Shown: one piece after another, positions 1 through 64,000 of the stretch
Position numbering within the stretch: position 1 is the stretch's first letter
How the letters are laid out: each line of letters starts with the position of its first letter
Source: Promethearchaeota archaeon
GTDB lineage: Archaea > Asgardarchaeota > Lokiarchaeia > Sigyniarchaeales > SOKP01
Length of the DNA: 64,000 bases
Direction of reading: 5' to 3'
NCBI GenBank assembly: GCA_019057865.1
Contig: JAHLWP010000003.1
Coordinates: 62,001 to 126,000, forward strand
The notes under the pieces: generated by a model
Told to the model about the DNA's origin: nothing
What the model saw: only the letters and a program-made list of their open reading frames with translations
Databases searched by the model: none
Translations under genes and position numbers: made by a program

Positions 1-1
1 T

Positions 2-1123
2 AGAAGTTTTCTATATAATAATATAAATAGGATAAAACCACTAATTATAGAATTTTTTACTGAATTTGATAAAGAATTATTTAATGGTTATAAAAAAAAG
101 GAAGAAATTGAACCCCTGTTTAAAAACTTGTTAAAAAAGTTAATTGAAATTGAAAAAGCACCATCAACAATTATAACCAGTAAAAGAAAAATGAAAATTT
201 TATTTTCAGGACTCGATGATTCCGGAAAAACTTCATTTCTGTTATCAGTTGACCGTAAATACTCGAAATTAATTGGTTTAAAGCAGACAGCTGGAGCTAA
301 AGTGAATTCTATTAAAGCTCTTGGAGCAACAATATTTTTATGGGATTTAGGTGGCCAATTAATTTATAGAAAAAGGTATCTTAGCAAAGCTCATATTTAT
401 TTATATGAAGCAGATTTATTATTTTACTTTATTGATATTAAAAATAGAGATAGATTCGAAGAAAGTATTGATTATTTACTGAATATTAAAAAAATTCTAA
501 ATGAATATAATCAACAAACACCAATAATATATATTTTGTCAAAAGGGGATTCAGATATATTAAATTCTGATGAAATCCAAGAAAATGCCAGAATTATAAA
601 AAAAAAATTAAGAGAAATCAATCTTGACGATTCTCTTGAAATCTATATAACGAGCATTTTTCAAATTTTTACAATTTTAAGAGCATTTTCTTCAGGTATT
701 TCAAAGTTAAGTCCAAATAGAGAGATAATCAATTTTAATCTTAAAACCTTTTCTATGAAAACAAATGTTTATTTAACATTATTATTAAGTACGGATGGTT
801 TAGTTCTTGCCGATTTCTATTCTTCTGAAGCAAAAAAATTGATTGAAATTCCTGAATCTGAACTTATTAATGTTTTTGAGATTACAGCACCTCAGTTTGC
901 AATTATATATAAAATATTTTCTAAATTTAAGACTTTACAAAAAGAAGAAGCAATTTTTAAAGTGGCTGATTCTGTAATTATCTTTAAAAAAATTAATATT
1001 ACTGATAATAATATGTTCATTTTATTTTTAGTTGATGATGAATCTAAAGAAGAACTAATTAATGAGCAATTAGACCATTTCTTAGATTACACTAAAGATT
1101 TACTCTTAAGATATATTTCCTAA
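2..1123 (+). CDS. Arf-like small GTPase with C-terminal roadblock/longin-like domain, 5' partial
   Basis: The frame is open to the left edge of the window, so the gene starts upstream. The TTG at 128 is only the first internal start-like codon, and 42 further codons precede it. Numbered from that TTG, the P-loop GLDDSGKTS is at 28-36, WDLGGQ (Arf-type G3) at 72-77 and SKGD (G4) at 138-141. About 130 residues follow, including a segment resembling roadblock/longin folds (TDGLVLADF). Upstream residues are helical and charged, as between domains. Arf-family GTPases are membrane-linked switches in eukaryotes and are abundant in Asgard archaea; the partner is unknown. The C-terminal fold is inferred from a short motif only. 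Confidence 0.8.
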   Translation, partial: RSFLYNNINRIKPLIIEFFTEFDKELFNGYKKKEEIEPLFKNLLKKLIEIEKAPSTIITSKRKMKILFSGLDDSGKTSFLLSVDRKYSKLIGLKQTAGAKVNSIKALGATIFLWDLGGQLIYRKRYLSKAHIYLYEADLLFYFIDIKNRDRFEESIDYLLNIKKILNEYNQQTPIIYILSKGDSDILNSDEIQENARIIKKKLREINLDDSLEIYITSIFQIFTILRAFSSGISKLSPNREIINFNLKTFSMKTNVYLTLLLSTDGLVLADFYSSEAKKLIEIPESELINVFEITAPQFAIIYKIFSKFKTLQKEEAIFKVADSVIIFKKINITDNNMFILFLVDDESKEELINEQLDHFLDYTKDLLLRYIS

Positions 1124-1131
1124 GAAATATA
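1112..1131. terminator. Hairpin at the convergent gene ends
   Basis: An 8-bp perfect stem (TATATTTC/GAAATATA) has a CTAA loop that includes the stop codon of the GTPase gene. It lies between two convergent genes, so it could serve either transcript. Its AT-rich stem is weak and its role is inferred. Confidence 0.3.
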
Positions 1132-1145
1132 GGATAAATATAACA

Positions 1146-2057
1146 TTAAAAGATAAGTTTTAATGGTGTTTTTTCTGATATTGATTTTCTTAAAATCCGC
1201 TTTCTGTAATAAGAATTAATACCAGAAATTAAAGCAATTGATGGTACAATACATTTGGCAAATTTAACTGGGCCAAATAAAATGAAATCACTTCCTGCTG
1301 AGGCACAATAAGTCATAAGGGATGCGATCGCACCACACCGGGGTATATCACCATATTTTTTAACAAAATCCCAACCATATATTGCATTAGCAGGAGCAAA
1401 ACCAGTTGGTATTCCTAATTCTTTTTTAACTAATCTTGTTGTTTCAACATTGATTGCAATTGAGGGCAAGTCTAAAACAGCAGTATCAACAATTATATTT
1501 TCTATATTCGCTTTTTGGGCATTAGGTATCAACTTTTCTTGTAGTAAATGCAATTTTTGATGAGGAAAAATATATTTACTTCCAAAATCCAATAATACAG
1601 CACTTCTAACTCCAATATCTTTAATTTTTTCAAGGTTTTCAATAGTTGTATTCTCATCAATACTATTCAAAATCGCTCTATTTAACAATCCTTTTTCTTG
1701 CAATCCTTCCATTGCAGGAATCCTACTTGAATCATTTAAACCATCAACTAAGAATGGACAATCTACAAGATCTGCTATATATTCACATTCTTTTAAAAGT
1801 GCTTCAGGGTAGGCACCTACTACATCAATAATTGCTTGCATTCCATTCTCATCAACTATACTTATAAATTCATTAACTTCCTTTTCAACAATATTTTTAT
1901 CGATTTTTCCCATCTTTTCATCTAATAATGCTTTATGTCTTGCATAAAATACAGTACCAATTAGAACTATTGAATTTTCTCCTGGTTGACCACCTAATTT
2001 TACATTTCCAATTTCTACAATATTTTGCTCTTTTTCAAAATTTAACATAGTTTTCAC
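1146..2057 (-). CDS. mtrH: MtrH-family methyltransferase (tetrahydromethanopterin S-methyltransferase subunit H-like)
   Basis: The 303-residue protein starts with the family pattern FEKEQNIVEIGNVKLGGQPGE followed by VLIGTVFYARHK, and keeps the TIM-barrel body through VDTAVLDLPSIA and PTGFAPANA. In methanogens MtrH moves the methyl group between tetrahydromethanopterin and the corrinoid of MtrA. No other mtr subunit is nearby, so this one probably serves another corrinoid methyltransferase system, as for stand-alone MtrH relatives. It lies 29 bp downstream of the archaeosortase gene on the same strand and may be cotranscribed. Family assignment is firm; substrate is not. Confidence 0.87.
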   Translation of the reverse strand: MKTMLNFEKEQNIVEIGNVKLGGQPGENSIVLIGTVFYARHKALLDEKMGKIDKNIVEKEVNEFISIVDENGMQAIIDVVGAYPEALLKECEYIADLVDCPFLVDGLNDSSRIPAMEGLQEKGLLNRAILNSIDENTTIENLEKIKDIGVRSAVLLDFGSKYIFPHQKLHLLQEKLIPNAQKANIENIIVDTAVLDLPSIAINVETTRLVKKELGIPTGFAPANAIYGWDFVKKYGDIPRCGAIASLMTYCASAGSDFILFGPVKFAKCIVPSIALISGINSYYRKRILRKSISEKTPLKLIF

Positions 2058-2086
2058 TCAATTTCTCTATAATTTAATTTAAATAT

Positions 2087-2800
2087 TTAAGATTTCTTTT
2101 TAGATTTTAATTCTAAATTATCTTTTGATTCAATAGGAATCCCCCTTAATTTTTTAACTTGTTGGTTAATAAGGGTTCCTGTATAAATTATTGATATAAT
2201 AAATTCTGGAATCCATTTATGTAAGAGAAGAACAATAATTGCTGCAATAAAGGAACTTGCGGCACTAATAGAAACATGAATATCATCCCAGTCATATCCT
2301 CTATAATAGAGATAAATTTGAATAAGCATTCTAATTATATTTACAACATAAAAGATTACTGATGAAACAATTAAAGCTTTAGCTTTTCTCCATATTATGT
2401 CTTCGTTTGTAGCTGAATCATGACTATGGGGTGTAAAAATAATAATTCCTGCGAATACGCAAATAGCCTGAACTCCAGTACAAAAAGTCCCAAACCCTAT
2501 AGGAGGTCTTTCTGGAACAATAAATTCCCAGTAATATTCCCCTACAGGTGTATACCCTGTGCTAGCACCCATATCAAAGAATAAATTCAAAAAGAGAACT
2601 GTTTGTTTTACAACAATCTCATGCAACCAGAAGTTAAGCTCTGAATCAAAAAATAAATATATAAGATAAGCGGATACTGGTGCTCCAATAGCAAAAAGAA
2701 TAATAGATCTTACGGAGAAAATATATTTTTTTCCCTCAAATTCTATAATTGGTCTTTTATTTTTTTTACTATTATCCTTCATCAGTCTTTCCTCCATCAT
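2087..2800 (-). CDS. Archaeosortase/exosortase-family transpeptidase
   Basis: The 237-residue polytopic membrane protein carries the exosortase/archaeosortase signature: Cys107 in FGTFCTGVQAIC, Arg157 in NIIRM and His175 in DDIHVSISA, in the order and spacing of the Cys-Arg-His triad. Such enzymes cut surface proteins at a C-terminal PGF-like tripartite signal at the membrane. Its start overlaps the end of the upstream membrane-protein gene by 29 bp, so the two are translationally linked; an alternative Met lies six codons in. A candidate substrate with an IPGYN tail is encoded at 62504-63004. The catalytic residues are seen; the substrate is inferred. Confidence 0.82.
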   Translation of the reverse strand: MMEERLMKDNSKKNKRPIIEFEGKKYIFSVRSIILFAIGAPVSAYLIYLFFDSELNFWLHEIVVKQTVLFLNLFFDMGASTGYTPVGEYYWEFIVPERPPIGFGTFCTGVQAICVFAGIIIFTPHSHDSATNEDIIWRKAKALIVSSVIFYVVNIIRMLIQIYLYYRGYDWDDIHVSISAASSFIAAIIVLLLHKWIPEFIISIIYTGTLINQQVKKLRGIPIESKDNLELKSKKKS

Positions 2801-3188
2801 TAATATGTTTTAAATAAAAATTCAATCTGTCTGCGATTATAATGTTGAGTATTACTAATAATGGAATCATAACGATACCAAAATTGTATCTACTCTCTGA
2901 TTTTAAGATTGGAATTGTCAATCCAATACTTAATGAAAACAGTAAATTAATTGCAAAGAATATCCAGATATAAATTCTTTTCTTGGGTATTAGTTTAATA
3001 TGTTCTCTTCTTAATATTTCCAATGTGAAATAACTAATAATTAGTAATATCAGAATAATTATATATCCAAAATAAAGAAAATTTATTACTATGTTTGAAG
3101 ATATCAATAGACCAATTAGAAAAGCTAGTATCAAATTAATTGAATTAACTAACCAGATTATTAACTTTTTTTTGATTAAGAGCTCCAT
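2772..3188 (-). CDS. Four-helix membrane protein upstream of archaeosortase
   Basis: I do not recognise this 138-residue protein. It has about four hydrophobic segments (roughly residues 8-30, 33-55, 70-90 and 98-118) and short basic loops such as RREH and PKKR. Its 3' end overlaps the archaeosortase start, so it is the first gene of that cluster and may be an accessory partner of the sortase. No catalytic motif is visible. Confidence 0.65.
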   Translation of the reverse strand: MELLIKKKLIIWLVNSINLILAFLIGLLISSNIVINFLYFGYIIILILLIISYFTLEILRREHIKLIPKKRIYIWIFFAINLLFSLSIGLTIPILKSESRYNFGIVMIPLLVILNIIIADRLNFYLKHINDGGKTDEG

Positions 3189-3434
3189 AGTTATTATCCT
3201 TAGTGATTTAAAGATGAAAAAACAAATTCATCATAGATATTAAGGTTTTTTTAGAAGAGTTAAAGATTCTATTTATTTAATTCTATTTTTTATTAATTTT
3301 AGATAATGACATAAAATAACTGTTAGATGCCTTTTGTATAGATTTCGGACGATAAACTAAAATTAAATATAATGCTAAACTATTTCTTTAGTATAAAATA
3401 TAAAGAATGGAATTAATAATTTAGGAATCCATTA

Positions 3435-4040
3435 ATGATTCTTGAAGAAAACTCGGCAGAAGACATTCATAGCTTAACTTATACAATACAAAATATAGTT
3501 GTTAAATCCTCTCTAAAATCCTCATTAAATCCTAATTTGGAATTAGATCTAAAGAAATTATCAGAAAATTTAATTAATGCTGAATATAATTCTAATCGTT
3601 TTCCTGGACTTTTTTTAAGACTAAATAATCCTAAATGTGTTACTATTATTTTTAGGAATGGTAAACTAATTTTAACTGGTATAAAATCATTTGGAGATAT
3701 TGATTTATTAATTGATAGGGTTATTTTAGAAGTAACAAATACACTTCAAATTCATATAGAAAAAGAATTGATGAGCACAATGGTAGTAAACATAGTAATT
3801 ACAGCTGATTTTTTTAAAAAAATCAATCTCGATTTAGCTGCTATTAAACTTGAAAACTCTATATACGAACCCGAAGTATTTCCGGGACTTGTATATAATT
3901 GCACTAATCCTGTAAAGTCTTGTTTTTTAATTTTTAGTACAGGAAAAATAGTCTTTACTGGAATTCGTGAAAAAAATCTAATTGAGCCTGCCTTGATTTA
4001 TCTAGGAAAACTAATAAAAAGAAAGGATTTATTTTTATAA
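3435..4040 (+). CDS. tbp: TATA-box-binding protein
   Basis: The 201-residue protein has the two direct repeats of the TBP saddle. Each carries the conserved pattern of FPGL followed by NP and then a G-K-[IL]-[VI]-[FL]-TG strand (FPGLFLRLNNP with GKLILTGIK; FPGLVYNCTNP with GKIVFTGIR). Archaeal TBP binds promoter TATA boxes and recruits TFB, and two TFB genes lie at 49.8 and 51.6 kb. Length fits archaeal TBPs (about 180-200). The N-terminus has a short acidic extension. It is transcribed alone, divergent from the archaeosortase cluster. Confidence 0.95.
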   Translation: MILEENSAEDIHSLTYTIQNIVVKSSLKSSLNPNLELDLKKLSENLINAEYNSNRFPGLFLRLNNPKCVTIIFRNGKLILTGIKSFGDIDLLIDRVILEVTNTLQIHIEKELMSTMVVNIVITADFFKKINLDLAAIKLENSIYEPEVFPGLVYNCTNPVKSCFLIFSTGKIVFTGIREKNLIEPALIYLGKLIKRKDLFL

Positions 4041-4150
4041 TTCATATTTGTAAAATTAAAAAATAAAATTTTTTTTAAAGGCTATATTCTTATTTCTTAA
4101 AAAAAGATTGAAAACAATAGCAAATTAAAATAAAAGAGTAGAATTCTATT

Positions 4151-4900
4151 ATGTCAAAAAAAAATCACGAAAAACAAAATTCTGAAGAAAATGAAGATTT
4201 TAGTGAAGAAAAACCTGAAAAAAACAATTCGAATAAAGCAGTAGAGTCTGAAAAGCCAAAAGCTAAATTTACTTTCAAATGCACACAATGTGATACATGT
4301 TGTTTAGCAAGAGGCCCCATTCCAATAACAATCTGGGATTTAGAAATGTGGGCAAGAAATGGCGTAGTTGCTAATTTCTTACCGTATTTAGATGTATTTA
4401 ATAAACCAGATGGTGGCATTGACTTAATACTAAAACCATTAGCGCCCCCTCCAATAGAAGGAGAAAAAGAGGAAGAAGTCAAGAAAGACCCATTTGGAGC
4501 AGTTCCTATAGAAGAATTGCTAAATGTTAAATGTCCATTATATAATAAAGATGATAAAAAATGCTTAATCTATGAGAATCGACCATTGAGTTGTCGTACA
4601 TATCCATTAGAATTTGATGGAAAAAATTTTATAGTTGTGGATGCTGATTGTCCCGGTGTTGGTGTTGGTGAAGGAATGACGAAAGAAGATCTTATAAAAA
4701 TGAGAGAAACAGCAAAAACTATGCATTATGAACTTACGCATATGAGAATTGCTTTACCGGTATTAAACCAAATTATTTCTCAAAAGATAATGATGGATTT
4801 AATGCGACAGAATTTAGAAGCTATGAGCAAAATGAGCGATGAAGATCGCGCCAAATTAGATGACATATTTAAAAAAAATAAAGAACAAGAACAAATTTAA
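4151..4900 (+). CDS. YkgJ-family zinc/iron-chelating cysteine-cluster protein
   Basis: The 249-residue protein has a low-complexity charged N-terminus (1-40) and then the cysteine cluster: C44, C47, C50 and C51 in CTQCDTCC, followed downstream by CPLYNKDDKKC and RPLSCRTYP. This is the Pfam CxxCxxCC pattern of YkgJ-like proteins, thought to bind zinc or an iron-sulfur cluster. The C-terminal 80 residues are helical and rich in Met and Glu. The macro-domain gene begins about 55 bp downstream on the same strand. The exact biochemical role of the family is not established. Confidence 0.82.
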   Translation: MSKKNHEKQNSEENEDFSEEKPEKNNSNKAVESEKPKAKFTFKCTQCDTCCLARGPIPITIWDLEMWARNGVVANFLPYLDVFNKPDGGIDLILKPLAPPPIEGEKEEEVKKDPFGAVPIEELLNVKCPLYNKDDKKCLIYENRPLSCRTYPLEFDGKNFIVVDADCPGVGVGEGMTKEDLIKMRETAKTMHYELTHMRIALPVLNQIISQKIMMDLMRQNLEAMSKMSDEDRAKLDDIFKKNKEQEQI

Positions 4901-4955
4901 GGTATTATATTTTACTATTTTTTTATTCTTGACATCAAAATATTTGGTTATTATT

Positions 4956-5480
4956 ATGAGAGAATTAAAAGTGGAAAATTCGCTAATTAAATTAATTCAA
5001 GGAGATATAACTGAAATGGAAACGGATGTTATTGTTAATGCTGCTAATGCTCAGCTCATCATGGGTGGTGGGGTAGCGTGGGCAATTAAAAGGATAGGAG
5101 GTCCTAAAATACAAGAAGAATGTAATAAAATAGGTGGTACTTTTCATGGAGGAGCTGTTATAACAACAGGAGGTAATTTAAAAGCTAAACATGTGATACA
5201 TGCTGTGGGTCCAAGAAAAGGGGAAAGAGAAAAAGAGAAAAAATTAAAAAGTGCAACAATAAATAGTTTAAAAATATTGGATAAACATAAATTGAAAACA
5301 ATAGCATTCCCTGCCATTTCTGCAGGGATTTTTGGGAATCCCATCTCTTGGGTTGCGAAAATCATGATTTCTGCTGTAAGGGAGTATTTAAAAGGTGACA
5401 CTCAAATTGAAGAAGTCGTTTTCTGTTTATATACTTCTGATGATTTTGAAGTATTTGAAAAAGAATTAATTATTCCTTAA
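4956..5480 (+). CDS. Macro-domain protein (ADP-ribose-binding hydrolase)
   Basis: I chose the ATG at 4956 (MRELKVEN), giving 174 residues; a longer frame adds a hydrophobic, AT-rich stretch untypical of the family. Motifs are GDITEMETDVIVNAANAQL and MGGGVAWAIKRIGG, with VIHAVGP and the phosphate-loop SAGIFGNP. These match MacroD/O-acetyl-ADP-ribose deacetylase-type macro domains, which bind ADP-ribose and remove it from proteins or small molecules. It follows the cysteine-cluster gene on the same strand. The fold is clear; the substrate is inferred. Confidence 0.9.
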   Translation: MRELKVENSLIKLIQGDITEMETDVIVNAANAQLIMGGGVAWAIKRIGGPKIQEECNKIGGTFHGGAVITTGGNLKAKHVIHAVGPRKGEREKEKKLKSATINSLKILDKHKLKTIAFPAISAGIFGNPISWVAKIMISAVREYLKGDTQIEEVVFCLYTSDDFEVFEKELIIP

Positions 5481-5576
5481 AGTTAATAGAATACTTATTT
5501 TTTTTATGAAGGTTTAATTTATAATTAGAGGAATAAAAAAATTTTAATTTAAACAGCATCTCATAATTGACTTATA

Positions 5577-8489
5577 ATGAGTGAATATGTATACGTAAAG
5601 TTTTTTGAAGAAGTCCGGAACACAGATGTCCCTTTAGTAGGAGGGAAAAATGCTTCTTTAGGAGAACTTTTAAGTTTTGGAATCCCAGTGCCTTTAGGTT
5701 TTGCGGTAACAGCGAAAGCATATGACTATATATTCGATACAAATTATTTTACAATAAAAGATAAGGAGATTTCCTTAAGACAGTTAATATCAAGAGATAT
5801 TAGAAAGATTTCTAATGAGCTAAAAAGCGAAGATATTAAATCTATCGAAAAAGTCGATAAAATATGTGCTAATGTCCGTTATGTAATAGAGCAAGCTAAA
5901 ATTCCTGATAGTCTAGGAGATGAAATTTTAGATGCCTATCATAAGTTAATAAAGCTAATTGGAGATGAAACAACATTTGCAGTTAGAAGTTCAGCAACCG
6001 CAGAAGATTTACCAGATGCTTCATTCGCAGGACAACAAGATACTCATTTGAATATATCAGGAGAAAAAGAAATATTAGAATATATATTAAAGGATATGGC
6101 ATCAGTTTTCACTACAAGGGCAACCATGTATCGTGAAAGGGCAGGGTTTGATCATTTTGACGTCAAGTTAAGTGTAGGCGTTCAAGAAATGGCAGGAGGT
6201 TTAGGCGGTGTAAAGGCATCAGGGGTGATGTTTACTGAGGATCCAGATTCCGGTAATCCAAATGTCGTTGTTATAAGAGGAACTTGGGGTCTTGGTGAAT
6301 TAATAGTACAAGGAGTAGAAAAAGGTGATGAATTCATTGTTTTTAAGCATGATCCAAAAAAACTCAGAATTATTCGTCGTGAGCTGGTGAAAAAAGAAAA
6401 AATGATGGTCTTCACGAAAGAAACTGGAAAGATTGGGACTGAAATAATATCCGTACCAGAAGAAAAACGGATGCAATATTGTTTAACAGACGTAGAAGTT
6501 TTACAATTAGCAGAATACGCCCAAAAAATAAGAAATCATTATGAAAGAAGGATGGATATAGAATGGGCTGTTGGAAATAATGGTAAAGTATACGTGGTGC
6601 AAGCTCGTCCTGAAACAGTTCATAGTATCAAAGGAGATGTTGAGGAAATCTTTTATCTTCTTGAGAATCCTGAAAAATTGACTAATGAAGAATTATTAAT
6701 CGAGAATACAGGTGTCGCTATTGGAAGAAGAATAGGATATGGAAAAGTTAAAGTAATAGAATCCATTAATGATGCGCATTTTTTAAGAGATGGGGACACT
6801 CTAATAACTGAGGAGACTAATCCAGACTGGACATCTTATATGCAAAATTTAGGTGGTGTAATCACTGAAAGAGGAGGGCCTACTTGTCATGCTGCTATAG
6901 TTTCAAGAGAATTAAATATAGCGTCTATCGTAGGAGCTGATAATATAGTAGAAACAATGAAAGAAAAACAACGTGAAGGTATTGAATATATCACTATTGA
7001 TTGCAGCCAAGGGGAGCCAAGAATCTGGCTAAAAGATGTAGAATATGATTTTGACACAATCGAATTTGCTAAACTCCCTCAAACAAAAACTAAAGTATTA
7101 GTAAATTTGGGAATACCAAAAGGGGCATTATCTTCTGGAAAATATCCCGATGGAACAGGTTTAGCAAGATTAGAATTTATTATTAACGATGAGATTCAAA
7201 TTCACCCAAATGCTTTACTAGATTTTGAAGCTTTAGTCATGAGATATGATATTTTACTAGAACAAAGAAAAAGAATTGAGAATATTAAAAAAAGTGATTT
7301 ATATCATAAAGACCCTTTTAGTCAAGAAATCTTGAAATTAAGAAAAACACTTGACAATATCAGAGAATTAACAGTTGGATATGACAATAAAGAAGAATTT
7401 TATATAGAAAAATTGGCAGAAGGAATTGCTACGATTGCTGCTGGAGTTTGGAAAGAATTACCTGATGGAGATATTGCTGAATGTGTTGTAAGACTTTCAG
7501 ATTTCAAGACTAATGAATATGCGAATCTAATAGGTGGTTGGATTTACGAAGGTGAAGAGAATAATCCAATGCTAGGATTTCGAGGGTGTTCTCGCTATGT
7601 TCATGATGAATTTCAAAATGCATTTATTTTAGAATTAAGAGCGATAAAAAAAGCCAGAGAATGGGGTCTAAAAAATATAATAGCTATGCTTCCATTTTGT
7701 AGAAGCCCAGAAGAAGCTCAAAAAATAATGGATATTATGAAGAGTGAGGGATTAATAAGAGGTCAAGATGGATTAAAAGTATATGTTATGGCTGAAATCC
7801 CATCAAATATTATCTGTGCGGATATATTTAGTCAATATTTTGATGGGTTTAGTATAGGTTCTAATGATCTGACCCAACTTACGTATGGAGTGGGACGAGA
7901 CAACGAAAAAATGATCCCCTTAATGAATTATTATAAGTATAATACAAATAGTGAAGCAATTAAGAGATCAGTGAGCCATTTAATTAAAATTGCTCATGAA
8001 TTTAATAGAAAAGTAGGTATTTGTGGACAAGCCCCAAGTGACGACCCAGATTTTCTTAGATTTCTAGTTCGTGAAGGAATTGATTCTATTTCATTAAATT
8101 TTGATACTTATGCGAGAGGTAGGATAAATACATGGAGAACAGAAATTATCGAAGCAAAACTTGATGAGGAGGAGAGAGCAATGTCTTATGAATTCTTAAG
8201 TGAATGTGATAAATTAATAGAAACAATTAGGATACCTAGGGGTAAACTTCGAAATATGGTAAGAAAACAAAGAAAGGAAGTAATTCCTAGATTAATGGAA
8301 ACTACTGAACGGTTTAATAATATCTTTGATGAAATACAAAAAATTTCTTATGATTTTGTAAAAGAGATTGATAAAGGTAAATTTATTAGTTTCAACGAGT
8401 TATTCAATAAATATCATAGTCAGATCACTGAACATGTAAATGAACTTCCAAATTTACAGCGAAAAATTCGTGAATTTGGTATTTATTAG
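5577..8489 (+). CDS. ppsA: Phosphoenolpyruvate synthase (pyruvate, water dikinase), C-terminally extended
   Basis: The 970-residue protein has the ATP-grasp domain (about 15-350: VGGKNASLGEL, AVRSSATAEDLPDASFAGQQ), the swivelling phosphohistidine domain (GGPTCHAAIVSREL, His438) and a TIM-barrel PEP/pyruvate domain containing GFSIGSNDLTQ and GICGQAPS. The enzyme makes PEP from pyruvate and ATP for gluconeogenesis. Archaeal PpsA is usually about 800 residues. Here some 110-150 extra residues follow the barrel, mostly charged and predicted helical. Monocistronic, with a hairpin after the stop. The start is the ATG MSEYVYVKF, which fits family N-termini. Confidence 0.93.
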   Translation: MSEYVYVKFFEEVRNTDVPLVGGKNASLGELLSFGIPVPLGFAVTAKAYDYIFDTNYFTIKDKEISLRQLISRDIRKISNELKSEDIKSIEKVDKICANVRYVIEQAKIPDSLGDEILDAYHKLIKLIGDETTFAVRSSATAEDLPDASFAGQQDTHLNISGEKEILEYILKDMASVFTTRATMYRERAGFDHFDVKLSVGVQEMAGGLGGVKASGVMFTEDPDSGNPNVVVIRGTWGLGELIVQGVEKGDEFIVFKHDPKKLRIIRRELVKKEKMMVFTKETGKIGTEIISVPEEKRMQYCLTDVEVLQLAEYAQKIRNHYERRMDIEWAVGNNGKVYVVQARPETVHSIKGDVEEIFYLLENPEKLTNEELLIENTGVAIGRRIGYGKVKVIESINDAHFLRDGDTLITEETNPDWTSYMQNLGGVITERGGPTCHAAIVSRELNIASIVGADNIVETMKEKQREGIEYITIDCSQGEPRIWLKDVEYDFDTIEFAKLPQTKTKVLVNLGIPKGALSSGKYPDGTGLARLEFIINDEIQIHPNALLDFEALVMRYDILLEQRKRIENIKKSDLYHKDPFSQEILKLRKTLDNIRELTVGYDNKEEFYIEKLAEGIATIAAGVWKELPDGDIAECVVRLSDFKTNEYANLIGGWIYEGEENNPMLGFRGCSRYVHDEFQNAFILELRAIKKAREWGLKNIIAMLPFCRSPEEAQKIMDIMKSEGLIRGQDGLKVYVMAEIPSNIICADIFSQYFDGFSIGSNDLTQLTYGVGRDNEKMIPLMNYYKYNTNSEAIKRSVSHLIKIAHEFNRKVGICGQAPSDDPDFLRFLVREGIDSISLNFDTYARGRINTWRTEIIEAKLDEEERAMSYEFLSECDKLIETIRIPRGKLRNMVRKQRKEVIPRLMETTERFNNIFDEIQKISYDFVKEIDKGKFISFNELFNKYHSQITEHVNELPNLQRKIREFGIY

Positions 8490-8512
8490 AGTTTTTCTTT
8501 ATCATTTCATTA

Positions 8513-8531
8513 AGACTTATTTTATAAGTCT
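8513..8531 (+). terminator. Hairpin after ppsA
   Basis: An 8-bp perfect stem AGACTTAT/ATAAGTCT with a 3-base loop lies 23 bases past the ppsA stop. The following sequence is A-rich, not T-rich, so termination is only a suggestion. Confidence 0.35.
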
Positions 8532-8621
8532 ATAAAAAATCAAAAAAATTATATTTTAAGAAATATTTCAGAATTAAAACCCATTATTCACTATAATCGT
8601 TATTTTGGGTGATTTTGTTCT

Positions 8622-8903
8622 ATGACAAGGGTAGAAGAATTTAGCAAGGAAGTTAAGGAAGCTTTTGAGAATGTGGACCAGTTATTACAAGGAATGATTA
8701 ATGATCGTTCTGTTCCTAGAAATATAAAAAGAATCTCTCAAAGATGCATTAATGAGTTAAAGAGAGAAGATGAAACTGCTGGCGTTCTTTCGAGCAATAT
8801 AATGTATATGGTTGGTGATCTCTCGCAAGATCCGAACATTCCCTTTCACAGTCGTACAACGATCTACAGAATCCTATCAATTTTAGAAAAGATTAAAGAT
8901 TAG
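8622..8903 (+). CDS. UPF0147-family small protein
   Basis: The 93-residue helical protein matches the archaeal UPF0147 family across its length, with the core MINDRSVPRNIKR, the middle DETAGVLSSNIMYMV and the end SQDPNIPFHSRTTIYRILS. The family is widespread in archaea, about 90 residues long, and has no assigned function. It is flanked by intergenic gaps on both sides, so it is probably transcribed alone. No membrane segment or metal site is visible. Confidence 0.88.
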   Translation: MTRVEEFSKEVKEAFENVDQLLQGMINDRSVPRNIKRISQRCINELKREDETAGVLSSNIMYMVGDLSQDPNIPFHSRTTIYRILSILEKIKD

Positions 8904-9094
8904 TTAAAATTCGTTTTACCTTAAAATACTCTTAAATTTGTGTTTTTTATTTAATTTTTTTTAAAATAAATTTTTCTTGTTGAGAAAGATATTTATTAAA
9001 AACTTTAAATAGAAAAGAATTCAAATATCAAATATAGACTTTAATATATAAAAGATCAATCCATTTTCATAATAATAAGACAGGAGGAGCCTCT

Positions 9095-9724
9095 GTGTCA
9101 AAAATTTGCTCAAAATGTAGATTTAATAATAAGTTTGAAGCTAAATTTTGTGAAAATTGTGGCAGTTCATTATCAGAAGATATATTCGAAATAAAGGAAA
9201 CATTACAAAAAGCAATTATATTTTCTATTTTATGTGTCTCCTGTTTTATTTTCATAATGGTAGTAGCAAACATAGGTATATTCTTAGAAGTAGGAGTACC
9301 TCAAGGGTTTATTGGAATGGTTATTATTTGGCCTATAACGATTTTCCTAATTCTATGGATCATTTATTATCTACGGGGAGGTACTAAAGTAAGAAGATTT
9401 GTAATTTCAAATGATTATATTTTAATCCAAATCCCTGATAGAACAATTTTTCAAATATCTTGGTCAGATTTTAAAACCATTAAAATTGTGAGAAGGGCAA
9501 CATGGGATCTTGTATCTAATACACAAACGAGATATTATAATTTTAATTTTAAAGGAGATACCCATCATAAATCATTTGAAATTGAAGCTGGAAGAGAATT
9601 CTCAGGAAAAGCATTAAAAAAAATAAGAGCTAAATTAGAAGAATTAGCTAATAATAAAGGCATAGAATTTATTTATTTTAAAAAAAAGCCTAAAAAAAGT
9701 AAGGATTTAGAAAATGTAATGTGA
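9095..9724 (+). CDS. Zinc-ribbon membrane protein
   Basis: The GTG start at 9095 is set by a strong Shine-Dalgarno, AGGAGG, at 9083-9088. The 209-residue protein begins with a zinc ribbon (ICSKC ... FCENCG, residues 3-25), then has two membrane segments (about 36-62 and 70-92) and a soluble C-terminal domain ending in a Lys-rich tail. The C-terminal part (ISNDYILIQIPDRTIFQISW) looks like a small beta-rich, PH-like domain, but that is a guess. I do not recognise a function. Confidence 0.72.
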   Translation: MSKICSKCRFNNKFEAKFCENCGSSLSEDIFEIKETLQKAIIFSILCVSCFIFIMVVANIGIFLEVGVPQGFIGMVIIWPITIFLILWIIYYLRGGTKVRRFVISNDYILIQIPDRTIFQISWSDFKTIKIVRRATWDLVSNTQTRYYNFNFKGDTHHKSFEIEAGREFSGKALKKIRAKLEELANNKGIEFIYFKKKPKKSKDLENVM

Positions 9725-9829
9725 TAAAAACATTCAAACACTATCTATCTTATTTTAATAATTTAACCCTTTAAATCGTTAGACTTCTATATACATATCC
9801 TTTCCGCCTCTTCTAAGATAATCCATTGC

Positions 9830-9859
9830 TATATGTAGATATACATATATCTACATATA
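9830..9859. repeat. 13-bp perfect inverted repeat
   Basis: TATATGTAGATAT and its exact reverse complement are separated by ACAT. It lies in the 269-bp gap between the zinc-ribbon gene and the first heptahelical protein gene, 134 bp upstream of the latter. It could be an operator or a transcript hairpin. The rest of the gap is AT-rich, with a C-rich patch near 9800 and nothing else recognisable. Confidence 0.6.
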
Positions 9860-9993
9860 ATTCATTTAATAGGAAGAATAACATTTCATTAATATGAATA
9901 AATTAGAAAAAGTTAAATATTCGTATTAAGAATAATAAAGTGATTTATTGAGTTAAAATCAAATATTAATATTCTTGTTGGTGAAATTTCATA

Positions 9994-10698
9994 ATGGTTT
10001 CTCCAGATGGTTGGATTGATGGTATTACTGCCTCAGGTGTGGTAATTTTTGGTATAATCTTTGGTTTATTCTTTTTTTATGTATCAAGAAAAAGGAAAGC
10101 AAAACTTCTTTTATTTTTAGGTTTAGCTAATTTACTTGCAGGTCTAATGTTTTTAGGAGTGTTTTTAGATTTTTTACTGGTTGTAATAACAGAAAATAAT
10201 ATAGATAATTCGAATGGATTGGTTGGAATTCTTAGTTATATATGGTTTGCTCCCACCGTTATTACTGCGATGTATATTGGTACTGAACTCCTTACGCCAA
10301 AGATGAAATGGTATATAATATCTATAATTGCAATTATTAGTATTATTTTTGAAATTGTTATTTTCATGGATCCCTTAAACGCTTTTTATTTTGACGAACC
10401 GACGACGATCCCACCCGAAAGATTAATTGATTATAATGTTAATTTAGATACTATGGCAGGAATGTTAGTAGGGAGCCTATTACTATCTGTATTAATTTTT
10501 CTTGGAATCGGATTTTTATACAAGGCTTTTCAATCTACAGGTGAAATAAAAAGAAAGTTCTATTTCTTATCACTAGGTTCATTATGTTTTTGCATATTTG
10601 GACTTTTAGAAGGTTTAACTGCTCCAGGTTTTATGGTGATTATCGTAAGAATTGGCTACTTGAGTAGTTTTTGGTTTATGTACGTGGGATTAAGATAA
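9994..10698 (+). CDS. Heptahelical membrane protein lacking the zinc module (paralogue 1)
   Basis: The 234-residue protein has about seven hydrophobic helices and aligns with the membrane halves of the genes at 14633, 15876 and 21022. Shared marks are a short Lys/Arg loop after helix 1 (RKRKAK), FxLxxxxxENNxDN after helix 2, a proline-rich loop after helix 4 (MDPLNAF ... PPERLIDYN) and FLYKAFQSTGEIKRKF after helix 5. It stops right after helix 7 (YVGLR), where the paralogues continue into an eight-cysteine zinc module. It may be the sensor-only member. No known family is recognised. Confidence 0.75.
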   Translation: MVSPDGWIDGITASGVVIFGIIFGLFFFYVSRKRKAKLLLFLGLANLLAGLMFLGVFLDFLLVVITENNIDNSNGLVGILSYIWFAPTVITAMYIGTELLTPKMKWYIISIIAIISIIFEIVIFMDPLNAFYFDEPTTIPPERLIDYNVNLDTMAGMLVGSLLLSVLIFLGIGFLYKAFQSTGEIKRKFYFLSLGSLCFCIFGLLEGLTAPGFMVIIVRIGYLSSFWFMYVGLR

Positions 10699-10714
10699 GA
10701 ATAGCCAAAAATTC

Positions 10715-10739
10715 AATCTTTTTTTTTTATATAAAGATT
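10715..10739 (+). terminator. T-rich hairpin after paralogue 1
   Basis: AATCTTT and AAAGATT flank a loop containing a T run, 17 bases after the stop. It is downstream of the plus-strand gene and also faces the convergent methyltransferase gene. Confidence 0.35.
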
Positions 10740-10799
10740 TGCTTCGATTCATAAGGCAATAAAATAATTAAACAAGACTTATGATTAGAAATTAAAATA

Positions 10800-11429
10800 T
10801 TACTTTATTCTTAATAGGAGATATTGGAACATACATCCTGCTCTGTTTCTTGCTAAAACTTTTAAGCCATAAGATTTTATTAATCTCTCAAAATCATCTA
10901 AATTATATTTAAATATCCATGCCATATTTTGAGTTTTATTATCATAAGGATTAGGAATATCGACCATGCATTTTCCGGTTGGTTTAAGTACTCTTATAAT
11001 TTCATCGAATACTTGTTTTACATATTCTAATGGGTAATATTCGAACATCCCTATACACGTTACCCAATCAAAGAATTGATCAGGGTAAGGTAATTGATCT
11101 GCCACACAGACTCGAATATCTTTAATATTAAATTCTAAATTATTTTGGTTAATTTTCTGCTTCAATTGTTCAAGCATTTTTGGAGATTGATCAATTCCAT
11201 AACAGAAGCTTCCTAATTTTGCCATTTCAATTAAGAATGTCCCTGTGCCTGTGGCAATATCTAAAACAACTTCATTAGGTTGTACGTGAACTAATTTTTT
11301 AAAGCCGTTATATTCGTTTAATGCATCTTCACTGCTCCACCATTCTTTATCATAGTTATTAGCATGAGTATCATTATATTGCTTACGAAATTTCTTGATC
11401 TCCTCAATCTTCTTTTCTTTCTCTTTCAT
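10800..11429 (-). CDS. Class I SAM-dependent methyltransferase
   Basis: The 209-residue protein has motif I VVLDIATGTGTFLIEMA (SAM binding), the acidic GIDQSPKMLEQ strand end, DQLPYPDQFFDWVTCIGMFEYY (motif IV region) and VLKPTGKCMVDIPNP (post-motif). This is a UbiE/Methyltransf_11-type Rossmann fold. Substrate cannot be told from sequence. It is a single minus-strand gene. Its upstream sequence at 11431-11460 contains short TTAAGAT(AT) repeats that probably cover the promoter. Confidence 0.85.
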   Translation of the reverse strand: MKEKEKKIEEIKKFRKQYNDTHANNYDKEWWSSEDALNEYNGFKKLVHVQPNEVVLDIATGTGTFLIEMAKLGSFCYGIDQSPKMLEQLKQKINQNNLEFNIKDIRVCVADQLPYPDQFFDWVTCIGMFEYYPLEYVKQVFDEIIRVLKPTGKCMVDIPNPYDNKTQNMAWIFKYNLDDFERLIKSYGLKVLARNRAGCMFQYLLLRIK

Positions 11430-11688
11430 TTTAAGATTTTTAAGATATTTAAGATATTTATTTAAAATGATCTACTTATTAAATCATATATCTTATAATT
11501 AAACAACTAGTTTGAATAGTTTTTAATTTATATCTTTAGGATTTAATACCTACTTTTTTCAATAATATTACTAAATATTTGGATCAATAAAAAATAAAAA
11601 AGCGAAAATACAAAATATTATTGAATAAGGATTTTTTTTTTTATTAAAGCATCCTTTTATAAATAGCTGTAAATGGAGGAAATCTAAG

Positions 11689-12738
11689 ATGGAAGAAGAT
11701 ATCATAACCTCGGTTTTATATATTGAGCTTAATGATGAACTTGGACCAAACCCAATTGTTTGTCTTCCTTCTGATTTCTCTCTTGAAAATCAAATGCATA
11801 TAAGTATAAAAGTTATTACAATTCTTTCTGGTGAACATGGTCTGGTTCCAGAATCTCTCGTAATCCTTCCATTTCCTTCACTAAATTTAAAGGGATTGAT
11901 TAAATATATAATTTGGGATGATGAATCTCGTAGAGGTGATATTGGTCAATCTGCTATTACTGTACTTTTTAAAAATGTTGATGACGTTATATTTTATCAA
12001 TATAAGAATAATCTTGAGTTAATTTTTAATGAAATTGCAGCAAAAATCATTAAGTTAGAAAAATCAAAAGCAGATAAGAAATATATTACGAACGAGATAA
12101 AAACACTTGAAAGAGTTATATTAAATGCATTATATGAGTTGAAAGTTAAAGAAACTTCTACTCCAGATATGGAAGCTTTTCCTGAAATATCAAGAAAAAG
12201 TTTTGATTTTATAGATTATAAATTTAAGATAAGCATTTGTGGAGATCCTGGTGTTGGTAAAACTTCTTTAATTTTAAGATTTACTAAAAAAGCGTTTAGA
12301 AGAAAGTACATTCCAACATTAGGAGTCGTGGTTTCAGATCGAGCTTTTAAGATCGACGATTCTGTTGTTCAATTGGTAATTTGGGATATCGCGGGACAAG
12401 TAAAGTTCGAAACCATGAGACGACAGTTTTATCTCGGAACAGATGGGGTTTTCTTAGTATTTGACTTAACTAGCTCTAAATCTTTCGATAGCATTCTAAG
12501 ATGGTATCAAGATATTGAAAACCAATTGAAAAAGACAAGAGAAATTATAGGATTTATAATAGGTAATAAAAATGATTTAATCAATGAAAAAATTGTTGGA
12601 TTTGAACAAGCAAATAAGTTAGCAAATGATCTGAATCTTAACTTTATAGAAACTTCAGCTTTAACAGGAGAAAATGTTGAACAAGCTTTTTATGACATTG
12701 CCAAAACTTTATATGAATCATTAAAGAATGATTTATAA
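11689..12738 (+). CDS. Ras/Rab-like small GTPase with N-terminal regulatory domain (1)
   Basis: The 349-residue protein has a novel-looking N-terminal domain (1-120, with DELGPNPIVCLPSD, ITILSGEHGLVPESL and ILPFPSLNLKGLIKY), a helical linker and a full Ras-type GTPase: G1 GDPGVGKT 185-192, G2 Thr210, G3 WDIAGQ 232-237, G4 NKND 293-296, G5 ETSAL. There is no C-terminal prenylation cysteine. The N-terminal region may be a longin/roadblock-type fold, but I cannot prove it. GGAGG lies 9 bases before the ATG. The next gene downstream is a close paralogue, suggesting tandem duplication. Confidence 0.88.
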   Translation: MEEDIITSVLYIELNDELGPNPIVCLPSDFSLENQMHISIKVITILSGEHGLVPESLVILPFPSLNLKGLIKYIIWDDESRRGDIGQSAITVLFKNVDDVIFYQYKNNLELIFNEIAAKIIKLEKSKADKKYITNEIKTLERVILNALYELKVKETSTPDMEAFPEISRKSFDFIDYKFKISICGDPGVGKTSLILRFTKKAFRRKYIPTLGVVVSDRAFKIDDSVVQLVIWDIAGQVKFETMRRQFYLGTDGVFLVFDLTSSKSFDSILRWYQDIENQLKKTREIIGFIIGNKNDLINEKIVGFEQANKLANDLNLNFIETSALTGENVEQAFYDIAKTLYESLKNDL

Positions 12739-12777
12739 TAAAAATCCATTCAAAAATTTGATTTCTTTTAAGTTATA

Positions 12778-12803
12778 CTTCGTGAAAGCTGAGTTTCACG
12801 AAG
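12778..12803. repeat. 10-bp perfect hairpin between the tandem GTPase genes
   Basis: CTTCGTGAAA and TTTCACGAAG flank the loop GCTGAG. It sits 40 bases after the first GTPase stop, in a 203-bp gap. It has higher GC than its surroundings and so forms a stable stem. A terminator or a protein-binding operator are both possible. Confidence 0.6.
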
Positions 12804-12941
12804 AAAATTCATAGTTATATGAAATAAAAAAAAAGGTTATTTATTCTTCATCTTCTTCTTAAATTATAATAATTTATATAAATTAATCATATATAGTACC
12901 AATTTTTTTTTAATTAAGTTATAAATTTATTGATACTTACG

Positions 12942-13982
12942 ATGGCTAAAGAACTAATAAAAGCAATAATTTTTACAGAATTTGACGAAGAACTTGGACC
13001 AAATCCGGTTTTATGGTACCCTTCTGATTTACCTGAGAGCTTTCGCATGGTAGTTAGTATTAAATCAATTACAATTCTTTCAGCAGACCAAGGATTGATG
13101 CCGAAATCTCTAATCATTATGCCATTTCCCTCATTAAACTCGAAAGGTATAATAAAATATATTGAAAAAGAAGATAAATCTCGCCGCGGTGGTGTTGCTC
13201 AATCATCTATCACTTTACTTTTCAGTGAAATTGATGATCTGATTTTTTATAAATATTTGATCTTTCTAGAACCTGCATTTAATGAAACTACTCAAGAAAT
13301 AATAAAAATAGAAGATATTAAAACAAATAAAGAAATTCTTTCTAATGAAATAGATAATTTACGGACCGAAATTTTAAATATTTTAGAGGACCTCCGAATA
13401 AAAGAACAATCTGTCCTAAAAACTGAAGCTTTTCCTGAAGAACCTGTAGAAGATAAAGAGGTCATAAAATATAAATTTAAAATAGTGGTTTGTGGTGATC
13501 CGGGGGTAGGAAAAACTTCCACTATTTTAAGATTTACTGATAATGCCTTTATACGTACGTATATTCCAACCCTAGGGGTTAATATTAGCGAAAAAAATGT
13601 TAAGATTGATGGAAACTTAGTTGGATTAATTCTCTGGGACATAGCTGGGCAAAGCAAGTTTGAAACAATGAGAAAACATTTCTATAAGGGAACAGAAGCA
13701 GTTATTTTAATATTTGATTTAACAAATTTGAAATCCTTTGAGAGCATACCTAAATGGTATGAAGACATAAAAAAATATGTAATAGCTGATAATAAAATTG
13801 TTGGATTTATCTTAGGAAACAAGGAAGATTTAGAAGATAGTAGAATAATTGCTAAAAAAGATGCTAATAAAATTGCAAAAGAACTTGGCCTTGATTATAT
13901 AGAAACTTCTGCTTTAACTGGAAAAAATGTAGAGTTAAGTTTTCATAAAGTAGCAGAAGCTTTAATTAATTCTAAAAAATAA
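12942..13982 (+). CDS. Ras/Rab-like small GTPase with N-terminal regulatory domain (2)
   Basis: I chose the ATG at 12942 (MAKELIKAIIF), which aligns with the start of the upstream paralogue; a TTG four codons earlier is less likely. The protein is about 346 residues with the same layout: N-terminal domain (EELGPNPVLWYPSD, ITILSADQGLMPKSL, IMPFPSLNSKG), linker, then a GTPase with GDPGVGKT, WDIAGQ, GNKED and ETSAL. Threonine for G2 lies in YIPTLGV. It was evidently created by duplication of the gene at 11689. The nitroreductase gene follows after 19 bases. Confidence 0.88.
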   Translation: MAKELIKAIIFTEFDEELGPNPVLWYPSDLPESFRMVVSIKSITILSADQGLMPKSLIIMPFPSLNSKGIIKYIEKEDKSRRGGVAQSSITLLFSEIDDLIFYKYLIFLEPAFNETTQEIIKIEDIKTNKEILSNEIDNLRTEILNILEDLRIKEQSVLKTEAFPEEPVEDKEVIKYKFKIVVCGDPGVGKTSTILRFTDNAFIRTYIPTLGVNISEKNVKIDGNLVGLILWDIAGQSKFETMRKHFYKGTEAVILIFDLTNLKSFESIPKWYEDIKKYVIADNKIVGFILGNKEDLEDSRIIAKKDANKIAKELGLDYIETSALTGKNVELSFHKVAEALINSKK

Positions 13983-14001
13983 TGAGAAATCAATTAGAAT
14001 A

Positions 14002-14577
14002 ATGGAATTAGAAGAAATTATATATAAAAGAAGGACTATCAGAAGATTTAAGCAAGATTCAGTTCCATTAGATATATTAAAAAAGCTGATAGATTTTGCT
14101 CGTGTTGCTCCAATGGCAACTAATCGGCAAGCTCTTGAATTTATTATCATTCAGAATGACGAAAGTCGCCAAAAACTATTTCCATTGGTAAATTGGGCAG
14201 CACTTCTACCAAAAAATGAAAGAACTCCTGAGAAGGGAAGAGAACCTACAGCTTATATAATTATTCTTGTAAATACTAAAATAAAAAAAACTTATGTTGA
14301 TTTTGATGTTGGAGCAGCAGTTGAAAATATTCTTCTTGGGGCAGTACATTTTGGATTAGGTTGTTGTTGGATGGGAAGTATTAATGCAAAAAAGATTCGA
14401 GAATTATTTGAGATTCCTGACTATTATGATATAAAGCATGTTATAAGTTTAGGATATCCAGATGAATTAACTATCATTGAACCTTATAAAGGTTCCTTTA
14501 ATTATTGGAAGGATGAAGAAGGTACCATACATGTACCTAAAAGAGATTTAAATGATATAATTTTCAAAATATATTAA
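14002..14577 (+). CDS. Nitroreductase-family flavoprotein
   Basis: The 191-residue protein starts with the FMN-binding pattern of the family, IYKRRTIRRFKQDSVP, followed by FARVAPMATNRQALEFIII. It has the mid-region DVGAAVENILLGAVHFGLGCCWMG and the late SLGYPDE motif. Such enzymes use FMN and NAD(P)H (or F420 in some archaea) to reduce nitro compounds, quinones or enones. It lies 19 bp behind the second GTPase gene and 55 bp before a heptahelical RING-like gene, so all may share a transcript. Substrate unknown. Confidence 0.88.
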   Translation: MELEEIIYKRRTIRRFKQDSVPLDILKKLIDFARVAPMATNRQALEFIIIQNDESRQKLFPLVNWAALLPKNERTPEKGREPTAYIIILVNTKIKKTYVDFDVGAAVENILLGAVHFGLGCCWMGSINAKKIRELFEIPDYYDIKHVISLGYPDELTIIEPYKGSFNYWKDEEGTIHVPKRDLNDIIFKIY

Positions 14578-14632
14578 TTTTGTATTCAGATTTAAGTTAA
14601 AAGAATTTAGAATTAAATCATATTTATTACAA

Positions 14633-15679
14633 ATGCCTTCTGCTATTGGAGTAATAAATGCTTTAACCGTTATTATATGGTTTACCCTTGGTTTAATATG
14701 GGGGATATTTAGTCTAATTAAATCAAAGAAATCAAAATCATATGTTTTATTTTCTATGGGTTTAGCTGTATTATTTATAAGCTTTTTATATTCAGGTTTG
14801 GTCTTAGATTCATTATTAGTTCTTTTTACAGAGAGCAACTTAGATACAAATATACATGGTATTCTTACATTTTTCTGGTTTGGTCCTTTAGTAATTATAG
14901 GTACCTATATATTTAATGAACTTATTGCGATGAACTTTAAATTATGGTTGAAGTATTTAATTTTAATTTATTTTTCAATAATAAGTATAATCTTTGAAAT
15001 TCTGTTATTTTTAACTCATTCAAGTTCGATCATTTATAAAATTCCCTCAGAACCTGGTCAAGACTTAATTGATAATATCTTAGTTTTTTGGACACCTCCA
15101 TTTTATATGCTGGCAATTTCTTTATTTCCTGGGATTATAGTATTTAGTCTTTCATTTTTATATGGGGGTATTAAATCCTCAGGAATATTAAGAAAGAAAC
15201 TCATATTATTATTAATCACTTTTGCAGTATTTTTTGGTTTTGGTTCTTTAGATATTGCTATTTTCCCTTTAGATTTCTTTAATTTACCTAAAGGTACATC
15301 AATAATTATAATAAGAGTTTTTATGATTATTGGGGGATTTATCTTTTTTTTTAGCTTAAAAGAAGAATCCATTAAAGCTTCCATTAAAAAATTTAAATCT
15401 GAAGAACCATCTCTTATAGATATTTTAACTGAGACTAAATCTAAAGATATATCACAAGAAAAAATCTTAGCATTTCGAGAACAAACAATATGTCTAATCT
15501 GTGAAAGAGAAATACAAGGCTTTATTAAAATTTTCTTATGTCCTCAATGTGAAGCATTATATTGTGAAAGATGCGCACAAAAGATGATAGAAATGAGTAA
15601 TATGTGTTGGATATGTGATGAGCAAATTGACGAATCAAAACCTGTTAAGCAAGATAATGATATATCTGGAAGCCTATAA
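14633..15679 (+). CDS. Heptahelical membrane protein with C-terminal RING/FYVE-like zinc module (paralogue 2)
   Basis: The 348-residue protein has seven hydrophobic helices (about 7-28, 36-65, 76-98, 105-127, 150-179, 189-212, 221-242). Positive loops after helices 1 and 5 predict N-out, C-in. The cytosolic tail carries C287, C290, C303, C306, C311, C314, C325 and C328: spacing C-x2-C-x12-C-x2-C-x4-C-x2-C-x10-C-x2-C. This fits a cross-brace zinc fold of RING/FYVE type. There is no known-family match I can name. It lies within 1.5 kb of ubiquitin. An E3 or adaptor role is inferred from the zinc module and the neighbourhood. Confidence 0.8.
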   Translation: MPSAIGVINALTVIIWFTLGLIWGIFSLIKSKKSKSYVLFSMGLAVLFISFLYSGLVLDSLLVLFTESNLDTNIHGILTFFWFGPLVIIGTYIFNELIAMNFKLWLKYLILIYFSIISIIFEILLFLTHSSSIIYKIPSEPGQDLIDNILVFWTPPFYMLAISLFPGIIVFSLSFLYGGIKSSGILRKKLILLLITFAVFFGFGSLDIAIFPLDFFNLPKGTSIIIIRVFMIIGGFIFFFSLKEESIKASIKKFKSEEPSLIDILTETKSKDISQEKILAFREQTICLICEREIQGFIKIFLCPQCEALYCERCAQKMIEMSNMCWICDEQIDESKPVKQDNDISGSL

Positions 15680-15863
15680 TTAAAAGCTATTTTTAAAATG
15701 CTAAAAAAAAGTAATATGACATCTCGCTTTACATTAACGTGAAAAAATTTTTAAGTAAATCGAGCAAAATTAATTATGTAATCTTTTGCAAATTTAGATT
15801 TTGTCATTAAAAAGAAAAACACAAGCTCAAATATAATACTAAATCTACTACTATAATACAAAA

Positions 15864-15869
15864 AAGGTG
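15864..15869 (+). promoter_or_regulatory. Shine-Dalgarno-like AAGGTG deciding an ATT start
   Basis: AAGGTG lies six bases before an ATT at 15876. A stop codon closes the frame at 15870, so translation must begin after it. The first ATG/GTG/TTG in frame is at 15996, inside conserved sequence. Confidence 0.5.
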
Positions 15870-15875
15870 TAATAT

Positions 15876-16979
15876 ATTACTTTAACTCCTATTGGACTAT
15901 TTAACGGAATAACAGCAATTATTTGGTATATTACTGGCTTAATTTGGGGTTTCTTTAGTCTCTATAGATATAAAAAATCAAAAGCAGATATTTTATTGTA
16001 TTTTGGCTTAACAATTATATTCATAAGTATGTTTTTCACTGGTATTATTTTAGATTTTTTCACAATCCTCTTTACTGGCAAGAATTTGAATAATACCTCT
16101 GGAATTCATGGTATTTTAACATTTATATGGTTTGCTCCTACTCTCTCATTTGGGATATATATTGGTCTTGAATTTTTGATACCAGGTGTTAAAAAAGAAT
16201 TAAAAAATTCAATATTATTTACTTATATTATTTTAGCAATAATCTTTGATTTATTCCTTTTTTTAGACCCATTTGGTACTGTAGATTATAAGATGCCTTC
16301 AAAATCAGGGGAAAACTTAATTGATAATGTTTTAATTATAGGTTCTCCTGCTTCTATTTTAGTTATGATCTTTTTTGCAACAGCAATACTGTTCTATGTT
16401 GTAAGATTTTTGTATGGATCTGTTAAATCAACAGGTCTCTTAAGAGAGAAATTCACTAGACTAACTATATGTTTTTTTCTCTTAATAGGGTTTGGAACAG
16501 TGGATATTTTATTTTTCCTGCCGACTATAATTTTAATTATTGTTAGATATGGAATGGTTGTTAGTGGACTTTTTTTTGTTTTGGGAGTAAAAAAAGAAGA
16601 AGCGCCAACCAAACCAAAAGAAGTTATTCATGATGATGAAGTTGAGAGTGGAGTCCTAACAACTTCATTATCCAAGGTTTTATCATATTCTAGACCATCT
16701 GATATATCTACAAATGATATTGAGTTATATCGAAAACAAACAATCTGTTTAGTTTGTAAAAAAAAATTAAAAGGATTCATAGACGTTTTTATTTGCCCTA
16801 AATGTAAGTCATTTTATTGTGATAAATGCGCTCAAATATTAACTCAGTTAGAAAATATGTGTTGGTCATGTAATAATCCAATTGACGATTCAAAACCCAT
16901 TAAACCTTTTAAAATTGAAGAAGAAGATATCGATATCAGCATATCAGAAGGATCAAGGAAAACACTCAGAGAGGAATAG
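15876..16979 (+). CDS. Heptahelical membrane protein with C-terminal RING/FYVE-like zinc module (paralogue 3), probable ATT start
   Basis: Conserved sequence (IGLFNGITAIIWYITGLIWG) matching the first helix of paralogue 2 extends back to 15876 but contains no usual start codon; the first is a TTG at 15996, which would delete helix 1. ATT at 15876 with AAGGTG six bases upstream is my choice, giving about 367 residues. Seven helices are followed by a tail with CLVC, x12, CPKC, x4, CDKC, x10, CWSC. The loop after helix 4 keeps the DPFG ... SGENLID pattern. Tail ends in acidic residues. Same inferred role as paralogue 2; adjacent to the ubiquitin gene. Confidence 0.78.
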   Translation: MTLTPIGLFNGITAIIWYITGLIWGFFSLYRYKKSKADILLYFGLTIIFISMFFTGIILDFFTILFTGKNLNNTSGIHGILTFIWFAPTLSFGIYIGLEFLIPGVKKELKNSILFTYIILAIIFDLFLFLDPFGTVDYKMPSKSGENLIDNVLIIGSPASILVMIFFATAILFYVVRFLYGSVKSTGLLREKFTRLTICFFLLIGFGTVDILFFLPTIILIIVRYGMVVSGLFFVLGVKKEEAPTKPKEVIHDDEVESGVLTTSLSKVLSYSRPSDISTNDIELYRKQTICLVCKKKLKGFIDVFICPKCKSFYCDKCAQILTQLENMCWSCNNPIDDSKPIKPFKIEEEDIDISISEGSRKTLREE

Positions 16980-17129
16980 CACATAATAATAGTCACATAA
17001 TAATTATAAATAAATGAAATTAAGATTACATAAAAAGAAATAAAATATTTAAATATATAATATAAATTTTAAAATAAATTAAATTAATCATTAAAAAACT
17101 AAATTATTTAAAAAAAGAGAGAGATTTAT

Positions 17130-17396
17130 ATGCGAATAACAGTTGAGGATTCACGAACAGGTAAAGTTATTAAACTTGATGTTAAGGAACATCATACAAT
17201 TGAAAGGATTATAGACATAATTGTAAAGCATATGGGCATTATTAGTGCTGAGGAACGTGCATACACTTTAGTATTAAATGGAAAGGAGTTACCTACAACA
17301 ATAACCATCGAGGATTCTGTCCATAAATTTGGTTTAAAAGAAAACGACAAATTAGCCTTATGGGCAAGAGTCATAGGGGGTTATTATAAACATTAA
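17130..17396 (+). CDS. Ubiquitin-like protein precursor
   Basis: The 88-residue protein has the beta-grasp pattern of ubiquitin: MRITVED, LDVKEHHTIERIIDIIV, LVLNGKELPTTITIED and LKENDKLALWARV. The conjugation diglycine is at 83-84 and is followed by a four-residue tail, YYKH, so it must be cut to expose Gly84. The JAMM protease encoded at 19022 is the obvious candidate. E2, E1 and the protease lie on the opposite strand, convergent. An AT-rich run near 17047-17060 (TTTAAATATATAA) could be its TATA box. Confidence 0.92.
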   Translation: MRITVEDSRTGKVIKLDVKEHHTIERIIDIIVKHMGIISAEERAYTLVLNGKELPTTITIEDSVHKFGLKENDKLALWARVIGGYYKH

Positions 17397-17405
17397 ATTA
17401 TTTTT

Positions 17406-17437
17406 TAATTGGAGATAATACAAAGGTTTTCCAATTA
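17406..17437. terminator. Hairpin between convergent ubiquitin and E2 genes
   Basis: TAATTGGA and TCCAATTA form an 8-bp stem with a 16-base loop, ten bases after the ubiquitin stop and 35 bases from the E2 stop. Its place between convergent genes suggests a bidirectional terminator. Confidence 0.4.
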
Positions 17438-17471
17438 TTAAAGTTAAGATTAAGAACGATATTTAACTTTT

Positions 17472-18029
17472 CTAATCTATGATGACTATGTCATCCTTTT
17501 CTTCCTCTTCTTCTTCAATTTTGAATTCTCTCTTGAGGTCTTCCATAGTATTTTGCTTAAAAAAATTTGCTGCTTCTAAACAGACATCATATTTTAATGG
17601 ATCATCTGGATTAGGATTCTCCACTAATTTTTGCAAGGCTTTGACGGTAGTCTCTAAATCTGTAAGTCTTGACCATTTTTTTAGAATGTTTAAACAAATA
17701 TAGCCAGTTCCAGATTCGTAACGCAAGGGGGCTTTAGCAGGATGAATATTGGGATGAAATATATTTGATTGCCAAGAGAATCTAATACCTCCAGGATATG
17801 GAAAAGCTCTATTTAGTTCCAAATGAATTTGATGATCTTTCTGAGGAACAATATCAATTCCTTCCTTAAAAGTACCCATAATAAAACCTAAGGCTTTTAA
17901 ATTGATTAAAAACTTAACACTATTATCACTTTGAATTATTGAATTCGTATCGATAACGTTTAAGCTTTTTAAACTTTTAATTTCATTTTCAATCCTATTT
18001 TTCCAAATTTCTAAAGGAAGTTCTGGCAT
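17472..18029 (-). CDS. E2-like ubiquitin-conjugating enzyme
   Basis: The 185-residue protein has the UBC fold order: FPYPGGIRFSW, HPN at 92-94 (oxyanion motif), the active-site cysteine C112 in GTGYICLNILKKW, then TDLETTVKALQKLVENPNPDDPL. C112 would hold the ubiquitin thioester taken from E1. The last 15 residues are strongly acidic (EEEEEEKDDIVIID), like the acidic tails of some eukaryotic E2s. It is the last gene of the minus-strand run longin-GTPase, JAMM, E1, E2. Confidence 0.92.
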   Translation of the reverse strand: MPELPLEIWKNRIENEIKSLKSLNVIDTNSIIQSDNSVKFLINLKALGFIMGTFKEGIDIVPQKDHQIHLELNRAFPYPGGIRFSWQSNIFHPNIHPAKAPLRYESGTGYICLNILKKWSRLTDLETTVKALQKLVENPNPDDPLKYDVCLEAANFFKQNTMEDLKREFKIEEEEEEKDDIVIID

Positions 18030-18124
18030 CTTTTTAAAATTAAAAATCTCATTAAGTTACATATTGATATTTTCTTTCTTTATATTTATAATAATCATTT
18101 TTTATTTTGAAATGGATTTAATCT

Positions 18125-19003
18125 TCATTTATTATCCTTATAAGAACATGTCCAACAATCTGGATTCTTTAACTTTTCAATAACTTCAAATTTATTTATT
18201 AGTCCATTGTAATTTAATTGTTTTCCTATTAGTGGTTCACCAATATGAGGATTCCATTTACCTTGTTCCTTAAAATGATCATTTCCTAATATAAATTTTA
18301 TTACTTGTTGAGATTGAATTCCTCCAATAATAGAAGTTGTAGTAATTATAGTTGCAATTTTACTAATAGTAGCTCCATTCGAAGATTCGATTTCTTCTCC
18401 CGTACAGGAAAACTTTAACCACATTAGATCTAGATCAGCGCCAGAAATCCCGCATTGCAAACAAGCAGCATCAGCAACTCCAGAATAAACAGCTTGGACT
18501 GATCCAAAGAATTCATCAATTCCAGAATCAATAAAAGGTACTTGATAATAATAAGCATAATTATTTGCTTCAAGTCTAGCTTCAACATTATCAAGACAAG
18601 AGCAAATCACATCCACTTGTTTATACAAATCTTTATCTATCTCATTAAGAGCTTTCTTTATTGTTAAAATTTTAACTTCAGGGTTGAGTTTTTCACACGC
18701 TGCTTTAATGATATCTACTTTATATTTATTTTCTACTTTATTTTCCATATTAAACAAAATACATCGATTAAGATTAGATTTTTCAATAATATCATAATCA
18801 ATAATAATTAACTTTCCAATTCCACTCAAGCATAAATTTTTAGCGACTTCGTTACCGGTTGCACCAACCCCTATTATCATTACCGTCGCATTTGAGATCT
18901 TATTTTGGTCCCATCCAGCAATTCGTTTCTGCCGATCATACTTATCGTCATTTATATCCTCCTCTCCTAAGAATTTATATTCATTATCACTATTTTCTGT
19001 CAT
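18125..19003 (-). CDS. E1-like ubiquitin-activating enzyme (ThiF/MoeB/UBA family)
   Basis: The 292-residue protein has the adenylation core: RQKRIAGW (Arg finger), GVGATG at 45-50, IDYDIIEKSNLNR (69-80) and CLDNVEARLEAN. A zinc site is formed by CLQC (181-184) and CWTC (283-286). Cys200 in FSCTGEE sits where UBA-type enzymes carry a catalytic Cys followed by Thr, so it is the likely thioester cysteine. It would adenylate the ubiquitin-like protein and pass it to the E2 downstream. It is a single-chain E1 without separate ubiquitin-fold domain. 18 bp after the protease gene. Confidence 0.92.
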   Translation of the reverse strand: MTENSDNEYKFLGEEDINDDKYDRQKRIAGWDQNKISNATVMIIGVGATGNEVAKNLCLSGIGKLIIIDYDIIEKSNLNRCILFNMENKVENKYKVDIIKAACEKLNPEVKILTIKKALNEIDKDLYKQVDVICSCLDNVEARLEANNYAYYYQVPFIDSGIDEFFGSVQAVYSGVADAACLQCGISGADLDLMWLKFSCTGEEIESSNGATISKIATIITTTSIIGGIQSQQVIKFILGNDHFKEQGKWNPHIGEPLIGKQLNYNGLINKFEVIEKLKNPDCWTCSYKDNK

Positions 19004-19021
19004 AATTTTACAGGACTATTT

Positions 19022-19540
19022 CTACTTGATAATGGCATAACTAATTTCTTTATACCCATTTTCGGATTGATCATTTAAAGTAAAAAATTTAAATTCATCT
19101 CTAATTGGATCAACAACTAAAGCTACATGATACGATCTATTAAAAATTAAGCTTTGCGTAGTTAAATCAACACTACTTAAAAAGCATCCAATATTTGGAT
19201 GGGAATGCCACCATCCTAAATTTAGTAAGTTTTCATTATTTTGATCTAATTTCAATTTATCATATTCCTCCGAATATTTAGAAAATTCAAATTGAATATT
19301 ATTTATTATTCCTTTTTCTCCTGATTCTTGAAATGAAAATTCATTTGCTATGAAAGCTTCCTTTATGTAAAGATAATGATTTAATAAAATATATTTCTGT
19401 TTATTCCAAATGTAGCGTTCTCCAACTAAATAACCAAAAACTTCATTTACATTTTCTTTACATATCTTTTTAATCCCTTCTATTACTTCTTTAGTAATAT
19501 ATAATGGAAATACGTAATTCTCGTCAATTGTCATAATCAT
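19022..19540 (-). CDS. JAMM/MPN+ metalloprotease (RPN11-like deubiquitinase)
   Basis: The 172-residue protein has the JAMM zinc site H112-S-H114-x7-S122-x2-D125 in WWHSHPNIGCFLSSVD, with the upstream glutamate E33 in NEVFGYLVG. Rpn11-type JAMM proteases cleave after the ubiquitin diglycine. Here the job is probably to mature the YYKH-tailed precursor and to recycle ubiquitin from conjugates. It lies between the longin-GTPase and E1 genes with gaps of 28 and 18 bases, so it is cotranscribed. Start could be Met1 or Met3. Confidence 0.93.
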   Translation of the reverse strand: MIMTIDENYVFPLYITKEVIEGIKKICKENVNEVFGYLVGERYIWNKQKYILLNHYLYIKEAFIANEFSFQESGEKGIINNIQFEFSKYSEEYDKLKLDQNNENLLNLGWWHSHPNIGCFLSSVDLTTQSLIFNRSYHVALVVDPIRDEFKFFTLNDQSENGYKEISYAIIK

Positions 19541-19568
19541 GAAATTTTATTGATTTTAAGTATCTATA

Positions 19569-20492
19569 TTAGTTTGATTTTTCTATTTCAGAAACTTCCT
19601 TTTGTTTCATTTGAATTTTATTATAAATAGAATTTTTTAGAATTTCATTCATTATTATAAAAATATTTTTAGCTGAATCTTCTTGGATTGCTGTAAATCC
19701 ATATGTCTTTGCACCAAAAGTTTCTTGAATTTCTTTAGGGTCGAAAGATGTTTCTTTTAAATCCTGAAAATTGGCAATAATATAAAAATCTGCTTTCAGA
19801 ACCTTCTTCTTTAGTTTTAAATATAATTTTTTAGTTCTTCTTAAATTACTTGCTGCTGAATTAGTTATAATACAGATAATGTCGCATATGTTTAACAAAG
19901 ATTTATAGTGCTTTGAATTACTTATTAAATCTTCTAAATCAATTTCTTTCAAGATAAATTGCTTTATATTTCCTAGATTTGTTATATCAACTGGTTTTTC
20001 AATTATTTCAGTCATATCATCATCTATATCTAAAACAGTCTCTCCAGGAAATAAATCCATGATAGTAGTTTTTCCTACACCAATTTCTCCAACAAATAAT
20101 ACTTTTGGGGAAATAAAAATATATTCTTCAACAAATTCATCAAAACTTTCGAATATCTTAGTTTTACCTGTCCAGTTCTCTAGATATGTTTGGTATCTAT
20201 TGATAAACTCATTTTTCATTAATTCAACTTTTTCTCTCACTTCATCTTCCAAATCTTCTATATCTGTTACAATGACAAATATACAATCAAATTCAGAAGA
20301 ATAGGAATATATAAATTTGAAATTTTTAAAGTTAAGTGATTTTATTTCACCAACTTTAACTGCTTTAGCAAATCCACTAATTGCTGTAAGGAAGCCGCTA
20401 ATTAAATCATCTTCTACTTCACTGGGTCTTATATAATTCTTTGAATAACATAGTATCCCTCCTTTTGCGATAACGTAAATTCTTGATATCAT
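19569..20492 (-). CDS. Longin-like domain fused to small GTPase, in the ubiquitin operon
   Basis: The 307-residue protein has an N-terminal longin/roadblock-like module (about 1-105: IYVIAKGGILCYSKNY, ISGFLTAISGFA, FDCIFVIVTD) and a GTPase with P-loop GEIGVGKT at 135-142. G3 is degenerate, and G4 may be the NFQD in IANFQDLKE. It is the first gene of the operon that continues into JAMM, E1 and E2. Its first 290 residues are paralogous to the N-terminus of the 871-residue nitrilase fusion at 22150. Such proteins in eukaryotes act at membranes; a link to ubiquitin membrane signalling is inferred from the operon only. Confidence 0.82.
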   Translation of the reverse strand: MISRIYVIAKGGILCYSKNYIRPSEVEDDLISGFLTAISGFAKAVKVGEIKSLNFKNFKFIYSYSSEFDCIFVIVTDIEDLEDEVREKVELMKNEFINRYQTYLENWTGKTKIFESFDEFVEEYIFISPKVLFVGEIGVGKTTIMDLFPGETVLDIDDDMTEIIEKPVDITNLGNIKQFILKEIDLEDLISNSKHYKSLLNICDIICIITNSAASNLRRTKKLYLKLKKKVLKADFYIIANFQDLKETSFDPKEIQETFGAKTYGFTAIQEDSAKNIFIIMNEILKNSIYNKIQMKQKEVSEIEKSN

Positions 20493-20524
20493 CTTCTCGC
20501 TTTGGTAAATTAGGTTAATGTTTT

Positions 20525-20569
20525 TATACTGAGTATGCCGGAATTTAATTGTCGGGGCAACTCAATATA
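20525..20569 (-). promoter_or_regulatory. Structured GC-richer element upstream of the longin-GTPase/JAMM/E1/E2 operon
   Basis: Arms 20525-20539 and 20556-20569 pair over about 13 base pairs with one mismatch and one bulged A, including GAGT-TGCC against GGCAACTC. The element is the only GC-rich patch in this gap, 33 bases upstream of the operon's first ATG. It could be a 5' leader structure or an operator. Confidence 0.4.
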
Positions 20570-20590
20570 CATCCATTTTAATTTAATTTA

Positions 20591-20609
20591 AGATAATAAG
20601 ATTAATTAA
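20591..20609 (-). repeat. Copy 1 of a 19-base element shared by two longin-GTPase genes
   Basis: The 19 bases AGATAATAAGATTAATTAA occur identically at 24810-24828, in each case upstream of a minus-strand longin-GTPase gene. Similarity extends about 10-15 bases to each side. It may be a shared promoter or a relic of the gene duplication. Confidence 0.5.
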
Positions 20610-20681
20610 AATGATTATGAAAAATATATATAAATATAATTAAAAAGTTTGAAACTATAGAAAAATATCAAGGGAGCTCTT

Positions 20682-20843
20682 ATGCATGATAAACAAAATG
20701 GTGATTCATATCCAACAATAGTAAAAACAAAAAAGAAAGGAATAATAGAGCGCAAACCTCCAAATGACAAAATTATTTTTTACAAATTCACCAAGACAGA
20801 AGAAGCAAATGAAACAAAAACAGAAGAAAATAATGGTACTTAA
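20682..20843 (+). CDS. Small 53-residue protein of unknown function
   Basis: An ATG at 20682 is preceded by AGGGAG at 20671-20676. The frame encodes 53 residues, starting MHDKQNGDSYPTIVKT and rich in Lys, Glu, Asn and Thr. The composition is hydrophilic and unlike the AT-driven hydrophobic noise of this genome. There is no cysteine and no membrane helix. It lies between the divergent ubiquitin operon and paralogue 4. No family is recognised, and it may still be noncoding. Confidence 0.4.
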   Translation: MHDKQNGDSYPTIVKTKKKGIIERKPPNDKIIFYKFTKTEEANETKTEENNGT

Positions 20844-21006
20844 AAAAACTCGTAAATATAAATTCAAAATGGAATAAAGCTATATTTAAGCATTAAGGAT
20901 ATTAAAAAAAAGGGGAATTTATAAAATTAGACATACTTGTAACAATTTTTATATTAATATAAAAAAGAGATAATTACAATAGAAATTATAAAGAAATATA
21001 TTTAAA

Positions 21007-21013
21007 AAGGTGG
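21007..21013 (+). promoter_or_regulatory. Shine-Dalgarno AAGGTGG setting a TTG start
   Basis: AAGGTGG lies eight bases before TTG at 21022. A GTG at 21010 is inside this site and is therefore an unlikely start. The same motif and spacing precede the TTG of the endonuclease IV gene at 57885. Confidence 0.55.
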
Positions 21014-21021
21014 ATCCGAAA

Positions 21022-22083
21022 TTGCTTTCTGATGTAGGTTGGCTTAATGTTATCTCAATAATGGGCATTTTTATATTTGGCTGCTCTTTTGGATTATACT
21101 TTATGTATCAAGGTAGAAAGACTAACGTTAAACTCCTTTTTTATATGGGTTTGGGTATCCTTTTTAATGGTCTTTGGTATTGGGGAAATTTTTGGGAGTC
21201 GTTATCAATTCTTATCACAGGTGAAAATTTTGATAATGTATCAGGTATAAATGTACCATATGAATTACAGGCTATTATGAGCTTTATTTGGGTACCTTTA
21301 ACAATAATTTTTGTTGTGTATGTAGGTGGTGAGCTCCTAATACCTAAAAGAAAATGGTACATTGTAGGGTTTATTATATTTTTAACACTTGTATGGGAAT
21401 TGTTTCTTTTTTTAGATCCATTAGGATCTATATCAATTTATGTTCCCACAGTACCAGGTGAAGATCTCGTTGATGAAGATTTTATTATTAATTCTCTTTT
21501 ATACTTCATTGGTTTCTTATTCTCACTTACGAGCTTACTATTTCTTGGAATTGGTTATTTAATTAAAAGCATTAAATCAACAGACATATTAAGAAAAAAA
21601 TATTTTTATTTAGCAATTGGCTTTATTTTAAATCCCATGTTTGGAATGATTGAGGGATCAGGTATTATTGGTGTTGGTCTATTTTTAGTAAGAATTGGTA
21701 TGTCTTTTACTTTTTTATTGTATTACTTGGGTTTAAGAGAAGAACCCGCTAAAATTAAAATAGTACCTACTGAAAAAGAAGTTAAAATTGAAGATTCAAT
21801 ATTTAGGATTGCTAAAAAACCTGCCCAAATAACTGAAGAAGAAGTTACTTATTATAGAGAGCAGAAAATATGTTTAGTATGTAAAGGTAAGGCAGGGGGT
21901 TTCAATACGTATATTTGTACTGGATGTGATGCTTTATACTGTGAAAACTGTGCACGCGCATTATCCAGTATGGAAAATGTTTGTTGGGCCTGTAATGAGC
22001 CAATTGACAAGGAAAAACCTTCAAAACCATTTAAGATTGAGGGAGAAGAAGCTAAAGTTAAGGAAAAAGACAAGAAAATCTAA
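21022..22083 (+). CDS. Heptahelical membrane protein with C-terminal RING/FYVE-like zinc module (paralogue 4)
   Basis: Starting at TTG 21022 the N-terminus (LSDVGWLNVI) aligns with paralogue 1 (VSPDGWIDGI) and the protein has 353 residues. Seven helices are followed by a linker and a zinc module CLVC, x11, CTGC, x4, CENC, x10, CWAC, then a basic and acidic tail. The loop after helix 4 reads LDPLGS ... PGEDLVDED, the conserved extracytoplasmic pattern. It lies between the ubiquitin operon and the longin-GTPase-nitrilase fusion and converges on the latter. Role inferred as for paralogue 2. Confidence 0.8.
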   Translation: MLSDVGWLNVISIMGIFIFGCSFGLYFMYQGRKTNVKLLFYMGLGILFNGLWYWGNFWESLSILITGENFDNVSGINVPYELQAIMSFIWVPLTIIFVVYVGGELLIPKRKWYIVGFIIFLTLVWELFLFLDPLGSISIYVPTVPGEDLVDEDFIINSLLYFIGFLFSLTSLLFLGIGYLIKSIKSTDILRKKYFYLAIGFILNPMFGMIEGSGIIGVGLFLVRIGMSFTFLLYYLGLREEPAKIKIVPTEKEVKIEDSIFRIAKKPAQITEEEVTYYREQKICLVCKGKAGGFNTYICTGCDALYCENCARALSSMENVCWACNEPIDKEKPSKPFKIEGEEAKVKEKDKKI

Positions 22084-22149
22084 AAAATTTTTTCATATTA
22101 AATTTAAATTGATCGTTCAAGATCTTCTTGAATATATATGATTTATTAA

Positions 22150-24765
22150 TTACCTTGTACTTTGTATAAATCTCTTATCTTTTTTTCGTTCTTTTTCCCA
22201 TTTTTTACGTTCTGAACGTAATTTAAAGAGATCCACATCTTTAAAAATCATGTTCTCTTCTTTAGGTGGTATTATTCTTTCAATACGCTCTTTTTCTGGT
22301 GTGTAAATGAGAGATTCTCCGAATTCAGCGATATTTACAAAGAAACAATAAGCATATATTGACCTCCGGGCATCAAAATGGGCTGCTTTAAAATCAGCTG
22401 TAACGGGAGTAAAGGCTGGATTGAACATTAAGTCTATTGGAGGTTCAAAATTCTTAAGTTCAACTCTGAGATCCATATCAAGAAAATCTCTACATATAGC
22501 TATTGCCATTCTACCAAATTCGGTATTACATATAATAGTTTGTCTTGGTACTGCTTCTGTCTTGATACCTTCTTTAAATCTTTTTCCTTTAAAATGTATA
22601 ATTGCTGGAATATGTTTTTCTTGCTCCCAAAGAATTCCATCTGGACTAAAAACTGCACTTATATTTTGCCTAGTTTCTTTATTGTGATATGATCCCGGGA
22701 TTATGTACATTTCATATAATTTGGCAAAATTAGATATATCCTCAAGAAATTTACCATAATTGAGGTCAATGGACATTTCTGGAAAAATGAGGATATTTAC
22801 ACTGCTAGCATGGGCTTTTTCTATCATATCCTTAATCTTAGATCTAATCACATCAATTTTGTCTTTACGGAGTCCTAACAAACCAGGAGTTTTTTCTTTA
22901 TAGAATTCTTTTAAATAATCCCCAGTACTAGATACTCCTATTTGAGCAATACCCACTCTACATTCTCTTCTTTGAATTTTTGGATACTCTTTTAATAAAT
23001 CTCTATAAATTAGTTTATATTTTCTATTTTTACCCCTTTTTTCCACTTCTTTTTTCGGAGTTGGTTGCGGAATTGATGGTACCAATAAATCTAAAGTATT
23101 TTTGGATATAGAAGGTTCGCTGATTGTACCTAATGCAGAAATTATTATTTTCTCTTCTTTCTCTATTAAATTCAAGCGATCTATGACTTCCTTTTCTCTA
23201 TCGTTATATCCTGCTTTACCAAATAGTTCAGCTGCAGATTTTAATACGCCAGATCCAATTTTTAAAAGTTTTTTCTTTTCTTCAAGATTTAATTCTTCAT
23301 CTGCTCTGATTATATACCAAGTAGCATCAAAATAAGTAGAAGTAGCAAGAGCCCAATTTGCCTCACTTTTAAACTCACCCTTTTGATACAAATTTGCAGC
23401 ATTTCTTAACATCATTTTAATTTTTGGATAAAATTCTGCCTTGATAGATGTGTCGCCTGCCTTATCAAATTTACAACCTAAACCTAATGCTTGACAAAAA
23501 GCAGAATTTCCTAAAGCTAATGACTTTAGTTTACTATTCGTGAAATGTTTACTAGCTTTAGTAAATAACTCTGCTGCTTCTGAATATCTTTCAGGGTCTT
23601 CATATTCTTCAGCACATTCCATAGCCTCCCATGCTCTACAAAGAAAAGAAATGGCAGTAAGTTCTTCTACATCTTGTTCGAATTCTACTCTTGAGCACAT
23701 GTCTTTAAATTGAGTAGCAGCACAAGAAAATTTTTCTGCAGCCGCAAGATGCTCACCTTTTCTTTCTAAAATTCTTGCTTTTTCTATTTGATCCCAAATA
23801 TCTACATAATCAACCTTCTCATATTCAGCTTTTTCTTCACTATAAAAGACAGGTTCTTCTTCTATTGTGAGGATATGTTTCTTTTCTATTTTATCTAAAA
23901 TAGAAATTTTTAGTATTTCTTTTATTATAAAAATTATTTTAGTTTTAGATTCCTCTTTAATTGCTGTAAAGCCAAAAGTTTTAATTCCAAGCGTTTCTTC
24001 TATTTTTTCAGGCTCAAATGCAACATCTTTCAAATCTTGAAAGTTTGCTAGAAGATAAAAGTCATTTTTCTTTACTTCAGGTTTTAATTCTGAGACTAAA
24101 GTCTTTGTTCGACCCAAATTACTTGCCGCTGAATTCGTAACAATAAGTACAACATCAACAGATTTTAATAAGTTTTTGTATAGATGCGGATTATAGGTCA
24201 GTTCTTCCATATTAATTTCTTGTATAATACATTGATGTATTCCCTTTAAATTATCTAAATTAATAGGTTTTTGAATAACCTCATTTAAATTATCATCAAT
24301 TTCCAAAATAGTGTCACCAGGAATTAAATCCATAATTGTTGTTTTTCCTACACCATCTTCTCCAGTTAATAAGATCCTAGGTGGAATAAATACATTTTCA
24401 TCCACAAAATCATCAAAATCTTCAAAAACACTAACATTTCCTGTCCAATTCTCTAAAAATGGTCTATATCTTATTATGAATTCATTTTTCATCAGTTCAA
24501 GTTTAGTTCTTGTTTCTTGTACAAAATCATCTTTATCAATTACAATAACAAAGATGCAATCAAATTCAAATGAGTAAGAATATATAAACTTAAAATTTCT
24601 AAAATTAAGGGCTTTTACTTCACCCCCTTTAATTTCTTTGGCAAAATCACTAATAGCTTTCAGAAATCCACTAATAACTGTTTCATCTATATCAATCTGC
24701 TCAAAAAAATTCTTAGAATAACAGAGAATTCCTCCTCTCGCAATAATGAAAATTTTTAATATCAT
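22150..24765 (-). CDS. Longin-like / GTPase / TPR-like / nitrilase fusion protein
   Basis: The 871-residue protein has four parts. Residues 1-105 are longin-like (IFIIARGGILCYSKNF). Residues 130-290 are a GTPase with P-loop GEDGVGKT (135-142). Residues 320-540 are helical TPR/SNAP-like repeats (EHLAAAEKFSCAATQF, YSEAAELFTKASKHF). Residues about 603-845 are a carbon-nitrogen hydrolase with Glu663 (FPEMS), Lys717 (EKHIP) and Cys758 (AICRD), the nitrilase triad. Nitrilase-fold enzymes hydrolyse amides or nitriles. The substrate and the reason for coupling it to a GTPase are unknown. Paralogous at its N-terminus to the first gene of the ubiquitin operon. Confidence 0.85.
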   Translation of the reverse strand: MILKIFIIARGGILCYSKNFFEQIDIDETVISGFLKAISDFAKEIKGGEVKALNFRNFKFIYSYSFEFDCIFVIVIDKDDFVQETRTKLELMKNEFIIRYRPFLENWTGNVSVFEDFDDFVDENVFIPPRILLTGEDGVGKTTIMDLIPGDTILEIDDNLNEVIQKPINLDNLKGIHQCIIQEINMEELTYNPHLYKNLLKSVDVVLIVTNSAASNLGRTKTLVSELKPEVKKNDFYLLANFQDLKDVAFEPEKIEETLGIKTFGFTAIKEESKTKIIFIIKEILKISILDKIEKKHILTIEEEPVFYSEEKAEYEKVDYVDIWDQIEKARILERKGEHLAAAEKFSCAATQFKDMCSRVEFEQDVEELTAISFLCRAWEAMECAEEYEDPERYSEAAELFTKASKHFTNSKLKSLALGNSAFCQALGLGCKFDKAGDTSIKAEFYPKIKMMLRNAANLYQKGEFKSEANWALATSTYFDATWYIIRADEELNLEEKKKLLKIGSGVLKSAAELFGKAGYNDREKEVIDRLNLIEKEEKIIISALGTISEPSISKNTLDLLVPSIPQPTPKKEVEKRGKNRKYKLIYRDLLKEYPKIQRRECRVGIAQIGVSSTGDYLKEFYKEKTPGLLGLRKDKIDVIRSKIKDMIEKAHASSVNILIFPEMSIDLNYGKFLEDISNFAKLYEMYIIPGSYHNKETRQNISAVFSPDGILWEQEKHIPAIIHFKGKRFKEGIKTEAVPRQTIICNTEFGRMAIAICRDFLDMDLRVELKNFEPPIDLMFNPAFTPVTADFKAAHFDARRSIYAYCFFVNIAEFGESLIYTPEKERIERIIPPKEENMIFKDVDLFKLRSERKKWEKERKKDKRFIQSTR

Positions 24766-24809
24766 AGCAGATCTCTATTTTTATCTATATTTTTACTTAA
24801 TTTAATATT

Positions 24810-24828
24810 AGATAATAAGATTAATTAA
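24810..24828 (-). repeat. Copy 2 of a 19-base element shared by two longin-GTPase genes
   Basis: This copy lies 45 bases upstream of the fusion-protein ATG and is identical to 20591-20609. It falls between that gene and the Rab-like GTPase gene on the same strand. Confidence 0.5.
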
Positions 24829-24866
24829 GATAATTATGAGAGTAATTATAAGGAAAATTAAATAAA

Positions 24867-25430
24867 TCAGCTTTTACCTTGCAATTCTAAGAATAATGCC
24901 TTATATTTATTATATAATTCTCTGATTATTACTTGAAAGGCCTGAGATACTCCTTCACCTGTTTTTGCTGATGTTCTATAATATTCAAGAAAATTTCCTT
25001 TTTTCATAATTTTTAAAATCTTTGTATCTACCAAATTCTCTTTATCAACTAAATCAACTTTATTAGCAAATACCACGATGGGAATATCACCACAAAATTT
25101 AAGAATATCATCATGCCAATTTGGTATATGCTTGAGACTATTTTTACCAAGATCATTTTCTTCAAGCGAATATACAATAATAGCTGCTTTGCTATCTCTA
25201 TAGAAGGAGGGTCGTAAGAAATGAAACTCATCTTGACCCGCAATATCCCAGAAAAAAAGCTCACAAAAGTCTCCATCTATTTCCATTTCATATATAGAAA
25301 ACTGTGCTCCAATAGTTTTGATGTATTCCTCTTGAAAATTACCTTCTGTAAATTTTTGTATTAAGGATGTTTTCCCTACTTGCCCATCTCCAATAACAGT
25401 TATTTTAAATACAAATTTTTGCCTTTTCAT
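24867..25430 (-). CDS. Rab/Ras-like small GTPase
   Basis: The 187-residue single-domain GTPase has G1 GDGQVGKT, a Thr in EYIKTIGAQF (G2), WDIAGQDEF (G3), ANKVDL (G4) and TSAKTG (G5), all intact. This is the classical Ras superfamily layout and closest in style to eukaryotic Rab/Ras. There is no C-terminal cysteine for prenylation, which is usual for Asgard small GTPases. It is upstream of the longin-GTPase-nitrilase gene on the same strand with a 101-bp gap, so the two may be linked. Confidence 0.92.
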   Translation of the reverse strand: MKRQKFVFKITVIGDGQVGKTSLIQKFTEGNFQEEYIKTIGAQFSIYEMEIDGDFCELFFWDIAGQDEFHFLRPSFYRDSKAAIIVYSLEENDLGKNSLKHIPNWHDDILKFCGDIPIVVFANKVDLVDKENLVDTKILKIMKKGNFLEYYRTSAKTGEGVSQAFQVIIRELYNKYKALFLELQGKS

Positions 25431-25635
25431 CTTTTAGCTAAATGTCTTTGGTAAATTCCAACTATATATAAATATCTTATTAATTTTTCATTATAGAATT
25501 TTTGATCAATTATAAATATCGAACTTTTCTTAATATAAAATTTGATATATGGATAAAAATTTAATAAAACTTTACATAATGATATTGTAATAATGAAAAA
25601 AGGAATATTAAGTTTTAAACTAAAAGGGAATAAGA

Positions 25636-26433
25636 ATGGTTAAAAGAACAGAAGATAGAATGGAAATATTATTTGGATTTTTTGGCACATTAGTCTCATT
25701 TATTTTATTGATTGCAGCAGTATTTCTTTCTCCTGGATATAATCCATTAATAGACGCTGTAAGTTCATTAGGAAAAAGAGAAGCAAAAACATTATTTAGT
25801 ATTAGTTTTGTTGTAGGAGGATCATTAAGTATTCCTTTTTTTATCTTTCTCGAACGAGAATTAATTAATATAAAGGAAAGTATTAGAAGGCTCGCAACAG
25901 GAGTATCAATATTTACATGCGTATGCATCGCGCTAGTAGGAATAATTCCAGATGAAACATATTGGGACATATTTCAAATATTTCACGGTTTTGTTGCTGT
26001 TGTTAGTTTTTCAGGATCATCAATATATATTGTACTTTATAGTATACTTATGTATAACGGGCCTAAATCAAAAATGTATAAAGGTCCAACATTTAAAAAA
26101 TATCATGCATATTTTGGCTTTAGCAACGGTGTTGTATTGATAATACTTTTAATTATGTTCCTTATAAAAACCCCCTTTACACCCTTTATAGAATGGATAT
26201 TGACAATTTTAATGTTTTCATGGATTCTAATTACAGCACTTCAATTAATATCATATAAATTTTTCAATATTCCTGGAGTTTATTATAAACGGGTTCAATA
26301 TCCTGAGGCTTTAAAATTGTTCGAAGATGCACTCCAGATTTTAAATAACCTTAATTTAAGTGATGAACCTATAACCCAGACTCTTAATGAAAATATAGAG
26401 TTCCTAAGAACACAATTAGAAAAAGAAAATTAG
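25636..26433 (+). CDS. DUF998-family membrane protein
   Basis: The 265-residue protein has about six membrane segments and the family pattern FLSPGYNPLIDAVSSLG near residue 33, followed by a glycine-rich second helix (SFVVGGSLSIPFFIF). DUF998 members are polytopic proteins of unknown function. Here a soluble tail of about 45 residues follows the last helix (RVQYPEALKLFEDALQIL), which looks like a single TPR-like helical pair. It is divergent from the Rab-like GTPase gene. Confidence 0.75.
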   Translation: MVKRTEDRMEILFGFFGTLVSFILLIAAVFLSPGYNPLIDAVSSLGKREAKTLFSISFVVGGSLSIPFFIFLERELINIKESIRRLATGVSIFTCVCIALVGIIPDETYWDIFQIFHGFVAVVSFSGSSIYIVLYSILMYNGPKSKMYKGPTFKKYHAYFGFSNGVVLIILLIMFLIKTPFTPFIEWILTILMFSWILITALQLISYKFFNIPGVYYKRVQYPEALKLFEDALQILNNLNLSDEPITQTLNENIEFLRTQLEKEN

Positions 26434-26585
26434 CAACTTAGAAGGTTAAACTTGTCAAAATTCAGTAAATTAGACTTTCCAATTTTTGAAGTTTTATTTT
26501 TTATTAAAGAATTAAATTTAAAAGAAGAAGTATTTAGTTTCAAGAATTAGTATAATATTCTTAATTATTAATCCGTGAAATTATA

Positions 26586-27800
26586 TTGGGTAAGCAGAAA
26601 CCCTCTAAAATATATAAATTATATAAACAAAAGAAGATTAATCAGATAAGGTTAATCGAGGATCTATTAACCATCTGTGAGCATTCAGATTTGAAATCAG
26701 CAAAGCTAGAATGTTTAGAAATAATTGATTTAGAGGGAGGAAGAGTTGAAAGCATTTTTAAAAGTTTGGAGGAAATTGCATTATCTGATACTGATAAAGA
26801 TGTGAGAATAAAGGCAACAGAGTATATAATTAAGAATTTTCCTGAAAAGGGGCTCTCTTTAGTAAAGTATTTAATAGAACAAAGTATTTCACTCGAATTC
26901 GTAATAAAGTTATGTAAAGTTATAGGTGAGACTACATTCACTTTAAAGAAAGAGTTATCTAATGATTATTCCAATTATCTAAAACAAGTTTTATTAAAAA
27001 TTTTTGAACTTGAAGATACTTCTAGTTTTGATGTTTTATGGGGAGACTGGTTTAGAAATACATCACTTAATTTTTGGCAATTTATGTCTAAATTAGAGAA
27101 TCCAATTGGTTTTTTAGAAATTTTAGAATCTAATTTAGATAATGAGGAAATATTTTCATGGTTTTATAATTATTTATTTACGCAATTTAATATAACTCAC
27201 TGGATCTTTTTCCTTAGTAATCCTAAATTTTCAGGTCATTTATTCAATATTATAAAATATTTAGAGGAAGATAATCCTCCACAGCGATTTTTTCAAATGA
27301 TTGAATTTTTTATGAATATTGGGAAAGTCCTAACTAATGACCAACAAGATAGAATCTTAGAAATCTTAAGAAAAAACAATTTATTTGATTTAGCGATTTT
27401 ATTGGTTTTTAACTGGTTTGAACATTTCGAGAAGGAAAAATTAAGAGATTTGATTAAAGATCCCAACTACAATCTTAATGTAAAATTAAGTGAAATTATT
27501 AAAAGGTCTAGGTTTGGTTTTCTTACACATGATAATTTTATTTATTCTTTAATTAGAATTCTTTACAGAATTTATGAAGAATTTGACAAAATTTATCTAA
27601 ATCAAATATTTGATCATTTTGACCTTGAATTTAGAGAAATATTTCTCTCCAAATTATTTGAAATAGCAAATTCATCAGAGAATGATCATTTATCTCTTAA
27701 AATGAGATACCATAAGAATTACAGGATTTTAACTTATAAACTTCTAAAATATTTATTAGAGCATTATGATCTAAAAAAGAATTTATACAATCAATTATGA
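26586..27800 (+). CDS. Helical-repeat protein, HEAT-like N-terminus
   Basis: I do not recognise this 404-residue protein beyond its repeats. It starts with TTG at 26586 (GKQKPSKIYKLY), and no stronger start is visible. Residues about 15-110 form HEAT-like helical pairs (SAKLECLEIIDLEGG, DKDVRIKATEYIIKNF). The rest is alpha-helical, with many Phe and Leu and no membrane helix. It ends 25 bp before a DMT transporter gene on the same strand. Likely a soluble scaffold protein. Confidence 0.6.
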   Translation: MGKQKPSKIYKLYKQKKINQIRLIEDLLTICEHSDLKSAKLECLEIIDLEGGRVESIFKSLEEIALSDTDKDVRIKATEYIIKNFPEKGLSLVKYLIEQSISLEFVIKLCKVIGETTFTLKKELSNDYSNYLKQVLLKIFELEDTSSFDVLWGDWFRNTSLNFWQFMSKLENPIGFLEILESNLDNEEIFSWFYNYLFTQFNITHWIFFLSNPKFSGHLFNIIKYLEEDNPPQRFFQMIEFFMNIGKVLTNDQQDRILEILRKNNLFDLAILLVFNWFEHFEKEKLRDLIKDPNYNLNVKLSEIIKRSRFGFLTHDNFIYSLIRILYRIYEEFDKIYLNQIFDHFDLEFREIFLSKLFEIANSSENDHLSLKMRYHKNYRILTYKLLKYLLEHYDLKKNLYNQL

Positions 27801-27825
27801 AGACACTTATTGTTAGGTGAATTAA

Positions 27826-28803
27826 TTGCTAGGTGAATTAATAGCTATTTTAGCGTGTCTCACTTTTGTTACTTCTAGTGTTTTATTTAGAAAAACAGAA
27901 CATGAAGCTTCTCCGGCTTTTATTAATGTAGTTCGGACAGCAATAGGAACTCTTACATTTATTATAGTAGCATTAATATTTGGAATATTATCTGAAATTT
28001 TTTCACTACCATGGGGATTATGGGTTATTCTCATAGTAAGTTTTATTTTTGGACAAGTAATAGGAGATACATCATATTTTTCTGCTCAAAAAGATTTAGG
28101 AGTTACTATAACGTTAGCACTTGCTATGACTTTCCCTCTTTTTACTTTCATTTTATCAATGGCGTTTCTTAATCAACCTTTTGACTTTAGATTTATTATT
28201 TCTACTATTTTAGTTGGAATCGGAGTAATTATAATTGGAAAATGCAAAATTCCTATTAATAATACTAACTCATTAAACAGTAATCAAGAGGATATTAATG
28301 AAACAAACATAAATATAAAACCTAAATCATTAATTATGTTTAAAGCAATCTTTTTCGCTCTAATTGCCTCTCTTGGTTGGGCAATTGGCGCTGTGTTAAT
28401 TGACTTCGCAACTAATGAAATTGATCGAATATTAGACACAGAGAGTTTAAGCTCAATAATAGGGAATGTAATTCGGTTTCCCTTTGCATTATTGATATTA
28501 CTTTCATTTGTTTGGAGAGAAGAATATCTTTATTCAAAATCAAATTCTTCACCAAAGAAAAAGAGGTCTTCCCAAACATGGATTTGGTTGATTCTTGCCT
28601 CTATTATTGGGACCTCAATAGGAGCCTATTTATATACAGAAGCAATACGCCTAGCTGGAGCCTCCCTAATGTCTTTAATAGCAATCGCAACTCCCTTGTT
28701 CTCACTTCCACTTACTTATTTTGTAAATCACGAAAAGATCTCTAAGCAAGGTTTCTTAGGGGTAATACTTACAATTATTGGAGTAATACTAATTTTAATC
28801 TAA
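27826..28803 (+). CDS. DMT-superfamily (EamA-type) transporter
   Basis: The 325-residue protein has ten hydrophobic helices in two EamA halves (about 5-140 and 170-325), with a hydrophilic linker of Asn and Ser between. Typical marks are the glycine-rich end of each half (VGIGVIIIGK and GVILTIIGVILILI). Such proteins export or import metabolites; the substrate cannot be told. The TTG start at 27826 follows GGTGA by five bases. That start region is itself a 13-base direct repeat (27814-27826 and 27830-27842). Confidence 0.85.
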   Translation: MLGELIAILACLTFVTSSVLFRKTEHEASPAFINVVRTAIGTLTFIIVALIFGILSEIFSLPWGLWVILIVSFIFGQVIGDTSYFSAQKDLGVTITLALAMTFPLFTFILSMAFLNQPFDFRFIISTILVGIGVIIIGKCKIPINNTNSLNSNQEDINETNINIKPKSLIMFKAIFFALIASLGWAIGAVLIDFATNEIDRILDTESLSSIIGNVIRFPFALLILLSFVWREEYLYSKSNSSPKKKRSSQTWIWLILASIIGTSIGAYLYTEAIRLAGASLMSLIAIATPLFSLPLTYFVNHEKISKQGFLGVILTIIGVILILI

Positions 28804-28879
28804 AATAGATAGAATAATAGCATTAATCTCTATTAATAGAAATGAGGGAAAAAAAGAAAAAAAATATTTAAAATTAAAT

Positions 28880-30976
28880 TTATATTGCGATTGAAGTTAA
28901 TAACGCAGGATGATCTGCTGCCGTACCCCCGAAATAAGTTACTTCAATATAACTACTTAAAGCAGTTAAATCGGGTGATATGAACATTTGATCTATTCTT
29001 TCTACAGGAAGTCGAGTCTCCCAATCATTAGGAACACTACCTATTGATGTTGAATTTGCAATTTCCCAACAATCATCTAAAGGATGAGCTATAGTAATAT
29101 TATAATGTTCAGTATCAGGTTCAAAATTAAAATCTCCCATCAAAATAACATTAGTTTTTGCTCCAATTCTTTCTAATATTTGCTCTTGTTGGATTATATG
29201 AGACCTATCAAATGGAGATACGTTTGGGTCTATAAAATTTCCAAGATGGGTAATAAATACATTATAAATAATAGCTCCAATTGTTATTTGTGCTTCGATA
29301 GTTGCTGTTTGTTCCCCCTCACTTTCCATATAAAACGTTTTAGCACTTTTAATAGGATATTTTGATAATAAAGCTAAGCCATAGGTACCAGTAACGGTCT
29401 TTGGACCGAAATATGAATAATATTTTAAACGATTATTGATATATCTTACGATATCTGCATTTCCACCAGAAATTCTACAAGTATCTGACTCTTGCAATCC
29501 TATTATTGAAGCATTAGCATTTTTTATGACTTCATATTGCCCTTCAAAATTCTTATCTCCATTTTCATCATACCCTTGCTGAATATTATAAGATAGAATC
29601 CTTATTGGATTGTCTATATCACCTTCCTTATCTGGCATTTCGAGCACAATTACACCTATTATTGTCCCAATACACATTATTCCTATTAATCCAGAAATTT
29701 TAAGCTTGCCCTTAAAGTTGTTTCTCGAGTGTTTTGTAAATAATAATGAATCCTTTCTAACTAATAAAATTGGTAAAGCTATCACTAATCCAACAATTAG
29801 AAATACGAACCAGATCATATCTCTGAAGAATGTTCCAACATAAGGTATGTAGTCCCAAACTATAGTAAATACAGCAGAAAAAATCATAAGCAAAAGATAT
29901 ATTGATGTTATAAAAAAACTTCCACCAATCTTTCGAATAGATGGCTTACTCCTAAACAGCTCTCTTGTTAACAATGTAAAATCAATTAATATTATTGGTG
30001 AAAGAATAAGCATAATATAGAGTGGAATATGATGAAATATTGTTGTAGTAGGAGCATAAGTAGGGTATGATGATATAAATAAGAAAGGTATCTGATGAAC
30101 TCCTATGGTTAAAACGAGCATAAGAACAAAAAGACCATTCCAGATTAATATTCCTCTAAAAGTAATTTTATTGATTATATCTGGCTTAAAAGCAACAAGA
30201 AAGATAAAGGCTGTTATTGCTATAATTGTAATTATTGTAATTGCGGTATAATTCCCTTCAGTCCATCTTGAAATTACAACAGGACTACTAAAAGCGAAAT
30301 AAATTAGTACTAAAATACTTGTTATACCAAAACTTAAGCCAAGAATTTTCCATTTACTTCCCTTTTTCTCTTGATTGGGTGCATTAATAGAAGAACTAAC
30401 TTCTTCTCCAAAAATTTTTGTTATTCGATCAGGATTTAAGAAATTTATCAGCATAATTGCAGCAATAGCAGCAAGAATCCAACCAATCCATAAAAACCAA
30501 AAATGAAATGTAAGATCAAATGTAGAACCTAAAGTTCTGAAAAGAATTAACATTCCTAATCCTATACTTAATTCCACTCCTATTAATAAACTGTTTTTCT
30601 CTTCATTTCCTTTTGATTTTGATTGAAGAAAAGCTGGGAAGAATAGCATAAAGCAAAAAACACCTATACCCGTTAATATCATCCTAATTTGAGTATTAAA
30701 TAATGGTTCTAAAATTCTACAGATCACCATGATTTCTCCAATAATTACTAATCCTTTATTCGGGAAACTTTTTTTGAATATTGGCACAAGTAATATTATA
30801 GGACTTAATAAAAATAGGGCAGCAGCTATATTCTCATTCAGTTCGACTTCAATAAGGTTCAAAGCATAAATCGACTCAATAAAATCTGATATCAGCTGGA
30901 AAAAGAACAGAAATAGTATGCTAATCAGAATTAATTCTGAATAATATTTGCTAAAATATTTGTTATAGATTTCCAT
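28880..30976 (-). CDS. Polytopic membrane protein with C-terminal EEP hydrolase domain, PGAP2IP/Cwh43-like
   Basis: The 698-residue protein has about 12-13 membrane helices (residues 1-450) and an endonuclease/exonuclease/phosphatase domain (458-698): LSYNIQQGYD, Glu496 in LQESDTCRI, His577, GDFN at 614-617 and DHPA at 688-691. From memory, this layout and the patterns LQESDTxRIxxGN and FGP ... ALLSKYPI resemble the C-terminal half of eukaryotic Cwh43 and PGAP2IP, which act in GPI-lipid remodelling. Unlike what I recall of those, the metal-binding Asp and His are kept. A lipid-directed phosphoesterase is inferred. The N-terminal start MEIYNKYF is the best ATG. Confidence 0.78.
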   Translation of the reverse strand: MEIYNKYFSKYYSELILISILFLFFFQLISDFIESIYALNLIEVELNENIAAALFLLSPIILLVPIFKKSFPNKGLVIIGEIMVICRILEPLFNTQIRMILTGIGVFCFMLFFPAFLQSKSKGNEEKNSLLIGVELSIGLGMLILFRTLGSTFDLTFHFWFLWIGWILAAIAAIMLINFLNPDRITKIFGEEVSSSINAPNQEKKGSKWKILGLSFGITSILVLIYFAFSSPVVISRWTEGNYTAITIITIIAITAFIFLVAFKPDIINKITFRGILIWNGLFVLMLVLTIGVHQIPFLFISSYPTYAPTTTIFHHIPLYIMLILSPIILIDFTLLTRELFRSKPSIRKIGGSFFITSIYLLLMIFSAVFTIVWDYIPYVGTFFRDMIWFVFLIVGLVIALPILLVRKDSLLFTKHSRNNFKGKLKISGLIGIMCIGTIIGVIVLEMPDKEGDIDNPIRILSYNIQQGYDENGDKNFEGQYEVIKNANASIIGLQESDTCRISGGNADIVRYINNRLKYYSYFGPKTVTGTYGLALLSKYPIKSAKTFYMESEGEQTATIEAQITIGAIIYNVFITHLGNFIDPNVSPFDRSHIIQQEQILERIGAKTNVILMGDFNFEPDTEHYNITIAHPLDDCWEIANSTSIGSVPNDWETRLPVERIDQMFISPDLTALSSYIEVTYFGGTAADHPALLTSIAI

Positions 30977-31051
30977 AATAATTACTTTAAAATCTTCTTA
31001 TATATAAATTTTAAATTGCTTTATAAAAGAAACAGATCAAAAAAATATTAT

Positions 31052-31288
31052 CTATAGTTTAAGTCTATTTAATTCTTCCTTAATCAGTTGTACTTTATTT
31101 GGTTTTAAGTCATATATTTTCCACATTAAGAGGAATGAAATGAAATAGAAAATCATTGGAACTAATGCCATAATAACTCGTATACCGAATAATGCTAAAC
31201 CTGTTTGATCACTCCCACCAGGAGCATAAGATGTAATCATATGAACCGTTGCGAATACTATTGCGCCTATGAAATTTTTAGTCAACAA
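31052..31288 (-). pseudogene. C-terminal remnant of a GPH-family transporter
   Basis: This 78-codon frame starts with TTG and aligns only with the last two helices and tail of the transporter at 33247 (FGIRVIMALVPMIFYF and KIYDLKPNKVQLIKEEL against ILGLKLVMFLFPSIAL and RSYDLHGEKLIQMREEL). A full transporter has twelve helices. The preceding 30 bases lead straight into the SDR gene, so the rest of the gene is gone. It is probably a decayed copy. Confidence 0.65.
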
Positions 31289-31318
31289 ATCTTCATTTTC
31301 TTTTTATATTTTTGAACT

Positions 31319-32206
31319 TTATTCTTGATATTTTAATATAAAATCAATTAATTCTTGATTTTTTCTTAATAACCCATACATACCCTTTCTAAGTTTATCT
31401 TTCATACTTTTAGTTAATTCCTTAATATCAAATGAATTATTACTAATAGCGGTCTTAAGCTTAGTTAAAAGTTCAAACAATATCATTTGGTTGATAATTT
31501 TCCCTTTATATTGTCGGCTAGATAAATCACTAGCAAGAAATAGGTATATAGGTGATATATCCTCTGGAGGTATTAATTTAGGTGTAATTTGTCCTCTTTT
31601 GGCGCTATCCTCGGATAATCTAGTTTTAATTGCTCCAGGTAATATTACATTTACTCGTATATTATACGGACTTAACTCTTCATCAAGGCATTTACTCATT
31701 GCTGTAACACCTGCTTTCGCTGCAGAATATGCAACTTGATTAGGATTAAAAAATATATTTCCATGGACTGAAGCAGTCATTATTATATTTCCCCCTCCAT
31801 TTTCAATCATTTTTGGAAGAATTAGCTTAATCATAGCATAGTAGGCAATAAGATTTAAATTAAACAATTTTACGACTTTATCAAGAGAAACTTCGATCAT
31901 TGGGCAATAATATGACATTCCAGCATTATTAACTAAAATATCAATTCTATTGAAGTGATTAAAATATATTTCCACTACAGATTTTGCACCAGCTATATTA
32001 GAAAGATCTGCTGGGATTAATAACGCTTTAACATTAAACTTTTTAATATTTTTTACTGTTTGCTCTAATTCATCTTTTTCTAATGCAGTCACAGCAACAT
32101 CTGCACCGTGTTTTGCAAATTCAAGAGCTACAGCTCTACCAATACCTCTCCCTCCTCCTGTTATTAATGCATACTTTCCTTCTAAAAGTTTCATTATCCT
32201 TACCAT
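31319..32206 (-). CDS. Short-chain dehydrogenase/reductase
   Basis: The 295-residue protein has the classical SDR motifs: TGGGRGIG (cofactor glycines), NNAG, a serine in MTASVHGN and the catalytic YSAAK. The first 240 residues make the Rossmann domain. About 55 further residues (SNNSFDIKELTKSMKDKLRKGMYG) form a helical tail that is not usual for SDRs. The residue after the second beta strand does not decide NAD or NADP. The remnant transporter gene follows. Confidence 0.88.
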   Translation of the reverse strand: MVRIMKLLEGKYALITGGGRGIGRAVALEFAKHGADVAVTALEKDELEQTVKNIKKFNVKALLIPADLSNIAGAKSVVEIYFNHFNRIDILVNNAGMSYYCPMIEVSLDKVVKLFNLNLIAYYAMIKLILPKMIENGGGNIIMTASVHGNIFFNPNQVAYSAAKAGVTAMSKCLDEELSPYNIRVNVILPGAIKTRLSEDSAKRGQITPKLIPPEDISPIYLFLASDLSSRQYKGKIINQMILFELLTKLKTAISNNSFDIKELTKSMKDKLRKGMYGLLRKNQELIDFILKYQE

Positions 32207-32288
32207 AATAATGATTGATAATATTTAACATAAATATTTCTAAATATTTCTAAATAAAGCATAATTAAAAATGATATAAGATAATAAA

Positions 32289-32293
32289 GAGGT
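32289..32293 (+). promoter_or_regulatory. Shine-Dalgarno-like GAGGT deciding an ATT start
   Basis: GAGGT lies seven bases before ATT at 32301. The frame upstream closes at a stop codon at 32277, and no ATG, GTG or TTG occurs in frame until 32652. Confidence 0.5.
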
Positions 32294-32300
32294 AATTAAT

Positions 32301-33218
32301 ATTAAACCCAATATTCTTACGGAAGAAAAAGTAATAATTACAGCAGCTATAACTGGTGGAATTCATGGAAAATGGGCAAATCCAAGTTTACCTATAACTG
32401 CTGAAGAACAAGCACAAACTGCCCTTGAATGTTATGAAGCGGGAGCCGCCATTGTTCATATTCATGTACGTGGTGATGATGGGCAAAATACGCCTGATTT
32501 AAAATTTTATAATAAAACTATTAAATTAATTGGTGAGAAATGCCCTATAATTAGACAAATTGGCAATGGAATAGGCGCTCGTTTAGAGGAACATAAATAT
32601 ACTACAAGATCAGGCAAAAAGAGAGTTTCCGCAGAAATAGTACAACCCACATTGGAAGAACGATTAAATCTATTAAATATTGATCCTCCACCAGAGATGC
32701 ATACTATTAATGCTGGTTCTTTTGAATTTAGAACGCCTTACGGAGGTGCATTATTTAATAACCCTATAGATTTTAATAGAAAATACATAAAGAGATGTAA
32801 GAGAAAGGGCTTTGGTCTTGAGATTGAAGTTTATGATTCAAGCCATATTGCTAATATATTGGAATTTGTAGACACAGGATTACTCCAACCCCCATTACAT
32901 TTTAGTATTGTTTTGGGAATCAAAGGAGGCGCCCCTGCAACTGTTTCAAACTTATTAAATATGGTTGATCAAATTCCAGAAGGTTCAACATGGCAAGTGG
33001 TAACAGTAGGAAAGTTTAATTTAAGAACTACTGTAATTGCTATGTGTATGGGGGGTAATATCAGAACTGGACTTGAAGACACTATTTACTATGGAAAAGG
33101 GGAACTTGCAGAAGGTAATGTTCAATTAGTTAAACGAATGGTTAGATTAGCTAAAGAGATTGGAAGAGAATCCGCAAACTTAGATGAGACTAAAGAAATA
33201 CTCGGTATAAAAAGGTAA
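32301..33218 (+). CDS. Beta-keto acid cleavage enzyme (BKACE, DUF849), probable ATT start
   Basis: Family sequence is present from codon 1: VIITAAITGG, the substrate loop after GIHGK, and HIHVR (53-57, metal-binding histidines), through to MGGNIRTGLEDTIYY and RMVRLAKEIGR. A start at the TTG at 32652 would remove the whole active site. ATT at 32301 with GAGGT seven bases upstream gives about 305 residues, the usual length. BKACEs condense a beta-keto acid with acetyl-CoA to give acetoacetate and a CoA ester, as in lysine fermentation. The substrate here is not determined. Confidence 0.88.
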   Translation: MKPNILTEEKVIITAAITGGIHGKWANPSLPITAEEQAQTALECYEAGAAIVHIHVRGDDGQNTPDLKFYNKTIKLIGEKCPIIRQIGNGIGARLEEHKYTTRSGKKRVSAEIVQPTLEERLNLLNIDPPPEMHTINAGSFEFRTPYGGALFNNPIDFNRKYIKRCKRKGFGLEIEVYDSSHIANILEFVDTGLLQPPLHFSIVLGIKGGAPATVSNLLNMVDQIPEGSTWQVVTVGKFNLRTTVIAMCMGGNIRTGLEDTIYYGKGELAEGNVQLVKRMVRLAKEIGRESANLDETKEILGIKR

Positions 33219-33246
33219 TTTCAAAAAAATAGAAAAAAAAATATTC

Positions 33247-34647
33247 TTATTTTAATTCTGGATGTTTTGATAATTCTTCTCTCATTTGAATTAATTTTTC
33301 ACCATGTAAATCATAAGATCTAAAGCATAAGAATGATCCTATAAGAGCAATCGAAGGAAATAAGAACATCACCAATTTTAAACCAAGAATTGTTAAATCA
33401 GGGTCATCAGTAACAGGCGTATAATCACTCCAACCCGTTCCTGAAAATATAATAGCAATAGTAGTAATACCTAGTATCATTGAAAATCGATGTATAAAAG
33501 CATTTACACCATAATAGCTAGCTGCCCTTTTCACACCAAAATTAAGAGCATCTTGGTCAATAACATCTGCGTGTATTAGATCAACGTAAAATAAAGCAGC
33601 AGATAAACCGAAACCAATAGTAACAAATACAACCAGTGACAAAATTCTGCTTAGGTCATTATTTGATAAAAATAATAATGGAAGTAATGTCAAAATCCAA
33701 ATTAATTGTCCTGCCATTAAACCTTTTCTTGTACCTAATTTTTTACTAATTTTAATGTGCAATGGCATAAAGATTGCTGCTGATAGAAGTGCTAACATCA
33801 AGGTTACTCCAATTAAAAAAGCATCCTCAGTTCTTCCAAGTACAAAAACGGAATAGAGAGGAAAGGCAGTTAGTAGTACATTAAAGCAATACCATATAAG
33901 CATGTTTCCTAAAGTAAATTTTATAAAAGTCTTGTTTGAAAATGTAATTTTTATAGATTTAAAAAATCCTGGTCTTTTTTCAAAATCACTTATATCTTCT
34001 GCTTTTTCTTTAACTGAAATAATAAAGAAAACTGCCATTACTGTTACTATAAGGCATAAGACTAAACCAGCTGTAACATACATAGATCGAATATCTGCAA
34101 TTTCTGCTGGATCAGTAGAAACTGGAACCAATGGATCAATAATAATTGTTGGAACAAGCGAAGCTATTATTACAGCTAACATTGTAAAAATTTTCAAGAA
34201 TGTATTAGTTGTTTTTCTCTCTTTATCAGTTCGGAACATCTCGGGAAATATGGCATTTGTATTAACTGAAAACATTGTGTAAAAGAACTCAAATGTAAAT
34301 ATTATAAAGATAAAATAAAGGAACTTATTATTCATTGGAACTGTAAATAAAAATAACATAGTAAACCCTAATGGCACAAAAGAAATAATTAAAAAAAACT
34401 TACGTTTTCCTAATTTCCCTTTATGTTTAGTTCTTTCACTTAATGCACCTAAAAGAGGGTCATTTATCATATTCCAAATACCCCATAAACTAAATCCAAG
34501 CCACATTTCCGTCATAGAGAGTCCTATAACAGCAAAATAAAAAGTGAATACATAAATAGTGAAAGCTTGATAGGATACTTGGTCAGGGAAGGCATTTAGT
34601 CCGAAAAGGAGTTTAGTTTTCGTACTTGTATTACGATCTTCACTCAT
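33247..34647 (-). CDS. GPH-family (Na+/melibiose-type) MFS transporter
   Basis: I chose the ATG giving MSEDRNTSTKTKLLFGLNAFPDQ, which is the family's usual N-terminus; a longer frame adds 27 Lys-rich residues. The protein has about 466 residues and twelve helices. Loop marks are GIWNMINDPLLGALSERTKHKGKLGKRKFF (family cytoplasmic loop 2-3) and the late region KRAASYYGVNAFIHRF. GPH transporters carry sugars or glycosides with cations. Convergent with the BKACE gene, 28 bp apart. Confidence 0.87.
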   Translation of the reverse strand: MSEDRNTSTKTKLLFGLNAFPDQVSYQAFTIYVFTFYFAVIGLSMTEMWLGFSLWGIWNMINDPLLGALSERTKHKGKLGKRKFFLIISFVPLGFTMLFLFTVPMNNKFLYFIFIIFTFEFFYTMFSVNTNAIFPEMFRTDKERKTTNTFLKIFTMLAVIIASLVPTIIIDPLVPVSTDPAEIADIRSMYVTAGLVLCLIVTVMAVFFIISVKEKAEDISDFEKRPGFFKSIKITFSNKTFIKFTLGNMLIWYCFNVLLTAFPLYSVFVLGRTEDAFLIGVTLMLALLSAAIFMPLHIKISKKLGTRKGLMAGQLIWILTLLPLLFLSNNDLSRILSLVVFVTIGFGLSAALFYVDLIHADVIDQDALNFGVKRAASYYGVNAFIHRFSMILGITTIAIIFSGTGWSDYTPVTDDPDLTILGLKLVMFLFPSIALIGSFLCFRSYDLHGEKLIQMREELSKHPELK

Positions 34648-34887
34648 ATAATAATCCCTAAAAATTAATTTTTTTTTTTTAATGGTATTAGATTTTGTTT
34701 TATTTAAAAGTATTGTTATAATATCCAAAATTCATATTCAACAAAATAGAATAAATTCGAAAAATTATATGAATTCTGCTATGATTTATAGAAGAGTTAA
34801 AGAAAATAAGACTAAATTTAATTACTGATGATTAATAACCTAAATTCAGTAAATAATCAAATTTAATTATTAAAGAAGGAACAAAAT

Positions 34888-35472
34888 ATGGCAGATTTAA
34901 ACATTGAAGTTACTTATTTTGAAAATCCTGGAAGAGAAAATACTGATAAAGCCTTAGAAATCGCCAAAAAATATGCTGATCAATTCAATATTAAGGATAT
35001 CATAATGGCGAGCACCACAGGTATGGTTGCGGATAAAGCAATTAAATTATTTAATCCAAATGATTATAATTTAGTCGTAATAACGCACTCATATTATTTT
35101 GTAGGAGTTGAAAAGAGACAAGAATTTCCAGATGAAAAGATTTCTGCTTTAAAGGAAAAAGGTGTTAAAATATTTATTGGAACCCATGCCTTAGCAGGTC
35201 CTGAAAGGAGTATTCGAAGATCTCTAAACCAATGGGGTCCAGTTGAATTAATGGCCAAATATTTAAGAGAACAATTTAGTCAAGGCACGAAAGTGTGTAT
35301 GGAAATTGCTACTATGGCTGTTGATGCAGGAATGATTGATGATCTTGAAAGAGATGTAATCTGTATAGGAGGTACTGGTCGTGGTGCAGATACAGTTTGT
35401 TTAATTAAGCCAGTACCTACTAGTTTATTTAATAAATTACGAGTTAAAGCAATACTATGTAAACCATTATAA
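34888..35472 (+). CDS. Pyruvate kinase alpha/beta domain-like protein
   Basis: The 194-residue protein matches the stand-alone domain related to the C-terminal (allosteric) domain of pyruvate kinase: STTGMVADKAIKLF, VVITHSYYF, GTHALAGPERSIR and VICIGGTGRGADTVCLIKP. Such proteins are common in archaea and have no defined activity; they lack the catalytic barrel. ATG start MADLNIEVTYF follows AAGAAGGAA by a short gap. It is transcribed alone between the GPH transporter and the threonine genes. Confidence 0.85.
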   Translation: MADLNIEVTYFENPGRENTDKALEIAKKYADQFNIKDIIMASTTGMVADKAIKLFNPNDYNLVVITHSYYFVGVEKRQEFPDEKISALKEKGVKIFIGTHALAGPERSIRRSLNQWGPVELMAKYLREQFSQGTKVCMEIATMAVDAGMIDDLERDVICIGGTGRGADTVCLIKPVPTSLFNKLRVKAILCKPL

Positions 35473-35516
35473 TATAATAATCAATAGCCTTTTCTAAAAC
35501 GAATAAAAAAATAATT

Positions 35517-36704
35517 TTAAATTATTTTTAATTTTTTACCGATTTTTTCTATAGCGCTTAAAGCAGTATTTAAATCGTCTTTAGTTAATAACGCATTCAT
35601 TTGGACTCTAATTCTGGAAAGTTCTTTAGCAACCATAGGAAATACAATAGGTGTTCCATATATATTTTCTTCTTCAAATAAAACTCGTGCTAATTCTTGT
35701 GCTTTCCCAGGATCCCCTATAATTAAAGGAATTATTGGAGTTTCTGAATTTCCTGTATTATAACCCATATTTTGGACTTCTTTCTTAAAATAATTCGTAT
35801 GATCCCATACTCTTTTAACATGTTCAGGTTCAGTTTCAACTACTTCAATTGAAGCAATGCAAGCAGCAACTACTCCGGGAGGATGTGCTGTGCTAAGTAA
35901 ATAGGTTCGACTTTTATTTGCACAAAACTCTATTAAATCCTTAGATCCTGCAACTGTCCCTCCAAATACGCCAAAACCTTTGCTCATCGAGCCACCTTCT
36001 ATATGTACTTTACCTTGCAGATTGAAATGGGCTACAATTCCCCGTCCATTTCCCAAAACACCCTCTCCATGACAATCATCAACGAAAATCATTGCTCCAA
36101 ATTCCTCTGCAACTTTTGCGATGTCTCCTAATGGGGCAATATCTCCATCCATTGAAAAGACACCATCAGTTATAATACAAATTCTTCTTGCTCTTTCCTT
36201 CTCAGCTTCCTTTAATTGATTCTCTAAATCTGATGTATCTCTATGTTTATATATTATCCTTTTAGCGCCAGATAATCTAACACCATCAATAATAGATCCA
36301 TGGTTTAATTCATCTGAGACTACGATATCTGGTTTTCCAACTAACATAGGTATTAATCCTGAATTGACGGCATATCCTGTTTGACATAATAATGATGCTT
36401 CTACTTCTTTGAATTTAGCAAATTTCTCTTGAAATATTTTGGTTAAATCAAATGAGCCAGCAATAACGGGGACAGCTCCAGCTCCAGCACCATATTTTCT
36501 CGTTGCATCAATAGCGGCTTGTATTACTTTTGGATGCGATGCTAGTCCAAGGTAATTATTTGTATTTAACATTAATACTTTTTTTCCATCCACTACGGAA
36601 TGGGGTTTTGAACCCTCCTCAAGATATCTAATAATCCATTCAAGATTTTTATTTCTTAAGTCCTTCATCTCTTCTTTTAGAAATGCTACTGGATCTCTTT
36701 TCAT
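35517..36704 (-). CDS. kbl: 2-amino-3-ketobutyrate CoA ligase (glycine C-acetyltransferase)
   Basis: The 395-residue PLP enzyme of the alpha-oxoamine synthase family has NTNNYLGLASHPKVI, GSFDLTKIFQEKFA, DELNHGSIIDGVRLSGA, DDCHGEGVLG and the Schiff-base lysine in GSMSKGFGVFGG. It cleaves 2-amino-3-ketobutyrate with CoA to glycine and acetyl-CoA. The divergent neighbour at 36892 encodes SDR-type threonine dehydrogenase, which makes that substrate, so this is a threonine-degradation pair. AONS-type BioF is the other possible call, but the partner decides it. Confidence 0.92.
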   Translation of the reverse strand: MKRDPVAFLKEEMKDLRNKNLEWIIRYLEEGSKPHSVVDGKKVLMLNTNNYLGLASHPKVIQAAIDATRKYGAGAGAVPVIAGSFDLTKIFQEKFAKFKEVEASLLCQTGYAVNSGLIPMLVGKPDIVVSDELNHGSIIDGVRLSGAKRIIYKHRDTSDLENQLKEAEKERARRICIITDGVFSMDGDIAPLGDIAKVAEEFGAMIFVDDCHGEGVLGNGRGIVAHFNLQGKVHIEGGSMSKGFGVFGGTVAGSKDLIEFCANKSRTYLLSTAHPPGVVAACIASIEVVETEPEHVKRVWDHTNYFKKEVQNMGYNTGNSETPIIPLIIGDPGKAQELARVLFEEENIYGTPIVFPMVAKELSRIRVQMNALLTKDDLNTALSAIEKIGKKLKII

Positions 36705-36891
36705 TTAATCACCATATTATAATTTGATATTATTTAAAATGTATTAATTAAACCGTTATAGTCTTATATATTTTTTATTAAATAAAGTTTTATCAATATC
36801 AAATTAAGAATGATTTCTATAAAAATAAAGTCATAAAACTTTTTTATTTGACTATACTATGAATAATACTAAATGCTTTTAAATTAAGAGA

Positions 36892-37845
36892 ATGATAAAA
36901 ATGAGAAGAATTCTTGTAATTGGTTCATGTGGTCAAATTGGCAGTGAATTAGTACCCGCACTTAGAGAGAAATATGGAAATGATAATATAATAGCTACGG
37001 GACGTCGCACACCTCCGCCAAAAGAACTCAAGGAAGGTGGACCATTTATCTATTTAGACGCATTAGAAATAGATGCCCTTAAAAGAGTTTTCTATGAATA
37101 TGAGATAGATACAATCTTTCATATGGCCTCAATTCTTTCAGCCACAGGAGAAAAAATACCTCAAACTGCTTGGGATATAAACATGAATGGATTAATTAAT
37201 ATTCTCGAAACAAGTAGAAATTATAAAATAAAAAATATAATTTGGCCAAGTTCAATTGCAGCATTTGGACCTACTACTCCAAGAGATAATACACCAAATA
37301 TTACTATATTACAGCCCACAACTATGTATGGGATAACTAAAGTTGCTGGGGAGCTCTTAGCAGAATATTATTACAAAAAATATGGGCTTGATACTCGTTC
37401 AATGAGGTTACCTGGTATAATTAGTAGTGAGACACTTCCCAGTGGAGGTACAACCGATTATGCTGTTGAGATTTTTTATGAAGCCATTAAGAAAAAGCAA
37501 TATAGTTGTTTTTTAAAAGAAGATACAGTCTTACCTATGATGTATATGCCAGACTGCCTTAAATGTATGATTGATCTCTTAGAAGCAGAAGCTTCAAAGT
37601 TAAAACGTCGAGTATATAATGTTACAGGGATGAGTTTCTCAGCAGGTGAATTAGCGTTTGAAATAAAAAGGCATATTCCTGAATTTAAAATAGAATATAA
37701 ACCTGATTTTAGACAAGAAATTGCGGATTCCTGGCCAAAATCAATTAATGATTCCCTAGCCCGTGAAGAATGGGGTTGGAATCCTAGTTTTAATCTTGCA
37801 TCAATGACGAAGGATATGATTGAGAAATTAAGTAGAAGAATGTAA
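36892..37845 (+). CDS. SDR-type L-threonine 3-dehydrogenase
   Basis: The 317-residue extended SDR protein has VIGSCGQIGSELVPALR (cofactor glycines), FHMASILSATGE, SSIAAFGPTTP, the catalytic YGITK and the family end EEWGWNPSFNL. This combination is typical of UDP-galactose epimerase-like threonine dehydrogenases, which oxidise L-threonine with NAD. It is divergent from kbl across a 187-bp region that should hold promoters for both. The start may be the ATG at 36892 or at 36901, with the core beginning at MRRILV. Confidence 0.9.
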   Translation: MIKMRRILVIGSCGQIGSELVPALREKYGNDNIIATGRRTPPPKELKEGGPFIYLDALEIDALKRVFYEYEIDTIFHMASILSATGEKIPQTAWDINMNGLINILETSRNYKIKNIIWPSSIAAFGPTTPRDNTPNITILQPTTMYGITKVAGELLAEYYYKKYGLDTRSMRLPGIISSETLPSGGTTDYAVEIFYEAIKKKQYSCFLKEDTVLPMMYMPDCLKCMIDLLEAEASKLKRRVYNVTGMSFSAGELAFEIKRHIPEFKIEYKPDFRQEIADSWPKSINDSLAREEWGWNPSFNLASMTKDMIEKLSRRM

Positions 37846-37861
37846 ATAAGAAATTCTTATT
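37845..37861. terminator. Palindrome between convergent gene ends
   Basis: AATAAGAA and TTCTTATT flank one A, between the stop codons of the threonine dehydrogenase and ferredoxin-like genes. The loop is too short for a good hairpin, so termination is a weak call. Confidence 0.25.
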
Positions 37862-37864
37862 TTA

Positions 37865-38959
37865 TTATTTCTTTCTTAATTGTTGTTTCTTATTCATGAT
37901 TTGTGAATAGAGATCTTCCATTGTAGAAGGAGGTATCATTTCTTCCTCTTTCTTTTTGAGCTGAATTGCTCCTTCTGGACAAGTAGGAACACATGCTCCA
38001 CAACCAATGCATCGTTTTAAGATGACTTTTGCTAGATTATCAACAAGTTTTATAGCATTTGTCTGGCATCGTTCAACACAAGTTCCACACCCTGCACATA
38101 AATCAGGATTAATTTCAGATTGGAAATTGCTTGGAATGATCCTAGCCGGACGTGGAAGCATTTGTAGTTTTGTTAAAATTATACAACAACAGCCACAACA
38201 AGTACATATAAATTCTGGATTTTTGGTATTTCCTGATTGTAGAACTAAACCATCATTCACGGCTTTTTGTAATATTTCTAAAGCTTCTTCTTTATTTATA
38301 GAGCGTGCCCACTCTTCATTTATAAATAATTGCCCTATTGTTCCAAAATATAAACAACTCTCTCTTAGTGATGTTTTTTTGCATGGTTGACTCATAAGAT
38401 CTTTTGCTTGACGACAGAGACAATTTGCTACACCAATAGGTTCCTCAGAGTTCTCAATTACTTGCCTTATTTCATCATAATTTGCTATACGTTGTTCAGG
38501 CGCAATACTCTGCTCTATAGGTATAGTACGAAACTGTGATATTTTTGTACCTAATAATTCAGCACCAAATGTAGTTACCAAATACTCCTCAAAAGCTTCT
38601 AAGAATTCTAGTGTAACTTTATCTACTTGATATTCATAAATTCCAACTACAAGTGGAATATTAGCATAGAGTCTTTTACCATCCTCTTTTTTATATTTTA
38701 TTAAACCTTTTTTAATCATACTATCAAGAGTTTGCTCTAAATATTCAATTGATATTTCCCCATCATTAAAACGACTGTAAATATTCTCGAGTGTATCATA
38801 ATCCCAACTTAATTTTGTTGCTATGAATGCTTCTTTTTCTGTAAAAAGATGTTTCAACATTCTTAATTCAACACCAGACATTGATGCAGGAAATCCTATA
38901 GGGAATTGATCTAAGTGTTTTTGCAATTCTTGATATATATCCTGTTCTGTATCTGTCAT
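37865..38959 (-). CDS. Winged-helix and ferredoxin-domain iron-sulfur protein
   Basis: The 364-residue protein begins with helical winged-helix-like sequence (SGVELRMLKHLFTEKEAFIATKLS, LDSMIKKGLIKYKKE). It continues with a Cys-rich middle (GVANCLCRQ, ESCLYFG, CTCCGCCC) and ends with two 4Fe-4S ferredoxin motifs: CAGCGTCVERC and CIGCGACVPTC. Similar proteins in methanogens and anaerobic bacteria are electron-transfer or sensor proteins. The CTCCGCCC run is striking and may hold another cluster. The redox partner is unknown. Single gene, convergent with threonine dehydrogenase. Confidence 0.85.
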   Translation of the reverse strand: MTDTEQDIYQELQKHLDQFPIGFPASMSGVELRMLKHLFTEKEAFIATKLSWDYDTLENIYSRFNDGEISIEYLEQTLDSMIKKGLIKYKKEDGKRLYANIPLVVGIYEYQVDKVTLEFLEAFEEYLVTTFGAELLGTKISQFRTIPIEQSIAPEQRIANYDEIRQVIENSEEPIGVANCLCRQAKDLMSQPCKKTSLRESCLYFGTIGQLFINEEWARSINKEEALEILQKAVNDGLVLQSGNTKNPEFICTCCGCCCIILTKLQMLPRPARIIPSNFQSEINPDLCAGCGTCVERCQTNAIKLVDNLAKVILKRCIGCGACVPTCPEGAIQLKKKEEEMIPPSTMEDLYSQIMNKKQQLRKK

Positions 38960-39112
38960 CTTTTTCTTTCGAAAATGCCATTCAAATTTAAAAAAATAGT
39001 TAAAATAATATTCTTCATATACTTTTTTAAATGTAATTATAAATCATGGTAATTTCTAATTTTTAATCATAATTGTCAATGTTATAAACTATTAATCAAG
39101 GAGGTATACAGA

Positions 39113-39883
39113 ATGAAAATTATATTCCATGAGAGATATTACAATTCAGAATATGCTTGGGATCCTGCTGCTTCTTCTGGACGTTTAGAGGGTATAATGG
39201 ATATTCTATCAAAAAATAAAGAATATGAAATAATAATGCCCAAACCCGCAACCGAGAAAGATATTTTGAGGGCTCATACTAATAGGCATGTCCAAGGTAT
39301 AAAAAAAGATGGATTATTATTTGAACTAGCTTCTCTTGCGGCAGGTGGAGCAATATTAGCGGCAAAAGAAGGATATAATGGGAATCCAACTTTTGCGGTT
39401 ATAAGACCCCCTGGTCACCATGCTTCAGCTGATTCATGCTGGGGTTTTTGTTATTTTAATAATATTAGTATAAGCTTATTAAAGCTCTATTCGGAGGGTA
39501 AAATAAAATCAGCATTTATTTTGGATTTCGACCTTCATACGGGGGACGGGAATATAAATATCTTGACAAACAGAGACGATGATTTCAGAGTTAAAATTCT
39601 TAATCCATATTCTAGTGGTAGAACTGGTTATTTAAAAGAAGTAAAAGCATATACGCAAGATTTGCATGATATTGATATTTTTGTAGCGAGTGCAGGATTC
39701 GATCAAGGAATAGAAGATTGGGGAAATCTTTTATACCCAGAAGATTACTTTGAATTAGGAAGTTTAATGAAGAAATACTCTGAAAAATTATGTGAAGGAA
39801 GACGGTATGCCTTATTAGAAGGTGGATATAATCATAGCGTACTGCCTAAAAATGTAGATTCATTTTGCCAAGGTTTCAAATAA
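39113..39883 (+). CDS. Histone deacetylase-family hydrolase (short)
   Basis: The 256-residue protein has RPPGHH (98-103), the zinc ligands Asp140 and His142 in LDFDLHTGDG, and Asp197 in SAGFD; LLEGGYN follows. This is the arginase/deacetylase fold of HDACs, acetoin utilisation proteins and acetylpolyamine hydrolases. It is about 80 residues shorter than usual, with the region between the second metal motif and SAGFD reduced. The second His of the usual HHGDG is Thr here. Substrate could be acetyl-lysine or acetylated polyamines. Confidence 0.87.
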   Translation: MKIIFHERYYNSEYAWDPAASSGRLEGIMDILSKNKEYEIIMPKPATEKDILRAHTNRHVQGIKKDGLLFELASLAAGGAILAAKEGYNGNPTFAVIRPPGHHASADSCWGFCYFNNISISLLKLYSEGKIKSAFILDFDLHTGDGNINILTNRDDDFRVKILNPYSSGRTGYLKEVKAYTQDLHDIDIFVASAGFDQGIEDWGNLLYPEDYFELGSLMKKYSEKLCEGRRYALLEGGYNHSVLPKNVDSFCQGFK

Positions 39884-39928
39884 ATCATAAGAAGTAAAAT
39901 ATGAAAAGAATTATAAAATTAAAAATAA

Positions 39929-41053
39929 TTAGCCTTTGAAATAATTCAAGACTTTTTTCATACAACTAAATGAGCTTTTAATTTTCGACATATCAGCTAA
40001 ATACGTTGTATTATAAAATACGATATGTTTTAAGCCTACTTTAGCATATTCTTCAATTTTGCTTATTATTTCATCAGGAGTTCCATGCATTATATTATCA
40101 TCACACATTTTTTTTGGTATTTTATTAATTGCTTCTAAAACAGTTTCTCGATCGTATCGTGTTGGGATATAATCGAGCAATCCATAAAAATCTTCCCCAA
40201 AAGGATGTGTAATACCATATTCTTTAAAAACCGCGTTTGGGAAGGTTAATAAATTATTTTTTATAACAGGAGTCTCTATTAAATCATCACATAAATTATG
40301 ATCTTCATCAATAACTAAATAATTCCAAAGACCAGGAGTTATATCATCTGGGTTTCTCCCCGCTTTTTTTGCAGAATTTCGAATATGGTCCAATCTAAGC
40401 TTATAAGAAGGAGGATCAGAATATGCAGGTAACCATCCATCTCCTAATCTCCCCGTTATGTCAAGCATTTTTGGTCCATGAGCTGCAATCCATATAGGAG
40501 GGTATATTCCTTCCTTGTAAGGTTTTATTGTGAGAACAGCATCCTTTATTTTCCAAAACGCTCCATCATAACTCACTTTTTTATAATTTTCCCACAATAA
40601 CCTTATAATTTTAATAGCTTCTTCTAATCTACTAACGGGCTTATCCCATTTAATACCGTAAGGGATTACATTTTCTCCTTCTCCTGCTCCTATGCCTAAA
40701 ATTACTCTACCTTTAGAGATTCGATCTTGAGTTAATAATGTTTGAGCTAGAACTGCAGGATGTCTTCTAAAAGTTTCGGTAACGCTTGTGCCTAATATTA
40801 TCCTGTTAGTATTCCATGCTGCAACAGCCATTATAGAATATACTTCATGAAAAAAATGGGGATCTTCTTGAAAAGCTGCTGCTTTAATAAGATCTGGAGT
40901 CCAAATTGATTCAGGAGTCCAACCCATTATATGATCAGCCATCCAGATCGAATCATAACCAATTTCTTCAATCCTTTTTATGCCTTCAATTCCCTTATCA
41001 ATCGGTCCAACAAAACTGCCTTCCGTTCCTATTTTTATATCGCTAATGTCCAT
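39929..41053 (-). CDS. LLM-class flavin/F420-dependent oxidoreductase (1)
   Basis: The 374-residue luciferase-like TIM-barrel protein has IGYDSIWMADHIMG, ILGTSVTETFRRHPAVLAQ, RISKGRVILGIGAGEGENVIPYG and WIAAHGPKMLDITGRLGDGW. The family includes F420-dependent glucose-6-phosphate dehydrogenases and methylene-tetrahydromethanopterin reductase (Mer). The GAGE/NVIPYG loop fits F420-binding members. A Mer-like role is possible given the MtrH homologue at 1146, but it is not supported by further motifs here. Divergent from a paralogue at 41214. Confidence 0.87.
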   Translation of the reverse strand: MDISDIKIGTEGSFVGPIDKGIEGIKRIEEIGYDSIWMADHIMGWTPESIWTPDLIKAAAFQEDPHFFHEVYSIMAVAAWNTNRIILGTSVTETFRRHPAVLAQTLLTQDRISKGRVILGIGAGEGENVIPYGIKWDKPVSRLEEAIKIIRLLWENYKKVSYDGAFWKIKDAVLTIKPYKEGIYPPIWIAAHGPKMLDITGRLGDGWLPAYSDPPSYKLRLDHIRNSAKKAGRNPDDITPGLWNYLVIDEDHNLCDDLIETPVIKNNLLTFPNAVFKEYGITHPFGEDFYGLLDYIPTRYDRETVLEAINKIPKKMCDDNIMHGTPDEIISKIEEYAKVGLKHIVFYNTTYLADMSKIKSSFSCMKKVLNYFKG

Positions 41054-41062
41054 ATAATCACA

Positions 41063-41107
41063 ATTTATAACAATAGTTATCTCATTTAAAATCTATTTAT
41101 AACAATA
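41063..41107. repeat. Paired 13-base direct repeat in the divergent LLM promoter region
   Basis: ATTTATAACAATA occurs at 41063-41075 and 41095-41107 in the 160-bp gap between the two divergent luciferase-like genes. The spacing of 32 bases is three helical turns, so a shared operator is possible. Confidence 0.4.
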
Positions 41108-41213
41108 ATTAAATTAGGTCTAAAATTTTAATATAACTTTTGGTTTTCTTAAATATACAATTAAGGCAAACAGTTTAATTGAAGTTTATAAAATATTGTA
41201 AATTTAATAAATT

Positions 41214-42251
41214 ATGAGATTTAGTTTTCATATTCCTGTGCCAACTCCTCGTCTTGAATATATGTTCGAAGGAACAAAAAGGGCTGAGGAATGTGGTTTT
41301 TTTGGAATTTTTTATGCAGATCACACAGCAATGTTGCCTCCAGGACCAGGAACTTGTTATGATGCATATTGCTTTTTATCATCTTTAGCAATGATAACAA
41401 AAAAACTTAAATTATGTACTGGTGTTTCTGATTGTCATCGCTTTCACCCAGCATTAATGGCACATAAAGTAGCTACTTTAGATCAAATTTCTAATGGAAG
41501 AGGTATGATAGGGCTCGGAGCAGGTGAAGCAATGAATATTGATATGTATGGATTAAATAGAAAGAGATCTGTTTCAAAATTACGGGAATATATTATCTTA
41601 ATGAGAAAATTTTGGACTAAAAAAAGAATTAACAAAAAAAGTGAATTCTGGGGGGAAATAAAAAATGCTTATATTCAAATAAAACCAGTTCAGAAGAATC
41701 CACCGATTTATGTTGCTGCTAATGGTCCAAAAACTCGTCAATTAACTGGAGAATTAGCAGATGGATGGTATCCGCTTTACCAACCACCATGGCTCTATAA
41801 GAAAAATTACAGAGAAGTCTTTAATGCAGCAAAAAAGGCTGGTCGGGATCCCTCTGAAATTGATTATGTATATGATTGTTTTGTAGCAATAGATGACAAT
41901 GATCCTGATAATGCAATAAAAAGATGTGAATTCTTTAAAACTTCTTATTTGTTAAATTCTTGGATTACAAATGAAGCATATCCAAATTTAAATCTACCTG
42001 AAAATTTTAATGTTCATGATTATGATATGAGTAGTAATATCACATCAGATTATCTAAATAACTTAAATCGATTACCTGAAACTATTATCCAGGATTTTAA
42101 CTGTTTAGGTACAACAGACGATGTTATTTCAAATATAGAAAAATATAAAGAAGCTGGAGCCACACACATTAGTATAATGAATAGAGGACCTGACCCTAAC
42201 AAAGTTTACGAAATTTTTCGAGATAAAATTATCCCCTATTTTAAAGAATAA
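41214..42251 (+). CDS. LLM-class flavin/F420-dependent oxidoreductase (2)
   Basis: The 345-residue protein is paralogous to the one at 39929: ECGFFGIFYADHTAM, LCTGVSDCHRFHPALMAHK, QISNGRGMIGLGAGEAMNIDMYG and YVAANGPKTRQLTGELADGW. It lacks the N-terminal GPIDKGIEG segment and has another loop (YDCFVAIDDNDPDNA) near residue 220. Its start MRFSFHIPVPTP is a clean ATG. The two genes are divergent and may form a regulated pair acting on related substrates. Cofactor is F420 or FMN; not decided. Confidence 0.87.
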   Translation: MRFSFHIPVPTPRLEYMFEGTKRAEECGFFGIFYADHTAMLPPGPGTCYDAYCFLSSLAMITKKLKLCTGVSDCHRFHPALMAHKVATLDQISNGRGMIGLGAGEAMNIDMYGLNRKRSVSKLREYIILMRKFWTKKRINKKSEFWGEIKNAYIQIKPVQKNPPIYVAANGPKTRQLTGELADGWYPLYQPPWLYKKNYREVFNAAKKAGRDPSEIDYVYDCFVAIDDNDPDNAIKRCEFFKTSYLLNSWITNEAYPNLNLPENFNVHDYDMSSNITSDYLNNLNRLPETIIQDFNCLGTTDDVISNIEKYKEAGATHISIMNRGPDPNKVYEIFRDKIIPYFKE

Positions 42252-42254
42252 TAG

Positions 42255-42268
42255 AAATAATATTATTT
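42255..42268. terminator. Palindrome followed by T run
   Basis: The perfect 14-base palindrome AAATAATATTATTT is followed by a T-rich run, between the convergent stops of the LLM and GNAT genes. The T run suits termination of the plus-strand gene. Confidence 0.35.
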
Positions 42269-42811
42269 TTAATTTTTTTTTTCTTTCCATTCTTCATTCA
42301 ATATACCCATAATGATTAGATCATGGTATTCTCCATTAATAAAATGTGCTTTTCTTTTTCGACCTTCTTCTATGAAACCTACTTTTTTATATAATTTTAT
42401 GGCAGGGATATTAAAATCATAAACACTTAACTGGAGCCTATTAAGATTTAGAGTATTAAAACCATAATTAATTAATAATTCCATCGCTTCTGTACCATAA
42501 CCTTTACTTTGTTCTGATTTTTCCCCGATCATTATACCGCATTCTCCCACTCTATTTTTCCAATCGATCTTGTGGATTCCGCAATTTCCTATGAGTTTTT
42601 CTGTTTTATCATTTAATGGAATGAGAATAGAGAAAAGAATGTCATTCTCTCTCTCTTTTAATGATTCAAACCATTCTTCTTCCATTTCTTTAGTCATAGG
42701 TCTAAATACTAGTAAGTATTGAGTTATTTCTGGATCATTTATCCATTTAAGAAAGGTATCTATGTATTCTCTTCTAGGTGGAGCAAGAATAACTTTTTTT
42801 CCTTTCAACAT
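42269..42811 (-). CDS. GNAT-family N-acetyltransferase (RimJ/RimL type)
   Basis: The 180-residue protein has the GNAT3 layout: the opening KKVILAPPRREYIDTFLKWIND, ECGIMIGEKSEQSKGYGTEAMELL (acetyl-CoA loop) and LSVYDFNIPAIKLYKKVGFIEEG. This subgroup acetylates protein N-termini or small amines such as spermidine. It is a single gene downstream of the LLM gene on the opposite strand. Substrate unknown. Confidence 0.9.
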   Translation of the reverse strand: MLKGKKVILAPPRREYIDTFLKWINDPEITQYLLVFRPMTKEMEEEWFESLKERENDILFSILIPLNDKTEKLIGNCGIHKIDWKNRVGECGIMIGEKSEQSKGYGTEAMELLINYGFNTLNLNRLQLSVYDFNIPAIKLYKKVGFIEEGRKRKAHFINGEYHDLIIMGILNEEWKEKKN

Positions 42812-42887
42812 ACAAAATTCTAATACAACTATAGAAAAAAATTTTATGCAATTATTAAAGAATGCAATAAAAAAGAAGAAAAGAAAT

Positions 42888-45788
42888 TTAAAAGGAAATT
42901 TTATATTTGCGTGCTACATATTTTACAATCTCAAAAGTTATAATACATATTAGCGAAATCAAGAAACAAACCATCCAATCAAGAGCAGTTAAATACATAA
43001 ACATAAAATTAATTCCAGCTCTTGCTAATGCAACCTGCGCATTAGGGATGTACATTAACATAAGAAATACAGAAAATAAGAAGCCAATTATCAGGTACAT
43101 TCGCTTATTGCTATCTTCTTTTAAACTTCTAAAAAGTGATTTGTTTGGACGTCTTATCTGAAACACTAAAAATGACTCACAGAAAAATAAAGTCACCATT
43201 AACATGGTTAAAGTCTTGGCCATTGTTCTAATTTCATCTAGTGTATAATCAGAAAGCAATTCATCTGGAATCAATTCATTTGATGAATAAAGAAATAATT
43301 CACCTAACTCCCAATTTTCAGGAAAAACAGGCCAAGTTTCGCTTATTGTTATAAAATATACTATAACCATGCTTGTTACAAGTAAAATTCCAAATATAAA
43401 GAGTAGTATTAACACATTTTTAGATAGAATTTCTTCTGAATCACGTGGTTCTTCTTTCATAACATCTTCCGAGGTACTATCAAAAGCAAGTATTAATCCA
43501 GGAAACATATGAAGAGTAATTGATAAGAAAATCCATTGAAGGTAAAAAGCCTCATCTAAAAAATATGGTAAGTCTAAAATTATTGCTAAAATAAATTGAA
43601 CGATCCCTTCAAAAATATTAATACAAATATAAAAGAATACAAGTGCTCGAATCCTGGCAAAGATACCTCTACCTTGATGGATACCTGTGACAATCGAGTT
43701 AAATGAATCATCTGAAATCACCATATCGGAAGCTTCTTTAGCTACATCCGTTCCTGTTATACCCATAGCTACACCTGCATCTGCCATATTTAGGGCTAGA
43801 GCATCATTTACCCCATCACCCGTCATAGCAACTACTTTTTTTGCATCCTGATATCTTTCAATAATGTCTTCTTTATGTTCTGGTGATACTCTTGCAAATG
43901 CTTTAATCTTATTAAAATCAAAGAAAGTTTTTACATCTTTTATCTGGTTCCCTTCAAGGACGATTTCACTTTCTTCAATTATGATACCGATTTGTGAAGC
44001 TATAGCTCTTGCTGTTGGTGGTGAATCACCTGTAATCATTACAACATCTACTCCTGCTTCATGACAGAGTGTCACTGATTCTTTTACACCTTCCCTAGGA
44101 GGATCTAATATTGTCACAAATCCAATATAGATCATTTCTGATTCACATTGATCCCTGCTTCCTTCTCCTTCTGGAGGTAATTCCTCTAGCTTCTTATAAG
44201 CTAAGCTTAAAATTCGATATCCTTGATTTGCATAAAGATTTGCTATCTCCATTATTTTAGCTTTTATTTCATCAATAAATTTCACTTCATTGTTATTGTA
44301 TAAAATTGTAGAACATAAAGGGATTAATATCTCACTAGCACCTTTAGTAAATGAGTACAATTTGTCTTCTCTTTTGTAAATCTTCGTCATACGCTTTAAA
44401 GCAGAATCAAAGGGAAATTCTGTGACTGATTCAAAATCATCAAGAAGATAATCACCCATACCTTTTTGAAATAAAACCATTAAGGCTCCTTCTGTTGGAG
44501 ATCCCACCACATTCCAATTATAGACGATTTTCTTAGGAGTTTCAATTTCATTTTTTATGAGGGCAGAATTGTTATTTAAAAATCCAGAAATTAAAAGAAG
44601 TTTTAATTGAGGATAATCATCAATATGGCGTATGTAATCAGGATTTTTCGGATCATCCATTAAAATTATATCCCCATCTGGAGAATAACCACTTCCAGTT
44701 ACTCTATATAACGAACCATTTGTCCAAACATGTTGAATCGCCATTTGATTTTTGGTCAATGTACCAGTTTTATCTGAACACACAACACTAACACGACCTA
44801 AGCTGTCAACCGAAGCCAGATTTCTTATTATAACTCCATGTCTTGCCATTGCTAAAACACCCGTAATTAAAACAATAGTAACTAGTAATGGGATGTTCAA
44901 TGGCATCAAGTCAAGAGCAGAGTTCAAACTTTTAACTACTTCAGGATCTTCAGTAAATCTTGTGGCTGCCCATATGATCATCAATGAAATAAACCAGAAC
45001 ATAAATATGATTAGACCTAACCATTTGCCAAAGTGGTTCAATTTTTGACGAATAGGGATTTCTGACGTTCCAGCTTCCTCCAAACCGTGTGAAATTTTAC
45101 CAATTTCAGTATCTCCACCAGTTTTTACAGTAATTGCTGTACCATTTCCCATTGTTATATATGTCCCGAAAAAAACCATGTTTTTACGGTCACTTATAGG
45201 AATATCATTTTTGCCTAATGCATCTCCTTTCCTTAATTTTTTAACTGGTTCTGATTCACCTGTAAGTGATGCCTCATTAACTTCCAGATTAAAAGATTCT
45301 GCAATTCTAGCATCAGCAGGTATTTTATCTCCTTGGTTTAAGACTAGTAAATCTCCTATCACAATTTCTTTTGTAGGAATATCTTGTTTCTGACTGTCTC
45401 TAATAATAGTTGCGGTAGGAGCAGATAATTCTCTTAATGCTTTTAATTTTTTTGTGGCCCTATATTGCTGAATTATAGCAACCATACAATTAAGAAAAAC
45501 AATACCTAAAGTCAAAGCTATAAAAAGTAGGCTTCCTTCTTCTCCAAAAACACTTGCTAAAAATAATATAAGAGCTCCGATTAAGTAAATTACGATTAAC
45601 CAGTTAAATAGAGGTGCTAAGTATATTTTAATAAATCCTTTTGATACTTTTGGTATTTCATTAGGACCATATTTCTCTAGCCGCTTGTTAGCTTCAGTTG
45701 TTGTTAAACCTTTATTAGGATCAGTCTGAATTTTTTGATAAATTTGTTCTAGCGCAAGATTATAAAAATTTTCTTCTACTTTTTCCAT
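42888..45788 (-). CDS. P-type cation-transporting ATPase (1)
   Basis: The 966-residue protein has the P-type core: LTGESEPV with TGES at 176-179, the phosphorylated Asp339 in CSDKTGTLTKN, the nucleotide domain, and MTGDGVNDALAL, with about ten helices. Overall it is like P2-type Ca2+ pumps. In helix 4, however, the usual PEGLP reads PLNIP (296-300), and in helix 6 the usual TDGLP reads LHMFP. The calcium ligands Glu and Asp are therefore missing. The transported ion is unknown. A paralogue lies at 46811, with a DedA-like gene between them. Confidence 0.9.
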   Translation of the reverse strand: MEKVEENFYNLALEQIYQKIQTDPNKGLTTTEANKRLEKYGPNEIPKVSKGFIKIYLAPLFNWLIVIYLIGALILFLASVFGEEGSLLFIALTLGIVFLNCMVAIIQQYRATKKLKALRELSAPTATIIRDSQKQDIPTKEIVIGDLLVLNQGDKIPADARIAESFNLEVNEASLTGESEPVKKLRKGDALGKNDIPISDRKNMVFFGTYITMGNGTAITVKTGGDTEIGKISHGLEEAGTSEIPIRQKLNHFGKWLGLIIFMFWFISLMIIWAATRFTEDPEVVKSLNSALDLMPLNIPLLVTIVLITGVLAMARHGVIIRNLASVDSLGRVSVVCSDKTGTLTKNQMAIQHVWTNGSLYRVTGSGYSPDGDIILMDDPKNPDYIRHIDDYPQLKLLLISGFLNNNSALIKNEIETPKKIVYNWNVVGSPTEGALMVLFQKGMGDYLLDDFESVTEFPFDSALKRMTKIYKREDKLYSFTKGASEILIPLCSTILYNNNEVKFIDEIKAKIMEIANLYANQGYRILSLAYKKLEELPPEGEGSRDQCESEMIYIGFVTILDPPREGVKESVTLCHEAGVDVVMITGDSPPTARAIASQIGIIIEESEIVLEGNQIKDVKTFFDFNKIKAFARVSPEHKEDIIERYQDAKKVVAMTGDGVNDALALNMADAGVAMGITGTDVAKEASDMVISDDSFNSIVTGIHQGRGIFARIRALVFFYICINIFEGIVQFILAIILDLPYFLDEAFYLQWIFLSITLHMFPGLILAFDSTSEDVMKEEPRDSEEILSKNVLILLFIFGILLVTSMVIVYFITISETWPVFPENWELGELFLYSSNELIPDELLSDYTLDEIRTMAKTLTMLMVTLFFCESFLVFQIRRPNKSLFRSLKEDSNKRMYLIIGFLFSVFLMLMYIPNAQVALARAGINFMFMYLTALDWMVCFLISLICIITFEIVKYVARKYKISF

Positions 45789-45955
45789 ATTAATTCTGCC
45801 ATACGTTTGAATAAGATTAAAAGAAATTTCTCTAAATTTTTCTTTTTAGATCTAATAAATAGACAATAACAATTATGATTTTTAATTTATTCCTTTTTTT
45901 ATAAAAATCAATTGGAGTATTATTTAAGAATTAATCTTGAGATATATGAATCAAA

Positions 45956-46762
45956 TTAATCGCTAGGTTTTTTTTTCCTTATTCTTTTTAAAATTTTTCC
46001 CCAGTCAACATATACTAATAAGAACATTATTATAATAGTAGTTGCCCAAACTAATGAACTTGTTAAAATATCTAAAGGAGTACTAGGGGGTATATTCCCA
46101 GATTGAGCTGCCTCAAGATCAATTCCAAATAAGTTGAATAAAAAATCACCTAATGGAGTATCTGCATACCAAATGGGAAGGGCACTACATAGAGAGCAGA
46201 GTACAAATTTACCGATAAAAGTATATATTAAAGTTTTAACAAGACTATATTCTACAATTCCTAATACGATTAAAAAAGCATCATCAGGTAGGGGGGTTGC
46301 AGCAAATATAAATATTATTAATGGAGCCCACCCTTTCTCAACATATCCTTTCATCCGTTCAATACTTTCAACATCCCCTATCATTTCTTGTGAACCACGC
46401 CCAATTAGCCATGCTGTAGTTTCTCCTATACCAGCTCCTAATCCTCCAATAAGACCCAATAATAAGGGATTTACTCCAGGGATTACGGCGGAAACTACAA
46501 TCAGGGCGATTACATATGGAACTGGAAAAATAATTGTGAAATTACCAAAAATACTTATAGCAAAGACCCCAATATAGATTCCAACATCTCCAAATTCCTC
46601 ATAAAACCACATAATTGTATCTGCGAGCCATTGACCAAAGTTAATATTAGCAAATGCTAAAACTATAAATAATAATATTATTCCACTGATAAAGAGGAGA
46701 CCCCCATATTTTCTAAGAAAAGATTTTTTCTCTTCTTGAATAATTGGAGATTTTTCAGCCAT
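45956..46762 (-). CDS. VTT/DedA-family membrane protein
   Basis: The 268-residue protein has about six helices and the re-entrant loop pattern of the VTT (SNARE-associated Golgi) family: LGLIGGLGAGIGETTAWLIGRG followed by FIFAATPLPDDAFLIVLGI. DedA/VTT proteins are linked to lipid scrambling or flipping and to proton motive force in bacteria. It sits between two paralogous P-type ATPase genes on the same strand, which suggests shared membrane-ion or lipid work; that is inferred. Confidence 0.85.
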   Translation of the reverse strand: MAEKSPIIQEEKKSFLRKYGGLLFISGIILLFIVLAFANINFGQWLADTIMWFYEEFGDVGIYIGVFAISIFGNFTIIFPVPYVIALIVVSAVIPGVNPLLLGLIGGLGAGIGETTAWLIGRGSQEMIGDVESIERMKGYVEKGWAPLIIFIFAATPLPDDAFLIVLGIVEYSLVKTLIYTFIGKFVLCSLCSALPIWYADTPLGDFLFNLFGIDLEAAQSGNIPPSTPLDILTSSLVWATTIIIMFLLVYVDWGKILKRIRKKKPSD

Positions 46763-46810
46763 AATATTCTCTTTTTAAATATTAATTATCAATTTAATGA
46801 AATAATTGTA

Positions 46811-49681
46811 TTAAAAATTTATATTCTTATTTCTAGCAAAATATTTCACTACTTCTATTCCAACTATTCCTGGAAGGGCAAATAACACACAAACTAACCA
46901 GTCTAAGCCACTTAAGAACATAAAGTTTATTTGAAAATTAAGGCCACTTACATCATTGATATAATAGTTTACTTGATAAGAAAAACAGATATGAAGAATA
47001 CGAAATCCTAAAGTGAATAAACAGACAATTAAAACAGCTATGCTTAATTCTTCTTTTAAAGTTTTAATAATTGATTTGTTCGGTCTCCTAAAAGACCATA
47101 TAAAGTTAATTTCTGCAATATATAAAGTTGTTATAAACATAGTTCTTGCTTTTTGAGCTAACCATTCTTCTGAATCAAGTGCTAAATAACTTAAATTAGA
47201 ATTTAAATTCCATTCATTTAATGGAATCAATCCATTGATCGTTAATTGAAGAACTAAGACTAAACCTATTCCCATTAGAAATGCTTGAATTAGCAACAGT
47301 TTCCACATATTTTTATTTAAAAGTTCTTCTTCATCTCTGGGTGGATCTTGCATAATATCTTTAGGATATGTATCGATAACTAATGCTAAAGATGGTAGTG
47401 CATGCACAATTCCAAAGATATAAATATGTTGCCATTCAGAACTAAAAAGTTCGAAAAATGGAATAAATTCATAGGTAAAGAAAATAAAAGCTTCCATAAT
47501 ATTTAGACAAATAAAGAAATAAATAATTGTCCGGATTTTAGCAAATAAACCACGTCCAATTTGTATACCCTTAACAATTGACGTAAAATTATCATCAGAA
47601 ATTACCATATCGGAGGCTTCTTTAGCTAAATCAGTTCCAGTTATACCCATTGCTATACCAGCTTGAGCTTTCTTCAATGCTGGTGAATCATTGATTCCAT
47701 CTCCTGTCATTGCTACTATTTTATTTTGTTTTTGGTAATTTTCTACGATTATTTCTTTATCAGTTGGTTCCACCCTCGCGAAAACAGATACTTTGTTGAA
47801 ATCTTCTAAACTTAGTTCTTCGATCTCCCAGCCCTTAATTACTATATCCCCTTCTTTATAAATACTCATTTGGGTAGCTATAGTTTTTGCAGTTGCGGGG
47901 TGATCTCCTGTTACCATAGCTACTTTTATCCTTCCTGATTGACATTGTTCAATTGATTCTTTAACTCCAACTCGAGGTGGATCTAATATGGATAAAAAGC
48001 TTAAGAAAATTAAATCTTTCTCAATAAAATCTCTTTCTTGATAATTATTATTTTGCAATTCTTTATATGCTATAGCTAAGGTTCTATAACCTTCAATTGC
48101 ACGTAATTCTATTTCATGTAAAATCTCATTTTTTAAATCATTATTAAAAGCTTGAATCTTACCATTAAATTCAATTTTGGAGCAGAGAGCAATTAATTTT
48201 TCAGGAGCACCTTTCGAAAAAGCATATAATGTGTTATTACTATGATTAGATTTACAAACTGTAGTCATTCTCTTTAAATCAGAGTCAAATGAAAATTCTT
48301 TTAAAACTTCATATTTCTTTTTAATATCATAGGTGTTATATCCTGCTACTTCAGCCAAAACCAATAAAGAAGCTTCTGTAGGAGACCCTAACGCTTTTCG
48401 AACTGCTACTTCTCTCAAGTTCTTAACTCGCACTTTAACATCCTCATATATTAAATTTGCATTATTATTAAGAACAATCGAATCAATAAACTTTTGAAAA
48501 GTTAAATTATCATTTAAATCAGTTTTAATCTCATCTTTTAAAATTTCCCCTTCAGCGTCATATCCTGAGCCTGTAACATCATATTCTATATTATTTAACC
48601 AAAATTTCTTAACTGTCATCTCATTTTTAGTGATAGTACCTGTTTTATCGGAACAAATTACAGATACGCGACCGAGAGATTCAATAGCAGATAAATTTTT
48701 TATGATTACTCCACTCTGAGCTATTTCAAGTACGCCAGTTATTAAAACTAACGTTGACAATAATGGTAAATTAAATGGTACTACATTAATAGATCTTAAT
48801 ATGGAACTTACTAGTGCTTCACCAATGTTATTTTCATTAAGATCTCTTTGTATAGCTAAAAAAGTGAATTTATATATTATCAATATAAATAAAATAAAAA
48901 TAGCAATAGATCCTAAGATATATCCCAATCTATTTAACTTTCTAGTTAGAGGGATATCTTCAATACTTCCCATTTCATTTAATTGAACTGAAATTTTACC
49001 TATTTCTGTATTAACACCAGCTCCTGTTACTAATGCTTTACATCTACCTGTATTAGCATACGTTCCCATAAAAACCATATTAATTTGTTCTTGGACAGGT
49101 AAATCTTTTTTTTGTAAGAAAGAGTTGATTTTTTCAACAGGCTCTGATTCTCCGGAGAGACTAGCTTCATTAACAGTAAAATTCATGAGTTCAACTATTC
49201 TCGCATCAGCAGGAACTTTATCACCTTGCTCTAATAAAATAATATCGCCAGGAACTAGTTCTCTGGTAGGAATTTCGAATTGCTTACCATCTCTTAGAAC
49301 CGTCGCCTTTAAAGCAGCAATTTTTTTTAAAGATTCTAATGCTTTCTGTGCTCTAAATTGCTGTATTACAATTGTTATAGAGTTGATAAAAACAACAATG
49401 AAAATTATTGAAGCAGAACCAGGAGATCCCAGAATAGAAATAAAAATTCCAGAAATTATTAAAATAACAATTAAGAAATTAAAAATTGGAGATAAATATA
49501 TTTTCCATAATGATTTTTTTATTTTTGGAAGTTCATTATATCCAAATTTAAAGTATCTCTCTTTTAATTCTATAGAATTTAAACCATAGTCAAGGTTTGT
49601 ATTAAATTTACTAATTAAATCCTTAATAGATTGATAATAATATTTTTTATCAGAAGAATTAGTAAATTTATCTTGGGACAT
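46811..49681 (-). CDS. P-type cation-transporting ATPase (2)
   Basis: The 956-residue paralogue of the pump at 42888 has SGES in ASLSGESEPV (175-182), phosphorylated Asp345 in CSDKTGTITKN and MTGDGINDSPAL. Helix 4 reads PFNLP (302-306) instead of PEGLP, and helix 6 reads VHALP where SERCA has TDGLP, so the same two ion-site changes are found in both pumps. The first threonine of TGES is serine. It is the upstream gene of the trio. Ion unknown; the change could mean another cation or a lipid-like substrate. Confidence 0.9.
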   Translation of the reverse strand: MSQDKFTNSSDKKYYYQSIKDLISKFNTNLDYGLNSIELKERYFKFGYNELPKIKKSLWKIYLSPIFNFLIVILIISGIFISILGSPGSASIIFIVVFINSITIVIQQFRAQKALESLKKIAALKATVLRDGKQFEIPTRELVPGDIILLEQGDKVPADARIVELMNFTVNEASLSGESEPVEKINSFLQKKDLPVQEQINMVFMGTYANTGRCKALVTGAGVNTEIGKISVQLNEMGSIEDIPLTRKLNRLGYILGSIAIFILFILIIYKFTFLAIQRDLNENNIGEALVSSILRSINVVPFNLPLLSTLVLITGVLEIAQSGVIIKNLSAIESLGRVSVICSDKTGTITKNEMTVKKFWLNNIEYDVTGSGYDAEGEILKDEIKTDLNDNLTFQKFIDSIVLNNNANLIYEDVKVRVKNLREVAVRKALGSPTEASLLVLAEVAGYNTYDIKKKYEVLKEFSFDSDLKRMTTVCKSNHSNNTLYAFSKGAPEKLIALCSKIEFNGKIQAFNNDLKNEILHEIELRAIEGYRTLAIAYKELQNNNYQERDFIEKDLIFLSFLSILDPPRVGVKESIEQCQSGRIKVAMVTGDHPATAKTIATQMSIYKEGDIVIKGWEIEELSLEDFNKVSVFARVEPTDKEIIVENYQKQNKIVAMTGDGINDSPALKKAQAGIAMGITGTDLAKEASDMVISDDNFTSIVKGIQIGRGLFAKIRTIIYFFICLNIMEAFIFFTYEFIPFFELFSSEWQHIYIFGIVHALPSLALVIDTYPKDIMQDPPRDEEELLNKNMWKLLLIQAFLMGIGLVLVLQLTINGLIPLNEWNLNSNLSYLALDSEEWLAQKARTMFITTLYIAEINFIWSFRRPNKSIIKTLKEELSIAVLIVCLFTLGFRILHICFSYQVNYYINDVSGLNFQINFMFLSGLDWLVCVLFALPGIVGIEVVKYFARNKNINF

Positions 49682-49817
49682 AAGGAATTTAATCAGATTA
49701 TTTAGGTTAAAATAATAATTATTCTAAGAGTGTATTTTTTTTAATAATTTATTATTTTAGAGTTATTTAATTTCTTAAAAATAAAGAGTTATGAAATTTA
49801 AGGTAATTATTCTAGTG

Positions 49818-50774
49818 TTATTTTCGAGGATCTCCTAAAATATCTACTAAAAGATGATATTTTTTTCTTATCGTTGTACTCGAAAATTTGGTTGTTTCTT
49901 CAATAAGACTTTGAGTAAAAATTTTCCGTTCTTTATCTAAAGTTTGACCAATATAATAAATCAATCCTGCAGTGAAGGCTTTATAATTTAAATTTTTTAA
50001 ATGATCATAAGAGATATTTATGAGATACTCATCTACCATTAGCATCATGTCTAGTTTTAATTTATTAAACTGTTCTTCTGTTTTGATTTGATCAGAAACT
50101 TTCTCAAAGGCAATTACATTTAAACCTTTTTGAAATACAATTTTTATTTTGTTTTTAATGTCTTTTTCGATATCTGAAACGTTCTTATACTTTTTATTTA
50201 ACATTTTCTCAGTTCGCTTCACTTTTAGCATAGCATTATTCAGCATTTTCTTATTTACCTTATGACCTAACTCCCTTGAAGCTTTAATAAATGATTCAAT
50301 TCGAATATTAGTTGTATCTTTAATTTCCATCCAAACAATAGCTAAAAAAATAATTACCATATTCTGATATGTATGTCTATGATATTTATTGTATTTCAGA
50401 TACCTATCCTTAACAGTTTGGTATTTAATTGAATCTATATTCAATCCAATTCCATAACTCTTAAGAAGATCAATTGTTTTTTTTTGTTCAGTAAAATCAG
50501 ATTCATAATCACGAAACCATTTCTCAAGTGTTTTTATTCGTTCATATTTTTCTTTGATGATGGGATCTTGGAGTGCCTTGGAATCACTAATTCTAATTCT
50601 CCTTTCATAATCTCTCTGTGAATCAGAATCACTAACATATAGATTATCTTCGAATATTACATTTTCATCTAAGATTAGACCACAATCTTGGCAAACATAA
50701 AATCCTGCATCTTTCTTAATGTTTTTATGTTGACAACTTGAGATTTCCGGATTATTTTCTTTCCTATTTTTCAA
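49818..50774 (-). CDS. tfb: Divergent transcription initiation factor TFB
   Basis: The 318-residue protein has a zinc ribbon at its N-terminus (C14, H16, C28, C31) and two weak cyclin-like repeats, the first with QNMVIIFLAIVWMEIKDTTN and the second with KAFTAGLIYYIGQTL. The B-reader region is unusual, with long charged helices (SDSKALQDPIIKEKYERIK). It is clearly TFIIB-like but well diverged from the second TFB at 51570. Probably a specialised factor for a subset of promoters. Confidence 0.78.
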   Translation of the reverse strand: MKNRKENNPEISSCQHKNIKKDAGFYVCQDCGLILDENVIFEDNLYVSDSDSQRDYERRIRISDSKALQDPIIKEKYERIKTLEKWFRDYESDFTEQKKTIDLLKSYGIGLNIDSIKYQTVKDRYLKYNKYHRHTYQNMVIIFLAIVWMEIKDTTNIRIESFIKASRELGHKVNKKMLNNAMLKVKRTEKMLNKKYKNVSDIEKDIKNKIKIVFQKGLNVIAFEKVSDQIKTEEQFNKLKLDMMLMVDEYLINISYDHLKNLNYKAFTAGLIYYIGQTLDKERKIFTQSLIEETTKFSSTTIRKKYHLLVDILGDPRK

Positions 50775-50933
50775 AAAAAACTCAATTAATGAATTTAATT
50801 AGTTTTAAATAGATTTTCTTTAAAAATAATAATATATAAAAATTTTTATAAACTTCAAAAACAATAATAAGTAAAAATATAATGAAATAAAAAATTTTTC
50901 TTACTTTTTTAAAAATTGAAGGTGAATTAAAAA

Positions 50934-51497
50934 ATGGAATACAAAGCTGTTGTAAAAGCTATTGAAATTATTAGTGCTTATTTAATTATTCTTTCAATAA
51001 TGGAACTTGTTTTTATTGTTTCATTACTTTTTACAGAAGTTAATGTTGTTCCAGAGATTCTCCTTTTACATGAATTAATCTTCTCTTCAGATTTTATATC
51101 AATTTCTGGATCGTTATTATGGGTATTTTTAATAATTTGTATGGTGTTTTTCCTAATTCTAGGAATTCATATGCTTAGATTTGCACTAAATAATAAGATT
51201 GAAAGTAAACCATTAGCAAAATATCTAGTAGTGCTGGGTATGGTAATGTTATTAGGGGCATTTGTTAAAATGGATTATCTAGTTTTGTTGGGAAAAACAA
51301 ATGTAGACACAGTTTTAGGTTCTATACCATTTCAAACTGCTCTTTATGATTCTACTATTACTCCTTTTATAGCTGGTGTTTTTTGGGTATTTTTTATATC
51401 CGTCATATGTTGTTTCTTAATTACAGGTGTAATAGTAACTACTGCTGGAATAAAATGGACATCATTAATTGAAAGAGAAAAACATTCAAATTCGTAA
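50934..51497 (+). CDS. Four-helix membrane protein
   Basis: I do not recognise this 187-residue protein. It has four hydrophobic segments (about 14-37, 57-82, 98-118 and 146-172), short basic loops and no cysteine motif other than ICC in the last helix. It lies between two TFB genes but on the other strand. The ATG at 50934 is preceded by GAAGGTGA, a good ribosome site, six bases upstream. Confidence 0.65.
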   Translation: MEYKAVVKAIEIISAYLIILSIMELVFIVSLLFTEVNVVPEILLLHELIFSSDFISISGSLLWVFLIICMVFFLILGIHMLRFALNNKIESKPLAKYLVVLGMVMLLGAFVKMDYLVLLGKTNVDTVLGSIPFQTALYDSTITPFIAGVFWVFFISVICCFLITGVIVTTAGIKWTSLIEREKHSNS

Positions 51498-51569
51498 AAT
51501 AATTATAAATTAGAAAAAAATATTTATTCAAAGTAAATTAAATAAATGGCTCAGAATTATAATATCTAT

Positions 51570-52496
51570 TCAGATTAGCTTATTTTTTATTTGTTTCGCA
51601 CGGGAGCGCAACGTTACTTCGGTAATTTTTGCAATGTCCGCTACAAGAGATTGGGTTTTTCTAATCAAACCATCCTTTGCTGCGATATAGATACAAGCTG
51701 CTGCTAAACCTTTAGGATCCTTACCAGTTCTTTTTAATCCATTTCTAGAAGCCATTCTTAACATATTGATAGCTTTTTTTTGAATCTTTATAGGTAGTTC
51801 TAATTCGTTTCCAAATCGAAATACTAAACTTTCAGCAGTAATTGGCTGATATCTTAGCTTTAGCTCCGGTAAAACTTCACGAATTATCATTGCCAGACTT
51901 CTATGAACCGTTCTTCTTGGTGTTAATGACGCCTCACATACCTCATCTAGTAATCGTGGAAAATCATGCACTCTAATTGCCGCATATAAAGACCCTGCAA
52001 TAAATCCATTAATTGATCTTCCCATAGTTAATTTCTTTCTCGCTACAATACTATATATCTTCCATGCTGTTTCTGCGATATATTCAGGTATGTTAAGCTT
52101 TGAAGTAAGCATTTTTAATTTAGGTTTAGCTTCCCAAAAATTTCTTTCAATACTACTTATGAGTGAATTTTGGATTTTTGATAAACGAGAAAAAAGAGCT
52201 TGTTCTTTTGGTCCTATTGATTTACCTTTCGAATCTGTCTTAGTAGTAGGTAACATTGTCCTTGGACCAAAATCTCTCCATCTAGGCTCAGTTCTACGTC
52301 GATTTTGTATTTCTTCGATAGTATATGCTCTCCTTTCGTTCCCAACAAATGTTCTTTCAAAAATAATTCCGCAATTTAAGCAAACTTTATTTCCATCTCG
52401 GGCTTCAATGCTCGGATTATCACAACATTGAATCTGAGGTAAATTATCTTGATCAATATTTTTATTTCTTATTAAATGACGATAATTGGTATTCAT
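51570..52496 (-). CDS. tfb: Transcription initiation factor TFB
   Basis: The 308-residue protein has an N-terminal zinc ribbon, a B-reader/linker with RRAYTIEEIQNRRRTEPRW and DFGPRTMLPTT, and two cyclin repeats containing SINGFIAGSLYAAIRVHDFPR and RTGKDPKGLAAACIYIAAKDGL. It recruits RNA polymerase with TBP (3435). The zinc ribbon is odd: the first pair is an adjacent C24-C25 instead of C-x2-C, and the second pair is C39 and C42. The end ITEVTLRSRAKQIKNKL fits archaeal TFB. Confidence 0.93.
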   Translation of the reverse strand: MNTNYRHLIRNKNIDQDNLPQIQCCDNPSIEARDGNKVCLNCGIIFERTFVGNERRAYTIEEIQNRRRTEPRWRDFGPRTMLPTTKTDSKGKSIGPKEQALFSRLSKIQNSLISSIERNFWEAKPKLKMLTSKLNIPEYIAETAWKIYSIVARKKLTMGRSINGFIAGSLYAAIRVHDFPRLLDEVCEASLTPRRTVHRSLAMIIREVLPELKLRYQPITAESLVFRFGNELELPIKIQKKAINMLRMASRNGLKRTGKDPKGLAAACIYIAAKDGLIRKTQSLVADIAKITEVTLRSRAKQIKNKLI

Positions 52497-52788
52497 TTTA
52501 ATTCCTGGAGCATATTATATGGGTAATATTAGCTTTTCAAAATTTTATATTACAAAAATAGACCTTATTATACATTTAATAGAATATATTATTCCAGTTA
52601 CACTTTTAAATCTTTGCTTCAAATCTTTGCTTTTTAGTTTTTTTTTTATTTACCTTAAAAGAGAAAATCCTTGGAGCAATAATATTTTTCAAATTTAAAG
52701 CACATTTTTGTTATTTTGTTTAATATCTACAAAAAAAGCAGATGTAATAAGTAAAAAATAAATTGAATTCAATAATTATTGTTTTATT

Positions 52789-54507
52789 ATGAAAATTGCT
52801 AGAATTAATGTTAACACAGAATCAATTGAATTCGAAGAAATAACGAAAGATACAAAATTTTACTTATTGGGAGCAAGAGGATTAACTTCTCAAATTATTC
52901 ATGATGAAGTTCCACCTTTATGTGATCCCTTAAGTGAAAAAAATAAATTGATCATATCGAATGGTTTGCTCACTGGAAGCCCTTTTCCTAATTCTGGTCG
53001 TACATCTATAGGAGCAAAAAGTCCTCTTACTAATGGTATAAAAGAAGCAAATGTTGGAGGGCGTCCCTCAATGATGTTAGCCTCTCATGGAATTAGAGCT
53101 TTAGTTTTAGATGAAATATCCGCTAACTTAAAATTAATTTTAATAGATGATGATGGTATAAAATTCAAATCTGCTAATAAATATAAGGGATTAGGAAATT
53201 ATAAATTGCATTCTAAATTAAGAGAAAAATACGGAGAAAGAATTGGAATTTATTCTATTGGACCTGCTGGAGAACAAATGATGAGGGCTGCTAGTATTGC
53301 TGCAAATGATTTAGAAGGTTATCCAAGCCGACAAGCAGCGAGAGGTGGTTTAGGTGCGGTAATGGGATCTAAAAGAATTAAAGCCATTATTATTTTTCCA
53401 GCAAAAGGTTCAAAAGTTAAGATACACGATATTAAAAAATTCAGAGAAATATCAAAACCATTTGCTCAAAATTTAGCAGAATCGAGAAAAACTTTTTCGA
53501 TTTATGGTACTCCATTAATGACAAAAGCAATGAGTGTACATGGAGGTTTACCTACCAAGAATTTTCGAATGGGTTCATTTGATGGGGTAGATGATATATC
53601 TGGAGAAAGACTACATGAGTTAGTTATAGCCAGAAATGGGAAAAAAAGAGTTTCGTGTAGCCCAACGTGTGTAATTAAATGCTCAAACATCATTGTTGAT
53701 GAGAATGGAAATCATATTACATCTAGTTTAGAATATGAAACAATAGCTCTAAATGGTTCTAACTTGATGATAGACAATCTTGATCATTTAGCAAAAATTG
53801 ATCATTTATGTGATGACATTGGTATTGATACGATTGAGTTCGGTGTAACCATGGGGGTAGCAATGGATAATGACAAAGTTAATTGGGGAGACGCTGATAA
53901 AGTTTTTGAAATACTAGAAGAAATAAGAAAAGGTTCCGAAATTGGACAACTATATGGAAATGGAGTTGTAAATTTAGGAAATAAAATCAATGCCATTCGA
54001 GTTCCTCAGGTTAAAGGACAAGGCATTTCAGGTTATGATCCAAGAGTTTTCAAAGGAATGAGTGTAACTTATGCAACTTCTCCTATGGGAGCCGATCATA
54101 CTTCTGGAGCAGCAATTGCAGGAAGAGTTGCCAGTCAAGTTAAAGATTATGGTGAATTAACTGAGAATGAGGGAAAATTAGAATTATCTTATGAATTGCA
54201 AGTTTATACAACGGTTTTAGATTCAATGGGTTGTTGTTATTTCATTGGACCTAGTTATGAAAATATGAATATAGTAACAGGAGCTATTAATGCTATGTAT
54301 AGTTTGAATTTAAGTAGAGAAGATGTTATAGACATAGGGAAACAAATTTTAAGAACAGAGCTTGAGTTTAACAACAAGGCAGGTTTAACACAGGAAACAA
54401 ATGAACTTCCTTCATTTTTTAGGGAAGAACCCTCTGAGCCATTGCAATTAAAAGTATCGTTTCCAAAAGAGGAATTTAAAAATTTCTGGAAAAAATTAGA
54501 TGAATAA
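52789..54507 (+). CDS. aor: Aldehyde:ferredoxin oxidoreductase (AOR family)
   Basis: The 572-residue protein has the tungstopterin-binding N-terminal domain (GARGLTSQIIHDE, NKLIISNGLLTGSPFPNSGR), the middle SIGPAGEQMMRAASIAAND, and 4Fe-4S ligands C290, C294, C298 with C482 or C483. The spacing C-x3-C-x3-C is one residue longer at the first gap than the textbook C-x2-C-x3-C. The enzyme oxidises aldehydes to acids with ferredoxin, using tungsten. The gene is monocistronic and abuts the opposing gene at 54508 without a gap. Confidence 0.9.
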   Translation: MKIARINVNTESIEFEEITKDTKFYLLGARGLTSQIIHDEVPPLCDPLSEKNKLIISNGLLTGSPFPNSGRTSIGAKSPLTNGIKEANVGGRPSMMLASHGIRALVLDEISANLKLILIDDDGIKFKSANKYKGLGNYKLHSKLREKYGERIGIYSIGPAGEQMMRAASIAANDLEGYPSRQAARGGLGAVMGSKRIKAIIIFPAKGSKVKIHDIKKFREISKPFAQNLAESRKTFSIYGTPLMTKAMSVHGGLPTKNFRMGSFDGVDDISGERLHELVIARNGKKRVSCSPTCVIKCSNIIVDENGNHITSSLEYETIALNGSNLMIDNLDHLAKIDHLCDDIGIDTIEFGVTMGVAMDNDKVNWGDADKVFEILEEIRKGSEIGQLYGNGVVNLGNKINAIRVPQVKGQGISGYDPRVFKGMSVTYATSPMGADHTSGAAIAGRVASQVKDYGELTENEGKLELSYELQVYTTVLDSMGCCYFIGPSYENMNIVTGAINAMYSLNLSREDVIDIGKQILRTELEFNNKAGLTQETNELPSFFREEPSEPLQLKVSFPKEEFKNFWKKLDE

Positions 54508-55056
54508 TTAAATATAGGTTAATAAACCCTTTTTTTTCATATTTAATTCTGAAATAATAATAAATACTATTCCTGTAGTTATAAAAATTAATGGGATTAG
54601 AGTATAATAATAAATAATTAATAATTTAATTCCATAAATTAGAGATAATAAAACATAACCAACTCCACTAAAAAAGAAAATCACTTTTTCTTTTTTATAA
54701 AGACTAAGACAGAAATGCCAGCATACAATAATGAGAAGATTTGAAATTACTTTAGAAATAAATGCAAAAAAAACAGAATTGGTAGAGCTAAGAAGGAATG
54801 CTATTATAATTAAAAATATAGAAAAGCATGATAAGACTAGAAATATCTGAAAAAAATGGTCTACAAAAAAGTTTTTTTCTAATTTTAAGAAAAACGAAAG
54901 GAAAAACCATGATATTTCAATTAAAATCAAAAGAATGCTTATTAAAGGGTCACCTACAACAAGAATATCTAAAAAAATGGAAATTGTAAAACCAATTAAA
55001 ATTAGCATCATACCAATTATCCGAAATAGGCTCTCTCTTTTTGCTTGAATACCCAT
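54508..55056 (-). CDS. Six-helix membrane protein
   Basis: I do not recognise this 182-residue protein. It is almost wholly hydrophobic, with about six helices and no polar motif apart from scattered Lys/Glu. Its stop codon directly abuts the stop of the AOR gene on the other strand, leaving no terminator space between them. The start is an ATG with MGIQAKRESLFR, an amphipathic head. Confidence 0.55.
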   Translation of the reverse strand: MGIQAKRESLFRIIGMMLILIGFTISIFLDILVVGDPLISILLILIEISWFFLSFFLKLEKNFFVDHFFQIFLVLSCFSIFLIIIAFLLSSTNSVFFAFISKVISNLLIIVCWHFCLSLYKKEKVIFFFSGVGYVLLSLIYGIKLLIIYYYTLIPLIFITTGIVFIIISELNMKKKGLLTYI

Positions 55057-55235
55057 TTTTTTAAATAATTCTATTTTTTAAAATTTTTCTTTTAATTTTA
55101 TATAAAACGTTATTCGATGTAAATTAATTGATAGCTTTATTAATTTTGAAAGCTATTTTGAATTATTATTATAAATGATTCTTTTATGCTTTATCCTTAA
55201 AAGGCAATAAGGGATGAATATATTTTAAAGAGTAA

Positions 55236-56621
55236 ATGTTGGTACTTATGGATAAAGAAAAAGTTTTGAAGGATTTAGAAGATATTGTTGGCAAGGATTT
55301 TGTTTCAAATAAAGCTGAGGATCTTTATATATATTCTCAAGATCCTGGAGCTTCATTACCAAGACCAGTTGATTTTGTCGTAATATCAAGTACCGTAGAT
55401 GAAATCCAAAAACTAGTTCGATTAGCTAATGAACATAAAATTCCTTTAGTCCCTTTAGGAGGAGGATTAACTCTTAGCGGTTTAGTGATCCCTGTAAATG
55501 GTGGAATTGTAGTTGATATGAAAAGGATGAATAAAATCATAGAAATAAATGAATTAAGTAAATATGCCCTAATTGAAGCAGGAGTTACTTCAGGACAGTT
55601 GCTTTCACATCTAAATGAAAACTATCCAAATTTACAACCTCCCATTCCAGATGCGCCTCCCTCAGCCACTATTGCTGGAAATGTACTCATTCATGGTTCA
55701 GGATATTTATCTCAAAAGTATGGCGATCATGGAGCCATGATAAATGGTTTAGAAGTTGTTTTACCAGATGGTGAAGTCTGTAAACTTGGTTCCTGCGCAG
55801 TTTCTAAGTTTTGGTTTGCAAGAGGACCTATCCCAGATCTTATTGGTTTATTTATTAGTTCATTTGGTACTATGGGAATTATTACTAAACTCTCAATTCA
55901 ATTGTTTGATAAACCAAAATTTAGAGAAGTTGTTTTTGGTTTATTGAAAGATCCAAAAGATATCCCTAATATTCTCTTAAAAATTACTGAAACTGGCTTA
56001 GCTGAGGATGTTATACTTGGAATGCAAGACAAACCTGATTGGATGAAAGGTTATGTTTTTGTTATTGCTTATGTAACAGGTGAATCTCAAGAAGAGATAG
56101 ATTCTCATATCAAAAGCTTTAAACGTGTATATCGTAAAGCTAAAGCAAGATATATGAAGATTCCTGATAGAATTAGAACAGCTTATTTAGAAAAGCCAAT
56201 ATTTGCAGCAACAGCAGCAGATTATAGAAAAGGCGGTGGTTTTGAATACGTTGGAGCAAATATGCCTCTAGAAAATATTCCTGAAGCCTATAAGAGAGGT
56301 ACTGAAATCTCAAAAAAATATGGAATCATACCAACATTAGGATCAAGGCTGATTGGAGGAACTCACAATATTTTAATGTTTTTTTCTTATTCATTTAACC
56401 GTGCGGATCCTAAAGATATGGAAAATGCTAGAAATGCTTTACATGAAACTAATAAATTAGCTTTGGAGTTAGGAGGGATTCCTTGGAAAGCAGAATTAGC
56501 AGGACAACAATTAATTCTTGAAAAAATGGACCCTAACTATAAAAAATTGTTTAACACAATACGAAGCACTCTCGATCCAAATAGAATAATGAATCCAGGA
56601 AATTGGGAGGTGAATAAATAA
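55236..56621 (+). CDS. FAD-binding oxidoreductase, GlcD/lactate dehydrogenase-like
   Basis: The 461-residue protein has the FAD-binding PCMH domain (about 20-200: PVDFVVISSTVDEIQKLVRLANE, PLVPLGGGLTLSG, NGGIVVDMKRMNKI, FGTMGIITKLSIQLF) and the FAD-linked oxidase C-terminal domain with LDPNRIMNPG at its end. The family oxidises D-lactate, glycolate or similar 2-hydroxy acids. The Fe-S protein gene at 56621 follows with overlapping stop and start, so they are an operon and probably a two-subunit complex. Start may be Met1 or Met5. Confidence 0.9.
   Translation: MLVLMDKEKVLKDLEDIVGKDFVSNKAEDLYIYSQDPGASLPRPVDFVVISSTVDEIQKLVRLANEHKIPLVPLGGGLTLSGLVIPVNGGIVVDMKRMNKIIEINELSKYALIEAGVTSGQLLSHLNENYPNLQPPIPDAPPSATIAGNVLIHGSGYLSQKYGDHGAMINGLEVVLPDGEVCKLGSCAVSKFWFARGPIPDLIGLFISSFGTMGIITKLSIQLFDKPKFREVVFGLLKDPKDIPNILLKITETGLAEDVILGMQDKPDWMKGYVFVIAYVTGESQEEIDSHIKSFKRVYRKAKARYMKIPDRIRTAYLEKPIFAATAADYRKGGGFEYVGANMPLENIPEAYKRGTEISKKYGIIPTLGSRLIGGTHNILMFFSYSFNRADPKDMENARNALHETNKLALELGGIPWKAELAGQQLILEKMDPNYKKLFNTIRSTLDPNRIMNPGNWEVNK
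56606..56613 (+). promoter_or_regulatory. Strong Shine-Dalgarno GGAGGTGA deciding an ATT start
   Basis: GGAGGTGA lies seven bases before ATT at 56621, inside the 3' end of the FAD oxidase gene. The frame upstream is closed by TAA at 56615, and the first ATG/GTG/TTG in frame is at 56768, after conserved Cys motifs. Confidence 0.6.
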
Positions 56622-57793
56622 TTACAATAACAGAAAAACAAGATTGGAAAGACATTATTCATAGATGCTTTCGCTGTGGTTATTGTAAATTTACTCACGA
56701 TTATTCTGATTTTAATTGTCCAAGTTATAAAAAGTACAGGTTTGAAACTTATAGTACAGGAGGAAGATTGTGGCTTATTTATGGCATTATAAGTGGTGAG
56801 ATTCCTTGGAGTCAAGGACTCGCTAATGTGATTTATGCTTGTAGCACATGTGGCAATTGTATTGAGAATTGTAGATTCGAAAAATTTAATGATTTTCTAG
56901 TTGATATGATTGAGGCCGCTCGAGCTGAAGCAGTTAATAGTGGATTTTGTCCTGAGAGACAAAAAGCTCTATTAGAAAGAACTATAAATTCAGAAAAGTA
57001 TAATCCATATGATGAGCCTAATTCTGATAATGAACATCTAAAAAAAAAGTATAATTTACCTGATGAAGCAGAATGGGTTTATTTTATAGGATGTACCTCT
57101 AATTATCGTCAAAAAAATCTAAGGGATGCAACTCTAAGATTCCTTAAAAAAGCAAATATTAATTTCACATTGATCGATGAACATTGTTGTTGTAGTCCTA
57201 TAATACGAACAGGGCAAATAAGTCCCGTAAAAGATTTTATAAATTATAATATTGCTCAAATTAACAATACTGGAGCTAAAAAAGTAATTACTTCATGTGC
57301 TGGTTGTTATCGAACATTGAAAAAAGACTGGATAAAATTTGGAGCGGATTATGGTTTTGAAATATATCACACGGTTGAATTAGTTAAACAGTTATTAGAT
57401 GAAGAGAAATTAAAATTTAAATCTGAATATAAACAGACTCTTACTTATCATGATCCTTGTCATATAGGCAGACATATGGGATTATATGAGGTCCCTAGGG
57501 ATGTTTATAAACAAATTCCAGGAATTAACTTTGTTGAGATGAAAAGAAATAAAGAAAATGCATGGTGTTGTGGAGCGGGTGGTGGAGTCAAGATTGGATA
57601 TCCAGATTGGGCTCTTGAAATCTCAAAAGAAAGGCTTGAAGAAGCGAAAGAAACAGGAGCGACGGTAATATCATCAGTATGTCCCTTTTGTTCTACCAAT
57701 TTAAATGATTCCAATGATGAATTCAATATGGGTTTTGAAGTAATAGATTTAATAGAGATATTAGATAGGTTAGATTTTGAGATTATTGAGTAA
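56621..57793 (+). CDS. GlcF/GlpC/HdrD-like iron-sulfur subunit (CCG domains), probable ATT start
   Basis: From ATT 56621 the protein has about 390 residues. The first Fe-S motif, CFRCGYCKF followed by NCP, lies before any usual start codon, and the second (CSTCGNCIENC) follows it. Two CCG domains end the protein: EHCCCSP with SCAGCYRTLK, and HDPCHIGRHMG with WCCGAGGG. This is the partner subunit of GlcD-type dehydrogenases, passing electrons to membrane carriers or heterodisulfide. TAATT overlap joins it to the FAD gene. Cutting at the TTG at 56768 would lose the first cluster. Confidence 0.88.
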   Translation: MTITEKQDWKDIIHRCFRCGYCKFTHDYSDFNCPSYKKYRFETYSTGGRLWLIYGIISGEIPWSQGLANVIYACSTCGNCIENCRFEKFNDFLVDMIEAARAEAVNSGFCPERQKALLERTINSEKYNPYDEPNSDNEHLKKKYNLPDEAEWVYFIGCTSNYRQKNLRDATLRFLKKANINFTLIDEHCCCSPIIRTGQISPVKDFINYNIAQINNTGAKKVITSCAGCYRTLKKDWIKFGADYGFEIYHTVELVKQLLDEEKLKFKSEYKQTLTYHDPCHIGRHMGLYEVPRDVYKQIPGINFVEMKRNKENAWCCGAGGGVKIGYPDWALEISKERLEEAKETGATVISSVCPFCSTNLNDSNDEFNMGFEVIDLIEILDRLDFEIIE

Positions 57794-57869
57794 TTATAGT
57801 AATTAAAATAGTTTTTTTTCTTAATTTTACCTATAATACAATCAATTTTTAATTTAATGATTATACTCT

Positions 57870-57876
57870 AAGGTGG
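57870..57876 (+). promoter_or_regulatory. Shine-Dalgarno AAGGTGG setting a TTG start
   Basis: AAGGTGG lies eight bases before TTG at 57885. A GTG at 57873 falls inside the site and would add four residues not found in the family. Confidence 0.55.
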
Positions 57877-57884
57877 TTTTTAAG

Positions 57885-58751
57885 TTGAGAATAGGAGCTC
57901 ATATGAGTGTTACAGGTGGCAAATATATGGCATTTGTAAGGGGTCAAGAACTCGGATGTGAGACAATTCAAGTTTTTGTTAGAAATGTTCGAGGTTGGGT
58001 CTCTAAACCTCTAGAACAAAATGATATTGATGATTTTGTCAAAAAAAAAGATGAATTAAAAAATGAGATTTGGCCAGTTATTTCACATAATAGTTATTTG
58101 ATAAATTTAGCAAGCATTGATGATGAGAAACTAGAAAAATCTTATATTGCTATGTTAGATGAACTTGTAAAAGTAAATCAATTAGGTATTGAATATGAAA
58201 ATATGCATCCTGGAGTTATTCCTATAAGTGATAAAAAAGAAATTTCTAAAAAGGAAGCATTAATTCAAATAGCTAATCAATTAAATAACTTAATAGATGA
58301 GACAAAAGATTCTAAAGTGAGAATTTTATTGGAAACGACTGCTGGCCAAGGTAAGGGATTAGGTAATAAATTTCATCACTTTAAAACTATCTTTGACAAT
58401 ATAAAGAATAAAGACAGAATAGGTATTTGCTTTGATACAGCACATTCATTTGCAGCTGGCTATGATTTCTCTTCTAAACAAAAATATAATGAAATGTGGG
58501 ATGAATTTGATGACATAATTGGATTGAAATACCTTTTTGCTTTTCACCTAAATGATACTGATAAAGAACTAGGCTCTAGAGTTGATCGGCATACGCATAT
58601 AGGACAAGGTAAAATTGGAAAAGAACCTTTTGGATTTTTTATCAATGATGATAGATTTGAAAATCATCCCGGAATTTTAGAAACTCCTAAAGGAAAAGAT
58701 ATGAAAGATGATATTATGAACCTAACGATTCTTAAATCTTTAAGAAAATAA
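57885..58751 (+). CDS. nfo: Endonuclease IV (AP endonuclease)
   Basis: From TTG 57885 the protein starts MRIGAHMSVTGG, the family N-terminus, and has about 288 residues. Metal ligands follow: His in ISHNSYLINLAS, His in ENMHPG, Glu in LLETTAGQG, Asp/His in CFDTAHSFAAGYD, His in AFHLNDT, Asp/His in DRHTHIGQG and Glu in GILETP. It cleaves DNA at abasic sites in base-excision repair. It is a single plus-strand gene ending four bases from the convergent SET gene. Confidence 0.93.
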   Translation: MRIGAHMSVTGGKYMAFVRGQELGCETIQVFVRNVRGWVSKPLEQNDIDDFVKKKDELKNEIWPVISHNSYLINLASIDDEKLEKSYIAMLDELVKVNQLGIEYENMHPGVIPISDKKEISKKEALIQIANQLNNLIDETKDSKVRILLETTAGQGKGLGNKFHHFKTIFDNIKNKDRIGICFDTAHSFAAGYDFSSKQKYNEMWDEFDDIIGLKYLFAFHLNDTDKELGSRVDRHTHIGQGKIGKEPFGFFINDDRFENHPGILETPKGKDMKDDIMNLTILKSLRK

Positions 58752-58754
58752 AAA

Positions 58755-59153
58755 TTATTCCTCAACATTAAACCAAACAGGGCTTTTATCATTAACAAGT
58801 CCATTATAATTCATTGTTAATTCTTCATCCTTAGAAATATCTCTTATTGTTATGAATTTTATAGAATCATTTTTATAATGATACTCATATCTAACATTAG
58901 GAGTATAAGAATGATTCATAAACTGACAGATACTCATAGCAAGAGCCATTTTGTATTTTGATTTATATTTTGGATTTTCCCATATAAAACAATAATTTGA
59001 AACGATAGTTTTATCAATTAGTTCATAATCTTTATTAGAAATTAAGATAACGTTAGCAACGTCAATAATAGTTTTTTTCTTAATTTGCTGTTTAGCAAAT
59101 AATCCTTTTCCTTTCTTAGTAGATATATATTTAACTTCTATTAAATTATTCAT
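58755..59153 (-). CDS. Small SET-domain protein
   Basis: I chose the ATG MNNLIEVKYIS at 59153; an in-frame TTG three codons earlier is possible. Numbered from that TTG, marks are KGKGLFAKQQIKKKTII (18-33), the SAM/pseudoknot motif FMNHSYTPNVRYE with N83 and H84, and DEELTMNYNG with Tyr119. SET proteins methylate lysine side chains. Only about 132 residues, without pre-SET or zinc regions, so it is a minimal SET domain as in some archaea and bacteria. Target unknown. Confidence 0.85.
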   Translation of the reverse strand: MNNLIEVKYISTKKGKGLFAKQQIKKKTIIDVANVILISNKDYELIDKTIVSNYCFIWENPKYKSKYKMALAMSICQFMNHSYTPNVRYEYHYKNDSIKFITIRDISKDEELTMNYNGLVNDKSPVWFNVEE

Positions 59154-59245
59154 CGATTTCAACTAATTATTTAAATGTACAATTATATACTTAAGTTTTT
59201 ATTATTTAAATTGAAGATATAATACATATGAGTTTGACTTCGCAT

Positions 59246-59845
59246 TTATTCAATTGAAGCATGACGTTTATCAATATCATTTTCAGAAACGTTTAAAACA
59301 TTCATTAAAACACTTCCAATTGCATCTAAAACCGATAATGTAGAAATGTCAAATAAGCTTGTATAGGGAGCAAGAGATTCCTTAGTTATTGCTACATCTT
59401 TACTCTTTCCTATAACTTCTATAACTATATCACTTAATTTTCCAATTGAACTATCGGGTTTTGTAGTAAATAATATAATTTTTCCACCAATTTCATTAGC
59501 ATTTTTTGCTATTGCGACGGGGGATGCTGTCTCTCCGCTGCCACTAATTATAATAAGGAGATCTTTTTTAGTATAACGAGGTGTAACGGCATCAGAAATA
59601 AAGCAAGAATTAATATCTAAATGCATTAATCTTTGAGCAAAACAACGCCCTATAAAACCAGATCTCCCTGCCCCATAAACAAATACCTTATTATTTTCAG
59701 ATTTTATTGTAAAAATGAGATTAACTAATTTCAATATCTTATCAAAATCAATCGTATCGGAATTTATATTGATTTGATTGCCAATTTCAAGTAAGGTTTT
59801 TTTGAATCTATCATAGATCTTATTCTTTTCCATGTTCCATCTCAT
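59246..59845 (-). CDS. hxlB: 6-phospho-3-hexuloisomerase
   Basis: I chose the ATG MRWNMEKNK at 59845, just behind the upstream stop. The SIS domain contains FVYGAGRSGFIGRCFAQRL (sugar phosphate loop), ISGSGETASPVAIAKNA and the C-terminal SVLDAIGSVLM. It converts 3-hexulose 6-phosphate and fructose 6-phosphate, used in archaea to make ribose phosphates in place of the oxidative pentose pathway. The gene is the last of a minus-strand run with transport regulators; its partner HPS is not in this window. Confidence 0.88.
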   Translation of the reverse strand: MRWNMEKNKIYDRFKKTLLEIGNQININSDTIDFDKILKLVNLIFTIKSENNKVFVYGAGRSGFIGRCFAQRLMHLDINSCFISDAVTPRYTKKDLLIIISGSGETASPVAIAKNANEIGGKIILFTTKPDSSIGKLSDIVIEVIGKSKDVAITKESLAPYTSLFDISTLSVLDAIGSVLMNVLNVSENDIDKRHASIE

Positions 59846-59852
59846 CGAAATT

Positions 59853-61097
59853 TTATTCCTCTTGAAATATTTCTGGATGTACACATCTTCTCCATTCTTC
59901 TACAGTCTCTTTAGGACCTAGACCAATAAGTAAATCACCTTTATGAAAAAAGAAATCCGGTTTAAAACTGTAAATCCATTTATTTTCTCTTTTTAAGGCT
60001 ATAATATGGAATCCTTTTTTATAGCGCTTATCTTGAAGTTCCTTATATGTTTTTCCTTTAAAGTAAGAATCTTCTGATAACGTTTCCCTTACTACTATTT
60101 CTGGTGTCTCCTTAATTGCCTTTTGGAGGATTATGTGAGGTTCAAATCCTTTTAATATATTTTCTGCTATATGAGCTGCAGCATCAGCTATTTGTTCACA
60201 TGAGAACACTATCCTCATTATGCCAGTGAGAGATCTTGGAGAATCGAGCGTATGGGCAAAATCTAGTAAATCTTTTTCAAAGGTAATGTTAAGACCATCC
60301 ATTAATTCTTCCATTTCTAAAACATCTTCTGCAACTTCATAACTCTTAAAAAAAAGAGCTGCTAAAGCCAGTTCAATCATAGTTTCAGAAATATCTGTTA
60401 TATAAATATAATCTTTTTTTAAATCTTGAAGAGTATTAAAAATTTCAGGATTTTGAAGATCAAATTCAGGTTCTTTTTCTTGATTATCTAAATTGAAAGA
60501 GAATTCTTCCTCATCTTTAGCTATTTTTTTAAGTTCTCTAATCGGCTCAAGTTCTCCTTTTACGATTAAAGTATCATCTCTTAAGACTTTTTCATTTCTA
60601 TTAAATAACCAATTGTTTTTTCTCCTGATTGCTATTAAATCAACTCCATGCTTAGACCTAAAATGAACTTCTCTACGATATTCATCAATAAATTCACAAC
60701 CCTGTCTTACTGTAATTTTTACTATGGGTTCTGGAACTTCGTCCCAAAATAACTGTGTAAATTCACTTATATCGCTGTTAATATATACAACTCTAGCAAT
60801 ATCTGCAAGAGCATCTGAAATTTTATCGATAGAATATCCCATCACCACAATTGGCTCTAATTTTTTAGCTTCTTTAAATCCTCCAGCTTGGGTTTGAATT
60901 ATTTGTAAGTTTAGAAGGAATATTAATTCATGGATATGTTTTTCTATTTTGGAAGCCTCATCAGCTATTTCTTTGCTACTGAACTTTATTGCGCTATAAG
61001 CTAAGTCTATCATTAAGTCTATGCTCTGTTTCATTTCTTTAAGAATATCTTTCAACGAAAGGGGCTTATACTTAAACTTTCTTTTTTTCTCTGGCAT
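59853..61097 (-). CDS. PhoU/TrkA-C domain regulatory protein
   Basis: The 414-residue protein is a tandem of PhoU-like helices (about 15-110 and 235-330) and TrkA-C/RCK-C domains (about 115-200 and 335-405: VVRETLSEDSYFKGKTYKELQ, KGFHIIALKRENKWIY, GDLLIGLGP). This repeated layout is known from archaeal proteins encoded beside MgtE-like cation permeases, as here. The RCK-C domains probably bind a ligand to gate the transporter. It follows the two MgtE halves by 30 bases and hxlB by overlap, so they are one operon. Confidence 0.87.
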   Translation of the reverse strand: MPEKKRKFKYKPLSLKDILKEMKQSIDLMIDLAYSAIKFSSKEIADEASKIEKHIHELIFLLNLQIIQTQAGGFKEAKKLEPIVVMGYSIDKISDALADIARVVYINSDISEFTQLFWDEVPEPIVKITVRQGCEFIDEYRREVHFRSKHGVDLIAIRRKNNWLFNRNEKVLRDDTLIVKGELEPIRELKKIAKDEEEFSFNLDNQEKEPEFDLQNPEIFNTLQDLKKDYIYITDISETMIELALAALFFKSYEVAEDVLEMEELMDGLNITFEKDLLDFAHTLDSPRSLTGIMRIVFSCEQIADAAAHIAENILKGFEPHIILQKAIKETPEIVVRETLSEDSYFKGKTYKELQDKRYKKGFHIIALKRENKWIYSFKPDFFFHKGDLLIGLGPKETVEEWRRCVHPEIFQEE

Positions 61098-61127
61098 TGG
61101 TTTACTTTTTTTACTCCTATCTTTATT

Positions 61128-61679
61128 TTAAATAAATATTTGGATAAATATAATAAGAAATAATGGTGTTAAAAAATCTGCGAGTGAAGTTACAAAAGGG
61201 ATTAAAAAATTGTTTGGATCTTTTCCTTGTTTAAAAATGAAAATTGCACTAATAAATAGAAAAATAAACATTGATACAAAAAGTAATAGAACTGTAATTA
61301 ATAAAATGATAATGATTAAAAAGGGATTAACAATTTCTATTCCAGTAGCTATTCCCATACTATATCCTAGAACAATTAATGCAATTAGACTTATTAAAAT
61401 TGTTATTAAGAGTCCATAAAAATCTTCTTTTAATCTATCAGATTTCTGAATTTTTGGTGGTATAGTTCCTATATATAGATGCGAAGTTAAGCGAGAACTT
61501 AGAACTGTGGAAATATCTCCAGTTAAGGAGTTTAAAGATGGTAAAATTAAAAGTATAATTGGAAAACTGTATAAAATTCTCTCATTACTAGATAATACTG
61601 TTCCAGAGATTAAACCCATAAATGAAGATAATATCACAATTATGATTGATTCTTTAAAGATTTTCTTGAAATATTCCAT
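61128..61679 (-). CDS. MgtE/SLC41-type divalent cation transporter half (C)
   Basis: The 183-residue protein has about five helices with the MgtE integral-domain pattern: LILLPSLNSLTGDISTVLSSRL, and GKDPNNFLIPFVTSLADFLTPL with the conserved Asp near the cation path. It is paralogous to the half encoded just before it. Its ATG follows the neighbour's TAA directly and in the same frame. The two halves probably form one Mg2+ or other divalent cation channel, controlled by the PhoU/TrkA-C protein. Confidence 0.85.
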   Translation of the reverse strand: MEYFKKIFKESIIIVILSSFMGLISGTVLSSNERILYSFPIILLILPSLNSLTGDISTVLSSRLTSHLYIGTIPPKIQKSDRLKEDFYGLLITILISLIALIVLGYSMGIATGIEIVNPFLIIIILLITVLLLFVSMFIFLFISAIFIFKQGKDPNNFLIPFVTSLADFLTPLFLIIFIQIFI

Positions 61680-62234
61680 TTAGGGAACCCCCAACATTAT
61701 TAAAGATAAATAAAAACTAATAACTGTGAAAAAATCGTCAATCGCAGTCATTATAGGATTTACAACATTATTAGGATTTAATCTATATTTAAAAGCTAAA
61801 TAATTTAAGCTAGTCGAGCAAGGGATTGATACAGATATCGTAATTATTATAGATATAATTGGAATTTCAATAAGCATTAAATTTGATAGAATAGGGATTT
61901 TTATCAAAAATATATTTAAAACTATACTAAAAACACCAATAATGAAAGCTGTTACTATGGACAAAACATAAGTAGCGAGTATATTTTCAATCACCGATTT
62001 TCTATTAAACTCTCCAATAATTAGATCTCTTGAGGTTCTTGCTATATATGGTCCACTTATGTTTCCTCTTAATGATAATAATGCAGGAACTATTAATATT
62101 AAGATTAGAAAACTCTCAAATGGAACTATTAAAAGTGAAAGAACAATCCCCGCAAGGATATCTCCCACGATAGAAATGATTTCTGATGGGACTGTTTCTT
62201 TAACGATCTTTCCTTTACTATCTTGAGATTCCAT
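61680..62234 (-). CDS. MgtE/SLC41-type divalent cation transporter half (N)
   Basis: The 184-residue protein has about five helices and the same half-domain marks: LIVPALLSLRGNISGPYIARTSR and LNPNNVVNPIMTAIDDFFTVISF. The stop codon TAA is followed at once by the next half's ATG, so an intact fusion would need only one codon change. Archaeal MgtE-like halves often come as such pairs. It is the first gene of the operon, preceded by a hairpin and an AT-rich promoter region. Confidence 0.85.
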   Translation of the reverse strand: MESQDSKGKIVKETVPSEIISIVGDILAGIVLSLLIVPFESFLILILIVPALLSLRGNISGPYIARTSRDLIIGEFNRKSVIENILATYVLSIVTAFIIGVFSIVLNIFLIKIPILSNLMLIEIPIISIIITISVSIPCSTSLNYLAFKYRLNPNNVVNPIMTAIDDFFTVISFYLSLIMLGVP

Positions 62235-62329
62235 ATGCCATCCTCATCAGAATCCATTGCCTTGACAATAATATTTCCATTCATAATTATTTAAATTTTC
62301 TAATTATTAAAAATATTAAAAGATTCCTA

Positions 62330-62363
62330 AAAAAGGTTAATTAGTTAATTATTTAACCTTTTT
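62330..62363 (-). terminator. Hairpin with T run downstream of the truncated surface protein gene
   Basis: AAAAAGGTTAA and TTAACCTTTTT pair over 11 bp with a 12-base loop. Read on the minus strand it ends in a T run, after the gene ending at 62504. The 269-bp gap holds this and the AT-rich promoter region of the MgtE operon. Confidence 0.5.
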
Positions 62364-62503
62364 CTTAATCTAAATATTTATTTAGCACTAACATGACCAT
62401 AAATTTATTCAAAATCTAAATAAATAATTTTTCATAAGAAAATCTTTTAATACAATTAGTCATACCTAAGAAAAAGAAAAAAAATTAATTAAATTCTAAG
62501 GAC

Positions 62504-63004
62504 TTATTTACGTTTCCTCTTGATTATTAGTGCTGAAATTATAATTATTCCTATTATAAAGATTAATACGTTATATCCTGGAATGATAGGCTCTTCTTCC
62601 GCTCCTACTGATATATAAGATATTGCGGATATTACTCCCCAAGGCCAAGCGGGAGTTTCAATTGTAAATGAGTTTGTACTGTAATTATAAATGATAGTAA
62701 CATAAAAGTCAGGAGGAACTTCGTCCCATTCTAATGTTCCACTCATATTATAGGCATAAAATCGGAGTTCAATATTATTAAGATCGATAGATGATGGAAG
62801 TGTCATTGTCATCGTTATATTGCCATCAATTAATGCATAATGAGTAATAAGTTGATCAAAATAAGCTAGTGGTGTACCCTCAGGTAGAGATACATTAACA
62901 GGATTCATTGACAAGAAATTATAGATATATTCTGGTGTAGCTCCTCCGATAGATACATCAAGTTCAACAGTGACAGTCATATCTGTTATGAAATCACTAT
63001 TCAT
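62504..63004 (-). CDS. Surface protein with IPGYN/transmembrane/basic C-terminal sorting signal, probably 5'-truncated
   Basis: The 166-residue product is Thr/Asn/Ser-rich with beta-type sequence, several N-x-S/T sites, and ends in PIIPGYN, a hydrophobic helix and KRKRK. This tripartite tail resembles archaeal CTERM sorting signals and fits the archaeosortase at 2087. There is no signal peptide. The frame stays open for 17 further codons upstream without a start codon, then meets a stop, so the 5' part seems lost or the gene is decayed. It could also start at the ATG at 63004 and be leaderless. Confidence 0.55.
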   Translation of the reverse strand: MNSDFITDMTVTVELDVSIGGATPEYIYNFLSMNPVNVSLPEGTPLAYFDQLITHYALIDGNITMTMTLPSSIDLNNIELRFYAYNMSGTLEWDEVPPDFYVTIIYNYSTNSFTIETPAWPWGVISAISYISVGAEEEPIIPGYNVLIFIIGIIIISALIIKRKRK

Positions 63005-63129
63005 GGTAAAAGAATTAGTACCAAAAGATAGTGCTCTGTAAAATTTAGGATAATTTTAATTTCGAAAAATTAAATAATCTGACTATAGTAGAATAACTTT
63101 ATTTATTATTATATTATTTCTTAGTATTA

Positions 63130-63834
63130 ATGAAATCTCGTCAATATGAGTCTAGGTTTAAAGCAGGAGAATTTTTGGCAGAATTTGTTAAAAACGAGGC
63201 TAAAGTTTTAAATAACCTTATTAATCAAGATTCAAATCATTTTTTTTGTTTTGCCATTCCTAATGGGGGAATTTCTGTAACAGAGGGTTTTTGCTCTAAA
63301 TTTAATATCAAATATGATATTTTAATCGTACGAAAAATTAAGATTCCTTATAATACGGAAGCAGGTTTTGGATCTGTTACCACTGATGGAACTATTTTAA
63401 TTAATGAACCTCTACTAAATCAATTAGGGCTTTCTGAAAAAGCAGTAGAAGATTCAATTGATTTAACAAAACAAGAGATTCAAGATAGGCTGAAATTTTA
63501 CAATAAAGAAGTAAATTTAGAAGAACTTTATAAGAACAATATTCAAAATAAATGTATTTTCATACTTGATGATGGATTAGCTTCAGGTTTTACAATGTTA
63601 GCAGCAATAAAAATGATAAAAAAATATAACCCTATTAAAATTTTTATAGTTGTACCAACTGCTCCTTTAAGAACAGTTAAAAGAGTTGTTAAGGAGGTAG
63701 ATGAGATCTTTTGCCCTAATATTCGAGATGTTATGTGGTTTGCTGTTGCTGATGCATACAAAAATTGGTATGATGTTCCTGAGAATGAAGTTATAGAAAT
63801 ATTAAATAATTCCCAGTATTACTCAAATTTTTAG
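63130..63834 (+). CDS. Phosphoribosyltransferase-family protein
   Basis: The 234-residue protein has the PRPP-binding motif in CIFILDDGLASGFTMLAAI (about 138-156), preceded by an N-terminal hood with FAIPNGGISVTEGF and a loop with TEAGFGSVTTDGT. Phosphoribosyltransferases of this kind act on bases or are used in salvage. The late motif VPTAPLRTVKRV is often seen in the stand-alone archaeal group. Substrate not known. ATG start after an AT-rich promoter region. Confidence 0.85.
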   Translation: MKSRQYESRFKAGEFLAEFVKNEAKVLNNLINQDSNHFFCFAIPNGGISVTEGFCSKFNIKYDILIVRKIKIPYNTEAGFGSVTTDGTILINEPLLNQLGLSEKAVEDSIDLTKQEIQDRLKFYNKEVNLEELYKNNIQNKCIFILDDGLASGFTMLAAIKMIKKYNPIKIFIVVPTAPLRTVKRVVKEVDEIFCPNIRDVMWFAVADAYKNWYDVPENEVIEILNNSQYYSNF

Positions 63835-64000
63835 CTCGTGATTAATTCAATATTAAAAATATTCCAGGCTATCTGACATTAATTTAAATTTGAAGTACTT
63901 AATTCGTATGATAGTAAAAGAAAAGTAAAAAAAAAAGAGAATCTTTATGAACTAATCAAATGGAACAAGATAGAGGCATGTGGGATATAAAATTCATCGC

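Follow-up and report, generated by a model that had tools for sequence, protein, structure and literature searches.

Seven-helix proteins with RING-like tails beside an archaeal ubiquitin gene cluster are candidate membrane ubiquitin ligases

Three proteins with seven predicted transmembrane helices, encoded around a ubiquitin gene cluster of an Asgard archaeon, end in an eight-cysteine RING-like tail, and we consider it likely (probability roughly 0.6) that they act as membrane-bound E3s in a second ubiquitin system of the Asgard archaea, given that relatives bearing this ubiquitin nearly always carry such tails. A prior sequence-only reading of the DNA had put them forward as candidate membrane E3s; the predicted RING fold, the gene neighborhood, and the co-occurrence pattern speak for that proposal, whereas the classical RING spacing, the linchpin residue, and the Pfam cut-offs do not. 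The DNA comes from Promethearchaeota archaeon (Asgardarchaeota; Lokiarchaeia; Sigyniarchaeales; SOKP01; assembly GCA_019057865.1), and the window, i.e., the whole stretch analyzed, comprises 64,000 nt of the forward strand of contig JAHLWP010000003.1 (positions 62,001-126,000); all coordinates are given within it.

The three tailed proteins are encoded on the plus strand at 14633..15679, 15876..16979, and 21022..22083 (with the ORF start at 21010 or 21022), and their tails correspond approximately to positions 15458-15676, 16710-16916, and 21838-22041. The second of these genes, at whose start ATG, GTG, and TTG are absent, stops 150 nt before the same-strand gene for an 88-aa ubiquitin-like modifier (17130..17396, plus strand), with a C-terminus reading VIGG followed by YYKH; the V-x-G-G motif is kept in all 22 cluster ubiquitin copies examined, and the residues after it vary. 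Then follow, on the minus strand, genes for a divergent E2 (17472..18029), an E1-like ThiF-fold protein of 292 aa (18125..19003; ThiF, 9.9e-48), a JAMM/MPN protease (19022..19540; HSHP...SSVD; JAMM, 1.3e-10), and a P-loop protein that is possibly a GTPase (19569..20492; AAA, Roc, Arf, and Rab matches, all sub-threshold). The E2 matches UQ_con at 4.8e-12 (46.1 bits against a cut-off of 27) and E2s in the PDB at 7.7e-8, has an HPN motif and a catalytic-type Cys (H92-P93-N94 and C112, invariant in 11/11) and loops reading YPGG and WSRLS, and ends in an acidic C-terminus with a final short hydrophobic stretch. These matches confirm as real all four of the components, namely ubiquitin, E2, E1, and JAMM, that had been noted among the seven-helix genes.

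As had been read from the sequence, the three tailed proteins are paralogs with seven predicted helices; the second and third share 42% and 30% identity with the first. A further paralog (9994..10698, plus strand) is tail-less, its alignment with the first protein covering the helical part alone, and a fourth tailed paralog lies outside the window (G000:C23:116458). The full-length AlphaFold2 model of the third protein, computed from an alignment of 85 rows (82 of the 120 listed relatives and the three window proteins), has a mean pLDDT of 84 and predicts seven helical segments, the third of them broken, with the tail as a separate domain. Averaged over the 85 rows, the loops on the C-terminal side carry net charges of +3.8, +1.7, and +3.5, and those on the opposite side -0.7, -0.4, -3.6, and -1.0, an asymmetry that fits the predicted N-out, C-in orientation; the segment right behind helix 7 (-0.8) adds nothing to this case. 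Since the seven-helix part is near-universal in the family, it is not the part that tracks ubiquitin, and we rejected it as such.

The tail pattern, C-x2-C-x11/12-C-x2-C-x4-C-x2-C-x10-C-x2-C, is the same in our analysis as in the earlier reading. Its conservation was assessed on 41 of 49 collected tails, the eight left out (L006, L040, L043, L073, L080, L098, L139, and L140) being fragments, a copy without its last ligand, and C-x2-H types, so that "invariant" refers to the kept set. Of the eight ligand positions, seven are C in 41/41 of these tails, and position five has C in 38 tails and H in 3; conservation of this order indicates that the pattern is not due to chance. Three positions that we take to correspond to the E2-binding groove of RINGs are hydrophobic throughout the kept set (V/I, L/M, and W, each 41/41), with the invariant W sitting behind the seventh Cys, where classical RINGs often have P; judged from these sequence positions, the tail may present an E2-facing surface. 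The linchpin R/K following the last Cys is seen in 0/41 tails; not all RINGs depend on such a residue.

The AlphaFold2 model of the tail of the second protein is confident (pLDDT 84) and comprises two strands and a helix of the RING type, giving a predicted fold that agrees with the binuclear cross-brace of RING E3s. The fold prediction that the sequence-only reading had suggested thus returns a RING-like domain, and a plain zinc ribbon, an outcome which that reading had named as refuting, was rejected in view of the RING-type strands and helix of the model. In a Foldseek search with this model, 45 of the best 50 PDB rows are RING or U-box ligases and one is a FYVE domain. Classical RINGs follow the consensus C-x2-C-x(9-39)-C-x(1-3)-H-x(2-3)-C-x2-C-x(4-48)-C-x2-C, which the tails do not match, having x4 instead of x2-3 between ligands 4 and 5 and C as ligand 4; they conform to the FYVE spacing (C-x2-C...C-x2-C-x4-C-x2-C...C-x2-C). 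The window proteins do not reach the Pfam RING cut-offs (at best 18.1 bits or less against 27-29). Precomputed RING domains are present on 9 of the 120 listed relatives; Prok-RING_1 (PF14446) is precomputed for 8 of the 120, matches 16/41 tails weakly, and stays below its cut-off in the window proteins. Prokaryotic RINGs were reportedly the subject of a 2011 paper. In light of the FYVE/PHD-like spacing, the missing linchpin, and the sub-cut-off RING scores, we term the domain RING-like.

The strong evidence is the linkage of tail genes to this particular ubiquitin and E2. Ubiquitin of the window type was sought in all 227 genomes, with at most 26 tail candidates and 14 E2 candidates scored per genome. 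Strong tails occur in 25 of the 26 Asgard genomes with window-type ubiquitin, the ubiquitin of the single exception having two in-frame stops, and in only 10 of the 201 genomes lacking it, so that the suggested co-occurrence check finds most strong-tail genomes (25/35) with this ubiquitin; the counts disregard weak tail matches with E-values between 1e-3 and 1e-10, seen in 41/76 genomes. If five genomes assigned to the C-x2-H subtype by their best matches (G099, G136, G157, G158, and G161) are dropped, the counts are 20/4/10/193 (p=1e-17; 2 of 200,000 stratified draws), and the association persists within genera. The C-x2-H subtype of the tail is seen in several of the proteins read. Co-occurrence with a generic E2 was dropped as evidence, since E2s are found in 168/227 genomes and are thereby uninformative; only the divergent window-type E2 and the ubiquitin are informative, and their profiles were used instead. 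The source genome itself has two canonical E2s. At the level of gene neighborhoods, with intact and broken neighbor genes sorted by eye, 17 of 22 same-family genomes have a tail gene close to the cluster, against 0.4 expected. At six more loci a tail gene accompanies ubiquitin, and the stretch read there contains neither E1 nor E2 nor JAMM. The 19569 P-loop homolog is present in all six of these and in or near 20/22 same-family clusters, the remaining two being cut by contig ends.

The common part at the locus is the tail, and the N-terminal parts differ. Beyond the seven-helix proteins, the tail sits at or close to the C-terminal end of further multi-pass proteins, some of them transporter-like (MFS_1 scores of 30-32 bits against a cut-off of 33.4), and of TPR and giant repeat proteins. 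One genome has at least 26 matches, and strong tails are spread over many contigs of a genome, beyond the cluster neighborhood; the tail is, hence, a movable module on many different N-terminal parts. An apparently soluble stand-alone tail (G124, 109 aa) was rejected, since its ORF offers no start codon upstream of the tail, and probably represents a 5'-truncated gene. The earlier remark that no soluble E3 is visible holds within the window; genome-wide it is doubtful, since the genome encodes, outside the window, three soluble proteins with zf-RING_2 scores of 21-26 bits (cut-off 27.3), better than those of the window tails.

We propose that the seven predicted helices hold the RING-like tail, as a putative zinc-binding domain, at the inner membrane face, where it would bind the divergent E2, loaded with the neighboring ubiquitin, and pass the ubiquitin to membrane-near targets or to its own protein, with the JAMM protease processing and recycling ubiquitin. 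The choice of target or signal likely lies with the N-terminal part, since E3 families diversify their targets by placing one domain, as here the tail, on varied N-terminal parts.

An adaptor without ligase activity, which draws E2, ubiquitin, or the P-loop protein to the membrane or serves only to hold a complex together, is less probable, at perhaps an outside chance: the linchpin is absent from 41/41 tails, the cluster E2 has unusual E3-contact loops, and chains of TFIIH p44 and GATOR2, whose RING-like domains probably just hold complexes together, are among the RING rows of the Foldseek search, p44 also matching the tail in sequence at 6e-4. Such a role sits less well with the specific and repeated ubiquitin link and with the three groove positions that are hydrophobic in every kept tail, and some RINGs dispense with the linchpin. 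We regard as improbable that the tailed proteins are instead targets, namely receptors and transporters whose tail serves as a regulated signal for ubiquitin attachment or sorting, with the E3 activity coming from a different RING protein; the near-C-terminal location of the tail in transporter-like, multi-pass, and giant repeat proteins and the soluble sub-threshold RING matches would suit this, but an acceptor would need neither eight conserved ligands nor an invariant W nor a RING fold, and tail genes adjoin ubiquitin even where the other enzymes are lacking.

Slightly more improbable still is a lipid- or peptide-binding finger of the FYVE, C1, or PHD type, whose place near ubiquitin would be secondary. 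The cysteine spacing is of the FYVE/PHD kind, C1_2 gives weak sub-threshold matches (E<=0.01) in 37/41 tails, exceeding every RING model, and public records name relatives "PHD finger", "DC1", or "B-box"; however, the Foldseek rows are RINGs, and a membrane protein would hardly need lipid targeting. FYVE domains carry a basic R(R/K)HHCR motif, which is not seen in any of the 49 tails, the residues before the third Cys being mostly hydrophobic. The sequence-only reading had noted that FYVE also fits; the spacing is indeed FYVE-like, but FYVE itself is matched in 3/41 tails at E<=0.01 and in one window protein at 15.1 bits (cut-off 27.8), with no match in the other two. Least probable of all is hitchhiking, i.e., that genomic islands carry tail genes and the ubiquitin cluster along together although the two have no joint function: both are patchy within the family, but their association holds within genera, strong tails lie on many contigs yet in so few genomes without this ubiquitin, and the locus shares the tail while its N-terminal parts differ.

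One of the closest known systems is that of Caldiarchaeum subterraneum, whose ubiquitin operon encodes, with ubiquitin, E1, E2, and a JAMM/Rpn11 protease, the RING-like zinc protein srfp (small RING finger protein), an E3 reported to be required for in vitro ubiquitin transfer; it is small and belongs to the RING-H2 class, with W58 as an important Trp (PMC5654768). By this description, srfp differs from the present domain, which forms the C-terminal end of membrane proteins, has the spacing C-x2-C-x4-C, and keeps an invariant Trp behind the seventh Cys. HRD1 and RNF13 (PA-TM-RING) are eukaryotic E3s that combine a transmembrane part with a cytosolic RING; both RINGs match the tail model in structure, but have classical spacing, and their membrane parts are not known to be related to the present one. 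The C4C4 domain of p44 is an all-Cys RING-like domain of similar fold and weak sequence similarity, but belongs to a transcription/repair complex rather than to a ubiquitin gene cluster. In the canonical Asgard ubiquitin cluster, a 389-aa protein (L085:11198-12367) beside JAMM and E2 likewise joins a hydrophobic multi-pass N-terminal part to a C-terminal Cys/His tail, but its membrane part is another one and its tail (C-x2-C...CPxC-x4-H...W...C-x2-C) is RING-like by eye only. Its homologs occur in 97/227 genomes, lying 1.3-2.4 kb from a canonical E2 in at least 42. An hhalign probability of 40% between the two tail profiles is only suggestive of kinship; with no match of its tail among Pfam zinc-finger models, we keep it as a lead to a second RING.

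Among the papers listed in searches of an open-licence library, outside which most subscription papers and preprints fall, none describes, by title and abstract opening, a membrane RING in archaea. If the E3 reading is right, membrane-tethered ubiquitin ligases predate eukaryotes, having arisen in their closest archaeal relatives not as one soluble E3 but as an expanded family of modules, and ubiquitin marking at the membrane, beside P-loop switch-like proteins, would date from an early stage in the evolution of eukaryotic trafficking and of receptor down-regulation. The ubiquitin, E1, E2, JAMM, and tail form a compact set for direct reconstitution. More speculatively, and in our estimate doubtful, the locus might encode a kind of archaeal receptor: a GPCR-like sensor of seven helices with a RING-like ligase tail would form a three-gene cassette with a dedicated ubiquitin and the GTPase-like P-loop protein, so that membrane signals would be turned directly into ubiquitin marks; this tail would also have been grafted onto transporters and surface proteins. 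Two further minus-strand genes accompany the cluster: one codes for a protein combining a P-loop part like that of the 19569 protein with a C-terminal carbon-nitrogen hydrolase-like part (22150..24765; 20.9 bits, cut-off 23.2), and the other for a small Ras-like GTPase, assigned by its sequence (24867..25430). Homologs of the former are kept near several clusters, and homologs of the latter lie near several relatives' clusters.

The sequence-only reading held that three tailed seven-helix paralogs and a tail-less fourth surround the ubiquitin-system genes of the window (G000:C54:62001-126000, in a genome of 4.26 Mb), and the genes are found as claimed. Genes 14633, 15876, and 21022 code for proteins in which seven predicted helices are followed by a C-terminal tail with eight cysteines, gene 9994 for the helices without the tail, and together they enclose those for ubiquitin (17130), E2 (17472), E1 (18125), JAMM (19022), and a P-loop protein (19569). 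The ubiquitin gene begins 150 nt from the end of 15876 on the same strand, and the E2, E1, JAMM, and P-loop genes occupy the opposite one. Among the matches listed, relatives of the seven-helix protein that bear names come from Asgard archaea, mostly Promethearchaeota, with some Loki-, Thor-, Hodar-, Heimdall-, or Hermodarchaeota. The start of 15876 (15866-15878) is without ATG, GTG, or TTG; a GGTG motif precedes ATT there, and the counterpart in G112 has ATA at the matching place (L074, about 11592-11605), which suggests a non-standard start codon. Another window gene (22150-24765) fuses the cluster's P-loop part to a C-terminal carbon-nitrogen hydrolase-like domain, and its near-full-length homologs adjoin the ubiquitin genes of several relatives.

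At E<=0.001 the tail profile has matches in 76 of 227 Asgard genomes, and in 35 of these the match is strong (E<=1e-10). The sequence-only reading had named co-occurrence with E1/E2 in other Asgard genomes as a check: strong tails go with window-type ubiquitin (26 genomes, ubiquitin profile at E<=1e-40; both 25, ubiquitin only 1, tail only 10, neither 191; p=3e-24) and with the divergent E2 typified by 17472 (24 genomes, profile A4 at E<=1e-25, with any E2 in 168; both 23, E2 only 1, tail only 12, neither 191; Fisher p=1e-21). Within the window genome's own family, the corresponding E2 counts are 21, 1, 10, and 33 (p=1.7e-8), or 16, 1, 4, and 21 at >=90% completeness (p=5e-7); in draws within genera, 13.7 joint occurrences are expected against the 21 observed, and 0 of 200,000 draws were as high. 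In the sole ubiquitin-only genome (G138), that ubiquitin is interrupted by two in-frame stops and the E2 is cut by a contig end. Profile A4 at the same threshold found no window-type E2 in G132 and G157 despite their ubiquitin. Six of the ten tail-only genomes by the ubiquitin profile (G096, G098, G104, G105, G117, G131, G136, G150, G154, G160) are <80% complete; G131 is 100% complete with intact tails, and G117, G136, and G160 are 94-100% complete, some tails of the first two having stops. G154 has a more distant ubiquitin as the N-terminal domain (...VVGGGE) of a 549-aa protein, fused to a further region (L170:4890-6536). The seven-helix core, present in 63 of 65 family genomes, shows no association with window-type ubiquitin (p=0.54), though being near-universal it could hardly show one; it is thus the tail, not the helices, that tracks ubiquitin.

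The linkage, which like the genes and their conservation was computed directly, extends to gene neighborhoods. Of 22 same-family clusters, 17 have a tail gene no more than about 4 kb from the E2, whereas tail number and genome size predict 0.40 of 22 within 5 kb by chance. Sixteen of these tail genes sit upstream of ubiquitin and share its strand (those of G113 and G152 at some distance); the seventeenth, in G146, is located past the JAMM gene. Twelve of these tail genes look intact (G000, G112, G121, G146, G144, G108, G107, G109, G137, G113, G152, G123), although the one in G107 belongs to the C-x2-H subtype and, in the G152 cluster, the E2 has a stop close to its end. The others are fragments (G124, G120, G135), have lost the last ligand (G118), or are cut by a contig end (G127). 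Three of the five clusters without a nearby tail gene reach a contig edge (G106, G111, G138), and two have full flanks (G110, G099). In two f4 genomes (G158, G161), ubiquitin and E2 are on different contigs, and the stretch read contains no tail gene.

Eleven of the 33 ubiquitin places recovered at E<=1e-20 are outside E2 clusters. Five of these (two in G121; one each in G135, G113, and G132) combine ubiquitin with a P-loop homolog and a six- to seven-helix tail gene, and at a sixth, near a contig start (G135:C95), ubiquitin and a seven-helix tail gene are accompanied by the longer P-loop/hydrolase gene. In the 9-16 kb read at each of these six places, no gene matches the window E1, E2, or JAMM. 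At the remaining five (G120, G154, G157, G158, G161), the stretch read contains no tail gene. No single piece of evidence hints more strongly that tail and ubiquitin function jointly than their pairing in the six places without E1, E2, or JAMM. Of the ubiquitin paralogs in the five P-loop/tail cassettes (L161-L164), four end exactly at GG and would therefore need no processing.

The tail behaves as a module and lies at or near the C-terminus in the proteins read; one genome has at least 26 matches, and G099 has 25. The parts that precede it have seven or eight to nine helices, by simple hydropathy counts, or are transporter-like (MFS_1 at 30-32 bits, cut-off 33.4), and it also occurs on TPR proteins, one soluble zinc-ribbon protein (G107), and giant proteins. 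Three of the latter that were scanned (L153, L154, L155, from G108 and G099; ~1000-1370 aa) have beta-helix repeats, and one of them has PKD repeats as well; a single hydrophobic segment separates the repeats from a C-x2-H-subtype zinc tail, and hydrophobic segments are close to both ends.

Soluble RING candidates are also encoded in the window genome. L005:1117-1680, L008:1459-3153, and L009:1459-1941 match zf-RING_2 at 21-26 bits, below the cut-off of 27.3, have a Trp ahead of the last ligand pair, and are candidate cytosolic E3s. L007:1492-2706 carries at its C-terminus a C1-type zinc finger that scores above its cut-off; because it is an Ssl1-like/VWA protein, it is more likely an Asgard relative of TFIIH p44 than an E3. 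In the separate canonical ubiquitin cluster (contig C41), a 389-aa multi-pass protein adjoins JAMM, beside E2 (L085:11198-12367, i.e., G000:C41:65197-66363). Its C-terminal Cys/His tail is possibly RING-like; Pfam matched no zinc finger in it, and a single hhalign comparison with the window-type tail (probability 40%, E 3e-4) indicates that the two may be related. At E<=1e-10, 97 of 227 genomes have a homolog of this protein; in at least 42, counting only those with both genes among the matches listed, it starts 1.3-2.4 kb from a canonical E2. Were this tail a RING, membrane anchoring would be common in Asgard ubiquitin clusters.

We rely on predictions for the tail fold and membrane topology, and infer zinc binding, E2 binding, ubiquitin transfer, and targets. 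At the membrane, a zinc-binding tail would most likely recruit the divergent E2 in its charged form and promote transfer of the cluster's ubiquitin to targets nearby. JAMM would cut off the residues that follow GG and may also remove conjugates. The changes in the E2 loops and in the RING features could match each other or, alternatively, could mean that the usual contact is absent. Membrane RING ligases are familiar from eukaryotes, and archaeal ubiquitin operons that encode a small RING E3 are already on record (PMC5654768). Searches of an open-licence full-text library, judged by title and opening of the abstract, listed no report of a family of RING-like tails that sits on membrane proteins of Asgard archaea and is linked to its own ubiquitin.

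The C-terminus of the E2 (17472-17540) is an acidic stretch that ends, in an alignment of 11 divergent E2s, in a short hydrophobic motif flanked by acids, like DDIIIIDD. We take this motif to resemble a SUMO-interacting motif, and it may bind the ubiquitin-like partner.
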